Made by a program: the position numbers and the translations under genes. The notes beneath the pieces were generated by a model. It did no database searches and was not told where the DNA came from. It worked only from the letters and a program-made list of their open reading frames with translations. From assembly GCF_020037125.1 (NCBI RefSeq), contig NZ_JAIQDG010000031.1, forward strand, positions 62,001 to 126,000: a stretch of 64,000 nucleotides of DNA, given 5' to 3'. How positions within the stretch are numbered: the stretch's first letter is position 1; every line of letters starts with the position of its first letter. The DNA is from Myxococcus sp. RHSTA-1-4. GTDB taxonomy: Bacteria > Myxococcota > Myxococcia > Myxococcales > Myxococcaceae. This document shows positions 1 to 64,000 of this stretch, one piece after another.

Positions 1-115
1 TCATGCGTGGCCGCGCGTAGAAGTTCATCGCGGTGGAACCGCTCAGCATGTACGGGATGCCGGCCTGCTCGAGTCGGCTGCCCACCAGCAGGAGAACCTT
101 GAGGTAGTCGTCCAC
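1..115 (-). CDS. Nucleotidyltransferase-like protein, N-terminal fragment (runs off the left edge)
   Basis: Only the first 38 or so codons are present; the gene continues beyond base 1. From a GTG at 115 the peptide begins V-D-D-Y-L-K-V-L-L and contains SGSTAMNFYARPRM. That motif is typical of the start of small nucleotidyltransferase-fold proteins (AbiEii/DUF6036-like), where it precedes the catalytic acidic residues, which lie outside the window. The frame is closed by a TGA upstream, so the start must lie between the TGA and base 115. GTG 115 is chosen because related proteins start close to the DYLKVL segment; no strong ribosome binding site is visible. Many relatives are toxin-antitoxin or abortive-infection partners, but this cannot be decided from the fragment. 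Confidence 0.55.
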   Translation of the reverse strand, partial: MDDYLKVLLLVGSRLEQAGIPYMLSGSTAMNFYARPRM

Positions 116-203
116 GGAGACAAAATACCGCGTCCCTCCCTCGAGCGCCCCTCAACTCAGCGAGCCTGGGCGACCCACATCCAGGCGTGCCGCCCCCACG
201 GAC

Positions 204-1010
204 CTACCGCCCGAAGCCCCCCAGCGCCGTCCTGCTGAAGCTCGCCGCCCCCTGGCTCACCCGCACCGCGCTCTGGCTGAAGACCTGGAACGCGGCGCGA
301 ATCTCCTGCGCCTTCTGGCCCGGCGTCAGAATCCACTTGTCCTCGATGCCCATCTCCCGGAACACGCGGCGGAAGTCGGTGCTCCCGTCGTCGATGCCCA
401 TCGCCGCGACGATGTGGCTCTCCGCCCGCTGAAGGTCCTTCACCAGCGCCGCCACATCCCGCGCCTTCGCCTTCTGCGAGTGCATGTCCGCGCCGTCCGT
501 AATCAGCAGCGTCACCGTCCGCACCGGCACGCCGTTGCCGCTGAACTCCTGCGACTTCGCCAGCACCGTGCCCAGCAGCACCACCGTCTGGTCGTACAAC
601 GGCGTGCCCTCGTCCGCCCGGTAGTTCCCCGAGTGCATCCGCACCACGTCCTCCAGCGGCCGGAACGGGTTCAGCACAGTCCCATTCAGGTAGCGCGTGT
701 GGAAGAGGACGCCGTCCTTCTGCTTGCTCGCCAGCAGCGCGTCGAGCACCAGGTTGTGCCCATCACACACCGTCTTCTCGTGCCCCGCGGTCGAGATGCT
801 CCCCGAGTCATCCGGCATCACCGTCACCAGCACCACCTCGCTGGCCTGCACGTCCTCCACGCACACGCCGAGCCCCGCCTGAATCTGCGCCCCCAGGTCC
901 ACCACCGTCAGCGCCTGCAACCCCGCCGGGCTCAGCACGCCCTCCGCGTGCGCATCCTGAAAGAGCTTCTGGACGCCACTGCCATTCCCACCGCTCGCCT
1001 TGCTGCTCAT
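204..1010 (-). CDS. vWA-domain protein (TerY-like), last gene of a TerY-P-type operon
   Basis: 268 residues, predicted cytoplasmic: no signal peptide or membrane segment. A von Willebrand factor A fold is indicated by a complete metal (MIDAS) site: D67-x-S69-x-S71 in MPDDSGSIS, T136 in EGTPLYD and D172 in LITDGAD. TerY-type vWA proteins bind partners through a Mg2+-bridged site and, with a PP2C phosphatase and a zinc-ribbon kinase, form the TerY-P triad known from comparative genomics. Both partners are encoded just upstream on the same strand (4099-4902, 2214-4094), separated only by the cysteine hydrolase gene. ATG 1010 is preceded by AAGGAG with 8 nt spacing; a GTG at 1019 is the alternative. 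The binding partner and trigger are unknown. Confidence 0.85.
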   Translation of the reverse strand: MSSKASGGNGSGVQKLFQDAHAEGVLSPAGLQALTVVDLGAQIQAGLGVCVEDVQASEVVLVTVMPDDSGSISTAGHEKTVCDGHNLVLDALLASKQKDGVLFHTRYLNGTVLNPFRPLEDVVRMHSGNYRADEGTPLYDQTVVLLGTVLAKSQEFSGNGVPVRTVTLLITDGADMHSQKAKARDVAALVKDLQRAESHIVAAMGIDDGSTDFRRVFREMGIEDKWILTPGQKAQEIRAAFQVFSQSAVRVSQGAASFSRTALGGFGR

Positions 1011-1081
1011 GACTCCCACTCCTTCGCCCTTCTCGAGGGCATGTCCATTTCGTTCGACTGCCTCCGGCCCCGCGGCTCAGC

Positions 1082-2146
1082 TCACGCGATGCGCAGGTCC
1101 GGCCAGCTCGCCAGCGGGTCCGTGGACTTCACCAGGTGCATGCCCGCGTCCGCGAAGCGCTTCAGCGCCGCCTCCGCCTGCGGCGTGAAGTCCGCCGCGA
1201 AGCCGCCCTTCCCGTCCGGCACCGTCACCGCCGACATGCAGTCCGTCAGCAGGTACACCTTGCGAGCCAGCGCCGCGTCCTGCGCGACAATCTCCCCCAG
1301 CAGGTCGTCGATGGAGCTCTTCACGCAGTGGCTCGCCGCCTGGCCGGCAATCACCACCGCGTCCGCCGTGAGCAGCGTCTTGAGGAACTGCGTGTTCCGC
1401 TGCGCCAGCGGCTGCCCGTCATGCCGGGCGAGCACCTCCGGCCGCAGCACCGAGTAGTTCTCCGTCAGCGGGTTGCCGCCCTTCACCTCCGCCCAGGACT
1501 GCATGCCACGCACGTACGAGTGGAACAGCCGCGCCTCCTGCACCACGCCCGCCAGCGCGTGCCCGTCGCTGCCCAGCAGGCAGTGCGGCGGCCACAGGTA
1601 CAGCGTGTACTTCCCCGCCCGCTCCAGCTCCTCGCAGTAGTACTTCACCTGCTTCAACAGCCACGGGTAGTTGCCGCCGCACAGCCACTTCGCCACCGCG
1701 GGGTTCGGCCTCGCCTGCCCGCGCTCAATCTGCTCGCGTGTCACCTCGCGGTACGCCGTGAGCGGCTTGTCGTCCTGGTCCACCCAGAAGGACGGGAAGA
1801 AAATCTGGTACGCGAAGTGGGTGTCGAGCGTCGCCGTCACGTTCGTCAGCGCGCCGAGGTTGCGGTAGATGAACTCGGCGATGCGGCGGCTGTCGTCCAC
1901 GGCCCCGCGCCCGCTGCGGCCCGCCACGTAGAGCGAGCCCTCCGGGAAGCAGAAGTCCTTCTGCACGTCGATGAGCAGCAGGTGCAGGTTGAACGTGTCC
2001 GTCGCGGCCACCGAGAGGTCGTTCGCGGCCCGCCAGGTGGCGGCGGCCTCCTGGATCTTCCCGGCGTTCGGCCCGTAGCCGAACTGCCCCGCATGGTCCG
2101 CCCGGTAGAACCCCGGCAGCGGCAACTCCTTGATTTGCGTCTTCAT
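1082..2146 (-). CDS. Isochorismatase-superfamily cysteine hydrolase, nicotinamidase-like
   Basis: 354 residues, much longer than a typical nicotinamidase PncA (about 200). The core signatures are present: IDVQKDFCFPEGSL with the catalytic Asp, a LDTHF segment matching the metal-site D-x-H of PncA, PPHCLLGSDG corresponding to the family HCxxGTxG loop, and AGQAASHCVKSS with the nucleophilic Cys. The likely reaction is amide hydrolysis such as nicotinamide to nicotinate, but the extra N-terminal and internal segments leave the substrate open. It lies 67 nt downstream of the kinase gene in the PP2C-kinase-hydrolase-vWA operon. The operon is preceded by a NrtR-type regulator gene, which makes an NAD-related substrate more likely. 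ATG 2146 has a purine-rich AGGGGGCAGGA upstream. Confidence 0.82.
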   Translation of the reverse strand: MKTQIKELPLPGFYRADHAGQFGYGPNAGKIQEAAATWRAANDLSVAATDTFNLHLLLIDVQKDFCFPEGSLYVAGRSGRGAVDDSRRIAEFIYRNLGALTNVTATLDTHFAYQIFFPSFWVDQDDKPLTAYREVTREQIERGQARPNPAVAKWLCGGNYPWLLKQVKYYCEELERAGKYTLYLWPPHCLLGSDGHALAGVVQEARLFHSYVRGMQSWAEVKGGNPLTENYSVLRPEVLARHDGQPLAQRNTQFLKTLLTADAVVIAGQAASHCVKSSIDDLLGEIVAQDAALARKVYLLTDCMSAVTVPDGKGGFAADFTPQAEAALKRFADAGMHLVKSTDPLASWPDLRIA

Positions 2147-2191
2147 CGTCCTGCCCCCTCTGTGTGGCGCGAAGGCCCCGGGCCCGCGCGC

Positions 2192-2213
2192 GTTGAAGAA
2201 ACGTTCCTTCCAC
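2192..2213. repeat. Imperfect 22-bp palindrome, second copy of the 19345 element
   Basis: The half GTTGAAGAAA is followed by CG and TTCCTTCCAC. The right half is identical to that of the perfect palindrome at 19345-19366; the left half differs at two positions. It directly abuts the stop codon of the kinase gene on the minus strand, so in RNA it would form a hairpin right after the coding region. Confidence 0.6.
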
Positions 2214-4094
2214 TCACGTCATCCGAAGCGCGGCGATGTCCTGCCGCCCCACCACCACCAGCCCCTGCTTCGCGAGGAAGAGGTGGCTGCCCGAGTCCAC
2301 GAAGGGCTCGGCATCCGGGAACTCGCGCACGGCCTCCAGCCGCCCCTGCCGCAGCTCCACCCGCGTGAGCCCCGCATCCGTGGCGACGAAGAGCGCCTCC
2401 CCCGCCGCACACCGGCCGCGCGCACCGTTGCCCAGCCACGAGCCATCCCCCGCCTCGGCCACCGCGCTCGCACGCACCGCCCCGTCCGAGCCCACCACCA
2501 CGCAGTGGTGCACCGTGCGCCCGCCGGCCTCCTCCGTCAGGAAGAGCCACGCGTTCGGCCCGTCGAAGACACACTCCGCTTCCACGAGCTGTCCCGAGGG
2601 CCACGGCAGCGCCAGTCCGTCCTTCAATCCCAAGCGTCCCACGTCGAAGACGAAAGCCCCGCGCAGCCCACCCGCGCGGTGGAACCCCAGCCCGAAGCGG
2701 GGCCCCACGAAGAGCCGCGTCTGTCCTTCGAGCACGTCGCCGATGCGCTCCGGCCCGTACGCCCCATCCCGCCACAGCCCGCCGCCCACCGCCCAGTAGC
2801 GGTGCCTCGCGTTCGCGGCGAAGGCGGGACGTCCCTCGGGTGCGTCCACCCCCACGCGCTCCGCCGCGCGTCCCGGTGCCAGCACCACCAGCTCCCCGCC
2901 CCGCCCCACCAGCGTCACGTCCCCTTGCAGCGCCCAGCGCAGCGAGGGGTCCAGCGGTCCACGCAGCACCACGCTCCCGTCCTCGCGCCGGTACGCCCCG
3001 TCCGCGTGGTACAGCCAGCGCAACACGCCGTCCTCGGCACAGGCGTGCACCAGCACTCCGCGCGTGGAGAACAGGCGCGTCGCCGTCACCTGCCCGCGCG
3101 CCGAGGTGACGGGCGTGACGGACGCCGTGGCATTCGGCTGGCACGTGGGGCACACGCCACGCGCATGCTCCACTCCGCACGAGGCGCACGCGGTGAAGCG
3201 CAGTCCTTCCAGCAAGGGCAAAGGAAAGGCTCCGCGCAGGTCCTCCACGAAGACGCGGTGCAGGTGGTGCAGCACGGCGTCCGGCAGCGTGGCCAGCGGC
3301 AGCGCGGGCTTGGGGTACTGCACCTCCGGATGGAAGACGGTGATGCGCTGGAGCACGCGGCCCGCGGGCGTCGTCCTCGCCGCCGGAGTCCTCGGTTTGT
3401 GCACGCCTCCGTGCGGGCCCACGCACAGCAGGCTCTGCATCACCGACACGGTGAAGGCATACCAATCGCTCTCCACGGACGGGGGCCGCGTGGGCACCAG
3501 GCCACCGGCACCACCACCACCGCCGAGCCGCAGCGGGTCGAGGAATCGCTCGGTGAACACCTGGCAGGGGAACGCGCCGAACTGGAAGCTGTCCGCGTCG
3601 ATGAGATACGCGTCCGACACGCCCGCCACCAGCACGTTGAGGTCGTTGAAGTCGCCCACCACCACGCCCGACGCATGCAGGGCCTCGAGCGTCCGGTACA
3701 GCCCGCGCAGCACCTCCACCACGCGCGCGGACGTGGCTCCCGCGCGGCGGAACGACGGCTCACCGAAGCGGCGCAGCGGCTCGACGGCGTCCAGCTTGCG
3801 CATGGCGTAGCCCAGCACCCTGCCCTGCTTCTTGTCCGTGGCGAGCGCCTCCGGCACCACCACGTGCCCGGGCAGGCCGGCGGGAAAGGCGCGCAGCTTG
3901 CGCTGGTGCTGGTCCAGGCGGGCGCGCGCGGCGGACTGCTCCGCCGGCAGCCCCGTGTAGTCCGGGTGCTCGGGCGGCTTGAACAGCTTGAGCGCGCGTC
4001 CGTCCCCCAGGTCGAACACGTCCGCCTCGCCGCCCTTGCCCAGGGCGCTCGCCGGATTCACCTTCACCCGCTTCCCTTCGAGCCAGACGTCCAT
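2214..4094 (-). CDS. Protein kinase-like protein with zinc ribbon (TerY-P triad kinase)
   Basis: 626 residues. Residues 18-27 (LGKGGEADVF) form a glycine-rich loop and K36 (RALKLFK) is the likely ATP-anchoring lysine. VVVGDFNDLN (D148, N153) replaces HRDLKxxN as catalytic loop, and DAD (166-168) stands for DFG, giving an atypical but apparently active kinase. C303-x2-C306 and C315-x2-C318 make a zinc ribbon right after the kinase fold, the arrangement described for kinases of TerY-P triads. The remaining 300 residues are beta-rich and propeller-like, of unknown role. ATG 4094 lies 4 nt downstream of the PP2C stop, so the two are probably translationally coupled. Likely role: reversible phosphorylation of a target together with the phosphatase and vWA protein. 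Confidence 0.85.
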   Translation of the reverse strand: MDVWLEGKRVKVNPASALGKGGEADVFDLGDGRALKLFKPPEHPDYTGLPAEQSAARARLDQHQRKLRAFPAGLPGHVVVPEALATDKKQGRVLGYAMRKLDAVEPLRRFGEPSFRRAGATSARVVEVLRGLYRTLEALHASGVVVGDFNDLNVLVAGVSDAYLIDADSFQFGAFPCQVFTERFLDPLRLGGGGGAGGLVPTRPPSVESDWYAFTVSVMQSLLCVGPHGGVHKPRTPAARTTPAGRVLQRITVFHPEVQYPKPALPLATLPDAVLHHLHRVFVEDLRGAFPLPLLEGLRFTACASCGVEHARGVCPTCQPNATASVTPVTSARGQVTATRLFSTRGVLVHACAEDGVLRWLYHADGAYRREDGSVVLRGPLDPSLRWALQGDVTLVGRGGELVVLAPGRAAERVGVDAPEGRPAFAANARHRYWAVGGGLWRDGAYGPERIGDVLEGQTRLFVGPRFGLGFHRAGGLRGAFVFDVGRLGLKDGLALPWPSGQLVEAECVFDGPNAWLFLTEEAGGRTVHHCVVVGSDGAVRASAVAEAGDGSWLGNGARGRCAAGEALFVATDAGLTRVELRQGRLEAVREFPDAEPFVDSGSHLFLAKQGLVVVGRQDIAALRMT

Positions 4095-4098
4095 GGCG

Positions 4099-4902
4099 TC
4101 ACGCCTTCCCCATGTGGCGGCGCAGCACCACCACCGTGGTGTCGTCCGGCAGCAGTCCCGGCGTGCGCACCACGCGCCGGGCCTCGAAGTCGGCACGCAC
4201 CGACTCGCGGTTGAGCAGCGCCAGGTGCCGCCGCAGCGCATCCGGGTTCGCGAAGTAGCGGTCCTCCGTCCAGAGCCGTGACAGCGGGCCCACCGGCTCG
4301 TCCTTGTCCGGGATTCGCGCCGTGGCGAGCCGCGACAGGTCCACCACTCCGTCCGTCCCGAGCAGCAACGCGTGCACGTCCTCCGTGGGCACCAGCGCCC
4401 GCGAGGCCAGCGGCACGTCATTCCCACCCATCAACGCGTAGGCGAGGTACGGCGGCGCATTCCCCGGGAAGGGCCCGAGCGGATGCACCTCGCCGTTGAG
4501 CGCCCACACTCCGTCCCCCGCGGAGAAGACGAGCGTCTTCGTGGGTGTCACCACCGCGCCCACCAGCGTGAAGAGGAAGTCGCCCAGCGCGTCGCGGCCC
4601 AGGTCGCCGCGGAGCTCGCCCAGCAGGCACAGCACGTCCTCGCGCAGGCCCGGGAGGAAGGTGGCCTCGTCCACGCGCTCGCCCTCTTCGAGCCGCAGCA
4701 GCGCCGCCCGCACCAGCCGCCGGACGCCGAGCTGCGCGCCCAGCTCGCTGCACGGCTGGCTGCCACACCCATCCGCGACGACGGCCACCAGCCCGTGCTC
4801 GCTGGCGCGCACGCACAGCGCATCCTGGTTGTTGCGCCCCGCCCGAGCGTGCTCCCGGCCCTGCACCGAGGCGGCGGCGATGTCGAAGGGCAGCGCGGAC
4901 AT
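4099..4902 (-). CDS. PP2C-family protein phosphatase (TerY-P triad)
   Basis: 267 residues, cytoplasmic. The PP2C metal-site motifs are in order: N-N-Q-D near the N-terminus, AVVADGCGS, LLGTDGV and PDDTTVVVL at the end. These Asp residues coordinate the Mn/Mg pair for phosphoserine/threonine hydrolysis. It is the first gene of the operon, followed 4 nt later by the kinase, so phosphatase and kinase would be made together, as in TerY-P triads. ATG 4902 was chosen because the conserved fold begins there and GGGAG precedes it; the open frame continues 33 codons upstream without family similarity. The promoter and operator candidate lie at 5085-5113, giving a leader of about 175 nt. Confidence 0.88.
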   Translation of the reverse strand: MSALPFDIAAASVQGREHARAGRNNQDALCVRASEHGLVAVVADGCGSQPCSELGAQLGVRRLVRAALLRLEEGERVDEATFLPGLREDVLCLLGELRGDLGRDALGDFLFTLVGAVVTPTKTLVFSAGDGVWALNGEVHPLGPFPGNAPPYLAYALMGGNDVPLASRALVPTEDVHALLLGTDGVVDLSRLATARIPDKDEPVGPLSRLWTEDRYFANPDALRRHLALLNRESVRADFEARRVVRTPGLLPDDTTVVVLRRHMGKA

Positions 4903-5084
4903 GGCTCTCCCGTGGCCCTCTGTCGGGCACGAACGGCGGGATGACTCACAGAGGACGGCACGCCTCACCCGTGGCCTCCCCACGGGCCGCGGCCGTCTCA
5001 CGCCCCTGGAGCGGGTACCGGGGCGCGCCTCTCCTCTCGTGGCGCGGGCGGTGCCTTGTTCCGGGTTCGTGTATCTACAACACC

Positions 5085-5113
5085 AACATAGTGTCCAAAT
5101 TACACCCTGTCAA
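5085..5113 (-). promoter_or_regulatory. Promoter with embedded NrtR operator candidate for the TerY-P operon
   Basis: On the minus strand TTGACA (5113-5108) is followed after exactly 17 nt by TATGTT (5090-5085), a near-consensus sigma-70 promoter and unusual in such GC-rich DNA. The spacer contains the inverted repeat GTGT-N7-ACAC (5091-5105). The plus-strand core ATAGTGTCCAA and the following ACACCC recur in front of the NrtR gene at 5917-5936. A repressor bound here would block polymerase. Confidence 0.72.
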
Positions 5114-5192
5114 ACCAATCGAGGGCGTCGGCACCGGAGGGCAGGGCCACCGTGGGCCCATGCACACTCCGGCGCGGAGGACTCGGGGCCGG

Positions 5193-5882
5193 TCAGAGCT
5201 CGAAGTTGAAGCCCGCCTTCTCCAGCTGCTTGTACTTCTTGTGGTCGAACCGGTAGAGGCGCGCGGCGCGGTGGGAGACGTCCTGCTCCACCTCGTCCAG
5301 CTCCTCCAGCAGGTCCATGGCCAGAATCTTCTTTCGGAAGTTCCGCTTGTCGAGCGGCCGCTCCAGGATGATTTCGTACAGCCGCTGGAGCTGGGTGAGG
5401 GTGAACTTGGGCGGCAGCAGCTCGAAGCCGATGGGCTGGTAGCGGACCTTGCCCTTGAGCCGCTGCAGCGCGGTGGCGAGGATGTCCGCGTGGTCGAACG
5501 CCAGCTTCGGCGTGTCCCAGACGGAGAACCATGCCGCCTCGCGTGCATCCGTGGCCGCGTGCAACCGGTGGTCGCTGAGCTTCACCAGCGCGAAGTACGC
5601 CACCGTGACGATGCGCCCGCGCGGGTCCCTGTCCGGCGCACCGAAGGTGTAGAGCTGCTCCATGTGCGCGGGGCGGATGCCGGCCTCTTCCTCCAGCTCG
5701 CGGCGCGCGGCGGCGTCCAGGGACTCGTCCATCCGCACGAAGCCGCCCGGCAGCGCCCAGCGCCCCGCGAAGGGCTCCACGCCGCGCTGGATGAGCAGCA
5801 CCTTCAGGTCGTCTTCATCCTGGCCGAAGACGACACAGTCCACCGTCAGCGCCGGCCTTGGGTACTCGTAGGTGTGGCTCAC
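5193..5882 (-). CDS. nrtR: NrtR-type transcriptional regulator (Nudix domain plus winged helix)
   Basis: 229 residues. The N-terminal Nudix domain carries a full Nudix box, G-x5-E-x7-REL-x-EE-x-G ([18 protein letters not shown] and on). The C-terminal part ([20 protein letters not shown], followed by [14 protein letters not shown]) is the winged-helix region diagnostic of NrtR, a repressor of NAD biosynthesis genes that responds to ADP-ribose or NAD. The intact box leaves ADP-ribose hydrolysis possible. GTG 5882 is preferred over the ATGs at 5918 and 5927: those lie in or upstream of the -10 of the predicted promoter, and GGATGGAG precedes the GTG. It has its own promoter with an operator candidate (autoregulation). 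The next operon downstream carries the same operator and a nicotinamidase-like gene. Confidence 0.85.
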
Positions 5883-5913
5883 GGCTCCATCCGTTCGCGG
5901 GCGTTGGACGCAC

Positions 5914-5943
5914 GGCATAGTGTCCAACGCACACCCGGGTCAA
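5914..5943 (-). promoter_or_regulatory. nrtR promoter with operator candidate (autoregulation)
   Basis: On the minus strand TTGACC (5943-5938), an 18-nt spacer and TATGCC (5919-5914). The spacer holds GTGT-N7-ACAC (5920-5934), with ATAGTGTCCAA and ACACCC identical to the site at 5088-5107. In addition GCGTTGGAC (5901-5909) and GTCCAACGC (5922-5930) form a perfect 9-bp inverted repeat overlapping the -10. Confidence 0.68.
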
Positions 5944-5955
5944 GCTGGCGTGGAG

Positions 5956-6963
5956 CTACACCCGCACCATGCGCGAGAGCTGGCGCCAGTCGACGAGCTG
6001 GACGCTCTCCTCGGCCAGGTCGAACTCCACCGAGCGGCGCATGCCGATGACGTCGCCGCCCATCTGGAAGGGCACCTCGCGGTCGAAGTCCATGCGCAGG
6101 CGCTGGACGAACCAGTCGTGCATGTGAGGGATGGGGTGCTCGCCGCGCCACAGGCGGAACATGTTGCGCGTGGCCTCCAGCACGCTGCCGCCGTAGACGC
6201 GCACGGAGAGCCGGTGCGGCACCGCCTGGGCGAAGGGGAAGGCCTTGAAGCCGAAGCCCCACTCCGGCGTGGTGGCCGCGCCGGCCACGCCCGCGGGCCC
6301 TCGGTACAGCAGCGCGCCCTTGTCCCCGTGCGGCACCGGCTGCACCGCGCCCCGCGAGTCCACGGTGAGCGCGGTGTCTCCCAGGTTGTAGACGGACACC
6401 TGGGGGTTGCCGTCGCCGAAGACGTGGCGGGGAATCGTCCGGGTGAACATGGCGCCGAGGTAGCCGCGCAGGCCCGCCTGGGTGCCACGCAGCGGCCCGG
6501 CGACGGAGAGCTGGTTCTTGAAGTCCTGAATCATCTCCGCGTCCCAGCCGGTGCCGGCGAAGGGGGCCACCTTGCCCTCCACGCGCACCAGGGCGAAGGG
6601 GCGCAGGGGCGGCAGGCGCTCGCCCACCGCGGCGATCTGCTTCAGCGCCAGCGCGGGACGGGGCGCGCCGGTGACGCGGGCCCAGGCATTGCCGGTGCCC
6701 AGCGGCAGCACGCCGATGGCCGGCAGGGCCACGCCCGCCGTGCGCAGCTCATTGAGGAGCCCGGTAATCGTGCCGTCTCCCCCTCCGGCGAGCAGCAGGG
6801 AGGGCGGGTTGGGCCGCAGGGTGTCGGAAATCCAGGCTCGCGCCTCCTCGAGAGAGCGGGTGAGCGCCACGCGCGCCCGGGGGAGGAAGCGCTCCACGAG
6901 GCCCCCCACTCCTTCGGAGCCCCGGCGTGCACGCAGGTTGACGAGGACGGCGATGTCGGTCAT
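5956..6963 (-). CDS. Diacylglycerol/lipid kinase-family protein
   Basis: 335 residues. The N-terminal nucleotide-binding lobe of the DAGK catalytic fold begins with AVLVNLRAR and contains LLAGGGDGTI, the GGGDGT phosphate-binding motif, and LPLGTGNAWA. The family uses ATP to phosphorylate diacylglycerol, sphingosine or related lipids at the inner membrane. The C-terminal beta-sandwich lobe (from about residue 150) includes FAGTGWDAEMI and a long substrate-lobe segment ending SVEFDLAEESVQL. No membrane segment is visible. ATG 6963 was chosen because the fold starts there; an in-frame ATG at 6993 is possible. The lipid substrate cannot be told. Next upstream on the same strand, 82 nt away, is an SDR gene, possibly co-transcribed. 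Confidence 0.85.
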   Translation of the reverse strand: MTDIAVLVNLRARRGSEGVGGLVERFLPRARVALTRSLEEARAWISDTLRPNPPSLLLAGGGDGTITGLLNELRTAGVALPAIGVLPLGTGNAWARVTGAPRPALALKQIAAVGERLPPLRPFALVRVEGKVAPFAGTGWDAEMIQDFKNQLSVAGPLRGTQAGLRGYLGAMFTRTIPRHVFGDGNPQVSVYNLGDTALTVDSRGAVQPVPHGDKGALLYRGPAGVAGAATTPEWGFGFKAFPFAQAVPHRLSVRVYGGSVLEATRNMFRLWRGEHPIPHMHDWFVQRLRMDFDREVPFQMGGDVIGMRRSVEFDLAEESVQLVDWRQLSRMVRV

Positions 6964-7045
6964 GGCGGGCGGACTCTCCCGAGGCATTGTCATGGCCCGG
7001 TCACGGCGCCTCACCCTGGAGGGCGTCGTGACATGAAAATGACCC

Positions 7046-8050
7046 TCAGCGCGCGAGTGCGTGAGCGACACGCACTCCGAGTCTCCGTCCGGCCCCTCCC
7101 CCACGGAGGGACACGGCCGCCGCGGCCACTCCTCCCGCGAGCAGCAGCCGGCGGAGCCACTGCTTGCCGGCCGCGCGGTAGCCCCCGGAGGTACCGGTGC
7201 CCTCGGCCATGGGGCGGAAGAGGCTGCCGGAGGTGGGACTCTGACGCACCTTCTCGAAGTGCTGGGCATGGGTGACGCCGCGCATGGTGCGCTCGAAGGT
7301 GCGCGGCATCAGGCCGTGCATGGCGGCGAAGCCGCGGGCGGCGGGGCCGACGATGACCTCAGGCCTGGGCTCCCGGAGGACGCGGAGGATGGCCCGGGCG
7401 ACGCGCTCCGGTGTGTAGATGGGCTCCACGGGGCGGACGCGCCAGCCGGTGTAGTTGGCGGTGTGCTGCCACAGCGGCGTGTCGATGGCGGCGGGGAGCA
7501 CGGTGCACACGTCGATGCCGGTGTTGAGCAGCTCCTGGCGGACGGAGGAGGAGAAGCCGCGCACCGCGTGCTTGGAGGCGACGTAGGCGCTGACGCAGGG
7601 CGCGGCGACGGCGCCGAAGGTGGAGGAGACGTTGACGAGGGTGCCTTGGCCCTGGCGGCGGAACTGCGTCACCGCGACGCGCGTGCCGGTGACGGTGCCG
7701 AAGAAGTTGGTCTCCATGAGCTGGCGGAAGGCGTCGTCGGGCGTCTCTTCCAGGCTGCCCATGAGGTAGACGCCGGCGTTGTTGATCCACGCGTCGAAGT
7801 GGCCGAAGGCGCGGAGGGCCTCGGCGGAGAGGTGGCGCACGGCGGCGGGGTCGGAGACGTCGGTGGGGACGACGAGGGCGCGCACGCCGTGGGACTCGCA
7901 CTCGCGGGCCAGGTCATCCAGCGGCTCCTCGCGGCGGGCGGCGAGCACCACGTGGGCGCCCTTCTTCGCCAGGGCGAGCGCCGTGGCGCGGCCGATGCCG
8001 CTCGACGCCCCGGTGATGACGACGACCTGGTTCTTCCATGCACGCTTCAT
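7046..8050 (-). CDS. Short-chain dehydrogenase/reductase with C-terminal extension
   Basis: 334 residues. The classical SDR core is complete: TGASSGIG (13-20) for NAD(P) binding, NNAG near residue 95, a catalytic Ser in VNVSSTFG and YVASK for the Tyr/Lys pair. Basic residues after the glycine motif (AARRE) suggest NADP(H). After the core, about 75 residues include a short hydrophobic stretch (LRRLLLAGGVAAAAVSL), a possible membrane anchor, as seen in other SDRs of this subgroup. ATG 8050 follows a GGGGGACCC ribosome binding site. The gene lies just upstream of the lipid kinase, so both may act on lipids, but the substrate is unknown. Confidence 0.88.
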   Translation of the reverse strand: MKRAWKNQVVVITGASSGIGRATALALAKKGAHVVLAARREEPLDDLARECESHGVRALVVPTDVSDPAAVRHLSAEALRAFGHFDAWINNAGVYLMGSLEETPDDAFRQLMETNFFGTVTGTRVAVTQFRRQGQGTLVNVSSTFGAVAAPCVSAYVASKHAVRGFSSSVRQELLNTGIDVCTVLPAAIDTPLWQHTANYTGWRVRPVEPIYTPERVARAILRVLREPRPEVIVGPAARGFAAMHGLMPRTFERTMRGVTHAQHFEKVRQSPTSGSLFRPMAEGTGTSGGYRAAGKQWLRRLLLAGGVAAAAVSLRGGGAGRRLGVRVAHALAR

Positions 8051-8438
8051 GGGTCCCCCTGTGAGCCCAACCCCTCGCCAAGATGGGGATGGCACGCTGC
8101 GACGCACCCGGCCATCGCAAGCTCCCCGGGAGGGCAGGCGGCGGAGCGGCCCTATCAAGGATGCGGGGAGGTTCCTGAACGGGACGGGGGTCCAGGGCCT
8201 GGACGGGGATGATCCACGGCTCCGTGGGCCGGGTAACGGGAGCCCCGTGTCCGAGGGCGTCAGGTATGGGTAGGTAAGGACCTGGAAGGACTGGGGTTTT
8301 CCTGGGGAGGCGGGTGGTTTGAAGGTAGGCGGGCAGGCTTGGTATGTGCGGCCGTCTGTCGGGTGGCCGACGGAACGCCCCCTGCAACCGGCTCGGGTGA
8401 AACAGACGCTCGCCGATACCACGCCGAGGACGAACGAG
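8051..8438. other. Divergent intergenic region between the SDR and PEGA genes
   Basis: No convincing gene. It must hold the promoters for both divergent genes. One candidate for the PEGA gene is TTGAAG (8319-8324) - 18 nt - TATGTG (8343-8348), about 90 nt before its start. A T-rich patch (GGGGTTTTCC) near 8294 stands out from the GC-rich background. Confidence 0.35.
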
Positions 8439-9944
8439 ATGCGAATCACACTCACGATTGCAGCGTGCCTGATTCCGGCGCTGGCATACGCGGCCCCGCG
8501 CCGCATGGTCGTGGCCAGCGGCGACTGCAAGGACGCGGAGCTGGGCAGCCAGGCCAAGGCGTTCCTGGACACCCTCGCGTCCCGCCCCGAGCAGGACACC
8601 CTGAGCGCCACCGCGTTCAGCGAGCGGCTCTTCCCGCAGTCCTCCCGGAGCTACGAGGACCTCCAGCGCCAGCTCGAGACCGCCCTGGACCACTTCTACG
8701 AGGGTCGCAACGCGAGGGCCGCCCAGGCCGCCGACGAGGCCCTCCAGCAAATCAACCGCCTCCCCGTGGGTGAAACGCGCTGGAAGCTCTACGTGGAGGC
8801 CCAGCTCCTCCACGGCCTGAACTACCGCACCATGGGCAAGCAGAAGGAGAGCGACACCGCGTTCCGCAACGTGCTGCGCCTCCAGCAGGACTACGAGCTC
8901 GACCCGGACCAGTTCGCCCCTTCCGTCCGGCAGTCCTTCGACAAGCTGCGCCGCGAGCTGGCCCGGGCGCGCAAGGTGAAGCTGTCCGTGAGGTCCACGC
9001 TGCCCTCGTCGGACGTGTACCTCGACGGGCTCAAGGTGGGGCAGACGCCACTGACGCTCGACGTGCCCGCCGGCACCTACGAGCTCACCCTCGTGAAGGG
9101 CACCACCACCAGCTTCCCGCGCCAGGTGCAGGTCCAGGGCGCTGACACACCCCTGCTCGTCGACGTGGCCTACGAGGGCTCCGTGTCCGCCAGTCCCTTC
9201 CCGTGCCTCGCGTCCGCCGACGGCAACGATGAGCGCGCGCTCAGCCATGCCGTCCGGCTGGGCGGCACGCTGGGTGTGGAGGAGGTCATCGTCGTCCGCC
9301 TGGAGCGCCCCAGCAGCGGACCGAAGTGGTTCGCCGCCACCGTACTCAACGTCGAGGGTGGGCAGAAGCTGCGCGAGGGTGGCTTCAAGACGCAGGGGCT
9401 CGACGCTCCGGCCGAGGCCCTCTCCGCCCTGGTGGACTTCGTCACCACCGGCCGCTCCCCATCCAACCTCGTGGTGATGAACGCCAATGGCAAGGCCCCC
9501 TGGGAACAGCCGAACAGCTCCCATCCGGGCGGGCTGGACGTCACCGCGCCCGACCGCCTCTCGGAGGGCGTGACGGGCTCGGTGGATTCCCGCCCCACCT
9601 CGGGTATGCGCAAGGCGTCCTACGTGGCGCTCGGAGCGGGCGTGGCCGCGCTGGGCGGCGCGGGCGTCGTGCGGATGCTGGCCCAGAAGGACCTGAACGC
9701 CCTGGAGAAGCGGCTCGAAAACGGCCGCATCCTGTCCACCGACAAGGAGGCCCTGGAAATTCGGAACTCACTGGCCCAGAAGGGCAATGTCCTCACGGGG
9801 CTGCTCGTCGGAGGAGGCGTCGCCATCACCACGGGCGCCGTGCTCTACCTGCTGTCCCCCTCCTCGGCCCCTCCGCCCCCTGTCTCGGTGGGCGTCGCGG
9901 CGGATGGAGAGGGCGCGTCCGCCACCCTGTCCGGCTCTTTCTGA
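8439..9944 (+). CDS. Secreted PEGA-domain protein with two C-terminal membrane segments
   Basis: 501 residues. A signal peptide (MRITLTIAACLIPALAYAAP) precedes a helical region of about 150 residues that looks like TPR-type repeats (ETALDHFYEGRNARAAQAADEA). A PEGA domain follows at about 180-225, with SDVYLDGLKVGQTPLTLDVPAG as hallmark (given in part). A domain of unknown type with EEVIVVRLERP comes next. Two hydrophobic segments near the end (YVALGAGVAALGGAGV and VLTGLLVGGGVAITTGAVLY) flank a charged loop. PEGA domains are usually found at the cell surface with kinases or proteases. ATG 8439 is chosen because the signal peptide starts there. The function is unknown; the overall design is common in Myxococcaceae. 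Confidence 0.82.
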   Translation: MRITLTIAACLIPALAYAAPRRMVVASGDCKDAELGSQAKAFLDTLASRPEQDTLSATAFSERLFPQSSRSYEDLQRQLETALDHFYEGRNARAAQAADEALQQINRLPVGETRWKLYVEAQLLHGLNYRTMGKQKESDTAFRNVLRLQQDYELDPDQFAPSVRQSFDKLRRELARARKVKLSVRSTLPSSDVYLDGLKVGQTPLTLDVPAGTYELTLVKGTTTSFPRQVQVQGADTPLLVDVAYEGSVSASPFPCLASADGNDERALSHAVRLGGTLGVEEVIVVRLERPSSGPKWFAATVLNVEGGQKLREGGFKTQGLDAPAEALSALVDFVTTGRSPSNLVVMNANGKAPWEQPNSSHPGGLDVTAPDRLSEGVTGSVDSRPTSGMRKASYVALGAGVAALGGAGVVRMLAQKDLNALEKRLENGRILSTDKEALEIRNSLAQKGNVLTGLLVGGGVAITTGAVLYLLSPSSAPPPPVSVGVAADGEGASATLSGSF

Positions 9945-9994
9945 GCCCCTCCCGGAGGGCACCTCATCCCGGTCCGGGCGCGTAGAGTGCGCCC

Positions 9995-11413
9995 ATGATG
10001 CGTGCCCTTCTCCTCCTGCTGCTGGCCACGAGCGCCTCCGCCGCGGCCCCTCGCACCTTCCGCGTCGACTACTTCCATACCGGCAACGCCACGGAGGAGC
10101 GCTTCAGTCTCGACCGGGTGGTCATCGAGCCGCTCCCCTGGCCCGGCCATCCCGCGCGCGCCATCGACGAGACGAACCTCGGCAAGTACCTCTTCGAGGT
10201 GAAGGAGCGCGCCACCAACCGGCTCCTGTTCTCGCGCGGGTTCGCTTCCATCTACGGCGAGTGGGAAATCACGACCGAGGCGCGGAGCATGAACCGCACC
10301 TTCCACGAGTCGCTGCGCTTCCCCGCCCCGGAGCGGCCCGTCCAGGTGCTCCTCAAGAAGCGCGACGCGCAGAATGCCTTCCGTGAGGTGTGGTCGGTGG
10401 TGGTGGACCCGAAGGGCATGTTCGTGGACCCGTCCTCTCCCCCCGCGCCCGGCCCGCTGCTGAAGCTGCTGGAGAACGGACCGCCGGAGCAGAAGGTGGA
10501 CCTGCTCATCCTCGGCGACGGCTACACCGAGGCCGAGCGCCCCGAGTTCGAGAAGGATGCCCGCCGCATGGTGGACATCCTCTTCACCTTCTCTCCCTTC
10601 AAGGAGCGCAAGGCGGACTTCAACGTGTGGGGCCTGATGCCCGCCGCCGCGCAGTCCGGCATCTCCCGGCCGTCCACCGGCCTCCACCGGCGCTCGCCCC
10701 TCGGCGCCACCTATGACGCCTTCGGCAGCGAGCGCTACATCCTCACCTTCGACAACAAGGCCTTCCGGGAGACGGCCGCCTTCGCCCCCTACGAGTTCGT
10801 GGAAATCCTGGCCAACGGCAACACCTACGGAGGGGGAGGCATCTTCGGCCTCTACGGCACGGTGGCCTCCGACAGCCTGTGGGCGCCGTACGTCTTCGTC
10901 CACGAGTTCGGCCACCACTTCGCCGGACTGGCCGACGAGTACTACACCTCCGAGTCCGTCTACGCGCCCGCCGCGGACCGGCTGGAGCCCTGGGAGAAGA
11001 ACGTCACCGCGCTCCATGACTCGGAGCAGGTGAAATGGAAGCACCTGGTGTCACCGGGAACGCCCCTCCCCACGCCGTGGAACAAGGAGGGGTACGAGAA
11101 CCACGCCAACGACGTGCAGAAGCGCCGGCGCCAGATTCGCGCCCAGCGCAAGCCGGAGTCGGACATGGACGCCCTCTTCGTGGCCCAGCGGGACTGGGAG
11201 GAGAAGTTCCTGTCCTCGCAGAAGTACTCGGGCCGGGTGGGCGCCTTCGAGGGGGCCATGTACGAGTCACGTGGGTACTACCGGCCCCAGCTCGACTGCG
11301 TGATGTTCACCCGGGATAGGGTGCCGTTCTGCGCGGTGTGTCAGAGCGCCATCTCGGAGGTCATCGACCTGTACGCGGGGCCGCCGGCCCGGGCCCCTCG
11401 GGCCAGCCCCTGA
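9995..11413 (+). CDS. Secreted zinc metallopeptidase, M64 (IgA peptidase) family
   Basis: 472 residues, with signal peptide MMRALLLLLLATSASAAAP. An N-terminal beta domain (about 20-150) is followed by the catalytic domain beginning VDLLILGDGYTEAE, typical of M64 peptidases. The zinc site is HEFGHHFAGLADEYY (near 305), that is HExxH with the following L-x-DEY. Downstream Cys-containing segments (DCVMFTRD, FCAVCQSAI) match the family C-terminus. The product is exported and probably digests proteins outside the cell, as fits a predator. It lies 50 nt after the PEGA gene on the same strand, so read-through is possible. ATG 9995 is used; an ATG one codon later is equivalent. Confidence 0.9.
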   Translation: MMRALLLLLLATSASAAAPRTFRVDYFHTGNATEERFSLDRVVIEPLPWPGHPARAIDETNLGKYLFEVKERATNRLLFSRGFASIYGEWEITTEARSMNRTFHESLRFPAPERPVQVLLKKRDAQNAFREVWSVVVDPKGMFVDPSSPPAPGPLLKLLENGPPEQKVDLLILGDGYTEAERPEFEKDARRMVDILFTFSPFKERKADFNVWGLMPAAAQSGISRPSTGLHRRSPLGATYDAFGSERYILTFDNKAFRETAAFAPYEFVEILANGNTYGGGGIFGLYGTVASDSLWAPYVFVHEFGHHFAGLADEYYTSESVYAPAADRLEPWEKNVTALHDSEQVKWKHLVSPGTPLPTPWNKEGYENHANDVQKRRRQIRAQRKPESDMDALFVAQRDWEEKFLSSQKYSGRVGAFEGAMYESRGYYRPQLDCVMFTRDRVPFCAVCQSAISEVIDLYAGPPARAPRASP

Positions 11414-11533
11414 ACACCTGCCAATTCCGGTCAGACCTGCGTGAAATGCCTGTGACCTGGAGGGCGCCCAATGGACCCTCTCCGGGTTCAGGTGTAAGGG
11501 GAGCCAGTACCTGTATCCCATGGAGGGGAACAC

Positions 11534-13462
11534 ATGCTGAGACGGAATTGGCTTCCGGCTCTCCTGACCGCCGTGCTCGTCACGGTGGGCACGGGCTGTG
11601 GCGACGAGTGCGTCGATGCGTTCGACTGTCGCAACGACAATGGTCAGCCGGACCCGGGCAAGGAGTGGACCTGCAACGACGGCACGTGCGAGCAGCGGGA
11701 CATCACCCAGCCTCCGCCGCCTGACGCGGGCACGGATGCGGGCACGGATGCGGGCACCCTCTGCACCGACACCGCCGAGGGCAGCGGCCAGGACGACGGC
11801 TGCACGGCCGAGGCGCCCATCTGCAATGAGGGGACGGCTTGCGTCCAGTGCGTCACCAACGCGCACTGCTCGCTGACCCAGGTGTGCAGCGACACGAACA
11901 CCTGCGTGGACTCGAGCGTCACCACGGCTCCGGCGGACACCAGCGCGCAGCTTCAGGCGGTCGTGGACGCGACCGACGGCGCGCTGGCCCCCGCGCTCTC
12001 CATCACCGGCGCGTTCGTCACCGCGCGCAAGCCCGCGGTCGAGGGCAGCAGCGAGCCGGCGGGCTTCTTCCTCCAGGCGGAGCCCAACGGGCCCGCGCTG
12101 TTCGTGTCCGACGCCACCGCCCTGGGCCAGGTGGCCGTCGGTGACCGCGTCAGCCTCTCCGTGACGGAGAAGGCGACCACCACCGGCGTGAGGATTGCCC
12201 AGAGCGTCTCGGACGTGACGGTCATCAGCCAGGGCCACCCCGTGCAGAACCTCGACACGGCGACGCCCGCGGGCCTGAAGGTCGACCGCTCCAGCGCGAG
12301 CGACCTGGAGGCGGCGGATACCTACGAGAGCGAGCTCATCATGCTCAGCGGCGCCATCGCCGGCTCGTCCTCGGGCGCGGGCACCGGGTTCCTCGGGTTC
12401 CCCATCACCACCGCCGGAGAGACCGAGGCGGTCTCGGGAATCCGGCTCCGTCTGCCGCTCGCGCTCGTGTCGGAGCTCGGGGTCGAGGACACCTGCCAGT
12501 TCACGCTGAACGCGGGCCCGGTGTGGCGCTTCAACACGACGTCCCAGCCGTCGGCCTTCGAGGCCAGCCAGCTGACCCTGAGCAACTGCCCCGCCCCCAA
12601 GCTGTCCAGCGCGACCGCCTCGAGCGCCACCCAGGTGGTGGTCGTCTTCAGCCGCCCGCTCGACGCCGGCTCGGTCCAGGCCGCCGACTTCTCCATCCCG
12701 GACCTGCAGGTGGACAGCGTGACGGTCGACGGAAACAGGGTGACCCTGACCACGGCCGCGCAGACCTCCGGACAGGCCTATGAGCTGACCGTGACGGGAG
12801 TCACGGACCGGCTGGGCAAGGACATCGACACGACGGCCAACACCGCCCAGTTCAGCGGCTTCATTCCTCCGTCGCTCATCATCAACGAGGTCGACTACGA
12901 CAACCAGGGGACGGACAACGCGGAGTTCGTCGAGATCTACAACGTCGGAACCGAGGCCGTCACGCTGAGCGACGTGCGCCTGCTGTTCGTCAACGGTGCG
13001 GGCACCGCGACGTCGACCCCGTACACCACCATCGCGCTGGACTCCGTGGTGGATGCCGATGGCAATGCCGTGACCAGCCTGGCCCCGGGCGGCTACCTCG
13101 TGGTGGGCGCCACCTCCGTGCTGGGCACGCTGCCCGCGACCGCGCTGCGGCAGACCATCACCCCCGCCACCAACGCCATCCAGAACGGCCCCGACGGCAT
13201 CGGCCTCCTGAACTTCACGACGGGCCGGCTGCTGGACTCCGTGTTCTACGGCACGGGTGGCAACTCGGCCTTCACCGTTCCCACGAGCGGCGGCGACGCC
13301 TCCCTGAACTTCGCCGAGGGCAACCGTGCCCCGACGGACAGCGGTGCGGCCAGCTCGTCCATCCAGCGCCTCCCGAACGGCACGGACACGAACAACAACG
13401 GCGCGGACTTCATGCTGAACGCCACCGCCACCTCGCCGGGTGCCGCGAACACCGCGCCGTAA
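11534..13462 (+). CDS. Lipoprotein-like surface protein with Cys-rich N-terminus and lamin-tail domain
   Basis: 642 residues. The export signal MLRRNWLPALLTAVLVTVGTGC ends in Cys, but the lipobox (GTGC) is weak. The following 110 residues are rich in Cys and contain a DAGTDAG linker, the myxobacterial pattern of EGF-like 'CNEGTACVQC' modules. The middle region has beta-sandwich features, including a segment (VVVFSRPLDAGSVQAADFSI) resembling Ig-like SbsA domains, and the C-terminal 180 residues start PSLIINEVDYDNQG, a lamin-tail (LTD) domain. The protein is presumably displayed on the outer surface; its role is unknown. ATG 11534 has a strong GGAGGGGAACAC site. A strong terminator follows at 13497. 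Confidence 0.82.
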   Translation: MLRRNWLPALLTAVLVTVGTGCGDECVDAFDCRNDNGQPDPGKEWTCNDGTCEQRDITQPPPPDAGTDAGTDAGTLCTDTAEGSGQDDGCTAEAPICNEGTACVQCVTNAHCSLTQVCSDTNTCVDSSVTTAPADTSAQLQAVVDATDGALAPALSITGAFVTARKPAVEGSSEPAGFFLQAEPNGPALFVSDATALGQVAVGDRVSLSVTEKATTTGVRIAQSVSDVTVISQGHPVQNLDTATPAGLKVDRSSASDLEAADTYESELIMLSGAIAGSSSGAGTGFLGFPITTAGETEAVSGIRLRLPLALVSELGVEDTCQFTLNAGPVWRFNTTSQPSAFEASQLTLSNCPAPKLSSATASSATQVVVVFSRPLDAGSVQAADFSIPDLQVDSVTVDGNRVTLTTAAQTSGQAYELTVTGVTDRLGKDIDTTANTAQFSGFIPPSLIINEVDYDNQGTDNAEFVEIYNVGTEAVTLSDVRLLFVNGAGTATSTPYTTIALDSVVDADGNAVTSLAPGGYLVVGATSVLGTLPATALRQTITPATNAIQNGPDGIGLLNFTTGRLLDSVFYGTGGNSAFTVPTSGGDASLNFAEGNRAPTDSGAASSSIQRLPNGTDTNNNGADFMLNATATSPGAANTAP

Positions 13463-13496
13463 CGGACGTTCTCGACTCCCACGCGTGAAACACCTC

Positions 13497-13533
13497 GGGC
13501 CGCGGCTCCTCACAGGGCCGCGGCCCTTCTTCT
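13497..13533 (+). terminator. Rho-independent terminator after the lamin-tail lipoprotein
   Basis: GGGCCGCGG (13497-13505) and CCGCGGCCC (13518-13526) form a perfect 9-bp stem around a 12-nt loop, followed by TTCTTCTTTCC. It lies 35 nt after the stop codon. Confidence 0.85.
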
Positions 13534-13636
13534 TTCCTGAATGGGTACATCAGGACCCATGCGCCTGGCTCACAGGACGGCAATACAGTTGTGGCCCCAG
13601 TTTTCCGTTGGCCTGCACCGCCGGGCCGGAGTCTTC

Positions 13637-16600
13637 ATGCAGCTCCCGCGCGTCCCGTCCCTGCTCCTCGCCCTCCTCCTGACCGCGTGCTCCGGTTCCG
13701 GCCCCGGCAATCCGACAGACGGTGGCTCGGGCTCCAACGACGGGGGTGGCACTTCCGTCACCCTCGCCACCGAGGAGCTCCCCGCCGCCACCGTCGCCCA
13801 GCCCTACAGCGCCACCCTCGTGGCCTCCGGTGGCTCACCCGCGTACTCCTGGCACCTCATCGAGGGCTCCCTCCCCGCGGGCCTGACGCTCTCCGCCTCG
13901 GGCGAAATCTCCGGGACTCCCTCCACCGCGGGCTCCGTCACCTTCACCCTCGAAGTCCGCGACTCGGCTGGCCACACGGCTCGCAGGGTGCTCGGCATCG
14001 AGGTCCGCGGCCCCGGCTTCGCGGTCGCCACCCCGGCGCTTCCGGATGCGTACCTCGGCAGCGACTACAGCGCCCCGCTCGCCGTCTCCGGCGGCACGGC
14101 CCCGTACACCTGGGTCCTCGCTGGCGGCGCGCTCCCCTCGGGCGTGCGGCTCGCCGTGAATGGCCGCATCTCCGGCACGCCCGTGGCCCCCGGCATCTTC
14201 TCCTTCACCCTTGGCGTCCAGGACGCTTCCGGCCTCTCCGCGCAACGCGACTTCACGCTCTCCGTCTTCGCGCCGCCCTCTCTCTCCGACACCCCGCTCG
14301 CCCTCGCCGTCGTCGGAGCGCCCTACTCGGCCTCTCTGAACGCCACCGGCGGCCGGGGCCCGCTCTCCCTCCGCGTCAGCGCGGGCTCGCTACCCGCGGG
14401 GCTCCGCCTGGAGGGCAGCTCCATCCTCGGCACCCCCACCGCCGCGGGCACCGCGTCCTTCACACTCCAGGTCCAGGACCTCAACGGCCGCTCCGCCTCC
14501 GCCTCCTTCCAGCTCACCGTCCGCAACGGCCTCACCGTCACCTCCACCACCCTGCCGGACGCGTACACCGATGCCGCCTACGGCCACGGCCTCTCCGCCG
14601 CGGGCGGGAAACCTCCGTACACGTGGGCGCTCACCGCGGGCACCCTGCCCGCCGGACTCCAGCTCCTCGACTCGGGCGCACTCGACGGCACCTCGTCCGC
14701 CCCCGGCACCTCCTCCTTCACCGTCCGCGCCACCGATGCCGAGGGCGGCACCGACACCCGCGAGGTGTCCCTCACCACGTACACACCTCCCACGCTCGCC
14801 GCCGTTGCCGCCCAGAGCGCCTACGTCAATGACAGCATCGCGCTTCCCTTCTCCGCGTCCGGTGGCAAGGCGCCCTATCTCTTCAGCACCTCGGGCGTGC
14901 TCCCACAGGGACTGACGCTCGCGGCGGAGGGACTCCTTCACGGCAGACCCGGGCAGGCAGGCACGTTCACCTTCGACGTCACCGCTCGCGACGCCAACGG
15001 CCGCGCCGCCTCGCGCTCCATCTCCTTCACCGTCCACGCGCCCCCCGCCATCACCACCACCGCGCTCCCGGATGGGGACACGGGCAAGCCCTACAGCACC
15101 CGGCTCTCCGCCTCCGGCGGCCGTGGCGCCCTCTCCTGGACCCACGTCTCCGGCTCGCTGCCTTCGGGCCTGGCGCTCGCCTCGGACGGAACGGTGAGCG
15201 GGACGCCCTCGTCCGCGGGCTCCTCCACCTTCACCGCTCGCGTCACCGATGAGGGCGGCCGCACCGACAGCCGGACGTTGTCCCTCGCCGTCTACTCGCC
15301 GCCCACCGTCACCACCGCCTCACTTTCCGACGGGTACGTCGGCGAGTCCTATACCGCCAGCCTCACCGCCACCGGCGGGCGCGTGCCGTACTCCTGGTCC
15401 ATCGACTCCGGCGCCCTGCCTCAGGGCCTCTCCTTCACCGCGAGCAGCGGCACCATCTCCGGTGCACCCGGCGCCGCGGTCGCCCCCTCCGTCACCGTCC
15501 GCGTCACCGACAGCGGCGGGCGCACTTCCACGCGGACGCTCTCCCTCGCGGTGTACCGGCCGCCCTCCCTCTCGGGCCCGAGCCTCCAGCTCGACGGTTA
15601 TGTCAGCGAGGCCTTCAGCGTCACGTACTCCGTCACCGACGGAAAGCCGCCGTACACCTTCTTCACGCCCGGCACCCTGCCCGCGTGGCTGAGCCTCTCC
15701 AGCAGCGGCCAGCTCTCCGGCACGCCTCCCTCCGAGGGCTCCACCTCCGGGCAGGTCATCGTCTCGGACGCCAACGGACGCACCCACTCGCGAGCCTTCG
15801 CGCTCACCGTCCGTCCGCGTCCCATCATCACCTCCCTCCAGCTTCCCGAGACCCGGCTCGGGGAGAGCTACTCCACCTCGCTGCAGTCCTCGGGCGGCAA
15901 GGCCCCCATGAGCTGGAGCCTCACCTCGGGCTCGCTTCCCCCGGGGCTCTCACTCTCCTCGTCGGGCCTCATCAGCGGCACGAGCACCGGCGGCACCCGT
16001 TCCTTCACCGCTCGTGTCACCGACATCAACGGCCGTTTCGCTGAGCGACCCCTCACCCTGCCCGTCTACATCTCGCCCCGCGTGACGACGGCCTCGCTCC
16101 CCGACGGCGTCGTGGGCCAGTCCTACAGCGCCACGCTCACCGCCTCCGACGGCCGGGCCCCGTTGATGTGGAGCCACACCGGCTCACTCCCCGCCGGGCT
16201 GGAGCTGTCCACCTCGGGCGTCCTCTCCGGCACGCCCACGGCGGCGGGCACCGCGAGCTTCACCGTCTTCGTGCAGGACGCCGAGGGCATCGAGGACTCG
16301 CGCGCGCTGTCCCTCACGGTGCGCGCCGGGGGAATCCCTCTCACCGTGGGCCACTGGAACATCGAGTGGTTCGGCGCGCCCAACCAGGGGCCTCCGAGCT
16401 CCTCCTCCGACGGCGGCACCAGCGATGACCTGCAGATTGCCCATGCCAGCAACATCCTCGGCGACGCGGGCGTCAACCTGTGGGGACTCGTGGAGATGGT
16501 GGACAGCGAGGACTTCGCCACCCTCAAGGCCCAGCTCCCCGGCTACAGCGGCTTCCTCGCCAACGACGAGTCCTTCGTCCTCGGGGGCTCATCCTGGTAC

Positions 16601-17686
16601 AGCATCGGCGAGCAGAAGCCCGGCATCCTCTACGACAGCTCCCTCACCTTCCAGGGCGCCCAGCTCATCCTCACCTCGCAGTCCGCCGACTTCGCCGGCC
16701 GCCCGCCCCTGCGCGTGGACTTCACCATCAGCGGCCTCGACGAGCCCCTCGTCGTCATCGTCCTCCACATGAAGGCCTTCGCTGACCAGGTCTCCTACGG
16801 ACAGCGGCAGCGCGCGGGCTCCGCGCTCAAGAGCTACCTCGACTCCCTGTTGCCCACCGAGCGCGTGCTCGTCATCGGCGACTGGAACGACGACGTCGAC
16901 CGCTCCATCACCCGCGACGACTTCGGCGCATACCTCGCCAGCCCCTTCGAGCCCTTCGTGCTCGACACCCCGAACTACACCTTCATCACCCGGCCGCTGT
17001 CGCTCGGGGGTGAGCGCACCACCACCGGCTATCCCGACGCCATCGACCACACGCTCGCCACCAACGAGCTCGCCGTGGAATACGTGCCCGGCTCGGTCCG
17101 GGTGCTGCGTCCCGATGCCTGGATTTCCAACTACGCCAACGTCGTCAGCGACCACTACCCCGTCATCAGCCGCTATGCGCTGGGTGGTGAGCCGGGCGTG
17201 TCATCCCCCTCGCACCTCTTCATCAACGAGGTGCTCGCCAACGAGCCCTCCATGCCGGATGGTGGCGTGGACAACCACTACGAGTTCATCGAGGTGGTCA
17301 ACGCCGGCACCTCCAGCGCGGACCTGTCCGGCTGGATGCTGTGGGATTCCGCCCTCCTGCGGCACGTCTTCCCCTCCGGGACGTCGCTCGCTCCGGGCAG
17401 GGCCTTCGTCGTCTACGGGGGCCCCCGGGGCTTCCCGGCGGGTACGCCCGATACCCAGGCCGCGTCCACCGGGCAGCTCGGCCTCAACAACGATGGCGAC
17501 AGCCCGAGCCTCCGCGCTCCCGACGGCGGCATCGTGGACTCGCTGAGCTACACCAGCACCGTCGACAACGTGTCCATCAACCGGATGCCCGACGCGGCGC
17601 CGGATGCCGGCTTCGTCCTCCACACCACGCTCAACCCGGGACTCGGCTCCTCCGCGGGCCGGCGCGCGGACGGCGGCTCGTTCTGA
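13637..17686 (+). CDS. Giant lipoprotein: ten Ig-like repeats, endonuclease/phosphatase domain and lamin tail
   Basis: 1349 residues. The lipoprotein signal (LLLALLLTAC) is followed by a Gly/Ser linker. Ten tandem repeats of about 85-90 residues run from roughly 45 to 900; each has the putative-Ig pattern (YSATL..SGG..PYSW...GSLPAGL.LS..G.ISGTP...G). From about 905 to 1185 comes an endonuclease/exonuclease/phosphatase domain: GHWNIEWFG, GLVEMVD, VIGDWNDDVD, DHTLA and SDHYPVISRY supply the metal-binding and catalytic Asn, Glu, Asp and His residues. A lamin-tail domain (LFINEVLANEPSM on) closes the protein. This looks like a nuclease or phosphodiesterase held away from the outer membrane on an Ig stalk. 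ATG 13637 starts the signal peptide. Part of an export-oriented cluster. Confidence 0.88.
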   Translation: MQLPRVPSLLLALLLTACSGSGPGNPTDGGSGSNDGGGTSVTLATEELPAATVAQPYSATLVASGGSPAYSWHLIEGSLPAGLTLSASGEISGTPSTAGSVTFTLEVRDSAGHTARRVLGIEVRGPGFAVATPALPDAYLGSDYSAPLAVSGGTAPYTWVLAGGALPSGVRLAVNGRISGTPVAPGIFSFTLGVQDASGLSAQRDFTLSVFAPPSLSDTPLALAVVGAPYSASLNATGGRGPLSLRVSAGSLPAGLRLEGSSILGTPTAAGTASFTLQVQDLNGRSASASFQLTVRNGLTVTSTTLPDAYTDAAYGHGLSAAGGKPPYTWALTAGTLPAGLQLLDSGALDGTSSAPGTSSFTVRATDAEGGTDTREVSLTTYTPPTLAAVAAQSAYVNDSIALPFSASGGKAPYLFSTSGVLPQGLTLAAEGLLHGRPGQAGTFTFDVTARDANGRAASRSISFTVHAPPAITTTALPDGDTGKPYSTRLSASGGRGALSWTHVSGSLPSGLALASDGTVSGTPSSAGSSTFTARVTDEGGRTDSRTLSLAVYSPPTVTTASLSDGYVGESYTASLTATGGRVPYSWSIDSGALPQGLSFTASSGTISGAPGAAVAPSVTVRVTDSGGRTSTRTLSLAVYRPPSLSGPSLQLDGYVSEAFSVTYSVTDGKPPYTFFTPGTLPAWLSLSSSGQLSGTPPSEGSTSGQVIVSDANGRTHSRAFALTVRPRPIITSLQLPETRLGESYSTSLQSSGGKAPMSWSLTSGSLPPGLSLSSSGLISGTSTGGTRSFTARVTDINGRFAERPLTLPVYISPRVTTASLPDGVVGQSYSATLTASDGRAPLMWSHTGSLPAGLELSTSGVLSGTPTAAGTASFTVFVQDAEGIEDSRALSLTVRAGGIPLTVGHWNIEWFGAPNQGPPSSSSDGGTSDDLQIAHASNILGDAGVNLWGLVEMVDSEDFATLKAQLPGYSGFLANDESFVLGGSSWYSIGEQKPGILYDSSLTFQGAQLILTSQSADFAGRPPLRVDFTISGLDEPLVVIVLHMKAFADQVSYGQRQRAGSALKSYLDSLLPTERVLVIGDWNDDVDRSITRDDFGAYLASPFEPFVLDTPNYTFITRPLSLGGERTTTGYPDAIDHTLATNELAVEYVPGSVRVLRPDAWISNYANVVSDHYPVISRYALGGEPGVSSPSHLFINEVLANEPSMPDGGVDNHYEFIEVVNAGTSSADLSGWMLWDSALLRHVFPSGTSLAPGRAFVVYGGPRGFPAGTPDTQAASTGQLGLNNDGDSPSLRAPDGGIVDSLSYTSTVDNVSINRMPDAAPDAGFVLHTTLNPGLGSSAGRRADGGSF

Positions 17687-17693
17687 AGGAGTA

Positions 17694-17721
17694 GCCCCGC
17701 TTCGCGCGGCGTCAGCGGGGC
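17694..17721. terminator. Hairpin between convergent genes
   Basis: GCCCCGCT (17694-17701) and AGCGGGGC (17714-17721) form a perfect 8-bp stem with a 12-nt loop, just after the stop of the Ig-repeat gene and overlapping the stop of the minus-strand lipoprotein gene. It probably serves both directions; no long U tract is seen. Confidence 0.55.
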
Positions 17722-18266
17722 GGAGCCATCCGCCCCGGCGGCTCCGCGCCGTCCTCGCGGGGACGGGGATTCTGCCCGGGCGGAGGCGGTGACTCCGGCG
17801 CGGGCAGCAACTCCACCTCGCGTGCCACCCAGCCCCCCGGTCCCTCGTCGTAGCTCACGCGGACCTCGTCGCCCTCGGAGAACCTGCGCAGCGTCACGGG
17901 CGAGCCCTTCTCCTGGAGACGAGTCTCGGGTTTCACCTCGACGTCGCGCTCCACGCCTCCCGGGTCGCGGATGAGCAGCTCGTCGTCTCCGACCCACGTC
18001 ACCTGGCCTTGCAGCCGCCCCGTGGGCTCGGGGCGGCCTGAGCCACCCTGTCCCAATGCGCCTGGGGTGGCCTGACCCGAAGGCCCCCTCATCGCCGCGG
18101 GGTCCGGAGTCCGCTCCTTCGAGGCCATGATGCCTCGCAGCACCTCGGAGCGCCCCTCTCTCTCGCTCGCCGAGGGCTCCTCCCTCGCCACCTCCTGCTG
18201 TCTACACCCCAGGCACAGGCCGCCCACGACGAGCCCCAGGAACGTCCACTTGCGCGTGCCGCTCAT
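17712..18266 (-). CDS. Small lipoprotein of unknown function
   Basis: 184 residues. The export signal TFLGLVVGGLCLGC ends in a lipobox Cys. The middle part is Gly/Pro-rich and disordered. The segment from about 90 to 160 (GRLQGQVTWVGDDELLIRDP and DEVRVSYDEGPGGWVAREVE) reads like a small beta-barrel of the DUF5666 or OB-like kind found in envelope proteins. The tail is Pro-rich. ATG 18266 has GAGG upstream; a GTG at 18284 is a weaker alternative. No function can be given. The same-strand gene upstream (18405-19163) also encodes an exported protein. Confidence 0.7.
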   Translation of the reverse strand: MSGTRKWTFLGLVVGGLCLGCRQQEVAREEPSASEREGRSEVLRGIMASKERTPDPAAMRGPSGQATPGALGQGGSGRPEPTGRLQGQVTWVGDDELLIRDPGGVERDVEVKPETRLQEKGSPVTLRRFSEGDEVRVSYDEGPGGWVAREVELLPAPESPPPPGQNPRPREDGAEPPGRMAPPR

Positions 18267-18404
18267 CGCCTCGTGCCCTCCCACCGGAGCAGGAAGACTG
18301 GCCCCGGCGTTCCTCCCCTTCCTCTCTCAACATGAGGACGGCCCCGGCGGCCGAGAACCCGGGGGGCTCCTCGCCTCGCGGTGCGAGGCAGGGCGGGCAG
18401 GCGA

Positions 18405-19163
18405 CTACTTCAAGGGCTCGATGACGTAGATGAGCGTCACCTTCGCCTGCACCGTCTGCTCCTCCGGCTGGATGGGCGTCGTCGCCGAGCGGGCGTCCGC
18501 CGTCTCCGCCATGGCGACTCGCGCCGGGTACAGGCGCGGAGGCTCCGTCACCGTGCTCGCGTCCAGCACCGCGCCCAGCTTCACGTTCAGCGCCGCCGCC
18601 AGCACCTCGGCCGACTTGCGTGCGCGCGCCACCGCCTGCCGCAGCGCCTCGCCCTGCACCGCGTCCTCACGGCTGAGCCCGAAGCGCACCTGGTCCACCC
18701 GGTTCGCCCCCGCCGCGAGCGCCTGGTCCAGCAGGCTTCCCACCCTCGACAGCTCCGTCACGTGCACGCTGACCAGGTTGCTCACCCGGTAGCCCCGCAG
18801 CTTCGGCTCCTGCTCGTGGGGCGCCGGCGGCGCGTACTCCGGATACACCGCGTAGTTGCGCGTCTGGATGTCCCGCCGCGCGATGCCCGCGGACGTCAGC
18901 GCCGCGATGACCTTCTCCATCCGTTTCGCGTTCTGCTCCCCCGCCGCCTTCGCGTTCGGCGCCAGCGTCTCCACCGCGAGGTCGAGGAAGGCCTCGTCCG
19001 GCTGCGCCTTCACCTCGCCCGTGCCCTCCACGCGAATCGTCCGCACCTGCGGGTCCACCGGCGGACGCGGCGTGGACGCGGGCGTGGACTGCGCGCCGGC
19101 AACCAGGCTGGAGAGCAGCATGGCGGCGAGGAACAGGGGGCGGACAGGTCGTGTGTGGAGCAT
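18405..19163 (-). CDS. SIMPL-domain (DUF541) periplasmic protein
   Basis: 252 residues with a signal peptide (LFLAAMLLSSLVAGAQ). The mature protein has the SIMPL hallmarks: IRVEGTGEVKAQPDEA at its start, the alternating helix EQNAKRMEKVIAALTSAGI, RDIQTRNYAVYPEY, and a GANRVDQVRFGLS segment. Members such as E. coli YggE are periplasmic and have been linked to oxidative stress, but the biochemical role of the family is unclear. Start ATG 19163 has GAGGAAG upstream. It is not obviously in an operon with the hemerythrin gene, because hairpins lie between them. Confidence 0.88.
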   Translation of the reverse strand: MLHTRPVRPLFLAAMLLSSLVAGAQSTPASTPRPPVDPQVRTIRVEGTGEVKAQPDEAFLDLAVETLAPNAKAAGEQNAKRMEKVIAALTSAGIARRDIQTRNYAVYPEYAPPAPHEQEPKLRGYRVSNLVSVHVTELSRVGSLLDQALAAGANRVDQVRFGLSREDAVQGEALRQAVARARKSAEVLAAALNVKLGAVLDASTVTEPPRLYPARVAMAETADARSATTPIQPEEQTVQAKVTLIYVIEPLK

Positions 19164-19274
19164 GGCGCTTCCTCGGGCGGTCCAGTACAGCGGGGTCGGG
19201 ATGCAACGTCCTCACCCCCTGGGACGGCTCCGCCCCGTACGGCATTCACGGCGCCGCGCAGTCCCCGTATGCGT

Positions 19275-19312
19275 GGGGCGCGCCCTCCTTCCGCGGAAAG
19301 TGAGGGCGCCCC
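19275..19312 (-). terminator. Hairpin downstream of the hemerythrin gene
   Basis: The arm at 19275-19287 (GGGGCGCGCCCTC) pairs with GAGGGCGCCCC (19302-19312) with a 2-nt bulge, followed on the minus strand by GC-rich sequence without a clear U tract. It is a plausible terminator about 75 nt after the hemerythrin stop. Confidence 0.4.
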
Positions 19313-19319
19313 AGGAGAC

Positions 19320-19391
19320 TCCGCCGCGCCGGCCTCACCGGCCCGTGGAAGGAATGTTCCTTCCACGAGCCCTCCGCCGCGCCGGCCTCAC
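19320..19391. repeat. Perfect 22-bp palindrome inside a 19-bp direct duplication
   Basis: GTGGAAGGAA (19345-19354), TG, TTCCTTCCAC (19357-19366) is a perfect palindrome. It is flanked by two identical copies of TCCGCCGCGCCGGCCTCAC at 19320-19338 and 19373-19391; the second copy contains the hemerythrin stop codon. A related palindrome lies at 2192-2213, also directly downstream of a minus-strand gene. Confidence 0.75.
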
Positions 19392-20035
19392 GGGCTCGCC
19401 GCGTCGCCGGCCGCTTCGTACGCCGGGCGGGTTTCCCGCTGCTGGCCCGGACGGAGCCCGGCGACCGAGCGCACCTTCGTGGTCGCCTTGCGGCGCGCGG
19501 CCCGCAGCGCGTCCCGTCCCATGTCCATCATCGCGGACACCGCGCCCGCCACCAGGTTGCCCGGCGGCGTGTCCGGCGCCAGGGGGTGCGGCCGCGTCGG
19601 CGCCGCCCTCTTCGCCATCTCCAGCACGTCCGCCATCGTCCGCAGCTCCTGCGGGCGGAAGGCCTTCTTCACGGCGGGGAAGATTTCGCTCTCCTCCTCC
19701 AGGATGTGCGTGCGCACGTTCTCCATCAGCACGTAGACCTTGGCGTCGAAGCGCTCCGCCTCCGGCGGCATCCCGTCCAGCTCCGCCAGCACCAGCTTCA
19801 CCACGTGGTGCTCCTCGAGCGAGCGCAGCACCTCGTCGTCCAGCTCCTCCACGCGCGCGCGCACGGCCGGGTAGAGGACCTGCTCCTCGATGGAGGCATG
19901 CACCGACAGCTCGTGCACCATCTGGTCCACCAGCCTGCGCTTCAGCTTGTGGGCGTTGGGCCCCGCCTTCTCGAACTTGCGAAAGAGCTGCTCCACCGTC
20001 TTGTGGTCCGCCTTCAGCAACGCGATGGCATCCAT
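19388..20035 (-). CDS. Hemerythrin-like (HHE) domain protein
   Basis: 215 residues. The HHE four-helix bundle is shown by the iron-ligand pattern: LKADHKTVEQLF (first His), HELSVHASIEEQVLYPAV (H-x3-E type ligands), LEEHHVVKLVLAEL, and THILEEESEIFPAV. This matches cytoplasmic bacterial hemerythrins that bind a non-haem di-iron centre for O2, NO or peroxide sensing or handling. The last 65 residues are basic and low-complexity (AARRKATTKVRS). ATG 20035 is preceded by an excellent GGGGAGGTGG site. The gene is divergent from the flavin/2Fe-2S reductase at 20355, so both may respond to redox conditions; that link is inference. Confidence 0.88.
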   Translation of the reverse strand: MDAIALLKADHKTVEQLFRKFEKAGPNAHKLKRRLVDQMVHELSVHASIEEQVLYPAVRARVEELDDEVLRSLEEHHVVKLVLAELDGMPPEAERFDAKVYVLMENVRTHILEEESEIFPAVKKAFRPQELRTMADVLEMAKRAAPTRPHPLAPDTPPGNLVAGAVSAMMDMGRDALRAARRKATTKVRSVAGLRPGQQRETRPAYEAAGDAASP

Positions 20036-20354
20036 GAATCCACCTCCCCGAATGTCGTGGGCCGCGCCTCTTCCGCCGAGCGCGAAGCTCCTGGCGCAGC
20101 GCGGCATGAACGCAAGGTGGGGATGACCGGGCCCGGATGCCGGGGCGGCATGGGAGAGGCCCGGTGCCCCGGATGCCCGGCGGGCGGCCATGCTCCGGAT
20201 GCATGCCGGGGAGCTCGCGCCGCGGTGCCGACATGGCAACAAACCCACTGTACCCAGGGGCAATCACCGCCCGGCAGGCTGCTGCCCAATGTCCGGACCA
20301 CCGTGACGCGGGGCAGCGCCCTGCCCGCGGCGGGGAAGGGGAAGGGGGAGGACC
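20036..20354. other. Divergent intergenic region, hemerythrin / reductase
   Basis: No gene seen. It contains a perfect inverted repeat ATGCCG-GGG-CGGCAT (20137-20151) and several further GGATGC/GCATGCC variants between 20130 and 20215, which could be regulator sites for either promoter. An A-rich patch (GGCAACAAACCCACTGTACCC, given in part) near 20235-20255 may mark a promoter of the reductase gene. Confidence 0.3.
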
Positions 20355-21329
20355 GTGGTGAATGACACCCTGCGTGTTCGGGTCGCGAACATCACCCGCG
20401 AGGCCGAGGACATCCTGACGTACGAGCTGGCCGCGGCGGACGGGGGCTCGCTGCCTCCGTTCGAGGCCGGAGCCCACCTGGAGGTGCGCGTGCCGGGGCC
20501 GGGCGGCTACGTGCGCTCGTACTCGCTCAGCAACGACCCGAACGAGACGCACCGCTACGTCATCGCCGTGCAGCGCGATGCCAACGGGCGCGGCGGCTCG
20601 CGCGCCATGCACGAGCGCGTGCACGTGGGCGACGTGCTGGAGGTGGGCGCGCCCACCAACAACTTCCCCCTGCTGTTCGCGCGCAGCTACGTGCTGGTGG
20701 CGGGTGGCATCGGCATCACCCCCATGCTGGCCATGGTGCGGCTGCTCCAGCGCACCGGCGCCGACTACACGCTGCACTACTGCGCGCGCACGCCCGAGCG
20801 CACCGCCTTCCGCGAGCTGCTCTCCAAGGCGCCCTACAAGGACCGCGTGCGCTTCTACTTCGACGGCGGGGACCCGTCGAAGGGCCTGGACGTGAAGGCG
20901 CTGCTGGCCACTCGCGGGCCGGGTGCCCGGCTCTACTGCTGCGGCCCCGCCGGGCTGATGAAGGCCGTGCGCGACGCCGCCACCCACCACAAGTGGCCCT
21001 GGGAGAAGGTGCACTTCGAGTCCTTCACCGCCGAGGGCACCAGCGCGGCCACGGGCAGGGAGGACACCGACTTCGAGGTGACCATCCGCAGCACGGGCCA
21101 GGTGCTGCACGTGCCCGCGGGGCAATCCGTGCTCAACGTGCTGCGCCGCAACGGGGTGCGCGTGGACAGCGACTGCGAGGCCGGCACCTGCGGCACCTGC
21201 GTCACCCGCGTCTGCGAGGGCCAGCCCGACCACCGCGACACGTTCTTCCAGCAGGAGCCCGCGGGCGACAAGCGCATGCTCATCTGCGTGTCCCGCGCCC
21301 GCTCCAAGCGGCTGGTGCTGGACCTGTAG
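20355..21329 (+). CDS. PDR/VanB-type flavin and 2Fe-2S oxidoreductase
   Basis: 324 residues, cytoplasmic. It has the order of phthalate dioxygenase reductase: FMN/flavin-binding barrel with RSYSLSNDP (near 56), nucleotide-binding domain with LVAGGIGITPMLAMV (near 115) and CCGPAGLM, then a C-terminal plant-type ferredoxin with C-E-A-G-T-C-G-T-C and a distal Cys in LICVS, the four ligands of a [2Fe-2S] cluster. It would pass electrons from NAD(P)H to an oxygenase or other acceptor, but no oxygenase gene is present in this window. The start is one of two adjacent GTGs (20355, 20358) after GGGGGAGGA; spacing slightly favours the second. It converges with the hybrid kinase gene. Confidence 0.92.
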   Translation: MVNDTLRVRVANITREAEDILTYELAAADGGSLPPFEAGAHLEVRVPGPGGYVRSYSLSNDPNETHRYVIAVQRDANGRGGSRAMHERVHVGDVLEVGAPTNNFPLLFARSYVLVAGGIGITPMLAMVRLLQRTGADYTLHYCARTPERTAFRELLSKAPYKDRVRFYFDGGDPSKGLDVKALLATRGPGARLYCCGPAGLMKAVRDAATHHKWPWEKVHFESFTAEGTSAATGREDTDFEVTIRSTGQVLHVPAGQSVLNVLRRNGVRVDSDCEAGTCGTCVTRVCEGQPDHRDTFFQQEPAGDKRMLICVSRARSKRLVLDL

Positions 21330-21349
21330 GCCCTGGGCCTCGAGGCCGG

Positions 21350-21369
21350 GGCCGCGTGACTACGCGGCC
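21350..21369. terminator. Hairpin between convergent reductase and hybrid kinase genes
   Basis: GGCCGCGT-GACT-ACGCGGCC is a perfect 8-bp stem with a 4-nt loop. It includes the stop codon of the minus-strand kinase gene (21360-21362) and lies 20 nt after the reductase stop. The stem is very GC-rich and lacks a U tract. Confidence 0.55.
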
Positions 21370-24300
21370 CGTCCGGAGGACTCACGGCGGACGCGCGCGA
21401 CCTCGGCGCGGATGAGCTTGCGCAGCGCCTCCGGGTCGAAGGGCTTCTCCACCCGGGTGTTCTCCACGCGGTCCAGGAACGTGCGCGCCGCCGGGGTGAA
21501 GGCCCCACCGGTGATGAACACCACCCGCTCCGCCACCCGCGGTGCCGTCTGCACCAGCGCGTCGAACAGGTCCATGCCCGTCATCTCCGGCATCATCAGG
21601 TCGCAGAGCACCACGTCGTAGCGCGGCTCCGGCACGCTCAACTGCGCCAGCGCCTGCCGCGCGCTCACCAGCACCTCGACGTCGTTCTCGCGCGACAGCG
21701 TGCGGCGGATGGCTCCGCTCACCAGCGAATCATCGTCCACCACCAGCACCCGGCCGCGCGCGGGCACCGCGCCCGGGGCGGACTCCGGAGGTGTCGCGTC
21801 CGTGCGCGGCTCGCGCGCCGGAGCCCGCGCGGAGGAGGTCTCCGCTCCCGTCGCGGACGCGCCTGGAGCGCCGTCCACCGCGGCCGTTGCCGTGGCGCCC
21901 GAAGCGGCGTCCGGAGCGTCCGGGCTCCGCCGCGGCGCGGCCCCCCTGTCCGGCCTTGCGTCCGTGTCCTTCGCCGGCGACGTTCCCCGCTCCCGCGAGA
22001 GGGGTGCCGGCATCGACTGTGCCCCGGGGATGGCGCCCTGCTCCCGCGCTGGCGGCGGCATCGACTCACGCTCCCCGCCCCGCTCCTGGGTGACGGGACT
22101 GGACCTGGGCTCCTTCGCGGTGGCCTGTTCCCGCACCGGCGGCGCGGGCACCGGCCGGGCCTCACGCGCGCCGCTCCACTCCTGCGCGGGCAGGGCGGGC
22201 ACGGCCCCGGACACTCGGGCCGCGCGCCTCAGCGTCACGCGGAACACGGAGCCCCTGCCCGGCTCGCTCTCCACGGAGATGGCGCCGCCCATGGCCGTCA
22301 CGTACGCATGGCACAGCGAGAGCCCCAGCCCCGTGCCCACGCCCTGCGGCTTCGTCGTGTAGAACGGGTCGAAGATGCGGCCGAGCGACTCCGGAGCAAT
22401 CCCGATGCCCGTGTCGCGCACCTCCGCCACCACCATCCCATCCGGCGCCATGCGCGTGACGAGCCGCACCTCGTTCGTCTCCGCGCGCCCCTCCGGCAGC
22501 GCCTGCGCCGCGTTGATGAGCAGGTTGAGGAACACCTGCGCCAGGCGCGCCTCGTTGCCCTCCACCATCGGCACGTCGCCGTAGTCCCGCACCAGCTTCG
22601 CGCGCGGGCGCAGCTCGGCCATGGCAATCTTCACCGCCGAGTCCAGCACCGCGTGCAGCTCCACCGGCCCCGTCTTCTCGTCGTCCGGACGCGAGAAGGT
22701 CTTCAAGTCACGGACGATGCGCCGCACCCGGTCCGCGCCATGCAGCGCCTCGCGCAGCGCCTGGCTCACGTCCCGCAGCCGCGCCCCCACGCCTCGCGTG
22801 TCCGCCGCCAGCTCCCGCGCCAGCGCGTCCGCCTCCTCGCTCGCGTGCTCCAGGTTCGACACGATGTAGGCCAGCGGGTTGTTGATTTCGTGGCCCACGC
22901 CCGCCGCGAGCTGCCCCACCGCCGCCATCCTCCCCGCCTGGACGAGCTGCGCCTGCGTCTGCCGCAGCGTGCGCATGTGGGACTCCAGCTCCTCGTTGGC
23001 GCGCGCCAGCGCCCGCGTGCGGTCCTGCACACGCTCCGCCAGCCACCGCTCGCGCGCCTTGAGCTGTCCCACGCGCAGCAGGTACACGGACACGCCCAGC
23101 AGCACCACGCCCAGCACGCACAGCAGCCAGAAGCCCGTGCGCTGCCACAGCTTCGGCTCCAGCACCACGTCCAGCCCCACCGACTCCGTCCACCGGCCGT
23201 CGCGGCCCTGGGCCTGCACCTCGAAGCGGTAGCTGCCCGGCCGCAGGCCCGTGTACGTCGCCGTCCGGACCTCCGCGCTCACCCAGCCGTCGTCATGGCC
23301 CACGAGCCGGTAGCGGAAGGGCAGCCTCTCCGCGTCCACCGGCGCGAAGGCCGTGAAGCGGATGTCCAGCCGCGAGCCGCCCGGCGGCAGCTCCAGCCGG
23401 CCCTCCACCGGCACGGGCTGGTTCTGCACCCGCACCTCTTCAATCCGCACCTCGGGCGGCTGCCGGCTCGTGCTCACCCGCGCCGGGTCCACGACAATCG
23501 CGCCGCCGATGTTGGTGAACCACAGCCGCCCGTCCCGGCCCCTCCAGGCGGAGGGCTGCGTGTTGCCGTTGCACTCCGCGCTGCGCATGCCGTCGCGCTG
23601 GTCGAAGCCCAGCGCCGTCACGCGTGTGCGCTTGCCCTCGGCCACCTCTTCCAGCTCGCGCCGCGACACCCGGGACACGCCCTTGTTGCTGCTCATCCAC
23701 AGGTGCCCGCCGGCGTCCGGAATCACGCTGAACACCGCGTCGTCGTACAGCCCCTGCGCGACGGTGAAGCGCTCCCAGGTGTCCTTCCGCCACCGCCCCA
23801 GCCCCGTCTCCGTGCCCACCCACACCGTGCCGTCCGGGTCCGCCAGCAGCGCCAGCACCACGTCTCCCGGCAGCCCGTCCTTCTGGGTGAAGCGCCGGAA
23901 GCCCTTCTTGTCCTCCTCCCAGCGCAGCAGCCCGGACTCCGAGCCGAACCACACCCGGCCCGCCGCGTCCTCCACCATGACGATGACGGGGTGGGCCAGG
24001 CCGTGCTTCTCGCCGTACACGGAGACCTCGCCTCCGTGCAGCCGGAGCAGCCCGCTCGGCGTCCCAATCCACCTGTCTCCCCGCGAGTCCACCAGGAGCG
24101 CCGTCACCACCTCCCGCGGCCCCCCCTGCTCCTGGGGCAGCCGGCTGAAGCGCTTGCCGTCATACCGGTACACGCCGTTGACGGTGCCCACCCACAGCGT
24201 TCCATGGGCATCCTCGTGCATGGCGGGGATGACCTTCTCCGGCAGCCCCTCCTCCGCGCCCACGCGGCGGATGAGCCCGCCCTCCATCCGGTACAGCCCT

Positions 24301-25415
24301 CCCCCCAGCGTGCCCACCCACAGGGTGCCGTGCCGGTCCTCCAGCACGGCGCTCACCGTTCCCTCCGGGGCCACCAGCCCCTCCGGCAGCCCGTAGGTGG
24401 TGAACGGGCCGTCGCGCAGGCGGAACAGGCCCGAATAGGAGCCCACCCAGAGGTGACCGTCGCGGTCCTCCAGCATGGACATCACCTCGGCCTCCATCAG
24501 CCCCGCGCCGGGCACCGGCTCGCTGAAGCCCTCCGTGGTGCGGCGCACCAGGCCGCCGCGGCGGGTGCCCACCCAGAGGTTGCCGTCGCCGTCCGTGTAC
24601 AGCGAGGAGATGAAGTTCTCCGGCAGCCCGTCCTCCGTGGTGAAGCGCCGGGCGAGCGCCCCATCCCAGGAGACGAGTCCCTCCACCGTCCCCAGCCACA
24701 GCACACCCGCGGAGTCCCGGCTCAGCGTCAGGACCTCGGGCCGCGGAAGAGGCCCCGGAATGGCGAAGGGCGTCTCCTCCACGTTGCCCCCCACCAGCCG
24801 CGCCAGTCCGCCCTTGGTGCCCACCCACAGCGTGCCGCCCTCTCCCTGGACCAGCGAGGTGACGGACGCATTCGGCAGGCCGTCCTCCACCGTGTACTGG
24901 CGCGCCCGCCCACCGCCCAGCGGCACCCGCCACAGCCCCACGGACGAGCCCACCCACAGCGAGCCCTCGGCCACCAGCAGCCGCGACACCTTCACCGCTT
25001 CCAGCGGCGCGGCGACACCGGGGGCCCGCTCGAAGCGGCCCTCGCGGTACGCCACCAGCCCCTGCTCGGTGCCCACCCACAACGTGCCCGCCGCGTCCTC
25101 CACCAGCGCCCGGATGGTGTGGCTGCGCAGCTCCGGCGTGTTGCGCTTGTCGAAGACGACGAAGCGCGCCCCGTCGAAGCGCACCAGTCCCTCCCAGGTG
25201 CCCAGCCACAGGTAGCCGTCGCGCGTCTGCGCCAGCGACAGCACGCTGTTCTGCGGCAGCCCGTCGTCGCCGCGCCATGAGTCCTGGCTGTACTGCGAGA
25301 CACGGCGCTCGGGGTCCAGTGCCATGCCCGGTCTCGCCAGGACGAGTCCCGCGAGAAAGAGAAGTCCGACGAGCCCGCGCCACCGGGCCCGCCCCGTGTA
25401 CCCCGAAATGCCCAT
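21360..25415 (-). CDS. Giant hybrid sensor histidine kinase: propeller sensor, Y_Y_Y, HK, receiver
   Basis: 1351 residues. An N-terminal signal/anchor (13-32) leads to about 14 two-component-propeller repeats (pattern GTLWVGT..GL..) between roughly 45 and 640, forming a predicted periplasmic double beta-propeller. A Y_Y_Y domain follows (about 690-760), then one membrane helix (760-780) and a short coiled region. HisKA has GVGHEINNPLAY (His near 841). HATPase_c shows NLLINAAQA, DTGIGI and GTGLGLSL. A 150-residue Pro/Arg/Glu-rich linker precedes a receiver domain (VLVVDDDSL near 1222, phospho-acceptor D in CDLMMPEMTG near 1270). Unlike gut Bacteroides hybrid systems there is no HTH output domain, so a separate response regulator is expected. 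ATG 25415 has GGGGGG upstream. Confidence 0.92.
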   Translation of the reverse strand: MGISGYTGRARWRGLVGLLFLAGLVLARPGMALDPERRVSQYSQDSWRGDDGLPQNSVLSLAQTRDGYLWLGTWEGLVRFDGARFVVFDKRNTPELRSHTIRALVEDAAGTLWVGTEQGLVAYREGRFERAPGVAAPLEAVKVSRLLVAEGSLWVGSSVGLWRVPLGGGRARQYTVEDGLPNASVTSLVQGEGGTLWVGTKGGLARLVGGNVEETPFAIPGPLPRPEVLTLSRDSAGVLWLGTVEGLVSWDGALARRFTTEDGLPENFISSLYTDGDGNLWVGTRRGGLVRRTTEGFSEPVPGAGLMEAEVMSMLEDRDGHLWVGSYSGLFRLRDGPFTTYGLPEGLVAPEGTVSAVLEDRHGTLWVGTLGGGLYRMEGGLIRRVGAEEGLPEKVIPAMHEDAHGTLWVGTVNGVYRYDGKRFSRLPQEQGGPREVVTALLVDSRGDRWIGTPSGLLRLHGGEVSVYGEKHGLAHPVIVMVEDAAGRVWFGSESGLLRWEEDKKGFRRFTQKDGLPGDVVLALLADPDGTVWVGTETGLGRWRKDTWERFTVAQGLYDDAVFSVIPDAGGHLWMSSNKGVSRVSRRELEEVAEGKRTRVTALGFDQRDGMRSAECNGNTQPSAWRGRDGRLWFTNIGGAIVVDPARVSTSRQPPEVRIEEVRVQNQPVPVEGRLELPPGGSRLDIRFTAFAPVDAERLPFRYRLVGHDDGWVSAEVRTATYTGLRPGSYRFEVQAQGRDGRWTESVGLDVVLEPKLWQRTGFWLLCVLGVVLLGVSVYLLRVGQLKARERWLAERVQDRTRALARANEELESHMRTLRQTQAQLVQAGRMAAVGQLAAGVGHEINNPLAYIVSNLEHASEEADALARELAADTRGVGARLRDVSQALREALHGADRVRRIVRDLKTFSRPDDEKTGPVELHAVLDSAVKIAMAELRPRAKLVRDYGDVPMVEGNEARLAQVFLNLLINAAQALPEGRAETNEVRLVTRMAPDGMVVAEVRDTGIGIAPESLGRIFDPFYTTKPQGVGTGLGLSLCHAYVTAMGGAISVESEPGRGSVFRVTLRRAARVSGAVPALPAQEWSGAREARPVPAPPVREQATAKEPRSSPVTQERGGERESMPPPAREQGAIPGAQSMPAPLSRERGTSPAKDTDARPDRGAAPRRSPDAPDAASGATATAAVDGAPGASATGAETSSARAPAREPRTDATPPESAPGAVPARGRVLVVDDDSLVSGAIRRTLSRENDVEVLVSARQALAQLSVPEPRYDVVLCDLMMPEMTGMDLFDALVQTAPRVAERVVFITGGAFTPAARTFLDRVENTRVEKPFDPEALRKLIRAEVARVRRESSGRAA

Positions 25416-25815
25416 GATGCCCCCCAGTGTCCGGCAGAACCGGCCAGGAGGACAAACGCGGTTTGTTTCAGTACGGCTAGAACGTTGAGTGGAGCAGCCC
25501 GGGCGGCAGCGGCGGGGTGCCACCTGCACCCCCTGTACGACTTCCCACCTTCCCCCGCCGCTGCCGCCGCGTCCGCCACCACCCTGGGCGCCGGAAGCCA
25601 CCCTCCCGGCGCCCTCTGGCCATGGTGACCGCGCGCTTCCAGTCGCGAAGCCCCGGTGGTGGGGGGCCTCGCCGCGTCGCGCTGGGGGTGAAGATGAGAG
25701 CCGCGCCCCTCCCACGCCACTGCGGGAAGAGGACAGGAGGCATGTCCTCCGGTCGAGCCAGGGTGGCCACCAGGCGCTCGAAGTCCCGCCTGCCGCCGCA
25801 CCCGCGCCACCGGCC
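25416..25815. other. Intergenic region upstream of the hybrid kinase gene
   Basis: About 400 nt between the kinase start and the oxidase stop (both minus strand). The region contains ACAAAC-GCG-GTTTGT (25452-25466), a perfect inverted repeat 37 nt upstream of the kinase start, with AT-rich bases around it: a likely promoter/operator area. The rest is GC-rich; short open frames exist but their composition (Arg, Gly, Trp runs) argues against genes. Confidence 0.4.
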
Positions 25816-27762
25816 TCAGGGCGCCGGGGTCAGCGACAACTCCAGGTCGAAGGAGACGTCGCTGGAGGTGGAGTTCGCCTGCTTCACCATGACGGCCACC
25901 ACGTTGTCCCCGACGACGAAGGGGTTGGGGGACAGCGGCAGCGTGGCGGTGAGCACGGCGTTGTCCCCGGAGGTGCCGCTGGCCCACGCGCCATACGCAG
26001 TGCCGTTACCCATGTTGCGCTGGTACAGGAGTTTCCCGTTCACCCACACGCCCACCCCGTCGTCGAAGAGGACGCGCAGGCGGGCCTCGGTGATGGGCTT
26101 GTCCAGCCGCACCGTCTTGCGGAAGTAGTAGCTGGGCTGCCGGGGCGTGGCCCGGTACAGCGCGGTGGCCTCGTCCCCGTCCCCATAGCCGAGCTGCGCC
26201 GGCCCCGTCTTCCACGCCGCATCGTTGAAGCCGGGCGCCGTCCACCCGCTGCCCAGGTCCACGCCCCGGTCGTCGTACCGCCACGTGGCCCCGAAGGAGA
26301 TGACCCGCGCCGGGTCCGTCGGAGGCGGAGGCGGGGGCGGAGCGCCGCTGCCGCCCACGCGGAGGATGTGCCCCACGGAGGGCACGCCCTGGCCGTTGAG
26401 GAGGAACAGCAGGTAGTAGCCCGGCGGGGCGCGGCGCGAGTCCGCGGGGGCGGTGACGCTCACGCCGCCCGAGGCGACGGTGAAGGCGAGCGGCACGAAG
26501 CGCTGCTCCATGTTGTTGGAGTGCGTGACGGAGGACAGCCGCACCAGCGTCACCCGGGCGAGCGAGGCCGCGTCCGGCGTCCCCACCGTGAAGGTGGCGC
26601 CGTACTCCACCGAGGCGGGCGCGGTGGAGAGCGAGGGCCGCGCGCCCTTGAAGAGGTACGGCGGTGAATACACCTGCGCGCTCTTCTCGCCGCGCCCGCC
26701 CGCGGACAGCACGCGGCCGTCCGGCAGCAGCAGCGCGGTGGAGTGGTAGCCCCGGTAGCGGGACTCGGAGGCCAGCACCGTCCACCGCCCGGTGGCCGGG
26801 TCCCACAGCTCCGCCGCGCGCACCGGCACGGACTTGTTGTCGAAGCCCGAGCCGCCGCTGCCGCCCGTCACCAGCACCTTCCCATCCGGCAGAATCGTGG
26901 CGTTCTGCTGCCGCCGCCCCCGGCTCATCGCGCCGGTGGCCCGCCACACGGGCGAGGACTCCCGCAGGTCGATGGTCTCCGCCGTGGCCTTCGGCGGGTC
27001 CGAGCCACCGAGGATGAGGATGCGGCCCTCGTCGTACATCACCGCGTTGCCATAGGAGCGGCTGCCGTAGCGCTTGGGGGGACAGGAGCTCCACGCCCCG
27101 GTGCCGCGCGGGTCCAGCCAGCCGCACTCGGTGCGGTAGCCCGCGTAGAAGACGCGGCCGTCCGGCGCGGTGAACAACCACGGGTAGTAGGGCAGCTCGC
27201 GCCGCGCAGAGGTGAGGTTGCGCCAGGTGTTGGTGGCGGGCTGGTACACCTGGGGCAGCGTGTTGGAGCCCGCGTCGTGGTCGATGTTGCCGGCGATGAC
27301 CAGCACCTCGCCCGTGGCCAGCGTGGTGTTGGTGGGGTACCAGCGGGCCGCGTTCATGTCCGGCGCGTCGCGCCACGTGTTGGTGAAGGCGTCGTAGAGG
27401 ACGACGTCCTTCAGGCCCACGTCGCTGGAGATGTGTCCGCCGGTGACGAGCAGCCTCCCGTCCCCGAGGAAGGAGTGGCCGGAGCAGAAGATGTTGTGCC
27501 CGGGCCGGGGCAGCACCTGGATGACACCCGACACCGGGTCCCAGGTGCGCGCGGTGTCTCCCGCCTCGAACTCGGGGAAGAACATCACCTTTCCCGTGGG
27601 GAGCAGGTGCGCGTGCACCGCCGGCTCGGGCCAGCTCATCAGCGGCCCCCACCGTCCCACCACCGAGTCCTGCGCGGCAGCCACCGGCGCCACCAGCAGC
27701 GCGAGCGCCAGCATTCCCCACCGGAACCGAGCCGGTCCGCGGGGCCTTCCCGTTTCAGCCAT
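25816..27762 (-). CDS. Secreted copper radical oxidase (galactose/glyoxal oxidase type) with C-terminal beta domain
   Basis: 648 residues with a signal peptide (MLALALLVAPVAAAQ). A seven-bladed kelch propeller and a DUF1929-type Ig domain make the galactose oxidase fold. All residues needed for the Cu-radical site appear to be present: C93 (NIFCSGHSF) for the Cys-Tyr crosslink, Y142 (RWYPTNT), Y339-H340 (RGYHSTALLLPDG) and H414 (SVTHSNNMEQR), matching C228, Y272, Y495, H496 and H581 of Fusarium galactose oxidase. It should oxidise a primary alcohol or aldehyde and release H2O2 outside the cell. After a Pro linker, residues 510-648 (FNDAAWKTGPAQLGYGDGDE, FRKTV, FDDGVGVWVNG) form a jelly-roll, probably carbohydrate-binding. 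ATG 27762 has GGAGGACG upstream. Confidence 0.88.
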   Translation of the reverse strand: MAETGRPRGPARFRWGMLALALLVAPVAAAQDSVVGRWGPLMSWPEPAVHAHLLPTGKVMFFPEFEAGDTARTWDPVSGVIQVLPRPGHNIFCSGHSFLGDGRLLVTGGHISSDVGLKDVVLYDAFTNTWRDAPDMNAARWYPTNTTLATGEVLVIAGNIDHDAGSNTLPQVYQPATNTWRNLTSARRELPYYPWLFTAPDGRVFYAGYRTECGWLDPRGTGAWSSCPPKRYGSRSYGNAVMYDEGRILILGGSDPPKATAETIDLRESSPVWRATGAMSRGRRQQNATILPDGKVLVTGGSGGSGFDNKSVPVRAAELWDPATGRWTVLASESRYRGYHSTALLLPDGRVLSAGGRGEKSAQVYSPPYLFKGARPSLSTAPASVEYGATFTVGTPDAASLARVTLVRLSSVTHSNNMEQRFVPLAFTVASGGVSVTAPADSRRAPPGYYLLFLLNGQGVPSVGHILRVGGSGAPPPPPPPTDPARVISFGATWRYDDRGVDLGSGWTAPGFNDAAWKTGPAQLGYGDGDEATALYRATPRQPSYYFRKTVRLDKPITEARLRVLFDDGVGVWVNGKLLYQRNMGNGTAYGAWASGTSGDNAVLTATLPLSPNPFVVGDNVVAVMVKQANSTSSDVSFDLELSLTPAP

Positions 27763-27986
27763 ACGTCGTCCTCCAGGCAAGGGCGGGACGGTGTGCACGG
27801 ACGCAGCGGAGCGTCATCGGCCCGCGGTCGGGAGCGGTGATGCCGGCGCGACAGGGGGCCTCGCCTGGAGGGACGTCAGCGCTGCTCGCGCGCCGTGAGA
27901 CGCGGCAGGCCGTCGTGGCCGCGAGAAGTGTTCCCCCTGTTCCCCGCGCGCTCATGTCTATATTGGCGGCCCCGAAAAGAGGGTGG

Positions 27987-28658
27987 ATGAGCGACGGGTC
28001 GTTGTTCTCGACGGACGTGGTCAGCACCGAGTCCCGCTACCAGTGGCGCCTGTGGCTGGCGGACCTGCTGGACGTGGCGACGGCGGCCCTGGTGGGCTGG
28101 GCCGCGCTCCGGGCATTGGAGCAGGAGCGCACGCCCGGAAGCATGGCCGTCGCCATGGCGCTGGCGTGGCTCGCCGCGTCCGCCGTGGGCGGGCTGACGG
28201 GCCGGACGCTGTGGCGCCAGGTGACGGGCGTGCGGCTGGTGCGGGGCGAGCGCGCACCGGGCCTGCCGCTCGGGCTGGCGCGGGCCTTCACCGCGCCGCC
28301 GGAGCTGCTGCTGAACGTGGTGCTGCTGCGGCGTCCGCTGGACGGAAGGCTGGGCATGCACCCCGAGCGGGTGTCCCCGGGCGCCGGTCCCTGGCTGAAG
28401 GGCGTGGCCGTGCAGCTCCCGTGGCTGGCGGTGCTGGCCGGCGCCGTGTGGCTGCTCATCACGCCCACGAAGGCGGAGGCGCGGAAGTACCTGGGAAGGA
28501 CGCTCACGGGCTGGCACTGCTGCCATGGCACGCGGGACGTGACGTGGGAGTGCCGCACCTCGCTGGACCGGGCGGTGCGCGGCGCGCGCGGCGGCGACCC
28601 GGAGCTGACGGCGGTGGTAGCTGACTGCCCCGTGGCCGCGAAGCGCCTGGGGGAGTGA
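27987..28658 (+). CDS. RDD-family membrane protein
   Basis: 223 residues. Three hydrophobic helices are visible (about 25-45, 60-78, 150-170). The first begins RLWLADLLDVATAALVGW, with the Arg and Asp positions that name the RDD family; GRTLWRQVTGVRLVR is the conserved second motif, and a C-terminal soluble segment contains four Cys (GWHCCHGTRD, WECRT, ADCPV) that may form disulfides in the periplasm. RDD proteins are of mostly unknown, possibly transport-related, function. ATG 27987 is preferred over 27954 because AGAGGG precedes it. The gene is divergent from the copper oxidase, with about 220 nt between. Confidence 0.75.
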   Translation: MSDGSLFSTDVVSTESRYQWRLWLADLLDVATAALVGWAALRALEQERTPGSMAVAMALAWLAASAVGGLTGRTLWRQVTGVRLVRGERAPGLPLGLARAFTAPPELLLNVVLLRRPLDGRLGMHPERVSPGAGPWLKGVAVQLPWLAVLAGAVWLLITPTKAEARKYLGRTLTGWHCCHGTRDVTWECRTSLDRAVRGARGGDPELTAVVADCPVAAKRLGE

Positions 28659-28710
28659 GGGGCCCGCGGCCGGAGCCGCCGGGCGGGCCCCAGCCTCCGC
28701 CGGGGATGCT

Positions 28711-31299
28711 TCAGCGCAGCGGGATGACGAGCTCGCCTTCCTCGCAGAAGACACCCACCATGTTGGTGGGCACGTCGAAGTTCACGTTGACCCTGAACCG
28801 GTTGACGGTGCGCTCCTCGCCGGCCTTGAGGTCTCCCAGCCAGGCCGTCTTCCGTCCATCCTTCACCACGTTGCACTTCGTCCAGGTCGTGGTGCCCAGG
28901 TTGCGCACCTTGATGCCGGGGTCGAGGAAGCTCGACACCCCGCTCTGCTTGCTCGCGGTGCCGTAGAGGGGCTTCTTCTCGGGCTTCACGGGCTCCTCGG
29001 CCGGAGCGGACTCGGCCGTCTCCGGCGCGGCCGCCTCCGCCTCGGGCTTGCCGGAGGTGGCCGCCGAAGCCAGGGGCAGCGCCAGGTAGAGCTCCCCGCT
29101 GGAGGCGAGGGCCGCGTCATCCAGCTCCAGGTACGCCCGCCGGAGCCGCAGTACGGACTTGAGCGGCTTCTGCACCCGGGCGAGACCGAGCACCGGCCTC
29201 CGGCCGTCCTTCCCCGCCGGCCCCACCACCTCCAGCTCCGTGCCTGGAAGCAGCTTCGCGTCCCGGCTCCGCTCGACATAGAACCTGCCGCCCTCGTCCA
29301 CCACCTTGAGCACCGCCGCGGGGGAGACGTACCGGACCGTCGGAGCCGGGGCCGGAGCCGGGGCCGGAGTGACGGGCTTCTTCTTCCCGGTGGACTTCGC
29401 CGTGGACGTCGGGCGCTTGCCATGCTCCGCGTCCGGAGCCACGGCCTCTTCATCCGCCTTGCCCGGAGCCACGCTTCCCGCGGCGGCGAGCGCGGAGGAC
29501 GGCACGGCCTCCGCCACCGGAGTGCCCTGCCCCCCGGCCGGTACCACCTCCGGGGTTGCCGTGCCGGTCGCATCCGCGGAGCCAGGGGCCGGGGTCTCCG
29601 AGCCCGCCGCGCTCGCGGTGCCCGGGGCCGGCGTCTCCGAGCCGGGAGAGCCCGCCGCGACCGCGGTGCCCGGGGCCGGCGTCTTCGAGCCGACGGCGCC
29701 CGTGGCAGCCGCCCCCGGATTCTCCCCCCCGGCCGCCGTGCCCGCGCCGGGCGCATCCGAGCCGGGCTTCACGGCAAGGCCAGAGGCCGGCACCGTGGCC
29801 GGGGCGGGCACCACCGCGGGCTGACGGACGAACAGCGCGGTGGTGGCGGCGGTGGCAATCACCAGCAGCACGGCGATGGCGGCGTAGAGCCCCACCGGGC
29901 GCTTCCGGGACTCCCTCGCCTCCAGCGCATCGTCCTCCCCGGCATCGGCCGTGGGCAGCGGGCGCGAGGGCCTTCGCGGAGCGGGCACCTCGTCCGCGGC
30001 TCCGTCCCCTGCCTCCACCGTGGGCACCGGGCGCGAGGCCTTGCGCACGCGCTGGCCTCCACTGTCGGAGCGCTCGGTGCCCGGCACGGGCCCCTGGCGC
30101 ACCGCGGTGACGCCCGAGTCCACGTCGTCACCGTCCGCGTAGACGGCATCGGGCCGGGCCACGCCCCCGGAGCGGCGCCCCGGCGGCTGGATGTCGCTGG
30201 CGTTGCGCATCACCGTGGGCTCGAACCCCGTCACCTCTTCCTCCTCGGAGGACGGCTGCGGGCCGGTGCCGTAGACGCCCGTGCCCGTGCCCGGCAGGGG
30301 CGTGCGGCGCAGGCCGGCGGAGGAGGACACCTTGGAGATGAGCTTGCGCTGCGCGGCGAAGGCCTCCGGGCACAGGGTGCGGACGAACTGGCCCACCTCC
30401 TCGGCGCCCACCGACGCGCTCGAGCGCACCAGCTCCCCGTTGAGCGCGCGGGCCCACTCGTCCGTGCGCGCGTAGCGCCCGTCCGGCTTCGCCTCCAGCG
30501 CGCGCCGCACCACCGCGTCCAGCGCGGTGTCCACGTCCGGACGCAGCTCCTGCAGCGCGGGCACCACCGGCTGCGACATGGCCGCCATCATCTCCCCCAC
30601 CGTCCCGTGGGGAATGAGCGCGCGGCCCGCCAGCATCTCCCACAGCACCACGCCGCTCGAATAGATGTCGCTGCGGTGGTCCACGGGCTCGGCCCGCACC
30701 TGCTCCGGGGACATGTACCCCAGCTTCCCCATCACCGTGGACGGCAGCGTGTACTTGCTGCGCGCCGCGGACTTGGCGAGGCCGAAGTCGATGACCTTCA
30801 CCTCGCCCTCGTACGACACCATGACGTTGTGCGGGGACACGTCCCGGTGGACGATGCCCAGCGGCGTGCCGTCCGGCCCCGCCTTGCGGTGCGCGTAGCC
30901 CAGGCCCTCCGCGATGCGCTGGCCGATGAACAGCGCCACCGGCACCGGCACCGCCACCCCTTGCGCCCGCGCCTGCTCCAGCAGGTACGCCAGGTCCACG
31001 CCGGCCACGTACTCCAGCGCCATGTAGTAGGTGCCGTCCGCCTCGCCCATGTCGTAGACCTGGGCAATCGACGAGTGGACGAGGTGCACCAGCACCTTGG
31101 CCTCGTGGTGGAACCGGTCCAGGAACTGCCGGTCCTTCAGCAGCGCCGGGAGAATCGTCTTGACGATGCACGGCTTCTCGAAGCCGGCCGCGCCGCTGAT
31201 CTTCGCCAGGAAGACTTCGCCCATCCCCCCCTGGCCCAGGGGGTGGACGAGCTCATAGCGCCCGAGAAAGCGGGGGGACTCTGTGGGTGCGGGACTCAT
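28711..31299 (-). CDS. Transmembrane Ser/Thr protein kinase with Pro/Ala-rich extracytoplasmic region
   Basis: 862 residues. The Hanks-type kinase domain covers about 12-290: GQGGMGEVFLAK, VKTILP (ATP Lys), IVHRDVSPHNVMV (catalytic Asp), VIDFGLAKS (DFG) and GYMSPEQ. It is followed by a cytoplasmic linker with Arg/Pro-rich repeats and one membrane helix (about 470-491). A low-complexity stretch, rich in TPAPGTA/GSETPAPGSA repeats, leads to two small beta domains at the C-terminus, one containing TWTKCNVV and FRVNVNFDVP. The external part may sense a cell-wall or predation cue. ATG 31299 has a perfect AGGAGAAG site. Such kinases are abundant in myxobacteria; the substrate is unknown. Confidence 0.92.
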   Translation of the reverse strand: MSPAPTESPRFLGRYELVHPLGQGGMGEVFLAKISGAAGFEKPCIVKTILPALLKDRQFLDRFHHEAKVLVHLVHSSIAQVYDMGEADGTYYMALEYVAGVDLAYLLEQARAQGVAVPVPVALFIGQRIAEGLGYAHRKAGPDGTPLGIVHRDVSPHNVMVSYEGEVKVIDFGLAKSAARSKYTLPSTVMGKLGYMSPEQVRAEPVDHRSDIYSSGVVLWEMLAGRALIPHGTVGEMMAAMSQPVVPALQELRPDVDTALDAVVRRALEAKPDGRYARTDEWARALNGELVRSSASVGAEEVGQFVRTLCPEAFAAQRKLISKVSSSAGLRRTPLPGTGTGVYGTGPQPSSEEEEVTGFEPTVMRNASDIQPPGRRSGGVARPDAVYADGDDVDSGVTAVRQGPVPGTERSDSGGQRVRKASRPVPTVEAGDGAADEVPAPRRPSRPLPTADAGEDDALEARESRKRPVGLYAAIAVLLVIATAATTALFVRQPAVVPAPATVPASGLAVKPGSDAPGAGTAAGGENPGAAATGAVGSKTPAPGTAVAAGSPGSETPAPGTASAAGSETPAPGSADATGTATPEVVPAGGQGTPVAEAVPSSALAAAGSVAPGKADEEAVAPDAEHGKRPTSTAKSTGKKKPVTPAPAPAPAPTVRYVSPAAVLKVVDEGGRFYVERSRDAKLLPGTELEVVGPAGKDGRRPVLGLARVQKPLKSVLRLRRAYLELDDAALASSGELYLALPLASAATSGKPEAEAAAPETAESAPAEEPVKPEKKPLYGTASKQSGVSSFLDPGIKVRNLGTTTWTKCNVVKDGRKTAWLGDLKAGEERTVNRFRVNVNFDVPTNMVGVFCEEGELVIPLR

Positions 31300-31771
31300 G
31301 GCTTCTCCTGGCAGCGAAGCACCCGGACACACACGGAATCAAGCAGCCGGGGGACCTTCCAGCGGATGGACACCTCTGACGTTGTGAACGGAAACACCGT
31401 TCCCCGGGGAGGGTGTCAGACCCGTCCGGCACAACTGTCCGTGAAACAGGGGCAATACGCGCCCGGGCTGGCTTCGTCGAAGGCCTTCGCGGGTGCGCCC
31501 CGTGCGTCCCATCGCACGTGGTGTGGGTGCATGAGGGCAGGGAGGCAAGGGGAGGGCCCTGGGAGCGGCCAGGGCCCGGAGGCCGCCGCGGTTTGGAGGC
31601 CCAACACACGCGATGTGAACCCCCGCACCTCCCGTGCCTGGCGCCTTCCCGCGGCCGTTGCGGCACCGCGGAGGGATGCACTCCCTGAAGGCATACGCGC
31701 CGGCTGACTCGAGGCCCTCCAGCTTCGAGCGGGGCGCGGTCGCCGCACGGTGGTGACGGAAGGAGTGGCTC
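31300..31771. other. Divergent intergenic region, Ser/Thr kinase / S8 protease
   Basis: No gene seen in 470 nt. Two structures stand out: GAACGG-AAACA-CCGTTC (31386-31402), about 90 nt before the kinase start and a possible operator, and GGGCCCTGG-GAGCGG-CCAGGGCCC (31554-31577), a perfect 9-bp stem without U tract. A small RNA or an isolating terminator is possible. Confidence 0.35.
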
Positions 31772-33487
31772 ATGAAGCGGTGGGGACTCGTCGGGCTCGT
31801 GGCGCTGGCGGCATGCGCGCCGGAGAACACGTCGTACAGGGGAGCCCAGGGTGGGGCCTGCCCGGGCATCACCGCGGGCGCGCTCACGGACGAGCTCCAG
31901 GAGCTGGCCCCCCCCGGCCACCCCGACGAGGACGGCCGCGAGGCGTTCATCATCCGCTACCGGGATGATGGCGTGTCGGCCGCCTCCCGCGTGCACCAGC
32001 TCGGCGGCAGGGTGACGGCCACCTTCCGCAACGTGCCCGCCGTGGCCGCGCGCCTGTCGCCCCAGGAGCGGGAGGCGCTGTCCCGGGACTCGAGCGTGGA
32101 GAGCATCGAGCCGGACCAGGTGTGGCACTCGCTGAACACGTCCACCCTGCCGGCCCTGGCCTTCGCGTCCGCGGCGGTGGAGGCCCGTGTGCCCGGCGAG
32201 TCCGCCAGCGGCCTGCGGCAGGTGCAGGCGGACGAGGTCTGGGACCTGGATGCGGACGGCCTGCCGGACCCGGGGCGGCCCACCGGCGCGGGCACGCGGG
32301 TGTGCATCATCGACAGCGGCCTGGACCTGGAGCACCCGGCGCTACGGGACGCGGTGGTGGCGAGCCGTGACTTCCTGGACGGCGACGACCACGCCAGCGA
32401 CGGCGTCATCGGCGCGTGGGGCAGCGGCCACGGCACGCACGTGGCGGGCATCGTCGCGGCGCGGCCGGGCGCGCGCCTCAAGGGCCTGGAGGCCGGCGGC
32501 CTGGTGGGTGTCGCGCCCGGCGCGGAGCTGGTCATCGCCCGGGTGCTGGACCTGAACGGCCGCACGCAGATGAGCATCGTCCTGACAGCGCTGGAGTACT
32601 GCGCGAGCCAGGGGGCGAGGGTGGCATCGCTGTCGCTGGGCGGAGGCGTCGCCTCGAAGACCACGCTGCAGGCCTTCCAGGCGGCGTACGCCGGGGGAAT
32701 GCTGGTGGTGGCCGCGTCGGGCAATGACGGCACCCAGGGGGTGTCCTATCCCGCGTCGGACCCGTCCGTGCTGGCGGTGGGCGCGGTGGACGACGAGGAC
32801 CGGCGGGCGGAGTTCTCCTCCGGCGGACCCGAGCTGGCGCTGGTGGCGCCGGGCGTGGACGTGCTCTCCACCTTCCCGCGCGGCCTGGGCGCCATCTCCG
32901 AGCTGGACGCGGACGAGACGCAGCCGGTGTCGCGCGCGCTGCTGTACGGGCCCACGGGCAACAAGGTGGCCCCGCTGGTGGACTGCGGCGAGGGCGAGTC
33001 GATGGAGTCGTGCAAGGGCAGCACGTGCAGCGGCTTCATCGCCTACGTGCGGCCCGGCTACCTCCCGCTCGAGGAGGTCATGGTCAACGTGATGCTGCAG
33101 GGCGCGCAGGCCATCATCATCGGCGACGAGACGGCGGAGGGCGGCCCGCGAATCCTCGCCATGCCCCGGCGGGGCCGGTGGGTGCCCACCGTCACCATCA
33201 ACCAGGCGGGCGGCACGCTGCTGCACCGGATGCCCGGGTACAACGTGCGCGTCAGCGTGACGCCGGCGGACCACACGCACATGTCCGGCACCTCCATGTC
33301 CGCGCCCTACGTCACCGGCGTGGCCGCCCTGCTGTTCAGCGCCCACCCGTCCGCCACGCCGAACCAGGTGAAGGAGGCCCTGGTGCGCACCGCGAGAGAC
33401 CTGGGTGCACCGGGCCACGACGAGGGCTACGGCCACGGCCTGGTGCAGGCCCGCCTGGCGCTGGAGGCCCTGTCCCACCTGCCGTGA
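31772..33487 (+). CDS. Subtilisin-family (S8) lipoprotein protease with PA insertion
   Basis: 571 residues. The lipobox LAAC places it in an outer or inner membrane leaflet facing the exterior. A propeptide-like region (AFIIRYRDDGVSAASRVHQL) precedes the S8 domain. The catalytic triad is complete: D180 region (CIIDSGLDLEHP), H in GSGHGTHVAG (near 219), oxyanion N in AASGNDG (near 315) and S in SGTSMSAPYV (near 506). About 130 residues between N and S (SCKGSTCSGFIAYVRPGYLP on) form a protease-associated (PA) domain that may restrict substrates; two close Cys there could form a disulfide. ATG 31772 has AAGGAG upstream. A role in extracellular protein digestion or processing is inferred. Confidence 0.92.
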   Translation: MKRWGLVGLVALAACAPENTSYRGAQGGACPGITAGALTDELQELAPPGHPDEDGREAFIIRYRDDGVSAASRVHQLGGRVTATFRNVPAVAARLSPQEREALSRDSSVESIEPDQVWHSLNTSTLPALAFASAAVEARVPGESASGLRQVQADEVWDLDADGLPDPGRPTGAGTRVCIIDSGLDLEHPALRDAVVASRDFLDGDDHASDGVIGAWGSGHGTHVAGIVAARPGARLKGLEAGGLVGVAPGAELVIARVLDLNGRTQMSIVLTALEYCASQGARVASLSLGGGVASKTTLQAFQAAYAGGMLVVAASGNDGTQGVSYPASDPSVLAVGAVDDEDRRAEFSSGGPELALVAPGVDVLSTFPRGLGAISELDADETQPVSRALLYGPTGNKVAPLVDCGEGESMESCKGSTCSGFIAYVRPGYLPLEEVMVNVMLQGAQAIIIGDETAEGGPRILAMPRRGRWVPTVTINQAGGTLLHRMPGYNVRVSVTPADHTHMSGTSMSAPYVTGVAALLFSAHPSATPNQVKEALVRTARDLGAPGHDEGYGHGLVQARLALEALSHLP

Positions 33488-33673
33488 GGGACAGGCGCCT
33501 CCGGGCAGCCGGTGACGGAGCGCGGCCGGCGGTGGGCCCGCTCCTCGTGCCGCCCCGTCCCGCCGGGTGGGGAGGACAGGCGCATCGAGTGGCCGGACCG
33601 CCGCCAGCGGAACGTTGCCGGGCCTCCCCGCGCGCGTCACGTTGCCTTTCGGACGCGGCGAAAGGAGTCCGAC

Positions 33674-34333
33674 ATGAAGAGATACGTGCTCGGCGGAGCA
33701 TGCGCGGTGGCACTCGGGGGAGGCGCGGCGTGGGCCCAGGAGGACTACCTGCCCCCCGCGGAGCAGTCGGCGGACGTGGAGACGGTGGAGTTCGACACGG
33801 AGAACCGGGCCGACAAGGGCGTCTACGCCCTGATTGGGGGAGGCGCTGAGGGCTACACCGGACAGCTCGCGCCCGCGGTCAACCCCGGCCTCTCCTACGG
33901 GGCCACGGTGGGCCTCCGGCCCTGGGCCTACTTCGGCTTCGAGCTGGGCTACACCGGTGGCGTGAACGACGTCGACCCGGGGGATGGTGGCATCTCCGGC
34001 GGCGCGGACATCGTCCGCAACGGCGGCCAGGCCGTCGTCGTGGGCAGCTTCACGGACACGAAGCTGCAGCCCTACGCGCTGACGGGCGTCGGCATCGACA
34101 ACTACAACATCCAGAACGACAACCTGGGTGAGTTGCTCGGCTACGACGATGACACCAGCGCCTTCGTGCCCGCCGGCCTGGGCCTGCGCTACCAGATGGG
34201 CGACCTCATCACCGCCGACGCGCGGGTGAGCTACAACTTCCTGCTGGGCCAGGACTTCGCTCCCAGCACGTTGGAGCCGGGTGGCGGGGACGGCCGCTAC
34301 AACGTGTTGCTGTCGCTGGGAGGGACGTACTGA
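33674..34333 (+). CDS. Outer-membrane beta-barrel protein (OmpA-like porin fold)
   Basis: 219 residues with a signal peptide ending near AWAQ. The mature chain alternates polar and aromatic residues as in small eight-stranded barrels: GVYALIGGGAEGYTG, SYGATVGLRPWAYFGFELGYTGG, LQPYALTGVGIDNYN, DLITADARVSYNFLLG and the terminal NVLLSLGGTY with an aromatic last residue, the usual BAM insertion signal. No OmpA-type peptidoglycan domain is present. Function is unknown; such barrels are often structural or adhesive. ATG 33674 is preceded by AAAGGAG. A strong hairpin follows 28 nt after the stop. Confidence 0.85.
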   Translation: MKRYVLGGACAVALGGGAAWAQEDYLPPAEQSADVETVEFDTENRADKGVYALIGGGAEGYTGQLAPAVNPGLSYGATVGLRPWAYFGFELGYTGGVNDVDPGDGGISGGADIVRNGGQAVVVGSFTDTKLQPYALTGVGIDNYNIQNDNLGELLGYDDDTSAFVPAGLGLRYQMGDLITADARVSYNFLLGQDFAPSTLEPGGGDGRYNVLLSLGGTY

Positions 34334-34361
34334 GAAGGCCCCCTTCGCGCGCGGTGACGGC

Positions 34362-34393
34362 GGGCGCCCGGGGAGCGAGTGCTCCGGGCGCCC
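34362..34393 (+). terminator. Strong hairpin after the beta-barrel gene
   Basis: GGGCGCCCGGGGAGC, loop GAGT, and GCTCCGGGCGCCC pair with only a two-base bulge, followed by TGCCCGTTTCC. It is a likely terminator for the plus-strand gene and an insulator from the convergent DUF2267 gene. Confidence 0.65.
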
Positions 34394-34477
34394 TGCCCGT
34401 TTCCGGCGGAGGACGGCCGCGAGAGGGGGCCGGCCTCCGGGAGCCACGCCCTCCTCGCGCCAGCGGCCCCGGGACAC

Positions 34478-34936
34478 TCAGGCGGGGCGGTCGACATGGA
34501 GGCGCGCCGCGGCCCACGTGCCCTGGAGCCACCTGGGCAGCTGGCCCTCAATCTTCCGCGCCTCCGCCTCCAGGAGCTGGCTGTGCAGCGCGGAGAACAC
34601 ACCGTGGAGGACGAGCCGCACGTTCTCCGGCTCGGCGTTCAGGTGGTTGGCCACCATGAGATAGAAGTCGTCGCGGTCCAGCTTCGTGGGTTCCTCGCCC
34701 CGGTGCCGGTGGCATGCGCTCAGCATGGGCCGCACGTCCGGCGAGAGCTGCTCCTCGAGCTGCCGCACCAGGCCGCCGGGCAGCCGCTCCGACAGCGCGC
34801 AGAACACCGCCTCGACGGCCTGCTGCGCGTCGTAGTCGGGAATCTGCGCGGACACCTTGTCCAGGAAGGACTTCCGGTCCGTCCCCACTCCCAGCCCCGT
34901 CCAGGACTGGGTCTCATCCTGCTTCTGCATCGACAT
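34478..34936 (-). CDS. DUF2267-domain protein
   Basis: 152 residues, cytoplasmic and helical. The DUF2267 pattern is visible: FLDKVSAQIP...AQQAVEAVFCALSERLPGGLVRQLEEQLSPDVRPML followed by a second, similar repeat (DDFYLMVANHL, VRLVLHGVFSALHSQLLE), shown here in part. Such proteins are often stress-induced, but their activity is unknown. ATG 34936 has GGAG/GAGGAG upstream. The gene is divergent from the small lipoprotein at 35365, across an unusually AT-rich region, so both may be controlled by the same signal. Confidence 0.82.
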   Translation of the reverse strand: MSMQKQDETQSWTGLGVGTDRKSFLDKVSAQIPDYDAQQAVEAVFCALSERLPGGLVRQLEEQLSPDVRPMLSACHRHRGEEPTKLDRDDFYLMVANHLNAEPENVRLVLHGVFSALHSQLLEAEARKIEGQLPRWLQGTWAAARLHVDRPA

Positions 34937-35364
34937 GCGTGTCTCCTCTCCTTGCGCCTTCACCGTGGGGGCGCCCCGGGTGACTGGCAGCAGACGGCGG
35001 GCCTTCGTCCTGGCCGCACGCTCCTCGCCGTCCCTCCCGGGCCCCGGCTCCGGTGCCGCGGCTCCCGGAAATGGGATGCACGCGTCCGCTTCCGGGACAC
35101 TCGAGGCCGCCACGCGGCGCGGCATGTCTGTCTTTGATTGATGCAATGATGCCGGCTGATTCCCAGCACAGCCCGTGTCTCTCCGGGGGGACACAGCGTC
35201 CGGAACTGCCTGGAATTCCAGGAGAATTGCCGAATTCCCGCCGCACAAGAGCGGCGCGAAATGGGTGGAATGAATTCCGGCCGCAATTGTATGTGGCGCG
35301 CGCCGTAGGTTGCCCGAGCGGCGACCGAGCCGCCTTCTTGTTCCCCCCACGAATTGAGGAATTC
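34937..35364. promoter_or_regulatory. AT-rich divergent regulatory region with EcoRI-type palindromes
   Basis: No gene seen. Between 35209 and 35364 the composition is far more AT-rich than the rest. The hexamer GAATTC occurs four times (35213, 35232, 35272, 35359), and CCTGGAATTCCAGG (35209-35222) is a perfect 14-bp palindrome. GAATTG/CAATTG variants add to it. This looks like a regulator-binding cluster for the lipoprotein gene at 35365; the last copy overlaps its ribosome-binding region. Confidence 0.5.
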
Positions 35365-35775
35365 ATGTATCGCATTGCCGTTGCCGCCCTCGTCCTTGCC
35401 GCCACCGGTTGCGCCACCATGGGTGGCGGTGGAAGCCGCGAGGGCAACGCCACCGTCGCCGGCGTCGTCCGGCTGCCCCAGAGCGGAATGCAGACCGATG
35501 GCGCCTGCGACCTGCTCCAGGTGGTGGTGTCGTCGCCGGGCACCCCGTCGGACGCGCTGGGCCGGGCGATGGTGAAGGCCAGCCGCGGAGGCCGCTGCTC
35601 GTTCACGGTGTCGGGCCTGCCCAGCAACACGGACCTGCGGGTCGGCGTGGCGGTGGACGGCGGCCTGAAGTGCGAGGGCGGCGCCGCGCCCACCATCTCC
35701 CCGGAGCCCTCCGCGGTGAAGCTGGGCGACTACTCCACCGTCAACCGCGACTTCACGCTGAGCTGCGGCGCCTGA
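35365..35775 (+). CDS. Small lipoprotein of unknown function
   Basis: 136 residues. The lipobox LAATGC follows a short hydrophobic signal. The mature part is a single beta-rich domain (ATVAGVVRLPQSG, GRCSFTVSGLPSNTDLRVGV, VNRDFTLSC) with three or four Cys, compatible with one or two disulfides, and resembles a carboxypeptidase-regulatory or transthyretin-like sandwich. ATG 35365 follows TGAGGAATTC. Its promoter area is strikingly AT-rich with repeated GAATTC palindromes, which suggests strong or specially regulated expression. No function is assigned. Confidence 0.75.
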   Translation: MYRIAVAALVLAATGCATMGGGGSREGNATVAGVVRLPQSGMQTDGACDLLQVVVSSPGTPSDALGRAMVKASRGGRCSFTVSGLPSNTDLRVGVAVDGGLKCEGGAAPTISPEPSAVKLGDYSTVNRDFTLSCGA

Positions 35776-35929
35776 GCACGGCGCGCACGTCCCGTCTTCT
35801 CTTCAGGTGAGACGGGACGTGGGGATTGCTTCGCGAGGGTGGGGACGCGAAGCTTCCCGGGCTCCAGTCCGGGGCGGCGCGAGGTACTTCGAGGCCGGGC
35901 CGCCCCGCGACGTGACGAAGGATGACCCG

Positions 35930-37093
35930 GTGAAGACTCCGCATCGCTTGCGCGCCCGCGTGCTCGCCCTCGCCCTGGGTGGGCTGGGGCTGGCGTGCGA
36001 CTCCGAAGAGGCGTTTCCGAACCTCGACGAGCTGGACCAGCTCCGAAGCCTGCACACCCAGACGCGGCAGCCGCCGAAGGACCCCACCAACCGGATGGAC
36101 GGCGTGGAGCGGGCCGAGAAGCTGGGGGACCTGCTCTTCCATGACGCGGGGCTGTCGCGCTGCGGGACGGTGTCCTGCCAGAGCTGCCACGACGGCGAGG
36201 GCCGCACGGTGGACACGGCGACGGCGGAGGGCTGCGACGGCAAGCGCACCGCGCGCAACCCGCCCACGGTGCTCAACGCGGCCTACAACCGCTGGTTCAT
36301 GTGGGACGGGCGCGCGGACCGGCTCTGGTCCCAGGCCCTCATGCCGCTGACGCACCCGGATGAGATGAACTCGGACGCGCAGGTGGTGGCCGCGCGGCTG
36401 CAAGGCGTGGAGCCGTACCGCACGGAGTACCTGGCCCTCTTCGGGAGGGAGCCGGCGGCGGAGTCCGGTGACGCGCTGATGGCCAACGTGGGCAAGGTGC
36501 TGGCGGCGTACGAGCGGACGCTGGTGCGCGTGGACGCGCCCTTCGACGAGGACGTGAGGCGCTTCCTCGCCGCGGTGGACGCGGGCACGGCGGAGGAGGA
36601 CCCGGCGTACCTCGGGCTGAAGACCTTCCTGCGCAAGGGCAGGTGCGTCGTCTGCCACAAGGGTCCGGCGCTGAGCGATGACCTGTTCCACAACATCGGC
36701 GTGGAGGACACCGGGCCCGGCGGCGGAGGACAGTGGGCGACCCTGGAGACGCTGCTGGGCTCGCCGTTCAATGCCCAGGGCAGCTACAGCGACGCGCCGA
36801 ACGGCACGGACGCGATGCGGCTGCGGACGCTGCGGACGCAGGCGAATCAGGTGGAGATGGAGGGCGCGTTCCGCACACCGTCGCTGCGCAACGTGGCGCT
36901 GACGGCGCCGTACATGCACACCGGGGCGCAGGCCACGCTGGAAGAGGTGGTGGACTTCTACAACCAGGGCGGCGGAGCGGCCGGCACCTTCGTGGGCCGG
37001 AAGACGGACACCATCGTCCCGCTCGAGCTGTCGGCCGAGGAGAAGCAGGCGCTGGTGGAGCTGCTGAAGTCGATGACGGGCAGGCCGCGCTGA
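35930..37093 (+). CDS. Di-heme cytochrome c peroxidase/MauG-family lipoprotein
   Basis: 387 residues. The lipobox is LGLAC. Two c-type heme-binding sites are seen: C-Q-S-C-H near residue 83 and C-V-V-C-H near 240. RNPPTVLNAAYNRWFMWDGRAD and FRTPSLRNVALTAPYMHTG (in part) are conserved family segments; the latter carries the Met/His axial-ligand region. The family reduces H2O2 in the periplasm or, in MauG relatives, oxidises protein side chains. GTG 35930 is chosen because the export signal begins there (KTPHRLRARVLALAL) and AAGGATG precedes it; upstream codons have no family similarity. Probably monocistronic. Confidence 0.9.
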   Translation: MKTPHRLRARVLALALGGLGLACDSEEAFPNLDELDQLRSLHTQTRQPPKDPTNRMDGVERAEKLGDLLFHDAGLSRCGTVSCQSCHDGEGRTVDTATAEGCDGKRTARNPPTVLNAAYNRWFMWDGRADRLWSQALMPLTHPDEMNSDAQVVAARLQGVEPYRTEYLALFGREPAAESGDALMANVGKVLAAYERTLVRVDAPFDEDVRRFLAAVDAGTAEEDPAYLGLKTFLRKGRCVVCHKGPALSDDLFHNIGVEDTGPGGGGQWATLETLLGSPFNAQGSYSDAPNGTDAMRLRTLRTQANQVEMEGAFRTPSLRNVALTAPYMHTGAQATLEEVVDFYNQGGGAAGTFVGRKTDTIVPLELSAEEKQALVELLKSMTGRPR

Positions 37094-37145
37094 CGCCCTG
37101 ACGCGGGGCTCCCGGTGAAGGGAGCCCCGTCCGTGCGGCCGCCGC

Positions 37146-38552
37146 TCAGCGCACCAGGTGGAACGCCGTCTGGCGCTTCCAGGCCCAGTGCACCCGGCCC
37201 TCGGCGTCGATGGTGACGTCCTCCTCCTGCGCCGAGCGCACGCGCTGCCCGTTCCACTCGGGCACGGGGCTCGTGGCCTGCAGCTCGATGGAGTACCACT
37301 GGTTCGCCATCACCTTGTGGTCTCCGTTGCCGGGCACACCCTCCTGCCGGTCCCAGAGGCCCACGAGCGGCCCCGCTCCGTGCCCGTGCAGGCCAATGGC
37401 GTGCGAGTAGACGGTGCCATCGATGCCCTCGGCCTTCATCCGCTCGCGCGAGGCGCGGAGGGTTTCGTTGCCGGTGCGCCCGGGGCGCAGCTCCTCGAAG
37501 ACGATGTCCTGGAGGCGGTTGGACACCTCGAGCGCGGCCTTGAGGCCCTCGGGCACGTCCGTCTCGCCCTCGCGCAGCACGTAGCCCATGTGCTGCGTGT
37601 CGGTGTTCAGCCGCAGCGCGGTGATGCCGTAGTCGCAGTGCAGCACGTCACCGCGCTGGATGACGGGGTCCTCTCCGAGCTGCTCCTCGGTGACGCCCCG
37701 CCGCTGCACGTCCACCGAGGGCTGGAACCACGTGTGCAGGCCCAGGTCCGCCAGCCGCTGCCGCATCCACCACTCCACGTCCTTCGTGCGCGTCACGCCG
37801 GGGGTGATGACCTCGCTGGAGAACGCGCGCTCGATGATGCTCCAGGCGAGCTTCGTCAGGTCCTCGTAGAACCGGACCTCGTCCGGGGTGCGCCAGGCGA
37901 TGAGGTCCACGGCCAGTCCCTCCACGGGCTTGAGGCGCTTCACCCACCCGGCGCCGAGCGCCTCGGCCATGCCCTCGTACTCACCGTGGCTGAGGCCGTC
38001 GGCGAAGGCGAAGGTGCGCGACACGTTGATGCCGATGACCTGGGGGTCGCGCTCCTCCAGCACCTGCTTGAGGACCTGCCACTGCTCGGGGCCCCACAGC
38101 TCGGCCTCGCGGCTGACTCCGCCGCCGTCCACCTGGCGCTGCGCGCGGCGGGGGACGAAGACACCACCCTGCGAGCCACCGCCGAGCGCGAGCCGCTCGA
38201 CGCCCTCCTCCGGGCCGCGGTCGTGGAAGACGTAGATGGTGCGGCGGCGGGCGGCGAAGGTGGTGGGGGCGGACAGCGCGGTGAAGACGGGGTCCTCGTT
38301 GTACTCGCGCATGGGCACCACCCACAGCTCGATGCCGTACTGGCGCATGAGCTGGGGGAGGGCCTTCTCCATGCGCTCGTTCAGCCACGCCTGCTGGCGT
38401 TGAGCCTGCTCACGCAGGGTGCCGAAGGGGCGCTCCGGCAGGGGAGCGCGGGTGGCGGTGACGGCCAGCGGCTCGGAGGGCGGCGCGGCGGGCGTGCTGG
38501 CACAGGCGGTGGAGAGCAGCAGGGGTGCGAGGAGACGGGTCCGGGTGCGCAT
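37146..38552 (-). CDS. Exported M24-family metallopeptidase (Xaa-Pro aminopeptidase-like)
   Basis: 468 residues. The signal (LLAPLLLSTAC) has a lipobox Cys. The N-terminal creatinase-like domain runs to about 220. The C-terminal pita-bread domain shows HCDYGI (first metal Asp), TDTQHMGYVL, SHAIGLHGHGAGP (His ligand) and WYSIELQA (Glu ligand), although spacing and the exact five ligands deviate from classical M24, so activity should be seen as probable only. It would trim N-terminal residues before proline or cleave amidine substrates in the periplasm. ATG 38552 lacks a strong ribosome binding site. It converges with the cytochrome gene. Confidence 0.85.
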   Translation of the reverse strand: MRTRTRLLAPLLLSTACASTPAAPPSEPLAVTATRAPLPERPFGTLREQAQRQQAWLNERMEKALPQLMRQYGIELWVVPMREYNEDPVFTALSAPTTFAARRRTIYVFHDRGPEEGVERLALGGGSQGGVFVPRRAQRQVDGGGVSREAELWGPEQWQVLKQVLEERDPQVIGINVSRTFAFADGLSHGEYEGMAEALGAGWVKRLKPVEGLAVDLIAWRTPDEVRFYEDLTKLAWSIIERAFSSEVITPGVTRTKDVEWWMRQRLADLGLHTWFQPSVDVQRRGVTEEQLGEDPVIQRGDVLHCDYGITALRLNTDTQHMGYVLREGETDVPEGLKAALEVSNRLQDIVFEELRPGRTGNETLRASRERMKAEGIDGTVYSHAIGLHGHGAGPLVGLWDRQEGVPGNGDHKVMANQWYSIELQATSPVPEWNGQRVRSAQEEDVTIDAEGRVHWAWKRQTAFHLVR

Positions 38553-38612
38553 GGGCGCGCAGTCTGTCACGCGCGGGCATGGCATGCCGCCATGACGTGC
38601 TGGGACGCCCGC

Positions 38613-38924
38613 TCAGGGAGTCCCTGGCGGCTTTGCTCTCGGGCTGACCTTGCGCATGTCGCGGAACCCTTCTTCCACGATTCGCATCGCGTTCCTCAAT
38701 GCATCGACGGGGCCGACCCCCACCACCGTCAGGAACTCAGGCCGCTGGGGATAATCGATTCGCAGCGGGCAGTACCAATCTCCATTCGGGTCTCCCGGGA
38801 TGGGAACGGGCCGGCCGACCGTGAGGCGGGCGATACGCTGGACGCCCGCATCCGTCTCGAAGGACCAGTAGTCGTCGGCAATCGGGTCATCGATGGAGGT
38901 GAGCTGCGGCAACCAGGTAGACAT
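38613..38924 (-). CDS. Small cytoplasmic protein, DUF6968-like
   Basis: 103 residues. The protein has no signal. It contains the sequence pattern W-S-F-E-T-D-A-G, VGRPVPIPGD and DWYCPLRIDYP, followed by a helix GPVDALRNAMRIVEEGF. This matches a small family often found as single copies or as immunity-like neighbours, but I cannot verify the family name. ATG 38924 has AGAGGAG upstream. It lies 10 nt downstream of the Cys-rich lipoprotein gene, so both are likely in one transcript; whether it protects against a toxin is unknown. Confidence 0.6.
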   Translation of the reverse strand: MSTWLPQLTSIDDPIADDYWSFETDAGVQRIARLTVGRPVPIPGDPNGDWYCPLRIDYPQRPEFLTVVGVGPVDALRNAMRIVEEGFRDMRKVSPRAKPPGTP

Positions 38925-38934
38925 GAGGCTCCTC

Positions 38935-39336
38935 TCACTCTGCTCGCTCGGAACACTCGGTGGACTCATCCAGGCATGCATGAATGCGGTGGCACATGTT
39001 CTTGCATGCGACCTTCGAGCCCCAGACAGCGGACCAACAGAGCTGTCGCTGCCAGGCCTCCTTCAACCCCCGGCAGAAGTTCTCAAGCGCCGCGCCTCCC
39101 GCGTCACAGGCCGCGAGGCAATCACTCAGGTCAAAGGGGCCGGGCTCCGCCTGAGCAGGTGCCGGAGGCGGGCATCCCTCCGGGTTCAATGCACAGAAGC
39201 TCCCGGGCCCACGGGGATGATCCGCGCGAAGCACGGAGCGTGTACTCGCCGGGTGGGCTCCACAGGATAGCAGGGAGCCCATGAGCCCCAGCCCGGAGAG
39301 CAGGCCAGCCCGTCGCAACCATTGCCTCGTGCCCAT
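38935..39336 (-). CDS. Cys-rich lipoprotein
   Basis: 133 residues. The signal with lipobox (LGLMGSLLSC) is followed by a Cys-rich mature part with at least eight Cys (FCALNPEGCPP, LSDCLAACDAGG, FCRGLK, QLCWSAV, VACKNMCHRIHACLDE, ECSE), suggesting several disulfides. I do not recognise a family; comparable single-domain Cys-rich lipoproteins are common in myxobacteria. ATG 39336 is at the signal peptide, with GGAG upstream. Its stop is 10 nt before the next gene on the same strand. Confidence 0.65.
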   Translation of the reverse strand: MGTRQWLRRAGLLSGLGLMGSLLSCGAHPASTRSVLRADHPRGPGSFCALNPEGCPPPAPAQAEPGPFDLSDCLAACDAGGAALENFCRGLKEAWQRQLCWSAVWGSKVACKNMCHRIHACLDESTECSERAE

Positions 39337-39450
39337 CGCAGCTCCGGTGCAGGGGCCTGCCGGACACGCTAAAGGACCCTCCACGGCAGCACCAAATGCA
39401 TCGCACCGAGGCACGTCGGGAAACGGACAGCGCCCCCTCAACCCCGAGCC

Positions 39451-39825
39451 TCACGGAGCGCCCGCGCACGCCGCGTCTTCCGCGCCACACACGGCGCTCA
39501 CCCGAGCCGCATCCAGAGGCCGCTGACAGTCGCTCGCGAGCGACGCCTCCAGCTCCTCGGCGCGGATGCGCATGCACTGCACACACCCCGACTTCGCGCC
39601 CGCGATGCCCCGGTCCAGCTCCGGCTCCACCGCCGCATAGGCCGCGACGACGTCCGCCATGCACTGCTCGTACGGCACCGTGCTCCCGCCACACGTCTCC
39701 GCGTGGCCGCACAGCGCCGCGGCCGTCCGCTCCGCCAGCTCCGCGTACGTGAACGTCGGCTCCTCCGACTCTCCGCAGCCCGCGAGCAGCCCGGCCACCA
39801 CCAGCATTCCCTTCAACCGTCCCAT
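39451..39825 (-). CDS. Small Cys-rich lipoprotein
   Basis: 124 residues. The lipobox is LLAGC. The mature peptide has about eight Cys (LCGHAETC, EQCMADV, SGCVQCM, DCQRP, VCGAED, ACAG) and is mainly helical. It has the same size, Cys content and orientation as the lipoprotein at 38935-39336, 115 nt away, and may be a diverged relative. Function is unknown. ATG 39825 has GTGAGA upstream. Confidence 0.6.
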   Translation of the reverse strand: MGRLKGMLVVAGLLAGCGESEEPTFTYAELAERTAAALCGHAETCGGSTVPYEQCMADVVAAYAAVEPELDRGIAGAKSGCVQCMRIRAEELEASLASDCQRPLDAARVSAVCGAEDAACAGAP

Positions 39826-39878
39826 GCCCGCATCTCACCCGGGCGCGGCGCCGCCGTCATCCCCGGCGCCGCACCCGC

Positions 39879-41129
39879 TCACTCCGCCCGCACACTCTCC
39901 GCGCGGAACTCTCCCGCCCCGCGGAACCCGGCGCCGCAGGCCCCACAGTCGAGCGCCCCGCCGCACCCATCCGGCACCGTCCCGCACATGCCGGCGCGCG
40001 CCGAGCACAGCGCCGGCACACAGCCGCCCGGCACGTACCGCTCGCTCGCGGGCAGCATCCCCGCCGCCTCGTTCCCACCGCCCATCACCAGCACCGCGCC
40101 GTCCGGCAGCACCACCGCGCCCAGCTTCCCGCGCGGCTCCACCAGCGCGTGCGTCGAGGCCCACGTCCCCGTCGCCGGGTCGAAGCGCTCCACCGACGCG
40201 AGCGCCCCCGTCGTGTAGTGCTCGCCGCCCAGCACCAGCACCACGCCCTCCGGCAGCACCACCGCCGCGTGGTGCTCGCGAGCCACCGCCGGCGCCGCCA
40301 CCAGCGTCCACTCGCCCGTCTCCGGCGAGTACACCTCCGCCGTGCCCGCCGCGCGCGCCGTCGTGCCCCCCACCACCAGCACGCGCCCGTCCGGCAGCGG
40401 CGTCACCGTGTGCGCCAGCCGGTGCGTCCCCGCCGCGCCGCCCGCCGGGCCCGCCTTCTCCCAGTGGCCCGTCGCCGGGTCATACAGCTCCGCCTGCAGG
40501 CCGCTCGCGAAGAGCGCCTTGCCGTTGGCCAGCACCACCGCCGTCCGCGCGCCACCGCGCGCGAAGCCCGGCGCCTCCGCCGCGCTCCACGTGCCCGTCA
40601 CCGGGTCGAACAGCTCCGCCGTGCGCAGCGGGCGCCGGTCCACGTCCGTGCCTCCCGCCACCAGCACGCGCCCATCCGCCAGCAGCACCGCCGCCGGGTC
40701 GTTGCGCGCCTCGGCCATGGGCGCCACCTCCGTCCACGTGCCCGTCGCCGGCTCGTACACCTCCGCGCCCGCCAGCGCGCCCACGGCCACGCCGTGCGTG
40801 CCGCCCACCGCCAGCACGCGCCCGTCCGCCAGCCGCACCGCCGCGTGGTTGCGCCGCGGCGTGTGCATGGCGCCCGTCACGCGCCACGTGCCGGACGCGG
40901 GCTCGAAGAGCTCGCAGCTCGCGAGCGTGCGATTCCCGTCATGCCCGCCCACGGCGAGCACGCGCCCGTCCGCGAGCGCGACGAAGGGCAGCAGCTTGCG
41001 CGGCGTGGACAGCGCCAGCGGCTGTCCCACCGTGTCCGCGTCGCCCTCTTCCGCGCGAGGACCGGAGCTGCACGAGAACACCAACACGAAGAGCGCCACC
41101 GTGACGCAGGATGTCGAAAACCGTTGCAT
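39879..41129 (-). CDS. Kelch-repeat lipoprotein
   Basis: 416 residues. The signal (VTVALFVLVFSC) ends in a lipobox-like Cys. Six or seven kelch blades follow, each with LADGRVLAVGG-type and 'Y/F-P-A-T-G-T-W' motifs at about 50-residue spacing, which close into one beta-propeller. The last 55 residues are Cys-rich (GGCVPALCSARAGMCGTVPDG). Unlike the galactose oxidase-like protein at 25816, no Cu/Tyr radical residues are seen, so this is likely a binding scaffold. ATG 41129 has AGGTGGG upstream. Kelch lipoproteins of this design are expanded in Myxococcaceae. Confidence 0.85.
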   Translation of the reverse strand: MQRFSTSCVTVALFVLVFSCSSGPRAEEGDADTVGQPLALSTPRKLLPFVALADGRVLAVGGHDGNRTLASCELFEPASGTWRVTGAMHTPRRNHAAVRLADGRVLAVGGTHGVAVGALAGAEVYEPATGTWTEVAPMAEARNDPAAVLLADGRVLVAGGTDVDRRPLRTAELFDPVTGTWSAAEAPGFARGGARTAVVLANGKALFASGLQAELYDPATGHWEKAGPAGGAAGTHRLAHTVTPLPDGRVLVVGGTTARAAGTAEVYSPETGEWTLVAAPAVAREHHAAVVLPEGVVLVLGGEHYTTGALASVERFDPATGTWASTHALVEPRGKLGAVVLPDGAVLVMGGGNEAAGMLPASERYVPGGCVPALCSARAGMCGTVPDGCGGALDCGACGAGFRGAGEFRAESVRAE

Positions 41130-41303
41130 GAGCCCACCTGGAAGGCTGGTCGGAGAGGGCTCGTGTAGCCTGACGGTCTGACATTCCGGGGATATCCCAC
41201 CTGAGTGATTCCCGACGCTTACCCGGCACCACGGGTCAGACTTCCCGCCTTCCCGGGGTGTGACGTGGGGGGCGCGCGAGCGGGCCGTGGCCCCCCGCGT
41301 CAA

Positions 41304-41630
41304 TCAGTGGTGGACGGGCTCCGGCTCCATGCCGGTGGGGAGATTCACCGGCTCGGCGTCCATGCCCCGGTGGTGGCGCGGCGGAAGGGCCCCGCCGTCG
41401 TCATCCACCTCCAGCGTGAGCAGCGGGTGGTCCGCGTTCGACAGGTACACGTCCTCGCCGCTGATGAAGTCCACGTCGCTGTACTCGACGAGGTAGTCGC
41501 GCCTCGGAATGGGCACGAGGCCCTGCTCCAATTCGAAGTGGACGTCGCCCACCCCGACCACCTTTCCCACCACGCGCCCGTCCGCGGTCCGCACCGTCAT
41601 CCCCTCGCGCACCTCCCCTGCCTGAACCAT
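41304..41630 (-). CDS. PRC-barrel/DUF2171-like small protein
   Basis: 108 residues. Residues 3-70 (VREGMTVRTADGRVVGKVVG, EQGLVPIPRRDYLVEYSDVDFI) match the beta-barrel of PRC/DUF2171 proteins, which bind RNA or proteins in several contexts. The tail is rich in His, Pro and acidic residues (PPRHHRG, EPEPVHH). ATG 41630 has GGAGGCC upstream. Exact role unknown; the family is often stress-related. Confidence 0.72.
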   Translation of the reverse strand: MVQAGEVREGMTVRTADGRVVGKVVGVGDVHFELEQGLVPIPRRDYLVEYSDVDFISGEDVYLSNADHPLLTLEVDDDGGALPPRHHRGMDAEPVNLPTGMEPEPVHH

Positions 41631-41863
41631 CTGGGCCTCCTCGTGCTCACGGAGCCCGGACCATCCGGGCCCTCGTAGGAGGAACAGTGCGGGCGGGCGC
41701 GGCGGGCGGCACACGGGAGGTGGCGGCCGGTGGAGCGCTCCGCCTTCCAGGCGAGGCCCCGGAGAGGGGCCCGGCGGCGGGTGGACTGGCGTGGCACGCC
41801 CCGAGCAGGCTCGTGGGGCCCACGCCTCCGGCGGTGCCTAACGTTCGCCGCAGGAGGTGCTTC

Positions 41864-42061
41864 ATGTTGTTGGAACTGTCGGCGGTGGAGGCGCGCGATT
41901 TGAAGCAGGCGCTGGACTCGGCGTTGCGCGTGCTCCTGGACGAGATTGCGCATGCCGATCAGCGCGCGTATCGCGACATGCTGCGCGAGCGCTACGACCG
42001 GATGGAACAGCTCAATCGGCGGTTGGAGATGACGCTCGAAGGAAACCAGGTGTACGCCTGA
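41864..42061 (+). CDS. Small helical protein of unknown function
   Basis: 65 residues, all helix (LELSAVEARDLKQALDSALR, QRAYRDMLRERYDRMEQL), strongly charged. A very good CAGGAGGTG site precedes ATG 41864. It resembles short, uncharacterised proteins found in many proteobacteria. It lies 20 nt before the YbaK-type gene and is probably co-transcribed with it. It may be a partner of that protein or unrelated. Confidence 0.65.
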   Translation: MLLELSAVEARDLKQALDSALRVLLDEIAHADQRAYRDMLRERYDRMEQLNRRLEMTLEGNQVYA

Positions 42062-42081
42062 GCACGGCCGGGGTGGCTCAC

Positions 42082-42591
42082 ATGATTCCGGAATCCATCA
42101 TCCAGTATCTCCAGAGCAACAACGTCCCCTTCGAGCGCCGGCCGCACCTGCGGGCCATCACCGCGCAAGCGCTCGCCGCGTCCCTGCACGTCACCGGCTT
42201 CCAGGTGGCGAAGACGGTCATCCTCCACGCGCAGGACCGGCAATGGCTCTGCGTGACGAGCGCGCCGGACACGCTCGACCTGGACCGTGTCGCGGAAGTC
42301 CTCGGCGTCGAGAGCCTGCGTCTGGCGAATGAGTCCGAGTTCGCGGACCTCTTCCCCCAGTGCGAGGTGGGCGCCGAGCCCCCCTTCGGCCAGCTCTACG
42401 GGCTGCCGGTGGTGATGGACGAGCACCTGCGCCAGGCCGAGCGGCTGTGGTTCCGCGCGGGCTCGCACACGGAGGCCATCGAGCTGCGCTTCCAGGACTT
42501 CCTGAACCTGGAGGAGCCGATGCTCGGGAACATCGTCCAGGACCGCCCGGGCGAACAGGCCCATGCGCCCATGGAGGCGCAGCCGTCATGA
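42082..42591 (+). CDS. YbaK/prolyl-tRNA deacylase-family protein
   Basis: 169 residues. The YbaK fold is shown by VAKTVILHAQDRQWLCVTSAP, with the key Lys near residue 44, and by the GAEPPFGQLYGLPVVMDEHL segment, the family's G-x-x-P-F motif (each given in part). These domains deacylate mischarged tRNAs (Ala-/Cys-tRNAPro) or act on other aminoacyl-tRNAs. N-terminal residues SIIQYLQSNNVPFERRPHLRAITAQ fit the usual start. ATG 42082 follows GGGGTGG. The variation in the substrate pocket cannot be read from sequence alone. Confidence 0.8.
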   Translation: MIPESIIQYLQSNNVPFERRPHLRAITAQALAASLHVTGFQVAKTVILHAQDRQWLCVTSAPDTLDLDRVAEVLGVESLRLANESEFADLFPQCEVGAEPPFGQLYGLPVVMDEHLRQAERLWFRAGSHTEAIELRFQDFLNLEEPMLGNIVQDRPGEQAHAPMEAQPS

Positions 42592-42626
42592 TGCCCCCCA
42601 TGCTCAAGCAGACCTCTCCCCCCTGA

Positions 42627-42848
42627 GCCGCACTCGCTCGCAGGCGCTGGACGGCCGTCCTGCTGGCGGTGGTGTTCACCGATGAGCTCGCCACGAGTGT
42701 GGTGCCCGCCGGCGTCTTCGCGGCCATGCTCGTGCTGCTCGCCCAGCCCGTGGGGGTGCTGCTGTCGGCGCTCGCGGCCCGCCGCGGCGAGGCTCACAGC
42801 GCCCGGCCCGACGCCGCATCGAACCGCCTCAGCCGGGATGCGTCGTAG
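42627..42848 (+). pseudogene. Possible remnant of a membrane protein gene
   Basis: From a TGA at 42624 the frame stays open for 73 codons to TAG 42846. It encodes a hydrophobic peptide: WTAVLLAVVFTDELATSVV, AGVFAAMLVLLAQPVGVLL, ending SALAARRGEAH, like two membrane helices of a transporter. No ribosome binding site or proper start is seen, and its end overlaps the 3' end of the ABC ATPase gene on the other strand. It may be a decayed permease gene. Confidence 0.25.
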
Positions 42849-43807
42849 CTCAGCCACACGGGCGCGCCGGTGGAGGCGTGGAAGTCACCGGCCGCCCGCG
42901 CCACCATGCGCTCTCCGGCTACCTCCACCGTCACCCAGCTCTCCGCGCCCATCGGCTCCACGAGGTACACGTGGCCCTCCAGCGCTCCGGCCGGTGCGGC
43001 GCCCCGTCCCACGTGCAGGTGCTCGGGACGCAGGCCGAGCACCACGTCCTCCCCCGGCTGCCCCAGCGTCCGCGGCTTCACCAGGTTGATGCGCGGCGAG
43101 CCGAAGAAGCCCGCGACGAACAGGTTCGCGGGCGCGTCGTACAGCTCGCGCGGCGGCGCCACCTGCTGCACCTCGCCCTGGCTCATCACCACCACCCGGT
43201 CCGACAGCGTCATCGCCTCGGCCTGGTCGTGGGTGACGTAGATGAACGTGGCCTTGAGCTGCTCGTGCAGCTTCTTGATTTCGCCGCGCATCTGCGTGCG
43301 CAGCGCCGCGTCCAGGTTCGACAACGGCTCGTCGAACAGGAACACCTTCGGCCTGCGCACCAGCGCGCGTCCCAGCGCCACGCGCTGCCGCTGGCCGCCC
43401 GACAGCTCCTTCGGCCGCCGCGACAGCAGGGCCTCCAGCCCCAGCATCGAGGCCACCTCGCGCACGCGGGCGTCGATGTCCGCGCGCCCCAGGCCGGCCA
43501 CCTCCAGCGGGAAGGCCAGGTTCCTGGCCACGTTCATGTGCGGGTAGAGCGCGTAGCTCTGGAACACCATGGCGACGTCGCGCTCGCGCGGTGACATGCC
43601 GTTCACCACCGCGCCGTTGATGCGCAACGTGCCGCCGGACAGCTCCTCCAGCCCGGCGATGAGGTTCAGCGTCGTGGACTTGCCGCAGCCGGACGGGCCC
43701 ACCAGCGACACGAACTCGCCATCCGCGATGTGCAGCGTGACGTCCTTCACCGCGGCCACTCCGCCCCGGTACACCTTGCGCACACCCTCCAGGGACACCG
43801 TCGCCAC
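42794..43807 (-). CDS. ABC transporter ATPase, MalK/UgpC type (orphan)
   Basis: 337 residues. The ATPase motifs are complete: Walker A GPSGCGKST, Q-loop VFQSYALYP, signature LSGGQ, Walker B VFLFDEP and switch His in VTHDQ. A C-terminal regulatory OB/TOBE region (from about 245, with GLRPEHLH) is typical of MalK/UgpC ATPases of sugar and glycerol-phosphate importers. No permease or binding-protein gene lies in this window, so it may be a shared ATPase that serves several importers, as MsiK does in Streptomyces. GTG 43807 is the best start; GGGGAGG lies 12 nt upstream. A GC-rich hairpin (43821-43840) sits in its leader. Confidence 0.88.
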   Translation of the reverse strand: MATVSLEGVRKVYRGGVAAVKDVTLHIADGEFVSLVGPSGCGKSTTLNLIAGLEELSGGTLRINGAVVNGMSPRERDVAMVFQSYALYPHMNVARNLAFPLEVAGLGRADIDARVREVASMLGLEALLSRRPKELSGGQRQRVALGRALVRRPKVFLFDEPLSNLDAALRTQMRGEIKKLHEQLKATFIYVTHDQAEAMTLSDRVVVMSQGEVQQVAPPRELYDAPANLFVAGFFGSPRINLVKPRTLGQPGEDVVLGLRPEHLHVGRGAAPAGALEGHVYLVEPMGAESWVTVEVAGERMVARAAGDFHASTGAPVWLSYDASRLRRFDAASGRAL

Positions 43808-44186
43808 GGGGCTAGGCCTCCCCGGGGCCCGAGCCCCGGGCCCGCCGCGCGTCACACCGTCTCGAAGTGTCGTCCGTCCTCCGCATGGCCCGGGAGCATC
43901 GCGCCCACCCCGCCGCCCACGGCAAGCACTCCGTCACGCCGCCGTGCACCCGCGGACAGGAGACGGCCTTGCACCGGCCTGCCATCCGAGCGCGGTGCCG
44001 TGGCTCGGAAGGCAGGCTGGCCGGCTCGCGGAGGCCCTGCGCTCTTGCAGGGCAGGGAGCGCATCCCGAACTCACGAGAGGGGGACCCACCACTTCCGGA
44101 ATGCGGCGTCGACGTGTGCAGCAGCGCGGCCGGCCCTTCGGCCCTCCGCCGTCCTGCTGCGCGCACCGCTTCGGAGGAGGATAGCC
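43808..44186. other. Divergent intergenic region, ABC ATPase / SnoaL
   Basis: No gene seen in 380 nt. CCCGGGGC-CCGA-GCCCCGGG (43821-43840) is a perfect 8-bp hairpin just upstream of the ATPase start. GCCCTGC-GCTCTT-GCAGGGC (44034-44053) is a second perfect stem. Either may control expression or terminate transcripts. Confidence 0.35.
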
Positions 44187-44654
44187 ATGGCAACCCTCGA
44201 CAACACGGACGTCGTCCGGGAGTTCTACCGGGCCTTCAACGAGAAGGACCTCGATGCCGTCCGCGCGACGATGCACCCGGACGCCCTCATGGAGAGCATC
44301 CCCTTCGAGACGACGGAGAAGCTCATCGACCACTGCGTGAGCTTCGCGCGCGCATTCCCGGACGGAAAGGTGGAAATCACCCAGCTGGTGGCGCAGGGAG
44401 ACAACGTCGTCGCCGAGTTCATCGGCCGGGCCACGCACCGGGGCCCCCTGCCGGGCCCGGGTGACCTGGAGATTCCGCCCACGAACCGGCACCTCGAGAT
44501 GCGCTTCGTCGAGGTCTTCCAGCTCCGCGACGGCAGGATTTCCATGATGCGCCAGTACTTCGACACCCTGGCCCTCATGACCCAGCTCGGCATCGGCGCC
44601 CAGCTCATGCCCGCCCAGGCGCCGGAGGCGCCTGGTCCCGAGGCCCTTCACTGA
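44187..44654 (+). CDS. SnoaL-like (NTF2 fold) protein
   Basis: 155 residues. The NTF2/SnoaL pattern is seen: VVREFYRAFNEKDLDAVRATMHPDA at the start, GDNVVAEFIGRATH in the middle and MRFVEVFQLRDGRISMMRQYFD near the end, in part. Such domains act as cyclases, isomerases or ligand-binding folds. ATG 44187 has an excellent GGAGGAGGAT site. It lies about 1.4 kb before a CMD-family gene and ECF sigma factor, in which context SnoaL domains recur (ECF41 systems), but here it is a separate gene. Function unknown. Confidence 0.82.
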   Translation: MATLDNTDVVREFYRAFNEKDLDAVRATMHPDALMESIPFETTEKLIDHCVSFARAFPDGKVEITQLVAQGDNVVAEFIGRATHRGPLPGPGDLEIPPTNRHLEMRFVEVFQLRDGRISMMRQYFDTLALMTQLGIGAQLMPAQAPEAPGPEALH

Positions 44655-44744
44655 CGGATGAGACGGGCAGGCAGGCGGCCACCGGCGAGAGGCGGCGTCT
44701 TCTGTGAGCGGAGGGAGGGGCGCACGCACTATGGTGGCGGCGCG

Positions 44745-45539
44745 ATGAGCGACACGAGCGACACGCCGGCGGGCACGCCGGCCATCGAGGTCCGGGACGT
44801 CTACAAGTCCTTCGGCGACCAGCCGGCCCTGCGAGGCGTGAGCCTCGTGGTGCCCGAGGGCACCACCACCGTCCTGATGGGCGTGTCCGGCTCCGGCAAG
44901 TCGGTGCTGATGAAGCACATCATGGGCCTGCTGAAGCCGGACCGGGGCACGGTGCGGGTGGAAGGCCAGGACGTGGCGAAGATGGACGAGCGGGCGCTGG
45001 ACCAGATGCGCCGCAAGCAGGGCATCCTCTTCCAGGCCAACGCGCTCTTCGACTCGCTCAACGTCTACGACAACGTGGCGTTCCCCCTGCGCGAGCGCAC
45101 GAAGATGTCCGAGGCGGAAATCAAGGAGGCGGTGGAGAAGACGCTGGCCAAGGTGGGGCTGTCCCACGCGGCCACGCGCTTCCCGGGCGAGCTGTCCGGC
45201 GGCATGCAGAAGCGCGTGGGCTTCGCGCGCGCCACCATCCTCCAGCCGAAAATCCTCCTCTATGACGACCCCACGGCCGGTCTGGACCCGCTCACCACCG
45301 CCGCCGTCAACGAAATCATCTTCACCGGCAAGCAGCAGCTCGGCGCCACCTCGCTGGTGATTACACCGGACGTGGCCTCCGCCTTCGGCATGGCGGACCA
45401 GCTCGCGCTCATGCACGAGGGACAAATCGTCGAGGCCGGCCCGCCCGACACATTCCGCGAGTCCCAGCACCCGCAGGTGAAGGCCTTCCTCAAGAACTGG
45501 CTCCAGCGCCGCGCGAAGCACCAGGCGGCGCAGGGCTGA
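44745..45539 (+). CDS. MlaF-like ABC ATPase with altered catalytic residues
   Basis: 264 residues. It resembles MlaF-type ATPases of lipid transport: Walker A GVSGSGKS (46-53), signature LSGGM (150-154) and Walker B ILLYD (170-174). The next residue, the catalytic Glu in nearly all ABC ATPases, is Asp (D175: YDDPTAGLDP). The switch His is Pro (P208: VITPDVASAF, where relatives have VTHD). The codons GAC and CCG are clear in the sequence. Slow or absent ATP turnover is likely. No MlaE or MlaD-like partner is near. ATG 44745 is chosen at the start of similarity, 53 residues before the Walker Lys-Ser; alternatives upstream lack similarity. Confidence 0.85.
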   Translation: MSDTSDTPAGTPAIEVRDVYKSFGDQPALRGVSLVVPEGTTTVLMGVSGSGKSVLMKHIMGLLKPDRGTVRVEGQDVAKMDERALDQMRRKQGILFQANALFDSLNVYDNVAFPLRERTKMSEAEIKEAVEKTLAKVGLSHAATRFPGELSGGMQKRVGFARATILQPKILLYDDPTAGLDPLTTAAVNEIIFTGKQQLGATSLVITPDVASAFGMADQLALMHEGQIVEAGPPDTFRESQHPQVKAFLKNWLQRRAKHQAAQG

Positions 45540-45629
45540 AATCGGCGGAAAATGCGCCGGCTGTAACGCCGGGAGGGGCTCGGGACCTCTCCATGGGAAG
45601 CCGCGCTCCCGCGGCTCGACGGAGCCACC

Positions 45630-46142
45630 ATGTCCCGACTGCACCTCGTTGATACCGCCACCGCGTCCCCCGAGCAGCGCGCCGCCCTCCAGGGCGTCCA
45701 GGAGCGCCTCGGCGCCGTGCCGCCCCCGGTGCGCGCGCTGGCCAATGCCCCCGTGGCGATGAAGGCCTTCTTCGGCCTGCATGGGATTCTCGAAGGAGGG
45801 CAGCTCTCCAGGCGCCTGCGGGAGCAGCTCGCGCTCGCGGTCAGCAAGGCGCAAGACTGCGGGTATTGCGTGGCGCACCACCACGAGCTCGGCCGGGCCG
45901 CGGGGCTGTCCTCCCAGGAGCTGGAGCTGTCCCTGGACGCGCGGGCGCCGGATGCACGTACCGAGGCCCTGCTCCGGTTCGCCGTCCAGCTCGCCGCCCG
46001 CCGTGGCGCCGTGACGGATGAGGAGCTGGCGGCGGTCCGCGCGGAGGACTGGAGTGATGGCGAGTTGGTGGAGGTGCTCGCCGCCGTGGTGGCCACCACC
46101 TTCGGCAACTACCTCAACCGATTCGTCCAGGCAGGACACTGA
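45630..46142 (+). CDS. AhpD-like carboxymuconolactone decarboxylase-family protein
   Basis: 170 residues. The redox site E65-x11-C77-x2-C80-x3-H84 (REQLALAVSKAQDCGYCVAHH, in part) matches the E-x11-CxxC-x3-H proton-relay motif of AhpD peroxidases, so a thiol-dependent peroxidase role is likely. The helical fold continues with LLRFAVQLAARRGAVTDEEL. ATG 45630 has GGAG upstream. A sigma factor gene follows after 50 nt on the same strand, and such CMD-ECF pairs are known; the sigma factor may regulate this gene. Confidence 0.87.
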   Translation: MSRLHLVDTATASPEQRAALQGVQERLGAVPPPVRALANAPVAMKAFFGLHGILEGGQLSRRLREQLALAVSKAQDCGYCVAHHHELGRAAGLSSQELELSLDARAPDARTEALLRFAVQLAARRGAVTDEELAAVRAEDWSDGELVEVLAAVVATTFGNYLNRFVQAGH

Positions 46143-46192
46143 GCCTTCCGGCGTGACACCCGGTGCGCCGGGCGTGCTACGGAAGGAGGACC

Positions 46193-46759
46193 ATGAACAC
46201 GGCGCAGGGCACGAGCGGCGGTATGACGCGGGAGGGCTTCCTCGCGTGGGTGACCACGCTCGTCCATGCGCACCGCGCGCACCTGCTCGCCACGGCCCGG
46301 CGCCGCGGCCTGGAGGCGGAGGACGCGCTGGACTGTGTCCAGGAGGCCTTCTTCACGTTCCTCCGGCTGCCGGACGCGGACCTGCTGGCGGCGCGCACGG
46401 AAGAGGCCGGGCGTCTGCTGACGACGCTGGTCGTCCACACGGCGCTGAACCACCGGCGCAAGGTGGCGCGGCGTGCCCCGGAGCCCGAGGACACGCTGAG
46501 CGAACTGGCCGCGGACCTGCCCTCCGCGGACGAGCTGGTGGCCCGGGCGGAGACACGCGCGGAGCTGGTGCGGTGCGTGGAGCGGCTCTCGCGCATGCAG
46601 CAGGCCGTGGTGCGCCTGCGGCTGCTCGATGAATGCCCCGGGGAAGAGGTCTCCGAGCTGCTGGGACTGTCCCCGGAGAACGTGCGCATCCACCTCTTCC
46701 GGGCCCGGCGGCAACTGCGGGAGTGCCTGGAGCTGTCCGCCGCCGTGGACCGGGCCTGA
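46193..46759 (+). CDS. ECF-type RNA polymerase sigma factor
   Basis: 188 residues. The region 2 helices are seen (AHLLATARRRGLEAEDALDCVQEAFFTFL), in part, and region 4 with an HTH (MQQAVVRLRLLDECPGEEVSELLGLS and NVRIHLFRARRQLRECL). It ends soon after region 4, so it lacks the SnoaL-like extension of ECF41 factors, though its neighbour is a CMD-family gene as in that group. No anti-sigma gene is seen beside it. ATG 46193 is preceded by the ideal AAGGAGGA. It probably directs transcription of the upstream CMD gene or other targets under oxidative stress. Confidence 0.88.
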   Translation: MNTAQGTSGGMTREGFLAWVTTLVHAHRAHLLATARRRGLEAEDALDCVQEAFFTFLRLPDADLLAARTEEAGRLLTTLVVHTALNHRRKVARRAPEPEDTLSELAADLPSADELVARAETRAELVRCVERLSRMQQAVVRLRLLDECPGEEVSELLGLSPENVRIHLFRARRQLRECLELSAAVDRA

Positions 46760-46763
46760 GCCC

Positions 46764-47315
46764 TCAAGGCGAGGGGAAGCGCGCCGCGAAGGACTCCAGC
46801 GGGAGCCGCAGCGCGTTCGTGAGGTACGAGATGGTGTGGTAGTAGCCCGCCAGCGCGAGCAGCTCCAGGAGCTGGGGCGCGGTCCACTCCTTCGCCAGCT
46901 CCGCCCAGAGCGCGTCCGACACGGTGGCGCTCGCGTGCAGCTCGTCACAGAGGCGCAGCAGCAACTTCTCGCGCGGGCTGAAGGGTGTGGCCTCCACGTC
47001 ATCCGAGCACAGGCCGCGCACCTCCTCGGGCGTCAGGCGCACCTTCTCGCCGAAGAAGGCCACGTGGACGCCCCACTCGTACTCGGAGCCGCAGCGCCAG
47101 CAGGTGCGGTCGATGACCAGCTCCCGCTCGCGCAGGCTGATGCTGCCCTTGTCCAGCAGCCCGCCCGCCATCATCTTGCCCATGACGCGCTCGTTCACCG
47201 CCAGCGAGCGGAAGAGCAGGAGCGGCGGAACCCCCGCCGGCATGAGGCGCGCGAGCGCCGCGGTGAAGGACTCGGAGTACGGCGGCTCCGCGGGTGGGAT
47301 ACGGGCTCCGGTCAT
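46764..47315 (-). CDS. Carboxymuconolactone decarboxylase-family protein
   Basis: 183 residues. The family core includes SLRERELVIDRTCWRCGSEYEWGVHVAFF (in part), where the EYEW-x2-H motif is that of CMD proteins without the redox CxxC at the standard place; the C72-x2-C75 pair is shifted. The protein continues with FSPREKLLLRLCDELHASATVSD, typical of the family. It is divergent from the HxlR regulator gene at 47402, with two operators between, and is presumably its target. ATG 47315 has GGGAGG upstream. It may act in reactive-carbonyl or peroxide detoxification. Confidence 0.82.
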   Translation of the reverse strand: MTGARIPPAEPPYSESFTAALARLMPAGVPPLLLFRSLAVNERVMGKMMAGGLLDKGSISLRERELVIDRTCWRCGSEYEWGVHVAFFGEKVRLTPEEVRGLCSDDVEATPFSPREKLLLRLCDELHASATVSDALWAELAKEWTAPQLLELLALAGYYHTISYLTNALRLPLESFAARFPSP

Positions 47316-47338
47316 GTCTCGCCTCCCTGGCTTCGTGG

Positions 47339-47388
47339 TGCTACGTATTCCGTAGCACACAGCTCTTAACGCTACGCTTTCCGTAGCG
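47339..47388. promoter_or_regulatory. Twin palindromic operators between the CMD gene and HxlR gene
   Basis: Two matching palindromes: TGCTACG-TATTC-CGTAGCA (47339-47357) and CGCTACG-CTTTC-CGTAGCG (47370-47388). Both share GCTACG-N5-CGTAGC, and their centres are 31 bp apart, about three helical turns. They are the probable HxlR-family sites controlling both divergent promoters. Confidence 0.85.
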
Positions 47389-47401
47389 CAAGGGAGACAC
47401 C

Positions 47402-47731
47402 ATGGCACGCACACCCCGCCCCGGCACCGCCGTCCGAGGCTCCCGCACCGGCCGGCCCATCATGGCGCTGCTGGACCTGCTGGGCCGGCGCTGGCTGCTG
47501 CGCATCGTCTGGGAGCTGCGGAGCGGCCCGCTGACGTTCCGAGCCCTGCGGGAGGCCTGCGGCGACCTGAGCCCCACGGTCCTCAACACACGGCTCAAGG
47601 AGCTGCGCGACAGCGGCCTGGTGGCGCTCGACGGGGCGGAGGGCTACGCACTCACGCCGCTCGGGCAGGAGCTGCTGGAGCGCTTCCTGCCGCTCGTCGA
47701 TTGGGCGGAGCGATGGGCGCGCAGGGGCTAA
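47402..47731 (+). CDS. HxlR-family transcriptional regulator
   Basis: 109 residues. The HxlR winged helix is shown by LLDLLGRRWLLRIVWELRSGPLTFRALREACGDLSPTVLNTRLKELRDSGLVALDG (shown as segments: LLGRRWLLRIVWEL, FRALREACGD, TVLNTRLKELRDSGLV). These dimeric regulators usually sense electrophiles or aromatic compounds; many use a Cys near the N-terminus, but here the only candidate is the Cys of REACGD. ATG 47402 is preceded by AAGGGAG. It is divergent from the CMD gene across the twin operators. Confidence 0.9.
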   Translation: MARTPRPGTAVRGSRTGRPIMALLDLLGRRWLLRIVWELRSGPLTFRALREACGDLSPTVLNTRLKELRDSGLVALDGAEGYALTPLGQELLERFLPLVDWAERWARRG

Positions 47732-47889
47732 AGCTCCGTGGAGCAACGGCAAGGCGCGTTGGATGAAGCTCGGCACATGCACTCCACGTCGCCCCAATCC
47801 GTTTTGTAGCCCTTCCATGCAGCGAAGGCGCTCTTGAGTTGCTGCGTGGGTAGAGAGTGAACGTCGCCCAGATGCTTCAGGAGAAACGG

Positions 47890-48477
47890 ATGTTCAAGGA
47901 ATGTGTGCTCGCGGGGCTTGTGGTCGTGTGCTCCGGATGCGCCCGACCCACGGCGACATGGAAGGGGACGGTCGACTGGCCGGAGGACGAGACAGACCCA
48001 TCGGTCAAAGCCGTCACGGCTCCCATGGAGGCCGGTGCCGCGCTCGCGGCGGCGGGGGCCATCCGCGAGTTGGTACGGACCAACACCGACCCGGGGCTGT
48101 TCTGGGGTTGCTCCAGCCCCGAGCAGGGCCTGGATGTGGCCGTCTTCACCGGCCCGACGCAGGGGCTCTATTACGTCGTGGTGGAGCAACGCTTCCATCG
48201 ATGTGGCGGCCCCAGCGGGCGAGTTCTCGACTGGCGCCATGTATATGCCGTGACTCCGCAGGGCGAAGTCGTGGCCGAAGCCCCTCCGCCCCAATCAAGT
48301 CCTGCCCCGTCAGCGCCGGCCCCGTCTCCTGCCCATCCTCACCCAAGCACTGGAAGCAAAGCGCCTGCCGCACCTGTGCCGTCGGCGCCCGTGCCTTCTC
48401 CCACATCTTCCGAGCTGGTGCCGGACTCAGTCAGGACGCGGATGAGTCCTGCCGCGGAGCCCCCGGCCGTGCAGTAG
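47890..48477 (+). CDS. Lipoprotein with Pro-rich tail
   Basis: 195 residues. The export signal ends in a Cys (VVVCSGC). The globular part (about 20-130) has two Cys (FWGCSSPEQ, HRCGGPSG) and ends GRVLDWRHVYAVTPQG. The C-terminal 70 residues are Pro/Ala/Ser-rich (PAPSAPAPSPAHPH), typical of a flexible wall-spanning segment. No family is recognised. ATG 47890 has a strong AGGAG site and is preferred over GTG 47857. Confidence 0.65.
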   Translation: MFKECVLAGLVVVCSGCARPTATWKGTVDWPEDETDPSVKAVTAPMEAGAALAAAGAIRELVRTNTDPGLFWGCSSPEQGLDVAVFTGPTQGLYYVVVEQRFHRCGGPSGRVLDWRHVYAVTPQGEVVAEAPPPQSSPAPSAPAPSPAHPHPSTGSKAPAAPVPSAPVPSPTSSELVPDSVRTRMSPAAEPPAVQ

Positions 48478-48787
48478 CCGGAACCGTACCTCGGGCATGT
48501 TCGGAGTGTCCCGCGCCTGAGGACATGCGAGGCCCCAGCCCCGTCGTCCAGGCCACGAATTCCCGCCAGGCCGGCCCCCCGAGCGCCCGTGGCCGGAACG
48601 GAATGTCCATTCCGCGTGGGCTGCCAGCTCCGCACTGCTCAAGGGCCCAGCCTGCCCGGCATGGCAGCCTCCCGGATGACCCTGCCCGGAATGGAGCCTC
48701 CGTTCCGCATGACCTGCCAGGTCCTCGCCAGTCGAGGGCCTTCGCCACCTCGCCCCCGGAGGCCCCGTCGATGCCCCCATGGCGCAC
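48478..48787. other. Intergenic region with two related inverted repeats
   Basis: No gene is seen. CGGAATG-TC-CATTCCG (48599-48614) and CGGAATGGA-GCC-TCCGTTCCG (48687-48707, one mismatched pair) are similar palindromes about 90 nt apart, each followed by a CGC(G/A)TG...CTGCCAG segment, suggesting a duplicated unit of roughly 90 nt. It borders the lower-GC PtuAB-like locus. Confidence 0.4.
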
Positions 48788-49597
48788 TCACCAGGTCAAT
48801 GCTTCTGGAGCCTTCGCGAAGAGCAGCGTCAGCTCCGGCATGGACGCGTGCTGGCGCTTCATCTCGAACCAGACCGTGGGGTGCTGACGCGCACGGATGT
48901 CCTCGGCGAGCCTGTCGAGATGTGCCCGAGGCAGACCTTCCGCCTTGTCCCGGACGTAGCCCTTCAGATGGGCGAGGTAATCCAGGTAGGCCGAGCGCCG
49001 GGCCTGCGGCAGCCAGTCCCGGATGTTCAGTTGGAGTACGCGTATCGTGTAGTCGGCGCGTGCATGCTCCACCGGCCCGAGCTTCGCCCGTGGGGTGAAC
49101 CAGAAGGTATCCGTCAGGTCTAACGATAGGTACTCGGTCGGGTCTTCGACTCGTGGGTCGATGAATACAGCCTTGCCTGAAATGGGAGGTACGACGGGGG
49201 CGTTCCGTGCCCGCGCCACGCTCGTCAGGACACCCGTCCCTTCAGCGAAGACGGCAAAATGGTTATTCTTGGGTCCATTGCAGGGCCCGCACGCGTAGAG
49301 GTAGTTCGTCCATGCGAAGACCAGCTCGGGATAGAGCGTCTTGGGACGGATGTGCTCCACCTCGTCGGCGGCGGAGTCCTCGCAGTACGCACAACGGCGC
49401 GCACCGGAGTTCATCATCGACAGCGTCGCCTTGACGCTATCGAAGGTCCTGTTGCCCTTCTTGTTCAACGCCGCGAACCGGTCCTTCGCGCGGGCCACAC
49501 GTGCCGTGTAATCGGGCTGGGCGTCCACATCCCGCTGATAGTCAGCGAGGCTGGCGAGAGCATCTCCTGGCAGTGGGACGTCTGGGAGCCGGATCAC
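48788..49597 (-). CDS. HNH nuclease, PtuB-like (Septu defence system)
   Basis: 269 residues. The HNH core is C69-x2-C72, E81-H82 (EHIRPKTLYPE), N98 (WTNYLYACGPCN) with the second zinc-binding C103-x2-C106, and N112-H113 (KNNHF). This treble-clef type with structural Zn and E-H-I-R-P-K motif matches PtuB and retron-associated HNH nucleases. The C-terminal part (LDYLAHLKGYVRDKAEGLPR) is helical. Its ATG 49597 overlaps the stop of the ATPase gene by 4 nt (ATGA), a strong sign of coupled translation. In Septu, PtuA and PtuB form a complex that degrades phage DNA. The region is less GC-rich than the neighbours, which suggests transfer. Confidence 0.82.
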   Translation of the reverse strand: MIRLPDVPLPGDALASLADYQRDVDAQPDYTARVARAKDRFAALNKKGNRTFDSVKATLSMMNSGARRCAYCEDSAADEVEHIRPKTLYPELVFAWTNYLYACGPCNGPKNNHFAVFAEGTGVLTSVARARNAPVVPPISGKAVFIDPRVEDPTEYLSLDLTDTFWFTPRAKLGPVEHARADYTIRVLQLNIRDWLPQARRSAYLDYLAHLKGYVRDKAEGLPRAHLDRLAEDIRARQHPTVWFEMKRQHASMPELTLLFAKAPEALTW

Positions 49598-50910
49598 TTC
49601 TCCGTGACCTCCACGCTGGGAGACGGAAGCGCGCTAGCCGCGGTCGGGAGCCGCGCACGTAGCGCCTGCTGCTCCGCGCGCTCCTCTTCGGCCAGTCCTT
49701 CCGCGAGCTCCTTCTGATTGAGGATGGCGAGCCGTTCGAGTTGCTCCAGCGCCTCGGGCGAGCGGGTAGGTACCTCTCCAAAGGCGCCGGTGCTGTAGGC
49801 ATCCAGGACGTTGCCGTAGAGTAGCCGGTCACGTGCGACGCCAGTGACCATGCCGCCTCGCTCCTCGCTTCCGGGACGTGGCAGCCGGAAGATGCTGCCC
49901 ACCGTCGCGGCCTGACAGATGAGCGGGCTGTGGGTCGTCACGATGAACTGGAGATGAGGGAAGTGCTTGCGGAACCAGTGGCCGACCCGGCGCTGCCAGG
50001 TGGGGTGCAGGTGTGCGTCGACTTCATCGATGAGGACAATACCGGGGGCCTGAACCGTTGTTGGATCGTCAAGAGCGAAGATGTATTCAGCGCCGTACGT
50101 CCTCACGAGCTGGCGGATCAACTCGAAGGTCATGCTCAGGATGGAGCGGTAGCCGTCGCTCAGGTTCTCGACCGGTACGTCACAGCCGTTGCCGTCGATG
50201 AAGCGCACACCACTCGAGGAAATGGACTCCAGTCGGGCTTCGTGAGGAAGAAAGTCCGGCTGGTTGATGAACTGCTTGAGAGCATCGAGCAGTTCCCCCT
50301 CCTTGCTCCCCCCCTCTAGCTTCTTGAACTGGAGCAGTTTGAGCCACTCCAGGCACTCCGTCAGTGCGACGGACTCTCCGAAGACCGACAGGTGCCGTGC
50401 CAGCTTGGGGTTGGAATAGAAGAGCTTCTCCTGGTCCTTGTCGCCTCCCGTGAACCGGCGAAAGGGGCCATACGAAGCGCAGAACCAACCGTAACCATCT
50501 CCCCATACGTTGCGGCCGGGGTCGGGGTTGAGCGGCATGCTGGACAGGTTTACCTGGTCGGCGTGAGTGCTGGAACGATCCAGCTTCAGCCCGGCCTGAA
50601 GGTCGACGTTCTTGGGCTTCTGTCCGCCTCTCGAGAAGCGGTCCCAAGCATCGTCCCAATCCAGCGTGAGGTGAATCGAGCCGGACTGCGCTCCCCAGCG
50701 CAGCCACTCGTTCCAGTCCTGACGCAGGGCAATTGCCTCGTTCGCCCCCACCAAGGCGAGGGCGATGGCCCGAAGGACCGAACTCTTGCCAGCGCCGTTG
50801 TCCCCGATGATGACGTGCCACCCCGCCAAAGAGGAAGCCGAGGAAGGCGGTTCCCACTCGAGCGCGTCAATCGAACGGATGTTCGTGAGGACGACTTTCT
50901 TCAGGTACAT
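49594..50910 (-). CDS. AAA/ABC-type ATPase, PtuA-like (Septu defence system)
   Basis: 438 residues. It is an SMC/RecF-like ATPase: Walker A GDNGAGKSS (36-44), D-loop/signature ENLSDGYRSIL (near 248), Walker B VLIDEVDAHLHPTW (near 290) and TTHSPLI (switch His, near 323). The C-terminal region has acidic coils (LAEGLAEEERAEQQAL). The gene precedes an HNH nuclease with ATGA overlap; this pair defines Septu (PtuAB). No TOPRIM domain (as in OLD/GajA) is seen, which argues against Gabija. The start at 50910 begins the conserved MYLKKVVLTN; no good ribosome binding site precedes it, so an upstream start is possible. Confidence 0.82.
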   Translation of the reverse strand: MYLKKVVLTNIRSIDALEWEPPSSASSLAGWHVIIGDNGAGKSSVLRAIALALVGANEAIALRQDWNEWLRWGAQSGSIHLTLDWDDAWDRFSRGGQKPKNVDLQAGLKLDRSSTHADQVNLSSMPLNPDPGRNVWGDGYGWFCASYGPFRRFTGGDKDQEKLFYSNPKLARHLSVFGESVALTECLEWLKLLQFKKLEGGSKEGELLDALKQFINQPDFLPHEARLESISSSGVRFIDGNGCDVPVENLSDGYRSILSMTFELIRQLVRTYGAEYIFALDDPTTVQAPGIVLIDEVDAHLHPTWQRRVGHWFRKHFPHLQFIVTTHSPLICQAATVGSIFRLPRPGSEERGGMVTGVARDRLLYGNVLDAYSTGAFGEVPTRSPEALEQLERLAILNQKELAEGLAEEERAEQQALRARLPTAASALPSPSVEVTEK

Positions 50911-51069
50911 GCCACACAGCACGCCCGAAACATGATGGAGGGTCAACCGCTTCGTCGGTGAACCGTGCGGTGGCTCCGCCATCCCATGCCGAGGGTAAAG
51001 ACCCGAGGCCCCCAAGCTACCGTGTGTGCTGAGGCCAAGGCGAGGGTCTCAGACGGCTAGACTCCCCCC

Positions 51070-51771
51070 ATGCGCCGGACTCCTGCCCTCCTCCTCTCCC
51101 TCGCCCTGCTCCCCGCCTGCGCTGGTGTTCACCCGCCTCCCGCCACCGACAAGGGGAAGCTCGACTGCCGCTTCTCCCGCGAGCCCGCAGTGGTCTTCAT
51201 CCCGGGCGCGTCCCGGGGCGCCGCGGACTGGAGCGCCGTGCGCGACGCGCTGAGCCCCGAGGTGAAGACGTGTGCCTGGGAGCCGCCCCGCTCCGGACCT
51301 CGCACCGCCGGGAGTGATGCACGGCTCCTGCTCTCCGCCCTCCAGGGCCGGGCGGAGCGCTGGGTGCTCGTGGGCCACTCCTACGGAGGGCTCGTGGTGC
51401 GCGTGGCCGCGGACGCCGCGCCCGACCGGCTGGCCGGCGCGGTGTTCGTCGACTCCGTACACGAGGACCTGTTCGACCCGGCGCAGGCCGTTCCCGTCTC
51501 GGACAAGCAGCACATCGACTGGATACCGAGCTTCCAGGAAGCCACGAGCGCGGGGCTGCCAGGTGGCATCCCCGTGCTGGCGCTCGCCGCGGATTACGGC
51601 GGCAAGCTGAGCGAGGCCGACCTCGCATCCCACCGCAAGCTCGTCGCGAACGGAGCTCCCGGCGAGGTCGTGGTCGTCGAGCGAAGCAGCCACCACATCC
51701 CACGAGACCGCCCGGACGCCATCGCCGAGGCGGTGCGGCGGCTGCTCACCCTGCCCGCGTCCCGTCGCTGA
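51070..51771 (+). CDS. Alpha/beta-hydrolase lipoprotein
   Basis: 233 residues. The signal with lipobox (LLPAC) targets the protein to the envelope. The hydrolase fold shows VVFIPGASRG (oxyanion region), the nucleophile elbow VGHSYGG, and a terminal His in SSHHIPRDRPD; the acidic member is likely the Asp of LAADYGG or PDR. The substrate is unknown, likely an ester or acyl group outside the cytoplasm. ATG 51070 starts the signal peptide; no strong ribosome binding site is present. It lies immediately beside the PtuAB-like locus but is GC-rich like the chromosome. Confidence 0.82.
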   Translation: MRRTPALLLSLALLPACAGVHPPPATDKGKLDCRFSREPAVVFIPGASRGAADWSAVRDALSPEVKTCAWEPPRSGPRTAGSDARLLLSALQGRAERWVLVGHSYGGLVVRVAADAAPDRLAGAVFVDSVHEDLFDPAQAVPVSDKQHIDWIPSFQEATSAGLPGGIPVLALAADYGGKLSEADLASHRKLVANGAPGEVVVVERSSHHIPRDRPDAIAEAVRRLLTLPASRR

Positions 51772-51823
51772 CTCACAACCCGCGTCCTGGCACTCTACCC
51801 GCCGAAAGGTCCGGTGCCGCCCC

Positions 51824-52174
51824 ATGCCTTCCGACGTCCTGTTCCTGCTCGCCCCCGACTTCGAGGACCCTGCGTACCCCGGCGTGCGCTTCTACTGCGA
51901 GCACTGCGCGCAGGTGGAAGGAGTGCTGGGCTACTACCCCCAGGCCGCGCGCGCGTTGGACGTGCGGCGCATCCCCTTCCCGCGCCCTCGCGCCGCCGTG
52001 GTGGAGCTGGTGGGCGAGGAGAACCAGTGGCTGCCCCTGCTGGTGCTCGGCGACGGCTCGAACGACCACGGCTGCGCGACGGGCACCCACGAGGGCCGCC
52101 GGTTCATCCGCGGCAAGGACGGCATCGCCCGCTGGCTGTCCGCGCGCTTCGGTGTCGCCGTTCCGCACCCCTGA
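51824..52174 (+). CDS. DUF3088-family protein
   Basis: 116 residues. It begins VLFLLAPDFEDPAYPGVRFYCEHCAQVEG, containing a C-x2-C (CEHC) in a thioredoxin-like position, and ends GRRFIRGKDGIARWLSARFG, both characteristic of the DUF3088 family (given in part). These are probably thioredoxin-fold redox proteins of unknown role. It lies 52 nt after the hydrolase gene on the same strand. ATG 51824 is the family start. Confidence 0.78.
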   Translation: MPSDVLFLLAPDFEDPAYPGVRFYCEHCAQVEGVLGYYPQAARALDVRRIPFPRPRAAVVELVGEENQWLPLLVLGDGSNDHGCATGTHEGRRFIRGKDGIARWLSARFGVAVPHP

Positions 52175-52197
52175 CCGGAGCCAGGGGTGCCTGCCTC

Positions 52198-52716
52198 TCA
52201 TCGCGACATGTACACGCGGCTCGGCACGCCTTCGTAGTCGATGACGCGGTCGAGCCGCATGCCGAGCCGCTCGGCCACGCGGATGGAGGGCATGTTCACC
52301 TCGTTGATGATGGCCACCACGGGAACTTCCGGAACATGCTCCCCTGCCAGTGACAGGGCCACGCGCGCCACCTCCGTCGCGTACCCCGAGCCCCACGCCT
52401 CGGGAGCGAGCCGGTAGGCCAGGTTCAGCACCGGCTGCCCTTCGAGCTCCCTGTGCCGGACGCCACCGAAGCCGATGACGGTGCCGGGCGCATCGAGCCG
52501 CTCCACCGCCCAGTACCCCACGCCGCGCTGCCGCCAGTCGCCCAGCCACAAATCCAGCCGGACGCGCGCCGCGTCGCGGGAGGGCATCGGGCCCACGGGG
52601 TTGTACCGGTTCGTCTCCGGGTCCGCGTGGATGGTGAAGATGGGCTCCAGGTCCGTGTCACGGATGGCACGGAGCAGGAGCCGCTCGGTCTTCTGCCAGG
52701 CGAAGGCTTGCGTCAT
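52198..52716 (-). CDS. GNAT N-acetyltransferase
   Basis: 172 residues, RimJ/RimL-like. TERLLLRAIRDTDLEPIFTIHADPE is the typical start. The acetyl-CoA binding region reads LAPEAWGSGYATEVARVAL, where GxGxAT-like residues form the pyrophosphate loop (motif A), followed by NEVNMPSIRVAERLGMRLD (both given in part). It would transfer an acetyl group from acetyl-CoA to an amine, perhaps a protein N-terminus; the substrate is unknown. Its ATG 52716 overlaps the argS stop (ATGA), so it is co-translated with argS. Confidence 0.88.
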   Translation of the reverse strand: MTQAFAWQKTERLLLRAIRDTDLEPIFTIHADPETNRYNPVGPMPSRDAARVRLDLWLGDWRQRGVGYWAVERLDAPGTVIGFGGVRHRELEGQPVLNLAYRLAPEAWGSGYATEVARVALSLAGEHVPEVPVVAIINEVNMPSIRVAERLGMRLDRVIDYEGVPSRVYMSR

Positions 52717-54506
52717 GTCGCGGCGGCCTGTTCTTCTTCCTCGGGCGCCTCCATGACCTCGGGGGCCTGGATGCCCAGGATGCCGAACGCGGCGCGCAGC
52801 ACCTGCTTGAGCGCGGCGACCATGGCCAGGCGGCCCTGCGTCTTCTCCGTGTCGGCGCTGATGATGGGGTCCGACTTGTAGCGCGTGTAGTAGCTGTGGA
52901 AGTCGGAGATGAGCTCCTGGCAGAAGTAGAGCACGTGGTGTGGCTCCAGGTTGGCCGCGGCGGACTGCACCACGTCGGGCAGCCGGCTCATCTTCTGGAG
53001 CATCACCTTCTCTTCCGGCAGCACCAGCCGCGCGAGCTGCGCGTCCGTCACGCGGTCCACGCCCACGAAGGGCTGCCCCTTCTCCTCGGCCTTGCGCAGG
53101 ATGGCGGCGCACCGGGCGTGGCCGTACTGGAAGTAGAACACCGGGTTGGTGCTCTTCTGCTCGCGCACGGCGTCCAGGTCGAAGTCGAACTGCGCGTTGG
53201 CCGTCTTCATCAGGAAGAGGAAGCGGCACGCGTCGGCGCCGGCCTCCTCGATGAGGTCCGCCAGCTCGAACACCGTGCCCTTGCGCTTGCTGACCTTGAC
53301 CTCCTCACCGCCGCGGGTGATGCGGACAATCTGCACCAGCACGAACTTCAGCTTCTTGATGTCGAAGCCCAGCAGGTGCATGCCGGCCTCGATGCGAGGC
53401 ACGTGGCCCGCGTGGTCGGCGCCGAACACGTCAATCATCAGGTCGAAGCCGCGGTCGAACTTCTCCTTGTGGTACGCGAGGTCCGCCGTCAGGTACACGG
53501 GCGTGCCGTCATGCCGCAGGATGATGCGGTCCTCGTCATCCTTGAGCTGCGTGGTCATCAGGAACGTGCCGCCGCGCTGCCGGTCGGAGTACTGCGCGGC
53601 CTTGGAGTCCTCGCTCCGGACCTTCGCGTCCTTGCGGCGGGCCTCGGTGGCCTCGTAGGTGGCGCCGCGCTCGCGGTACACGTCCACGATGGAGCGCACC
53701 TTGTTGCTCGCGTGCAGGGACGCCTCGCTGAAGAACACGTCGTGCCGGATGCCGGCCATCTCCAGGGTGGCCCGGATGGCCTTGAGGTTCTCCCGGATGC
53801 CCACCGCCATGGCCTCGGGCAGCCACTCCGACTCGGGCGCGGTGAGGTAGCGCTCCCCGACCTCCTCCCGCCACGTCTTGGCGATGTCGATGACGTACGC
53901 CGCGGGGTACTCGCCCTCGACGAGCTCGACCTGCTGGCCGAAGAGCTGGCGGTAGCGCTTGTGGACGGTGCGGCCCAGCGTCTCCACCTGCTTGCCGTAG
54001 TCGTTGATGTAGAACTCGCGCGTCACGTCGTGGCCGGCGGCGTCCAGGAGGCGCGCGAGGGCGTCACCCATGAACGCGCCGCGCGCGTGGCCGATGTGGA
54101 CCGGGCCGGTGGGGTTGGCGGAGACGAACTCGACCTGCACGCGCTTGCCGGAGGACTTCGCGGGCTGGCGGCCGAAGGACTCACCGGCGCGCAGCACGTC
54201 CCGGGCGACCGTCTGGAAGACGGTGTCCTTGAGGCGGAAGTTGAGGAAGCCGGGGCCGGCGCGCTCCACCTTGGTGACGATGCCGTCCTTGTCGACGAGG
54301 TTGGCGATGATGGCATCGGCGATGTCGCCCGGCTTCTTGCCGGCGGCCTTGGACATGACCATGGCGACGTTGCAGCTCCAGTCGCCGTGCTCGGGGTTCT
54401 TCGGCACCTCGATGGCGTAGCCCGGCACCTGCTCGAACGAGAGCACTCCCTTGGACTTCAGCGCCGACAGCGTCTCATCGACGACGGCGCGCACCTTCTG
54501 TCGCAT
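52713..54506 (-). CDS. argS: Arginyl-tRNA synthetase
   Basis: 597 residues, close to the usual bacterial length. Class I signatures are present: HIGHARG (near 139) in the family's PTGPVHIGH segment and KVSKRKG (near 400) in place of KMSKS. The N-terminal additional domain typical of ArgRS, the DYGKQ motif and a C-terminal anticodon-binding helical domain ending QVLRAAFGILGIQAPEVM are also seen. It charges tRNA-Arg with arginine in the cytoplasm. ATG 54506 has GGGAGAAT upstream. A GNAT gene follows with a 4-nt overlap. Housekeeping gene, not transferred in appearance. Confidence 0.97.
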   Translation of the reverse strand: MRQKVRAVVDETLSALKSKGVLSFEQVPGYAIEVPKNPEHGDWSCNVAMVMSKAAGKKPGDIADAIIANLVDKDGIVTKVERAGPGFLNFRLKDTVFQTVARDVLRAGESFGRQPAKSSGKRVQVEFVSANPTGPVHIGHARGAFMGDALARLLDAAGHDVTREFYINDYGKQVETLGRTVHKRYRQLFGQQVELVEGEYPAAYVIDIAKTWREEVGERYLTAPESEWLPEAMAVGIRENLKAIRATLEMAGIRHDVFFSEASLHASNKVRSIVDVYRERGATYEATEARRKDAKVRSEDSKAAQYSDRQRGGTFLMTTQLKDDEDRIILRHDGTPVYLTADLAYHKEKFDRGFDLMIDVFGADHAGHVPRIEAGMHLLGFDIKKLKFVLVQIVRITRGGEEVKVSKRKGTVFELADLIEEAGADACRFLFLMKTANAQFDFDLDAVREQKSTNPVFYFQYGHARCAAILRKAEEKGQPFVGVDRVTDAQLARLVLPEEKVMLQKMSRLPDVVQSAAANLEPHHVLYFCQELISDFHSYYTRYKSDPIISADTEKTQGRLAMVAALKQVLRAAFGILGIQAPEVMEAPEEEEQAAAT

Positions 54507-54877
54507 TTGACGATTCTCCCAACCGGACCTTGGTCCCGTCCCTGTAGAGCGAACCCCCAGGCGAGGCAAGGGACTCGTGAGGGGGACTGTCTGCCGGAAG
54601 GACGGATGTCGCATGAACGCGATTCCTGACCGAACCGGGCGACACTCCGTCAGCGTCTCTGGCTCTCCAGCATCATCGGCTCGGCTCGTTACAGGGTGAG
54701 CCACCTTGGGTGGGGGGCCTCGCTCCAGGCGCGGTGCGCGGGGCGCTGGCGCCGTACGTGCTGTACCGGAGTGCCAGAGGGGTCGAGGACCTGCATCGGC
54801 GCGTGTCGCGGCGTGCACCCACCTCGGAAATGAAGGAGGCTGCCACCTCGGGCGCACCACCAGTCACGGGAGGCCCC
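54507..54877. other. Intergenic region upstream of argS
   Basis: About 370 nt between divergent genes, with no convincing coding sequence. It should contain the argS promoter. No tRNA or clear riboswitch is seen. The first 60 nt upstream of argS are somewhat less GC-rich than the rest. An in-frame extension of the next gene into this region (from 54710) has no ribosome binding site and a composition unlike coding sequence. Confidence 0.3.
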
Positions 54878-55351
54878 ATGACCCTCGACGACATCGAACG
54901 CGAGCTCCCCTGGGGGCTCCACGACGCCAGCCTCGTCCGGATGGAGGTCGACTGGCAGCACAGACAGTTGACGCTGGATGTGCGGGTCAAGATGGACGAG
55001 CACCAGGAGTCGGACCAGCTCGCTCGAATCAAGCTCTTCGGGCTCCGCTACTTCACGATGACTCCGCCCACTGCCACCGGGCCGAACAGCGAGCCCTCGG
55101 GTGAGCGGTTTCCCTGGATTGACTCGGGCCCCGGCCACGCACGTCCTGAGGCAGCGGCTTCCCATCCCCCAACGCCGGAGGGCCACTTCGTCCACTACAT
55201 CTACTTCCACCAGGGTGGAGAGGATCTCCACGTCTGTGCGCGGGAGGCGGAGCTGACCTGGCTCGAACAGCAGCCGGTGCGCGCTCTCGCCGGACCCCGA
55301 GCCCTGTTCCCCGGAGAGGAGATTCCGGACCTGAAGCAAGGGAGCCGCTGA
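54878..55351 (+). CDS. Cytoplasmic protein of unknown function
   Basis: 157 residues. No signal or membrane segment is visible. The sequence starts LDDIERELPWGLHDASLVRMEVDW and has a beta-rich N-terminal part with VRVKMDEHQ and FGLRYFTMTPP; the centre is Pro-rich and the C-terminal half contains FVHYIYFHQGGEDLHVCARE. The 'W-G-L-H-D-A' opening is reminiscent of small immunity-like proteins, but I do not recognise a family. ATG 54878 has GGGAGGCC upstream. It lies 145 nt before the MoxR gene on the same strand and may be in its transcript. Confidence 0.65.
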   Translation: MTLDDIERELPWGLHDASLVRMEVDWQHRQLTLDVRVKMDEHQESDQLARIKLFGLRYFTMTPPTATGPNSEPSGERFPWIDSGPGHARPEAAASHPPTPEGHFVHYIYFHQGGEDLHVCAREAELTWLEQQPVRALAGPRALFPGEEIPDLKQGSR

Positions 55352-55495
55352 CGCCCCCCATTGGCCCCGTTTCGCCCCCTGGCGGTGGCCGCACGGAAGC
55401 CCCGGCGAAGTCACCTCCCAGGTCGGTTCAGGGAGCACTCGCGGAGCCGCCAGCCTGTTTGCCGGGTGTCAGACCTGCCGGATAGCTTGCTCCGC

Positions 55496-56581
55496 ATGCC
55501 GGACATCCGCCTGCCCGCCGAAGCGAAGTACAAGACCGAGCTCGAAGCCCTCGCCGCCCACGACGACAAGCCCCGCCCACCAGGTTGGGCGCTCTCGCCA
55601 CGCGCGGTGGAGACCTACATCCTGGGCAGCCCCAAGCCCGTGGGGGGCGTGCCGATTACGCCCAAGTACATCGGAGACAAGAGCCTCATCCAGGTGTGCA
55701 TCGCCACGCTGGCCTCGGACCGCGCGCTGATGCTGGTCGGTGAGCCCGGCACCGCGAAGAGCTGGCTCTCCGAGCACCTCTCCGCCGCCATCAGCGGCAC
55801 CTCGGCCCTCATCGTCCAGGGCACCGCGGGCACCAGCGAGGACCACCTCAAGTACTCGTGGAACTACGCGCTGCTGCTCGCCCAGGGGCCATCCGCGGCG
55901 GCCCTGGTCCCCTCTCCCGTGCTGCGAGCCATGAAGCAGGGCAAGTTCGCCCGCTTCGAGGAGGTGACGCGCACGTCGCCCGAGATTCAGGACTCACTCA
56001 TCTCCATCCTCTCGGAGAAGCAGGTCTCCATCCCTGAGCTAGGCGAGGTGGTCAGCGCGCAGCGGGGCTTCAACCTCATCGCCACCGCCAACACGCGCGA
56101 CCGTGGCGTCAACGAGATGAGCGCCGCGCTCAAGCGCCGCTTCAACTTCGTCACCGTACCGGTGGTGGAGGACCTGGAGCAGGAGATTCAAATCGTCACC
56201 AGGCGCGAGGCGGAGCTGCGCAATGACTATCAGGTCGGCGTGCCGCCGCCGGAGGACCTGTCGCGGCTGTTGCTGACGCTCTTCCAGGAGCTGCGCAAGG
56301 GCGTGACGAAGGACGGCAAGACGAAGGTGCGCACGCCGGGCGCGGTGCTGTCCACGGCGGAGGCCATCAGCGTCCTGTTCAACAGCTCCATCCTCGCGGA
56401 GCAGTTCGGCGGCGGGAAGGTGACGCCGCACGAGCTGGCCGCGTCGCTGGTGGGCGCGGTGGTGAAAGAGCAGGAGGACGACGTGAAGGCCCTGCGCGAG
56501 TACATGGAGACGGTGGCCAAGGGCCGCACGGGCCCGTGGAAGGAGCTGTACACCGCGAGCAAGAAGCTGCTGAGGGGCTGA
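55496..56581 (+). CDS. MoxR-like AAA+ ATPase, first gene of a YehLMPQ-type operon
   Basis: 361 residues, cytoplasmic. The MoxR AAA+ core has Walker A GEPGTAKS (about 82-89), a modified Walker B segment FARFEEVTR (Glu-Glu) and sensor 1 IATANTRDRG. MoxR ATPases act as chaperone-like remodelers together with a vWA partner, here encoded two genes downstream. The gene is followed by DUF5682, with stop and start overlapping by one base (TGATG at 56579-56583), so translation is coupled. Gene order MoxR-DUF5682-vWA-SWIM is that of E. coli yehL-yehM-yehP-yehQ. ATG 55496 starts the conserved part; no strong ribosome binding site is visible. Confidence 0.88.
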   Translation: MPDIRLPAEAKYKTELEALAAHDDKPRPPGWALSPRAVETYILGSPKPVGGVPITPKYIGDKSLIQVCIATLASDRALMLVGEPGTAKSWLSEHLSAAISGTSALIVQGTAGTSEDHLKYSWNYALLLAQGPSAAALVPSPVLRAMKQGKFARFEEVTRTSPEIQDSLISILSEKQVSIPELGEVVSAQRGFNLIATANTRDRGVNEMSAALKRRFNFVTVPVVEDLEQEIQIVTRREAELRNDYQVGVPPPEDLSRLLLTLFQELRKGVTKDGKTKVRTPGAVLSTAEAISVLFNSSILAEQFGGGKVTPHELAASLVGAVVKEQEDDVKALREYMETVAKGRTGPWKELYTASKKLLRG

Positions 56582-58902
56582 TGGACCTCGCCCTGCTCTC
56601 CCGGGTGCACCTGTTCCCGGTGCGCCACCACTCGCCGCGCACCACGTCGGTGCTGGGCCAATGGTTGACACGTGTCCGGCCGGAAGTCGTCCTCATCGAA
56701 GGCCCGTGTGACGCGTCCGGAATGGTGGACGTGCTGTGTGACGAGGCCACGAAGCCACCCGTGGCCATCCTCGGCTACCGGACGGACGGCACGCCGCGCT
56801 CGGCGCTGTGGCCCTTCGCGGAGTACTCGCCGGAGTACGCGGCGCTGCGCTGGGCGAAGGCGAACAAGGCCCGCGCGGAGTTCATCGACATCCCCGTCGG
56901 CGTCAGCCTCGAGGTGGACCGCGAGGAGGAGGGCGCCGAGCCCGGAGTCGAGGAGGAGGAAACGGAGTCCGCCGCCACCTCCGCCCCGGAAGTCTGGGAG
57001 GAGCCCATCTCGGAGCGCTTCGCGCGCGAGCGGGGCTACCGCTCCTTCGAGGAATTGTGGGAGGCCCTCTTCGAGGCACCGGACTGGACGCCGGAGGGCT
57101 TCCGCCCGGTGCTGCTGGCGTGGGCGGACGTGCTGAACGCGGGGCCCCGGCGCGAGTACCACCGCTGGCGTGACGCCTTCATGGCGCGCAAGGTGCTGGA
57201 GGTGGTGGCGTCGGGCGTGCCGCCGGAGAAGGTGGCGGTGGTCGCGGGCGCTGCGCATGTGGCGGCCTTCATCGCGAAGGACGTGGACGCGGCGATGGAG
57301 GCGAAGCTGCCGAAGGGCGTGCCCTGCGCGGTGACGGTGATTCCGTACAGCTTCCCCCGGCTGGCGGAGCAGCTCGGGTATGGCGCTGGCAACCGGGCGC
57401 CGCACTTCTACCAGAAGGCGCACGAGGCGAAGTGCGACTTCCGGCGCGCGACGCTGGAGGTGCTCATCGACTTCGCGGGGCACCTGCGCATGCGAGGCTT
57501 CACCGCGTCGCTGTCGGACGTGCTGGAGGCGTACCGGCTGGCGCTGACGCTGGCGGACCTGCGCGAGAAGAGCGCGCCCGGCCTGGACGAACTGCGCGAG
57601 GCCACGGTGGCCACGCTGTGCCGCGGGGACGCCACGCATGTGGACGGCTTCCTGTGGAAGAGCGTCGTCGGCCACCAGGTGGGCCGGGTGGCCAGCCGCA
57701 TCGGGCAGAACTCCCTACAGGCCGAGTTCTGGCGCGAGGTGGACGCGCGCCGACTGCCGCGCACGGACAGCCCGGAGACGTTCTCCCTGCGGCTGAACAA
57801 CGACGTGGAGGTGGGCTCCTCCGTCTTCCTGCACCGGCTGCGCGTGGCGGGCATTCCGTACGCGTCGCTGCAAGGCGCTGGGCAGCAGCGAGGAGCGCCG
57901 CCGGTGGAGTCCGGGGGTTACGCCGCGCTCACCCGGGTGCGCGAGTCCTGGCAGGCGCAGTGGACGCCTTCCACGGACGTGGCGCTGGTGGAGAAGATTG
58001 TCCTCGGAGACACGCTGGAGGCGGTGACGACACGCGTCCTCCAGGAGCGCCTGTCCGAGGCGAAGGCCACGGCCGGCGCGGCGGAGGTGCTGCTGGAGTC
58101 GGTGATTACCGGATGCCCGCAGACGGTGGCCTCCGCGCTGCGAGTCTGTGACGCGCACGCGGCCACGGACTCGGACCTGCCCTCGCTGGCGTCGGCCGCG
58201 CGGGCCCTGTCCGGGCTGGTGGCGTACGGCACGTCGCGGGCGCACGCGGACGTGGGCGACGAAGCGGTGGCCGTGCTGTGTGAGAAGACCTTCAACCGCG
58301 CGCTGCTGCGGGTCCGCGACGCCAGCTCCTGCGCACCGGACGCGGTGGGCGCGGTGCTGGAGGCGCTGCGCACGCTGCACGAGGTGGCGCTGGCACAGCC
58401 CCGGGCGGACAAGGCTGGATGGCTGGCCGAGGCGCGCGCGCTGATGGAGAGCCACGCGGTGCACCCGGCCACGTCGGGACTGGCCACGGGACTGCTGTAC
58501 CTCGCGCAAGAGCTGCCCGAGTCGGACGTGGCGCTGGAGGTGGGGCGCCGGCTGTCGCTGGCGGTGGAGCCGGAGGCGGGCGCGGCGTACCTGGAAGGCT
58601 TCCTGCAGGTGAACGCGCTGGTGCTGGTGAAGAGCCGCGAGGTGGTGAAGGCGCTGGACGACTTCCTCTCCAGCGTGGACGCCGAGCGCTTCCGTCAGAC
58701 CCTCCCGGTATTGAGGAGGGCACTGGCCGCGCTGGGTTCCACGGAGCGCCGCTACCTGATGGAGAACGTGGTGGCGGTGCGCCAGCTCGGGACGCAGGCG
58801 CGGGCGGTGAAGGGCGTGCTGGAAGAGAAGGACAAGGAGAAGCTCAAGGACATGAGCGCGGAGCTGGGCAAGGCGCTCGATGACCTGGACGACCTGCTAT
58901 GA
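56581..58902 (+). CDS. DUF5682 protein (YehM-like)
   Basis: 773 residues. The N-terminus (VHLFPVRHHSPRTTSVLGQWL with VVLIEGPCDA) matches DUF5682, which is predicted to have a TIKI/erythromycin esterase-like fold with H-H and E-G-P acidic/His residues, so hydrolase activity is possible. An acidic insertion lies at about 125-155. From about 400 the protein is helical. Genes for MoxR (upstream, one-base overlap) and vWA (downstream, ATGA overlap) enclose it, so the three are translationally coupled, and a complex is likely. It has no signal peptide. The biochemical function is unknown. Confidence 0.85.
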   Translation: MDLALLSRVHLFPVRHHSPRTTSVLGQWLTRVRPEVVLIEGPCDASGMVDVLCDEATKPPVAILGYRTDGTPRSALWPFAEYSPEYAALRWAKANKARAEFIDIPVGVSLEVDREEEGAEPGVEEEETESAATSAPEVWEEPISERFARERGYRSFEELWEALFEAPDWTPEGFRPVLLAWADVLNAGPRREYHRWRDAFMARKVLEVVASGVPPEKVAVVAGAAHVAAFIAKDVDAAMEAKLPKGVPCAVTVIPYSFPRLAEQLGYGAGNRAPHFYQKAHEAKCDFRRATLEVLIDFAGHLRMRGFTASLSDVLEAYRLALTLADLREKSAPGLDELREATVATLCRGDATHVDGFLWKSVVGHQVGRVASRIGQNSLQAEFWREVDARRLPRTDSPETFSLRLNNDVEVGSSVFLHRLRVAGIPYASLQGAGQQRGAPPVESGGYAALTRVRESWQAQWTPSTDVALVEKIVLGDTLEAVTTRVLQERLSEAKATAGAAEVLLESVITGCPQTVASALRVCDAHAATDSDLPSLASAARALSGLVAYGTSRAHADVGDEAVAVLCEKTFNRALLRVRDASSCAPDAVGAVLEALRTLHEVALAQPRADKAGWLAEARALMESHAVHPATSGLATGLLYLAQELPESDVALEVGRRLSLAVEPEAGAAYLEGFLQVNALVLVKSREVVKALDDFLSSVDAERFRQTLPVLRRALAALGSTERRYLMENVVAVRQLGTQARAVKGVLEEKDKEKLKDMSAELGKALDDLDDLL

Positions 58903-60110
58903 GCGTGGACCCCAAGGAGCTATCGGAGAAGGACCGGGATGCGCTCCTGCGCTGGCGGCTGGCGCTGGGCCCCGCGGCGGAGAAGACGGGCGCGTGTCCC
59001 TCGCTGCGCTCGCTGGGCGGTGGCGCCGGCGCGGTGGGCGTGGACGAGGGCGACCTGGAGGAACTGGATGACGCGCTCTCCTTCGTCTACGGCGAGAAGA
59101 GCGCGGGCTCGGCGGGCTCCCGGCCATACATCCCCAAGTGGCTGGGCGCGCTGCGAGGCTTCTTCCGCGACGACGTGATTGCGCTCGTCCAGAAGGACGC
59201 GATTGAGAAGAAGGGGCTGACGCAGCTCCTCTTCGAGCCGGAGACGCTGCCCTTCCTGGACAAGAACGTGGAGCTGGTGACGACGCTGGTCAGCGCGCGC
59301 GGGCTCATCCCGGACCAGGCGAAGGACATCGCCCGGCAGATTGTCCGCGAGGTGGTGGACGACCTCCGCAAGAAGCTGGAGTCATCCATCCGCACGGCGG
59401 TGTTCGGCGCGCTGAAGCGGGACAGGACGAGCCCGCTGCCGATTGCACGCAACATCGACTGGAAGCGCACGATTCGGCAGAACCTGAAGGGCTGGGACGC
59501 GGAGCGCAAGCGGCTGATTCCGGAGCGCTTCTACTTCTGGCCCAACCAGCGGCGGCACCACGAGTGGGACGTGACGCTGGTGGTGGACCAGTCCGGCTCC
59601 ATGGCGGAGAGCGTGGTGTACAGCTCCGTCATGGCGGCCATCTTCGCGTCGCTGGACGTGCTGCGTACGAGCCTCGTCCTGTTCGACACGGAAGTCGTGG
59701 ACATGACGCCCATGCTGGCGGACCCGGTGGAGGTGCTCTTCACCGCGCAGCTCGGGGGCGGCACGGACATCAACCGCGCGGTGGCGTACGCGCAGGCCCA
59801 CCACGTCCAGCGGCCGGAGAAGACGCTCTTCATCCTGATTACCGACCTGTACGAGGGCGGCAACGCCGAGGAGCTGGTGGCGCGGCTGCGGCAGCTCGTG
59901 GACTCGAAGGCGAAGGTGCTGTGCCTGCTGGCGCTGTCGGATGGAGGGAAGCCCACGTACGACCACGCCATGGCGGAGCATCTCACCGCACTGGGGATTC
60001 CGTGCTTCGGGTGCACGCCGCGCAAGCTGGTGGACGTGGTGGAGCGGGTGATGCGCAACCAGGACCTGGCGCCCCTGCTGGCGTCGGACAAGGAGACGCG
60101 CCATGGCTGA
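58899..60110 (+). CDS. vWA-domain protein (YehP-like), MoxR partner
   Basis: 403 residues. The N-terminal 220 residues are helical and charged. The C-terminal vWA fold has an intact MIDAS: VVDQSGSMAE (near 230), GGGTDI (near 288) and LITDLYEGG (near 314). Classical MoxR systems use such a vWA partner to recruit substrates. The gene overlaps DUF5682 by 4 nt and the SWIM gene by 8 nt, so all four proteins should be made in similar amounts. Start ATG 58899 is fixed by the overlap. Whether it binds metal or a chaperone client needs biochemical testing. Confidence 0.9.
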   Translation: MSVDPKELSEKDRDALLRWRLALGPAAEKTGACPSLRSLGGGAGAVGVDEGDLEELDDALSFVYGEKSAGSAGSRPYIPKWLGALRGFFRDDVIALVQKDAIEKKGLTQLLFEPETLPFLDKNVELVTTLVSARGLIPDQAKDIARQIVREVVDDLRKKLESSIRTAVFGALKRDRTSPLPIARNIDWKRTIRQNLKGWDAERKRLIPERFYFWPNQRRHHEWDVTLVVDQSGSMAESVVYSSVMAAIFASLDVLRTSLVLFDTEVVDMTPMLADPVEVLFTAQLGGGTDINRAVAYAQAHHVQRPEKTLFILITDLYEGGNAEELVARLRQLVDSKAKVLCLLALSDGGKPTYDHAMAEHLTALGIPCFGCTPRKLVDVVERVMRNQDLAPLLASDKETRHG

Positions 60111-62994
60111 GGTGCGGAAGCTGTCGGGGGGACTCGGGGCGCTGACGGAAATCATCAGCGACCGCTCGGAGCTGGCGAAGGGCGCGCAGATTTTCGACGG
60201 CAAGCAGCTCACCAACCTGTCGCGGTACGAGAACCGGCTCTTCGCGGACGCGTCGGGCTCGGGGGCCTCGCCGTACAAGGTGTCGCTGGTGTTCGGCGAC
60301 GGGCGCGAGGTGAAGGGCCGGTGCTCGTGCATGGCGGCGCGCTCGCGTCCCTTCTGCAAGCACGCGGCGGCGCTGCTGGTGGCCTGGGCCCGGGCACCGG
60401 AGGCCTTCGTCACCACGGACGTGGCGCCCTCGGGTGGCGCGGATGGAGCCAGGAAGAAGAGCGTCAAGAAGGGCAAGGCGGAGACCGCCAGCATGATGAA
60501 GACCGGCGTGGCGCAGGTGTCCACGCTGGTGCGCGAGCTGGGCCTGTCGGGCGTGGTGTCGCTGGGCGCGGACCGGCCGGAGCAGGTGCGGCAGCTCGGC
60601 GAGGCGCTGCGGGCCAACGGCCTGCGCCGGCTGGCGGCGCGCACGGTGGAGGTGGCGGGGCTGCTGGACCTCGCGGTGGCGCGCACGGGCACCTTCGATG
60701 CGCCGGTGTACACGGACCTGGTGGCGGACATGCTGCTCACCGTGCGCAAGGTGGAGAAGCACCTGGGCGGCGAGGCGCTGGAGGACCGCTACGTCGAGGA
60801 GCTGATTGGCAAGACGTGGACGAAGAAGGACCGGGCGCCGGTGGAGGGGCTGACGCTGGTGGAGTACGCCTTCACCACGCGCGCCACGCCGGACAACTAC
60901 ATCGTCCGGGAGAGCCGCTTCGTGGACCTGGCGTCCGGGAAGCACTACGCGGAGAAGCAGATTCTTCCCGCGTTCCTCAAAAGCGTGGAGCCCAAGAAGA
61001 GCCACGCGGGCATGGTGCTGGAGGGCGCGAAGGGCGGCCAGTACCCGGGCTTCGCTCCACACCGGCTGGATTTGGACGCGGAGGCCCGCAAGCTGCCGCT
61101 GGACGGGGCGGCGCTGCGGAGGTTGGTGGAGGTGGCGCTGCCGGACGTGGGCGCCGCGCTGGCGGCCTTCCAGGAGCACCGCAAGGACGTCTTCGCGCCG
61201 GACCTGCTGCCGGTGACGCTGCGGGTGGAGACGCTGCTGGCGAGCGGGCAGCGCTCGCAGCTCGTGGACTCCGGGGACCGCGGGCTGTTCCTGCCGGCGG
61301 ACGCGGCGCTGGAGGAGCCGCTGGCGGCGGCGCTGGAGGGCGCGAAGCTGAAGGTCGTACTGGGCGACGTGGGGCTGGAGGCGGCGCTGCCCACGCTGTT
61401 CCCCCTGGCGGTGGTGGTGGAGACGCCGGAGGGGCTGGAGCTGCGTGGCCTGGGGAAGTTGGAGGGCGAGGCCCTCGCGCCGCGCCGGCGGGGAGGCTCG
61501 CGGCCGGTGGCGCCGGTGGCGGTGCCCCGGAGCGGGTGGGCGGACGCGGCGCGTGCGGCGGGAGCGTCACGCGCGGCCATTGCCCTGGCCGAGGTACGGG
61601 ACGAGCTGGCGGAGAAGTTCGCCAACGGCCTGCCCGCCGTGTCCACGCGGGCGATGGAGCCGCTGGTGGCACGACTGAAGGAGCTGGGACTGGAGAAGCC
61701 CGCGGCGCTGCTGGAGTCGCTGGCGGGGCGGGCCGACGCGGCGGAGAAGCTGGACGACTTCATCAAGGTGTACCAGGTGCTGGGCATCGCGCTGGTGCGG
61801 CTGGCGGGCGCGGTGCAGGTGGACGGTGACGCCCTGCAGCCGGTGCCCACACACCCGAGCATCCACGTCCGCAAGCCCGAGGTGCCGCTGGCCCCGGGCG
61901 AGGCACTGCTGAAGCGGGCGCGCGGCGAGCTGACGCGGTACGAGGCGGCGGCGCACGCGGCGCACTACTACGCGGGCATGAATCCGGACGCGCTGCTGGG
62001 AGAGCTGTACCCGGCCTGGAGCGACGGCGCGGCGAGCACCTTCGTGGCGCGCGCGGTGGCGGAGGGCTCGAGGGAGAAGGCCCTGGCGGTGGCGAAGCAG
62101 GCGCTGGCCGAGCACCACAGCCGCATGGTGCGCCGCACCGCGATTCGGGTGCTGGGAATGCTGGGCGGCGCGGAGGCGCGGCAGTTGCTGGACGCGCTGA
62201 CGCGCAAGGGGCACGACGCGGGCCTGCGCCTGTACGCGCGCGAGGTGCTGGAGGACGTGCGGGCGCGGGAGTCGGGTCCAGAGGCGGCGGTGGCGCTGCT
62301 GAAGACGCGCCGGGAGCGCATCCACCCGCACGCGCAGCGGGCGCTGACGGAGCCGACGAAGGAGGCACGCCGGGACGCGGTGGACCAACTGGAGGGCCTG
62401 GGCCTGACGGTGGCGTGGCCGGTGCTGCGGCAGGTGCTGTACGGGGACCCGTCGCGCGAGGTGCGCAACCGCGCGGCCATGGCACTGGCCTGGCTGGGGG
62501 ACTCGGAGGTGCTGGAGCGCTTCGTCGGGAGCGTGGAGGCGCGAGGCGGGGACGACGAGGAGGCGAAGACGGCGACGTACGCGCTGGGGGTGCTGGGCGA
62601 CGTGCGCGGGGCGGAGACGCTGCTGGCGGCCTTCGTGGACGGCTGGAAACCGGGCGTCGTCTCCGAGTCGCTGCGCACCTTCGGACTGGCCATGCTGCAC
62701 CCGGCGGTGCGGCTGGCGGAGGTCCGGCCGGAAGCGGTGGAGCGCCAGGCGCTGCGCAACCTGTTCGAGAAGTTCCCCGCGGACGCGCTGACGGAGGTGC
62801 TGCTGGCGCGGGTGGAGGCGTCGCGCGAGCACCCGGAGTTCATCGACCGCTGCGGCATCTACCTCAAGCTCGCGGCGGAGAACGCCCACGGCGCCGGGAA
62901 GCAGGTGGCCACGGCGCTGATGGCGATTCCCGCCGTGGCCGCGGACAAGACGGTGTCCCGCGCGGCGAAGCGGGTGCTCGGGGCGAAGGCGTAG
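60103..62994 (+). CDS. SWIM zinc-finger protein with HEAT-like repeats (YehQ-like)
   Basis: 963 residues. The SWIM motif C74-x-C76-x8-C85-x-H87 (GRCSCMAARSRPFCKHAA, in part) is complete; SWIM fingers bind DNA or proteins. Helical, HEAT-like repeats cover about 480-960 (AIRVLGMLGGAEARQLLDAL, MALAWLGDSEVLERFVGSVE and similar), which would form a curved protein-binding solenoid. The ATG overlaps the vWA stop by 8 nt. It is the last gene of the MoxR-DUF5682-vWA-SWIM operon. It may bind target proteins or nucleic acids for the MoxR complex. Stop 62994 is 4 nt from the convergent DUF427 gene. Confidence 0.88.
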   Translation: MAEVRKLSGGLGALTEIISDRSELAKGAQIFDGKQLTNLSRYENRLFADASGSGASPYKVSLVFGDGREVKGRCSCMAARSRPFCKHAAALLVAWARAPEAFVTTDVAPSGGADGARKKSVKKGKAETASMMKTGVAQVSTLVRELGLSGVVSLGADRPEQVRQLGEALRANGLRRLAARTVEVAGLLDLAVARTGTFDAPVYTDLVADMLLTVRKVEKHLGGEALEDRYVEELIGKTWTKKDRAPVEGLTLVEYAFTTRATPDNYIVRESRFVDLASGKHYAEKQILPAFLKSVEPKKSHAGMVLEGAKGGQYPGFAPHRLDLDAEARKLPLDGAALRRLVEVALPDVGAALAAFQEHRKDVFAPDLLPVTLRVETLLASGQRSQLVDSGDRGLFLPADAALEEPLAAALEGAKLKVVLGDVGLEAALPTLFPLAVVVETPEGLELRGLGKLEGEALAPRRRGGSRPVAPVAVPRSGWADAARAAGASRAAIALAEVRDELAEKFANGLPAVSTRAMEPLVARLKELGLEKPAALLESLAGRADAAEKLDDFIKVYQVLGIALVRLAGAVQVDGDALQPVPTHPSIHVRKPEVPLAPGEALLKRARGELTRYEAAAHAAHYYAGMNPDALLGELYPAWSDGAASTFVARAVAEGSREKALAVAKQALAEHHSRMVRRTAIRVLGMLGGAEARQLLDALTRKGHDAGLRLYAREVLEDVRARESGPEAAVALLKTRRERIHPHAQRALTEPTKEARRDAVDQLEGLGLTVAWPVLRQVLYGDPSREVRNRAAMALAWLGDSEVLERFVGSVEARGGDDEEAKTATYALGVLGDVRGAETLLAAFVDGWKPGVVSESLRTFGLAMLHPAVRLAEVRPEAVERQALRNLFEKFPADALTEVLLARVEASREHPEFIDRCGIYLKLAAENAHGAGKQVATALMAIPAVAADKTVSRAAKRVLGAKA

Positions 62995-62998
62995 GGAC

Positions 62999-63283
62999 TC
63001 AGCCCTCCACCTGCACCCCGTGCCAGAAGGCGACATGGCCCGCGATGTTGGAGGCGGCGGACTTCGGCTCCGGGTAGTACCAGGCCGCGTCCTTGTTCAC
63101 CTGCCCGTTGACGACGACGTCGTAGTAGCTCGCCGTCCCCTTCCAGGGGCAGACGGTGTGCGTGTTGCTGGGGCGGAAGTACTCGCGGCGGACGGAGTCG
63201 GGCGGGAAGTACCAGTTGCCCTCCACCTTCTCGCAGCGCGCGCTCTCGGCAATCACCACTCCGTTCCACTTCGCGACAGGCAT
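62999..63283 (-). CDS. DUF427-family protein
   Basis: 94 residues. It matches DUF427: VAKWNGVVIAESARCEKVEGNWYFPPDS at the start, and THTVCPWKGTASYYDVVVNG in the middle, each given in part; NIAGHVAFWHG ends the domain. These small beta-rich proteins are widespread and uncharacterised. ATG 63283 is preceded by GGAGG. It converges with the SWIM gene, four bases apart, and the two probably share a terminator-free 3' junction. Confidence 0.88.
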   Translation of the reverse strand: MPVAKWNGVVIAESARCEKVEGNWYFPPDSVRREYFRPSNTHTVCPWKGTASYYDVVVNGQVNKDAAWYYPEPKSAASNIAGHVAFWHGVQVEG

Positions 63284-63446
63284 GAGCGTCCTCCTCCCGG
63301 GGTTCCTCGGAGCGGCATAACGGCCGGATGACGAGGGCGCACGCGGCGAAGTACGTCCGGCCGCCGGCTGTCAGGTGCCCCACGTTCCGCGCGGGCGAGC
63401 CCTCCTCGGTGCGCCCCCGCGCGTCGTGAGCACGATGGAGCCCGGC

Positions 63447-64000
63447 TCACCCCGTCTGGGACGTGGCCTGCCGGGCCTGGGCGTCCAGGAAGGTGCCCAG
63501 GGCGGCGTTGACGAGGGACGGCTCCTCCACGGTGACGGAGTGCCCGCCGCGCGGCAGCCGCACCAGGCGCGAGCCGGGGATGAGCTGGTGCAGCCGCTCG
63601 GCCTTGACCGGCACGGTGGCCACGTCCTCCTCGCCCACGATGATGAGCGTGGGCACGCGGATGTTGGGCAGCTCGTGGGAGATGCCCTGGCGCTTGATGA
63701 CGCCGTTGACGGCGCGCCAGATGTCCCGGCGGTTCTCCATCAGGCGCGTGCGCCACAGGGCGCGCTCCTCAGCGCGGTTCGGGTCGGTCATGAAGCCGCG
63801 GCCGAACATGATGCGCATCACCGGGTCCGCCACCGGGCGCACCCCCGCCAGCCGGGCGATGAGGTTGAGCAGCGTGTAGCGCGGCACGTTGGCCAGGGGC
63901 TCGGGGTCGCCGGACGTCTCCATCAGCACCAGCGAGCGCAGCAGGTCCGGCCGCCGCACCGCCAGCCGCATGCCGATGAAGCCGCCCATGGACAGGCCCA
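63447..64000 (-). CDS. Alpha/beta hydrolase, C-terminal part (runs off the right edge)
   Basis: 184 complete codons are in the window; the start lies beyond base 64000. The last bases encode G-L-S-M-G-G, the nucleophile elbow with the catalytic Ser. The lid follows (LLNLIARLAGVRPVADPVMR), then VPTLIIVGEEDVATVP with the acidic residue, and LPRGGHSVTVEEP with the catalytic His, completing the triad. The protein is probably an esterase or epoxide hydrolase-like enzyme; the substrate is unknown. About 160 nt without a gene separate it from DUF427. Confidence 0.88.
   Translation of the reverse strand, partial: GLSMGGFIGMRLAVRRPDLLRSLVLMETSGDPEPLANVPRYTLLNLIARLAGVRPVADPVMRIMFGRGFMTDPNRAEERALWRTRLMENRRDIWRAVNGVIKRQGISHELPNIRVPTLIIVGEEDVATVPVKAERLHQLIPGSRLVRLPRGGHSVTVEEPSLVNAALGTFLDAQARQATSQTG

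What the first reader, a model, noticed from the sequence alone, without database searches (positions are those of the whole stretch)
48788..50910. Septu (PtuAB)-like anti-phage module in a lower-GC island
SMC-type ATPase (complete Walker A, signature, Walker B and switch His) followed by an HNH nuclease with ATGA overlap. The DNA is visibly less GC-rich and uses more A/T-ending codons than the genes on both sides. This is the gene pair of Septu. No reverse transcriptase (retron) is seen beside it.
Basis: partly seen in the sequence, partly recalled or inferred. Interest (0 to 1): 0.68.

Follow-up and report, generated by a model that had tools for sequence, protein, structure and literature searches.

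The report
A Septu anti-phage gene pair
This is an intact copy of a known two-gene bacterial defence system against viruses (Septu), carried on a low-GC patch of a myxobacterial chromosome; it is a well-supported but ordinary example.

Summary
The finding is right. Window 50910..49594 (-) encodes a 438-aa SMC/ABC-type ATPase, and 49597..48788 (-) a 269-aa HNH nuclease. They match PADLOC PtuA (550.8 bits) and PtuB (386.1 bits) over nearly the whole models. AlphaFold models match solved PtuA and PtuB chains well ahead of other families. ATPase and HNH motifs are intact. A PtuB gene follows PtuA in 78 of the 80 best related loci. No reverse transcriptase was found on the contig, so it is Septu type I in PADLOC's sense, not a retron.

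The pair is the lowest-GC 2.1-kb stretch of the window (63.0% against 71.1%) and sits in a locus whose content differs between relatives. Whether PtuB cuts tRNA or DNA here is undecided.

One less ordinary feature is a fast-changing but well-folded stretch of PtuA, residues 85-147: dN/dS 0.26-0.30, against 0.056 for residues 148-438, in two sets of relatives. It is a candidate trigger-recognition surface. The system is a new member of a known kind, of low interest.

The parts
49594..50910 (-). ptuA: 438-aa SMC/ABC-like ATPase
   Evidence: PADLOC PDLC00269 550.8 bits over residues 1-428; AF2 pLDDT 92.5, best solved matches PtuA chains, Z 27-28
48788..49597 (-). ptuB: 269-aa HNH nuclease, GTG start
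   Evidence: PADLOC PDLC00340 386.1 bits, residues 2-269; AF2 pLDDT 97.2, best match chain G of the E. coli Septu complex 8eea, Z 17.9
49594..49597 (-). 4-base overlap GTGA joining ptuA stop and ptuB start
   Evidence: sequence
50779..50805 (-). PtuA Walker A GDNGAGKSS (residues 36-44)
   Evidence: K42 invariant in the 72 rows of A3
50146..50166 (-). PtuA signature motif NLSDGYR (residues 249-255)
50020..50040 (-). PtuA Walker B IVLIDEV (residues 291-297; D295 E296)
   Evidence: D295 and E296 invariant in A3
49927..49938 (-). PtuA switch-His loop TTHS (residues 325-328)
   Evidence: H327 invariant in A3
50470..50658 (-). PtuA fast-evolving segment, residues 85-147 (predicted strands and loops)
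   Evidence: omega 0.260 and 0.295 against 0.056 for residues 148-438 in two sets of relatives; pLDDT blocks 84-96
49268..49393 (-). PtuB HNH core: C69, C72, H82, N98, C103, C106, K110
   Evidence: each invariant in 66 of 66 rows of A4

Best explanation
It is a Septu type I (PtuA-PtuB) anti-phage system. Inferred from characterised relatives (partly recalled): PtuA forms an ATP-controlled oligomer that carries the HNH nuclease PtuB and keeps it in check. Phage infection changes the state of PtuA, and PtuB then cuts an essential nucleic acid, so the infected cell stops making phage (abortive infection). The target is not shown here; I judge tRNA cleavage somewhat more likely (about 0.5) than DNA cleavage (about 0.35). 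Shown here: two intact, overlapping, co-conserved genes with complete ATPase and HNH motifs and the predicted folds of PtuA and PtuB, with PtuA under purifying selection. Not shown: activity, trigger, target, oligomeric state.
For: PADLOC PtuA 550.8 bits and PtuB 386.1 bits. In the pdb_via alignments, the PtuA model's first 20 rows are chains of retron I-A and Septu entries (Z 28.3-22.7); the first row of another family (condensin) is Z 20.9. The PtuB model's first ten rows are chains of Septu or retron I-A entries, led by 8eea_G (Z 17.9, 2.7 A over 204 residues); the next row is Z 5.7. A PtuB profile hit follows PtuA in 78 of 80 related loci; of the two misses, L087 ends inside PtuA. Septu EcB88 needs PtuA K43 and D316 and PtuB H75 and N91 (PMC13096335 passages). 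I equate these with K42, D295, H82 and N98 here from motif position and the equal 16-residue H-N spacing; no residue-level alignment to that protein was made. No RVT_1 match on the window's contig. Patchy occurrence, differing surroundings and low GC fit a defence cassette. For the tRNA lean: the PtuB profile scores retron Ec78/Eco7 PtuB, whose co-expression with PtuA depletes tRNA-Tyr, at 71.1 bits, against 39.1 for the PtuB of 8ee7/8eea, the E. coli Septu; PtuAB of E. [quoted passage not shown]
Against: No activity data for this pair. NCBIfam cut-offs for the retron Ec78 equivalogs are not reached (PtuA 114.6 of 500, PtuB 44.5 of 150 bits), nor is TIGR02646 (45.9 of 52.15). Pfam HNH models score below cut-off. 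No sigma-70-like promoter was found (a consensus scan says little at 71% GC). The PtuA matches on contigs C123, C74 and C45 of the same genome (L003-L005, partial) have no PtuB match beside them, so a match to the ATPase core alone is not proof of Septu. The tRNA lean rests on sequence only: by fold, the E. coli Septu PtuB ranks first, tied with Ec78 within 1 Z, and the PtuA profile does not separate the two.
Confidence: 0.9

Rival explanations
1. It is a two-gene type IV (modification-directed) restriction enzyme of the ATPase+HNH kind rather than Septu.
For: PADLOC mREase_IV ATPase model 162.2 bits and HNH model 46.1 bits on these proteins.
Against: The PtuA and PtuB models score 550.8 and 386.1 bits on the same proteins. 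No modified-base reader domain was seen among the Pfam matches.
Confidence: 0.04
2. It is the effector half of a retron (type I-A) whose reverse transcriptase and msr/msd were missed or lie elsewhere.
For: The best sequence matches in the PDB include retron Ec78 PtuA and PtuB; the genome has four RVT_1 matches on other contigs.
Against: No RVT_1 match on the contig. Two Rfam matches at 46-54 kb, both below their gathering scores (a weak test for msr-msd). Retron I-A PtuA chains begin to match at residue 45, 61 or 64, so they carry about 44-63 extra N-terminal residues, which this PtuA and E. coli Septu PtuA lack. A crude motif scan for reverse transcriptases flagged 2 of 80 related loci (L094, L108), both more than 3 kb from the pair.
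Confidence: 0.03
3. It is a degenerate or non-defensive SMC-like ATPase/nuclease pair, for example for plasmid exclusion or repair.
For: No functional test exists; SMC heads are the next-best folds.
Against: Catalytic motifs intact; PtuA omega about 0.1; 78 of 80 related loci keep the pairing.
Confidence: 0.03

Closest known systems
Septu type I (PtuA-PtuB), e.g. E. coli Septu (PDB 8ee4, 8eea) and Septu EcB88
   Same: gene order (order in others: passages), both folds over nearly the whole chain, Walker and HNH residues, no reverse transcriptase on the contig
   Different: low sequence identity (19-24% in the structural alignments to 8ee4, 8eea and 8sux); target and trigger untested
Retron type I-A (Ec78/Eco7, Ec83/Eco4) PtuA-PtuB effectors
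   Same: PtuA and PtuB folds; PtuB profile closest by sequence to Ec78 PtuB
   Different: no reverse transcriptase on the contig, no N-terminal PtuA extension, NCBIfam Ec78 equivalog cut-offs not met
PADLOC mREase_IV ATPase + HNH
   Same: ATPase and HNH gene pair
   Different: scores far lower than the Septu models

Membership tests
Septu type I | PtuA-family ATPase | tested here: met
   PDLC00269 550.8 bits, model positions 1-436 of 446; fold Z 27.5 to 8ee4_E
Septu type I | adjacent PtuB-family HNH nuclease | tested here: met
   PDLC00340 386.1 bits, 2-268 of 268; fold Z 17.9 to 8eea_G
Septu type I | intact Walker A/B and H-N-H catalytic residues | tested here: met
   K42, D295, E296 invariant in A3; H82, N98 invariant in A4
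Septu type I | no reverse transcriptase beside the pair (PADLOC type II has one; PMC8565338 passages) | tested here: met
   4 RVT_1 matches in the genome, none on contig C59
Septu type I | protects against phage | not testable with these tools
   needs a bench experiment
Retron type I-A | reverse transcriptase next to ptuAB | tested here: not met
Retron type I-A | msr-msd non-coding RNA | tested here: inconclusive
   Rfam only, no match above gathering score at 46-54 kb; msr-msd genes vary and may not be covered
Retron type I-A | NCBIfam Ec78 PtuA and PtuB equivalog cut-offs | tested here: not met
   114.6 of 500 and 44.5 of 150 bits
mREase_IV (type IV restriction) | best family match | tested here: not met
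   162.2 and 46.1 bits against 550.8 and 386.1 for Septu
mREase_IV (type IV restriction) | cleaves modified DNA only | not testable with these tools
   needs biochemistry

The most novel reading that the evidence does not exclude
Residues 85-147 of PtuA are a diversifying recognition surface that sets which phage trigger fires the system, while the nuclease partner is exchanged between lineages. Septu would then be a modular sensor plus swappable effector under an arms race. Evidence: the segment's omega is about five times that of residues 148-438 in two sets of relatives, at only slightly raised synonymous divergence, although it is predicted to be well folded; and the PtuA and PtuB data reject each other's trees. 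Omega stays below 1, so relaxed constraint on an exposed region is not excluded.
Probability: 0.3. Interest if true: 0.45.

Novelty: new member of a known kind. Interest (0 to 1): 0.2.

Why it matters
It places a complete Septu type I system in a variable chromosomal locus of a myxobacterium (same GTDB genus as Pyxidicoccus fallax), with close copies in related species and more distant ones across phyla. The fast-evolving PtuA segment, if it is the sensor, would make the open question of what triggers Septu testable by segment swaps between natural homologues in a laboratory strain.

Tried and rejected
Retron: rejected because there is no RVT_1 match on the contig; Rfam gave only two sub-threshold matches, and the motif scan of related loci is crude. 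Type IV restriction: rejected on scores. A mobile element carrying the pair: the only tRNA found in the window is at 33449-33539, repeats around the pair are short and imperfect (the longest direct pair is 26 nt at 81%), and none of ten neighbouring proteins matches a transposase or integrase in Pfam; the rest of the window was not scanned for them. Defence island: of eight neighbouring proteins scanned, one has a PADLOC match, HxlR to Csa3 at E 0.0009, which I read as a shared helix-turn-helix. Phages: 7 of 50,697 records match, none over 80% of the query. Plasmids: 97 of 72,556 records, 21 of them with at least 80% of PtuA covered, all under 60% identity.

Literature: no paper in the library holds both 'PtuA' and 'hypervariable'; one holds 'Septu', 'antiphage' and 'positive selection', a Staphylococcus aureus survey seen as a listing. 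Searches for Septu with myxobacteria, Myxococcus or Myxococcota gave 6, 166 and 2 papers, seen as listings only (the 15 listed of the 166 concern cell division, polarity or related topics, the term matching word starts such as 'septum'). None of the listed titles is about Septu in myxobacteria. Other listings. Read as passages only: PMC13096335, PMC11555353, PMC8565338. The structural paper PMC12318543 is not held; what I say of the PtuA-PtuB oligomer rests on its title in a reference list, PDB entry titles and recall.

Limits and rows dropped. A1 and A2 hold 23 of the 29 loci L006-L034 each. The omega sets hold 7 sequences each: set 1 is six genus-g1 genomes plus G101 of genus g8; set 2 is seven genus-g6 genomes, with L018 (G077) left out; columns with more than half gaps were dropped. 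The tree sets hold 18 loci; L011 (broken PtuB frame), L015, L018 and L026-L034 were left out. A3 used 71 of the 72 loci that one search listed (L118 dropped) and A4 65 of 68 (L091, L103, L129 dropped). In one search at most 8 candidates a genome were scored.

Full report
What is there. On the minus strand, 50910..49594 encodes a 438-aa protein and 49597..48788 a 269-aa protein. The 438-aa start (MYLKKV) is the conserved one: M1 and Y2 are invariant in the 24 rows of A1; the open frame runs on to 51015. The first protein has Walker A GDNGAGKSS, signature LSDGYR, Walker B IVLIDEV and TTHS. The second has C69, C72, H82, N98, C103, C106 and K110, each invariant in 66 of 66 aligned PtuB sequences.

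Composition. The pair has GC 0.6298 against 0.7110 for the window, and none of 619 windows of the same length, taken every 100 bases, is lower. Third-position GC is 0.78 in both genes, against 0.88-0.94 in six neighbours. The lower GC largely travels with the cassette: in 10 related loci measured, the pair is below its surroundings in 10, by 0.05-0.10 in seven, by 0.03 in G101 and by only about 0.01 in G120 and G131.

Family. PADLOC gives PtuA 550.8 bits and PtuB 386.1 bits, over nearly the whole models; the next family, mREase_IV, reaches 162.2 and 46.1. NCBIfam's Ec78 retron equivalogs match below their cut-offs, and Pfam gives generic ATPase families and sub-threshold HNH. AlphaFold models (pLDDT 92.5 and 97.2) were compared with solved chains. 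The PtuA model's first 20 rows are chains of retron I-A or Septu entries (Z 28.3-22.7, with one more such row at 20.1), followed by condensin and cohesin heads at Z 20.9 and less. The PtuB model's first ten rows are chains of Septu or retron I-A entries (Z 17.9-13.6), led by the E. coli Septu complex, and the next is a phage HNH enzyme at Z 5.7. Retron PtuA chains begin to match at residue 45, 61 or 64, while E. coli Septu PtuA matches from residue 1, as this one does. Residues needed for defence in Septu EcB88 (PtuA K43 and D316, PtuB H75 and N91; PMC13096335 passages) appear to correspond to K42, D295, H82 and N98. That correspondence is my inference from the motifs and the equal H-N spacing.

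Distribution. Of 195 genomes of the phylum, 53 match PtuA at E <= 1e-10, many of them only in the ATPase core. A PtuB profile hit lies at or just after the end of PtuA, on the same strand, in 78 of these 80. L087 ends inside PtuA; L133 has a PtuA whose longest open piece is partial, and no PtuB hit. Of the loci, 29 of 29 from other genomes (L006-L034, PtuA identity 25-83%) have a PtuB match. In the window's own genome L002 also has one (contig C90; PtuA-like 27-33%, PtuB-like 30%), while L003-L005, partial ATPase matches, have none.

No reverse transcriptase. RVT_1 matches in the genome lie on contigs C76, C123, C46 and C127, not on the window's C59. Rfam gives two matches in 46-54 kb, both below their families' gathering scores. 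By PADLOC's definition (passages of PMC8565338), a pair without the reverse transcriptase is Septu type I.

The site. Genes on the two sides of the pair (GNAT, DUF3088, hydrolase; HxlR, CMD, mlaF) recur together in relatives. HxlR at E <= 1e-15 is in 7 of 27 genomes of the genus. The interval holds this Septu in 3 of the 7: in G000; in G116, next to HxlR; and in G138, about 11 kb from HxlR with other genes between. It holds other DNA without a PtuA match in 4 (G113, G123, G127, G132). Of 17 related Septu loci fetched (9-19 kb each), 2 share these flanks (L035, L041); 15 show none of them within the stretch fetched, apart from weak mlaF paralogues in L043. G116 is Pyxidicoccus fallax DSM 14698, judged by its identical 42465-base contig. 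There HxlR ends about 15-20 bases from PtuB, while the window has a further 1.06 kb (47728-48786) with a small lipoprotein-like gene of a family found at several places in these genomes. No transposase, integrase or boundary repeats were recognised next to the pair, so exchange by homologous recombination in the flanks is the simplest account (inference).

Selection. Whole-gene omega of PtuA is 0.098 and 0.120 in two sets of relatives (7 sequences each). Residues 148-438 have 0.056 in both, residues 1-84 have 0.106 and 0.137, and residues 85-147 have 0.260 and 0.295. In set 1, pairwise counts show the same: pN is 0.38 and 0.28 in residues 91-120 and 121-150, against 0.03-0.19 elsewhere, while pS is 0.61 and 0.66 against 0.39-0.63. 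PtuB shows no such peak (pN 0.08-0.22 along the protein). The model predicts residues 85-147 as strands and loops with block pLDDT 84-96, so the segment is not simply disordered. Omega below 1 means that positive selection is not shown.

Partner exchange. In 18 loci the PtuA and PtuB trees conflict. The PtuA data reject the PtuB tree (AU p = 0.003) and the PtuB data reject the PtuA tree (AU p = 8e-6); for instance, G118 PtuB groups with G120, G131 and G128 with 99% support, while its PtuA does not group with them alone. This fits recombination between the two genes. Model misfit in the fast-evolving segment was not excluded.

Mechanism. Known: expression of retron-Eco7 PtuAB depletes tRNA-Tyr; retron-Eco4 likely does not target tRNA; PtuAB of E. 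[quoted passage not shown] Septu EcB88 cleaves the tRNA-Tyr variable loop and behaves as abortive infection (PMC13096335 passages). Here the PtuB profile fits Ec78/Eco7 PtuB best (71.1 bits, against 39.1 for the E. coli Septu PtuB), the PtuA profile does not separate them, and the fold comparison ties them. I therefore lean to tRNA cleavage but do not claim it.

Verdict. This is a Septu type I system, a new member of a known kind. The fast-evolving PtuA segment is the part most likely to interest a specialist.

Noticed in passing
52713-54506 (-): A second, divergent arginyl-tRNA synthetase. All 27 genus genomes have a higher-scoring argS elsewhere, but only G000 and G116 have this extra one (E <= 1e-50, 95% identical), in both about 2-3 kb from Septu.
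   Followed up: partly
47728-48786: About 1.06 kb absent from the same site in Pyxidicoccus fallax (G116), carrying a 195-206 aa lipoprotein-like gene without Pfam match. The gene has 7 matches in this genome and matches in 24 of 27 genus genomes, some with stops inside.
   Followed up: partly
48.4-51.1 kb; L035-L038, L041, L055-L057: Variable locus between hydrolase/DUF3088/GNAT and HxlR/CMD/mlaF: Septu in 3 of the 7 genus genomes that have the HxlR side, other DNA in 4.
   Followed up: partly
L020, L021, L022 (G120, G131, G128): A PtuA clade with altered signature (LGDGF or LGDSF) and, in L021, Tyr in place of the switch His; L021 and L022 also lack about five residues near position 192. The ATPase may be impaired while the PtuB HNH residues stay intact.
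   Followed up: no
L011 (G133): The PtuB match falls in two overlapping pieces in different frames, so the gene looks broken.
   Followed up: no
L190 (G000:C90:66000-83000): A second, distant PtuA/PtuB-like pair in the same genome (27-33% and 30% identity over parts of the proteins).
   Followed up: no
55361-60110 (+): Three-gene set: MoxR-like AAA ATPase, DUF5682 protein and CoxE-like VWA protein; no PADLOC match at E <= 0.001.
   Followed up: no
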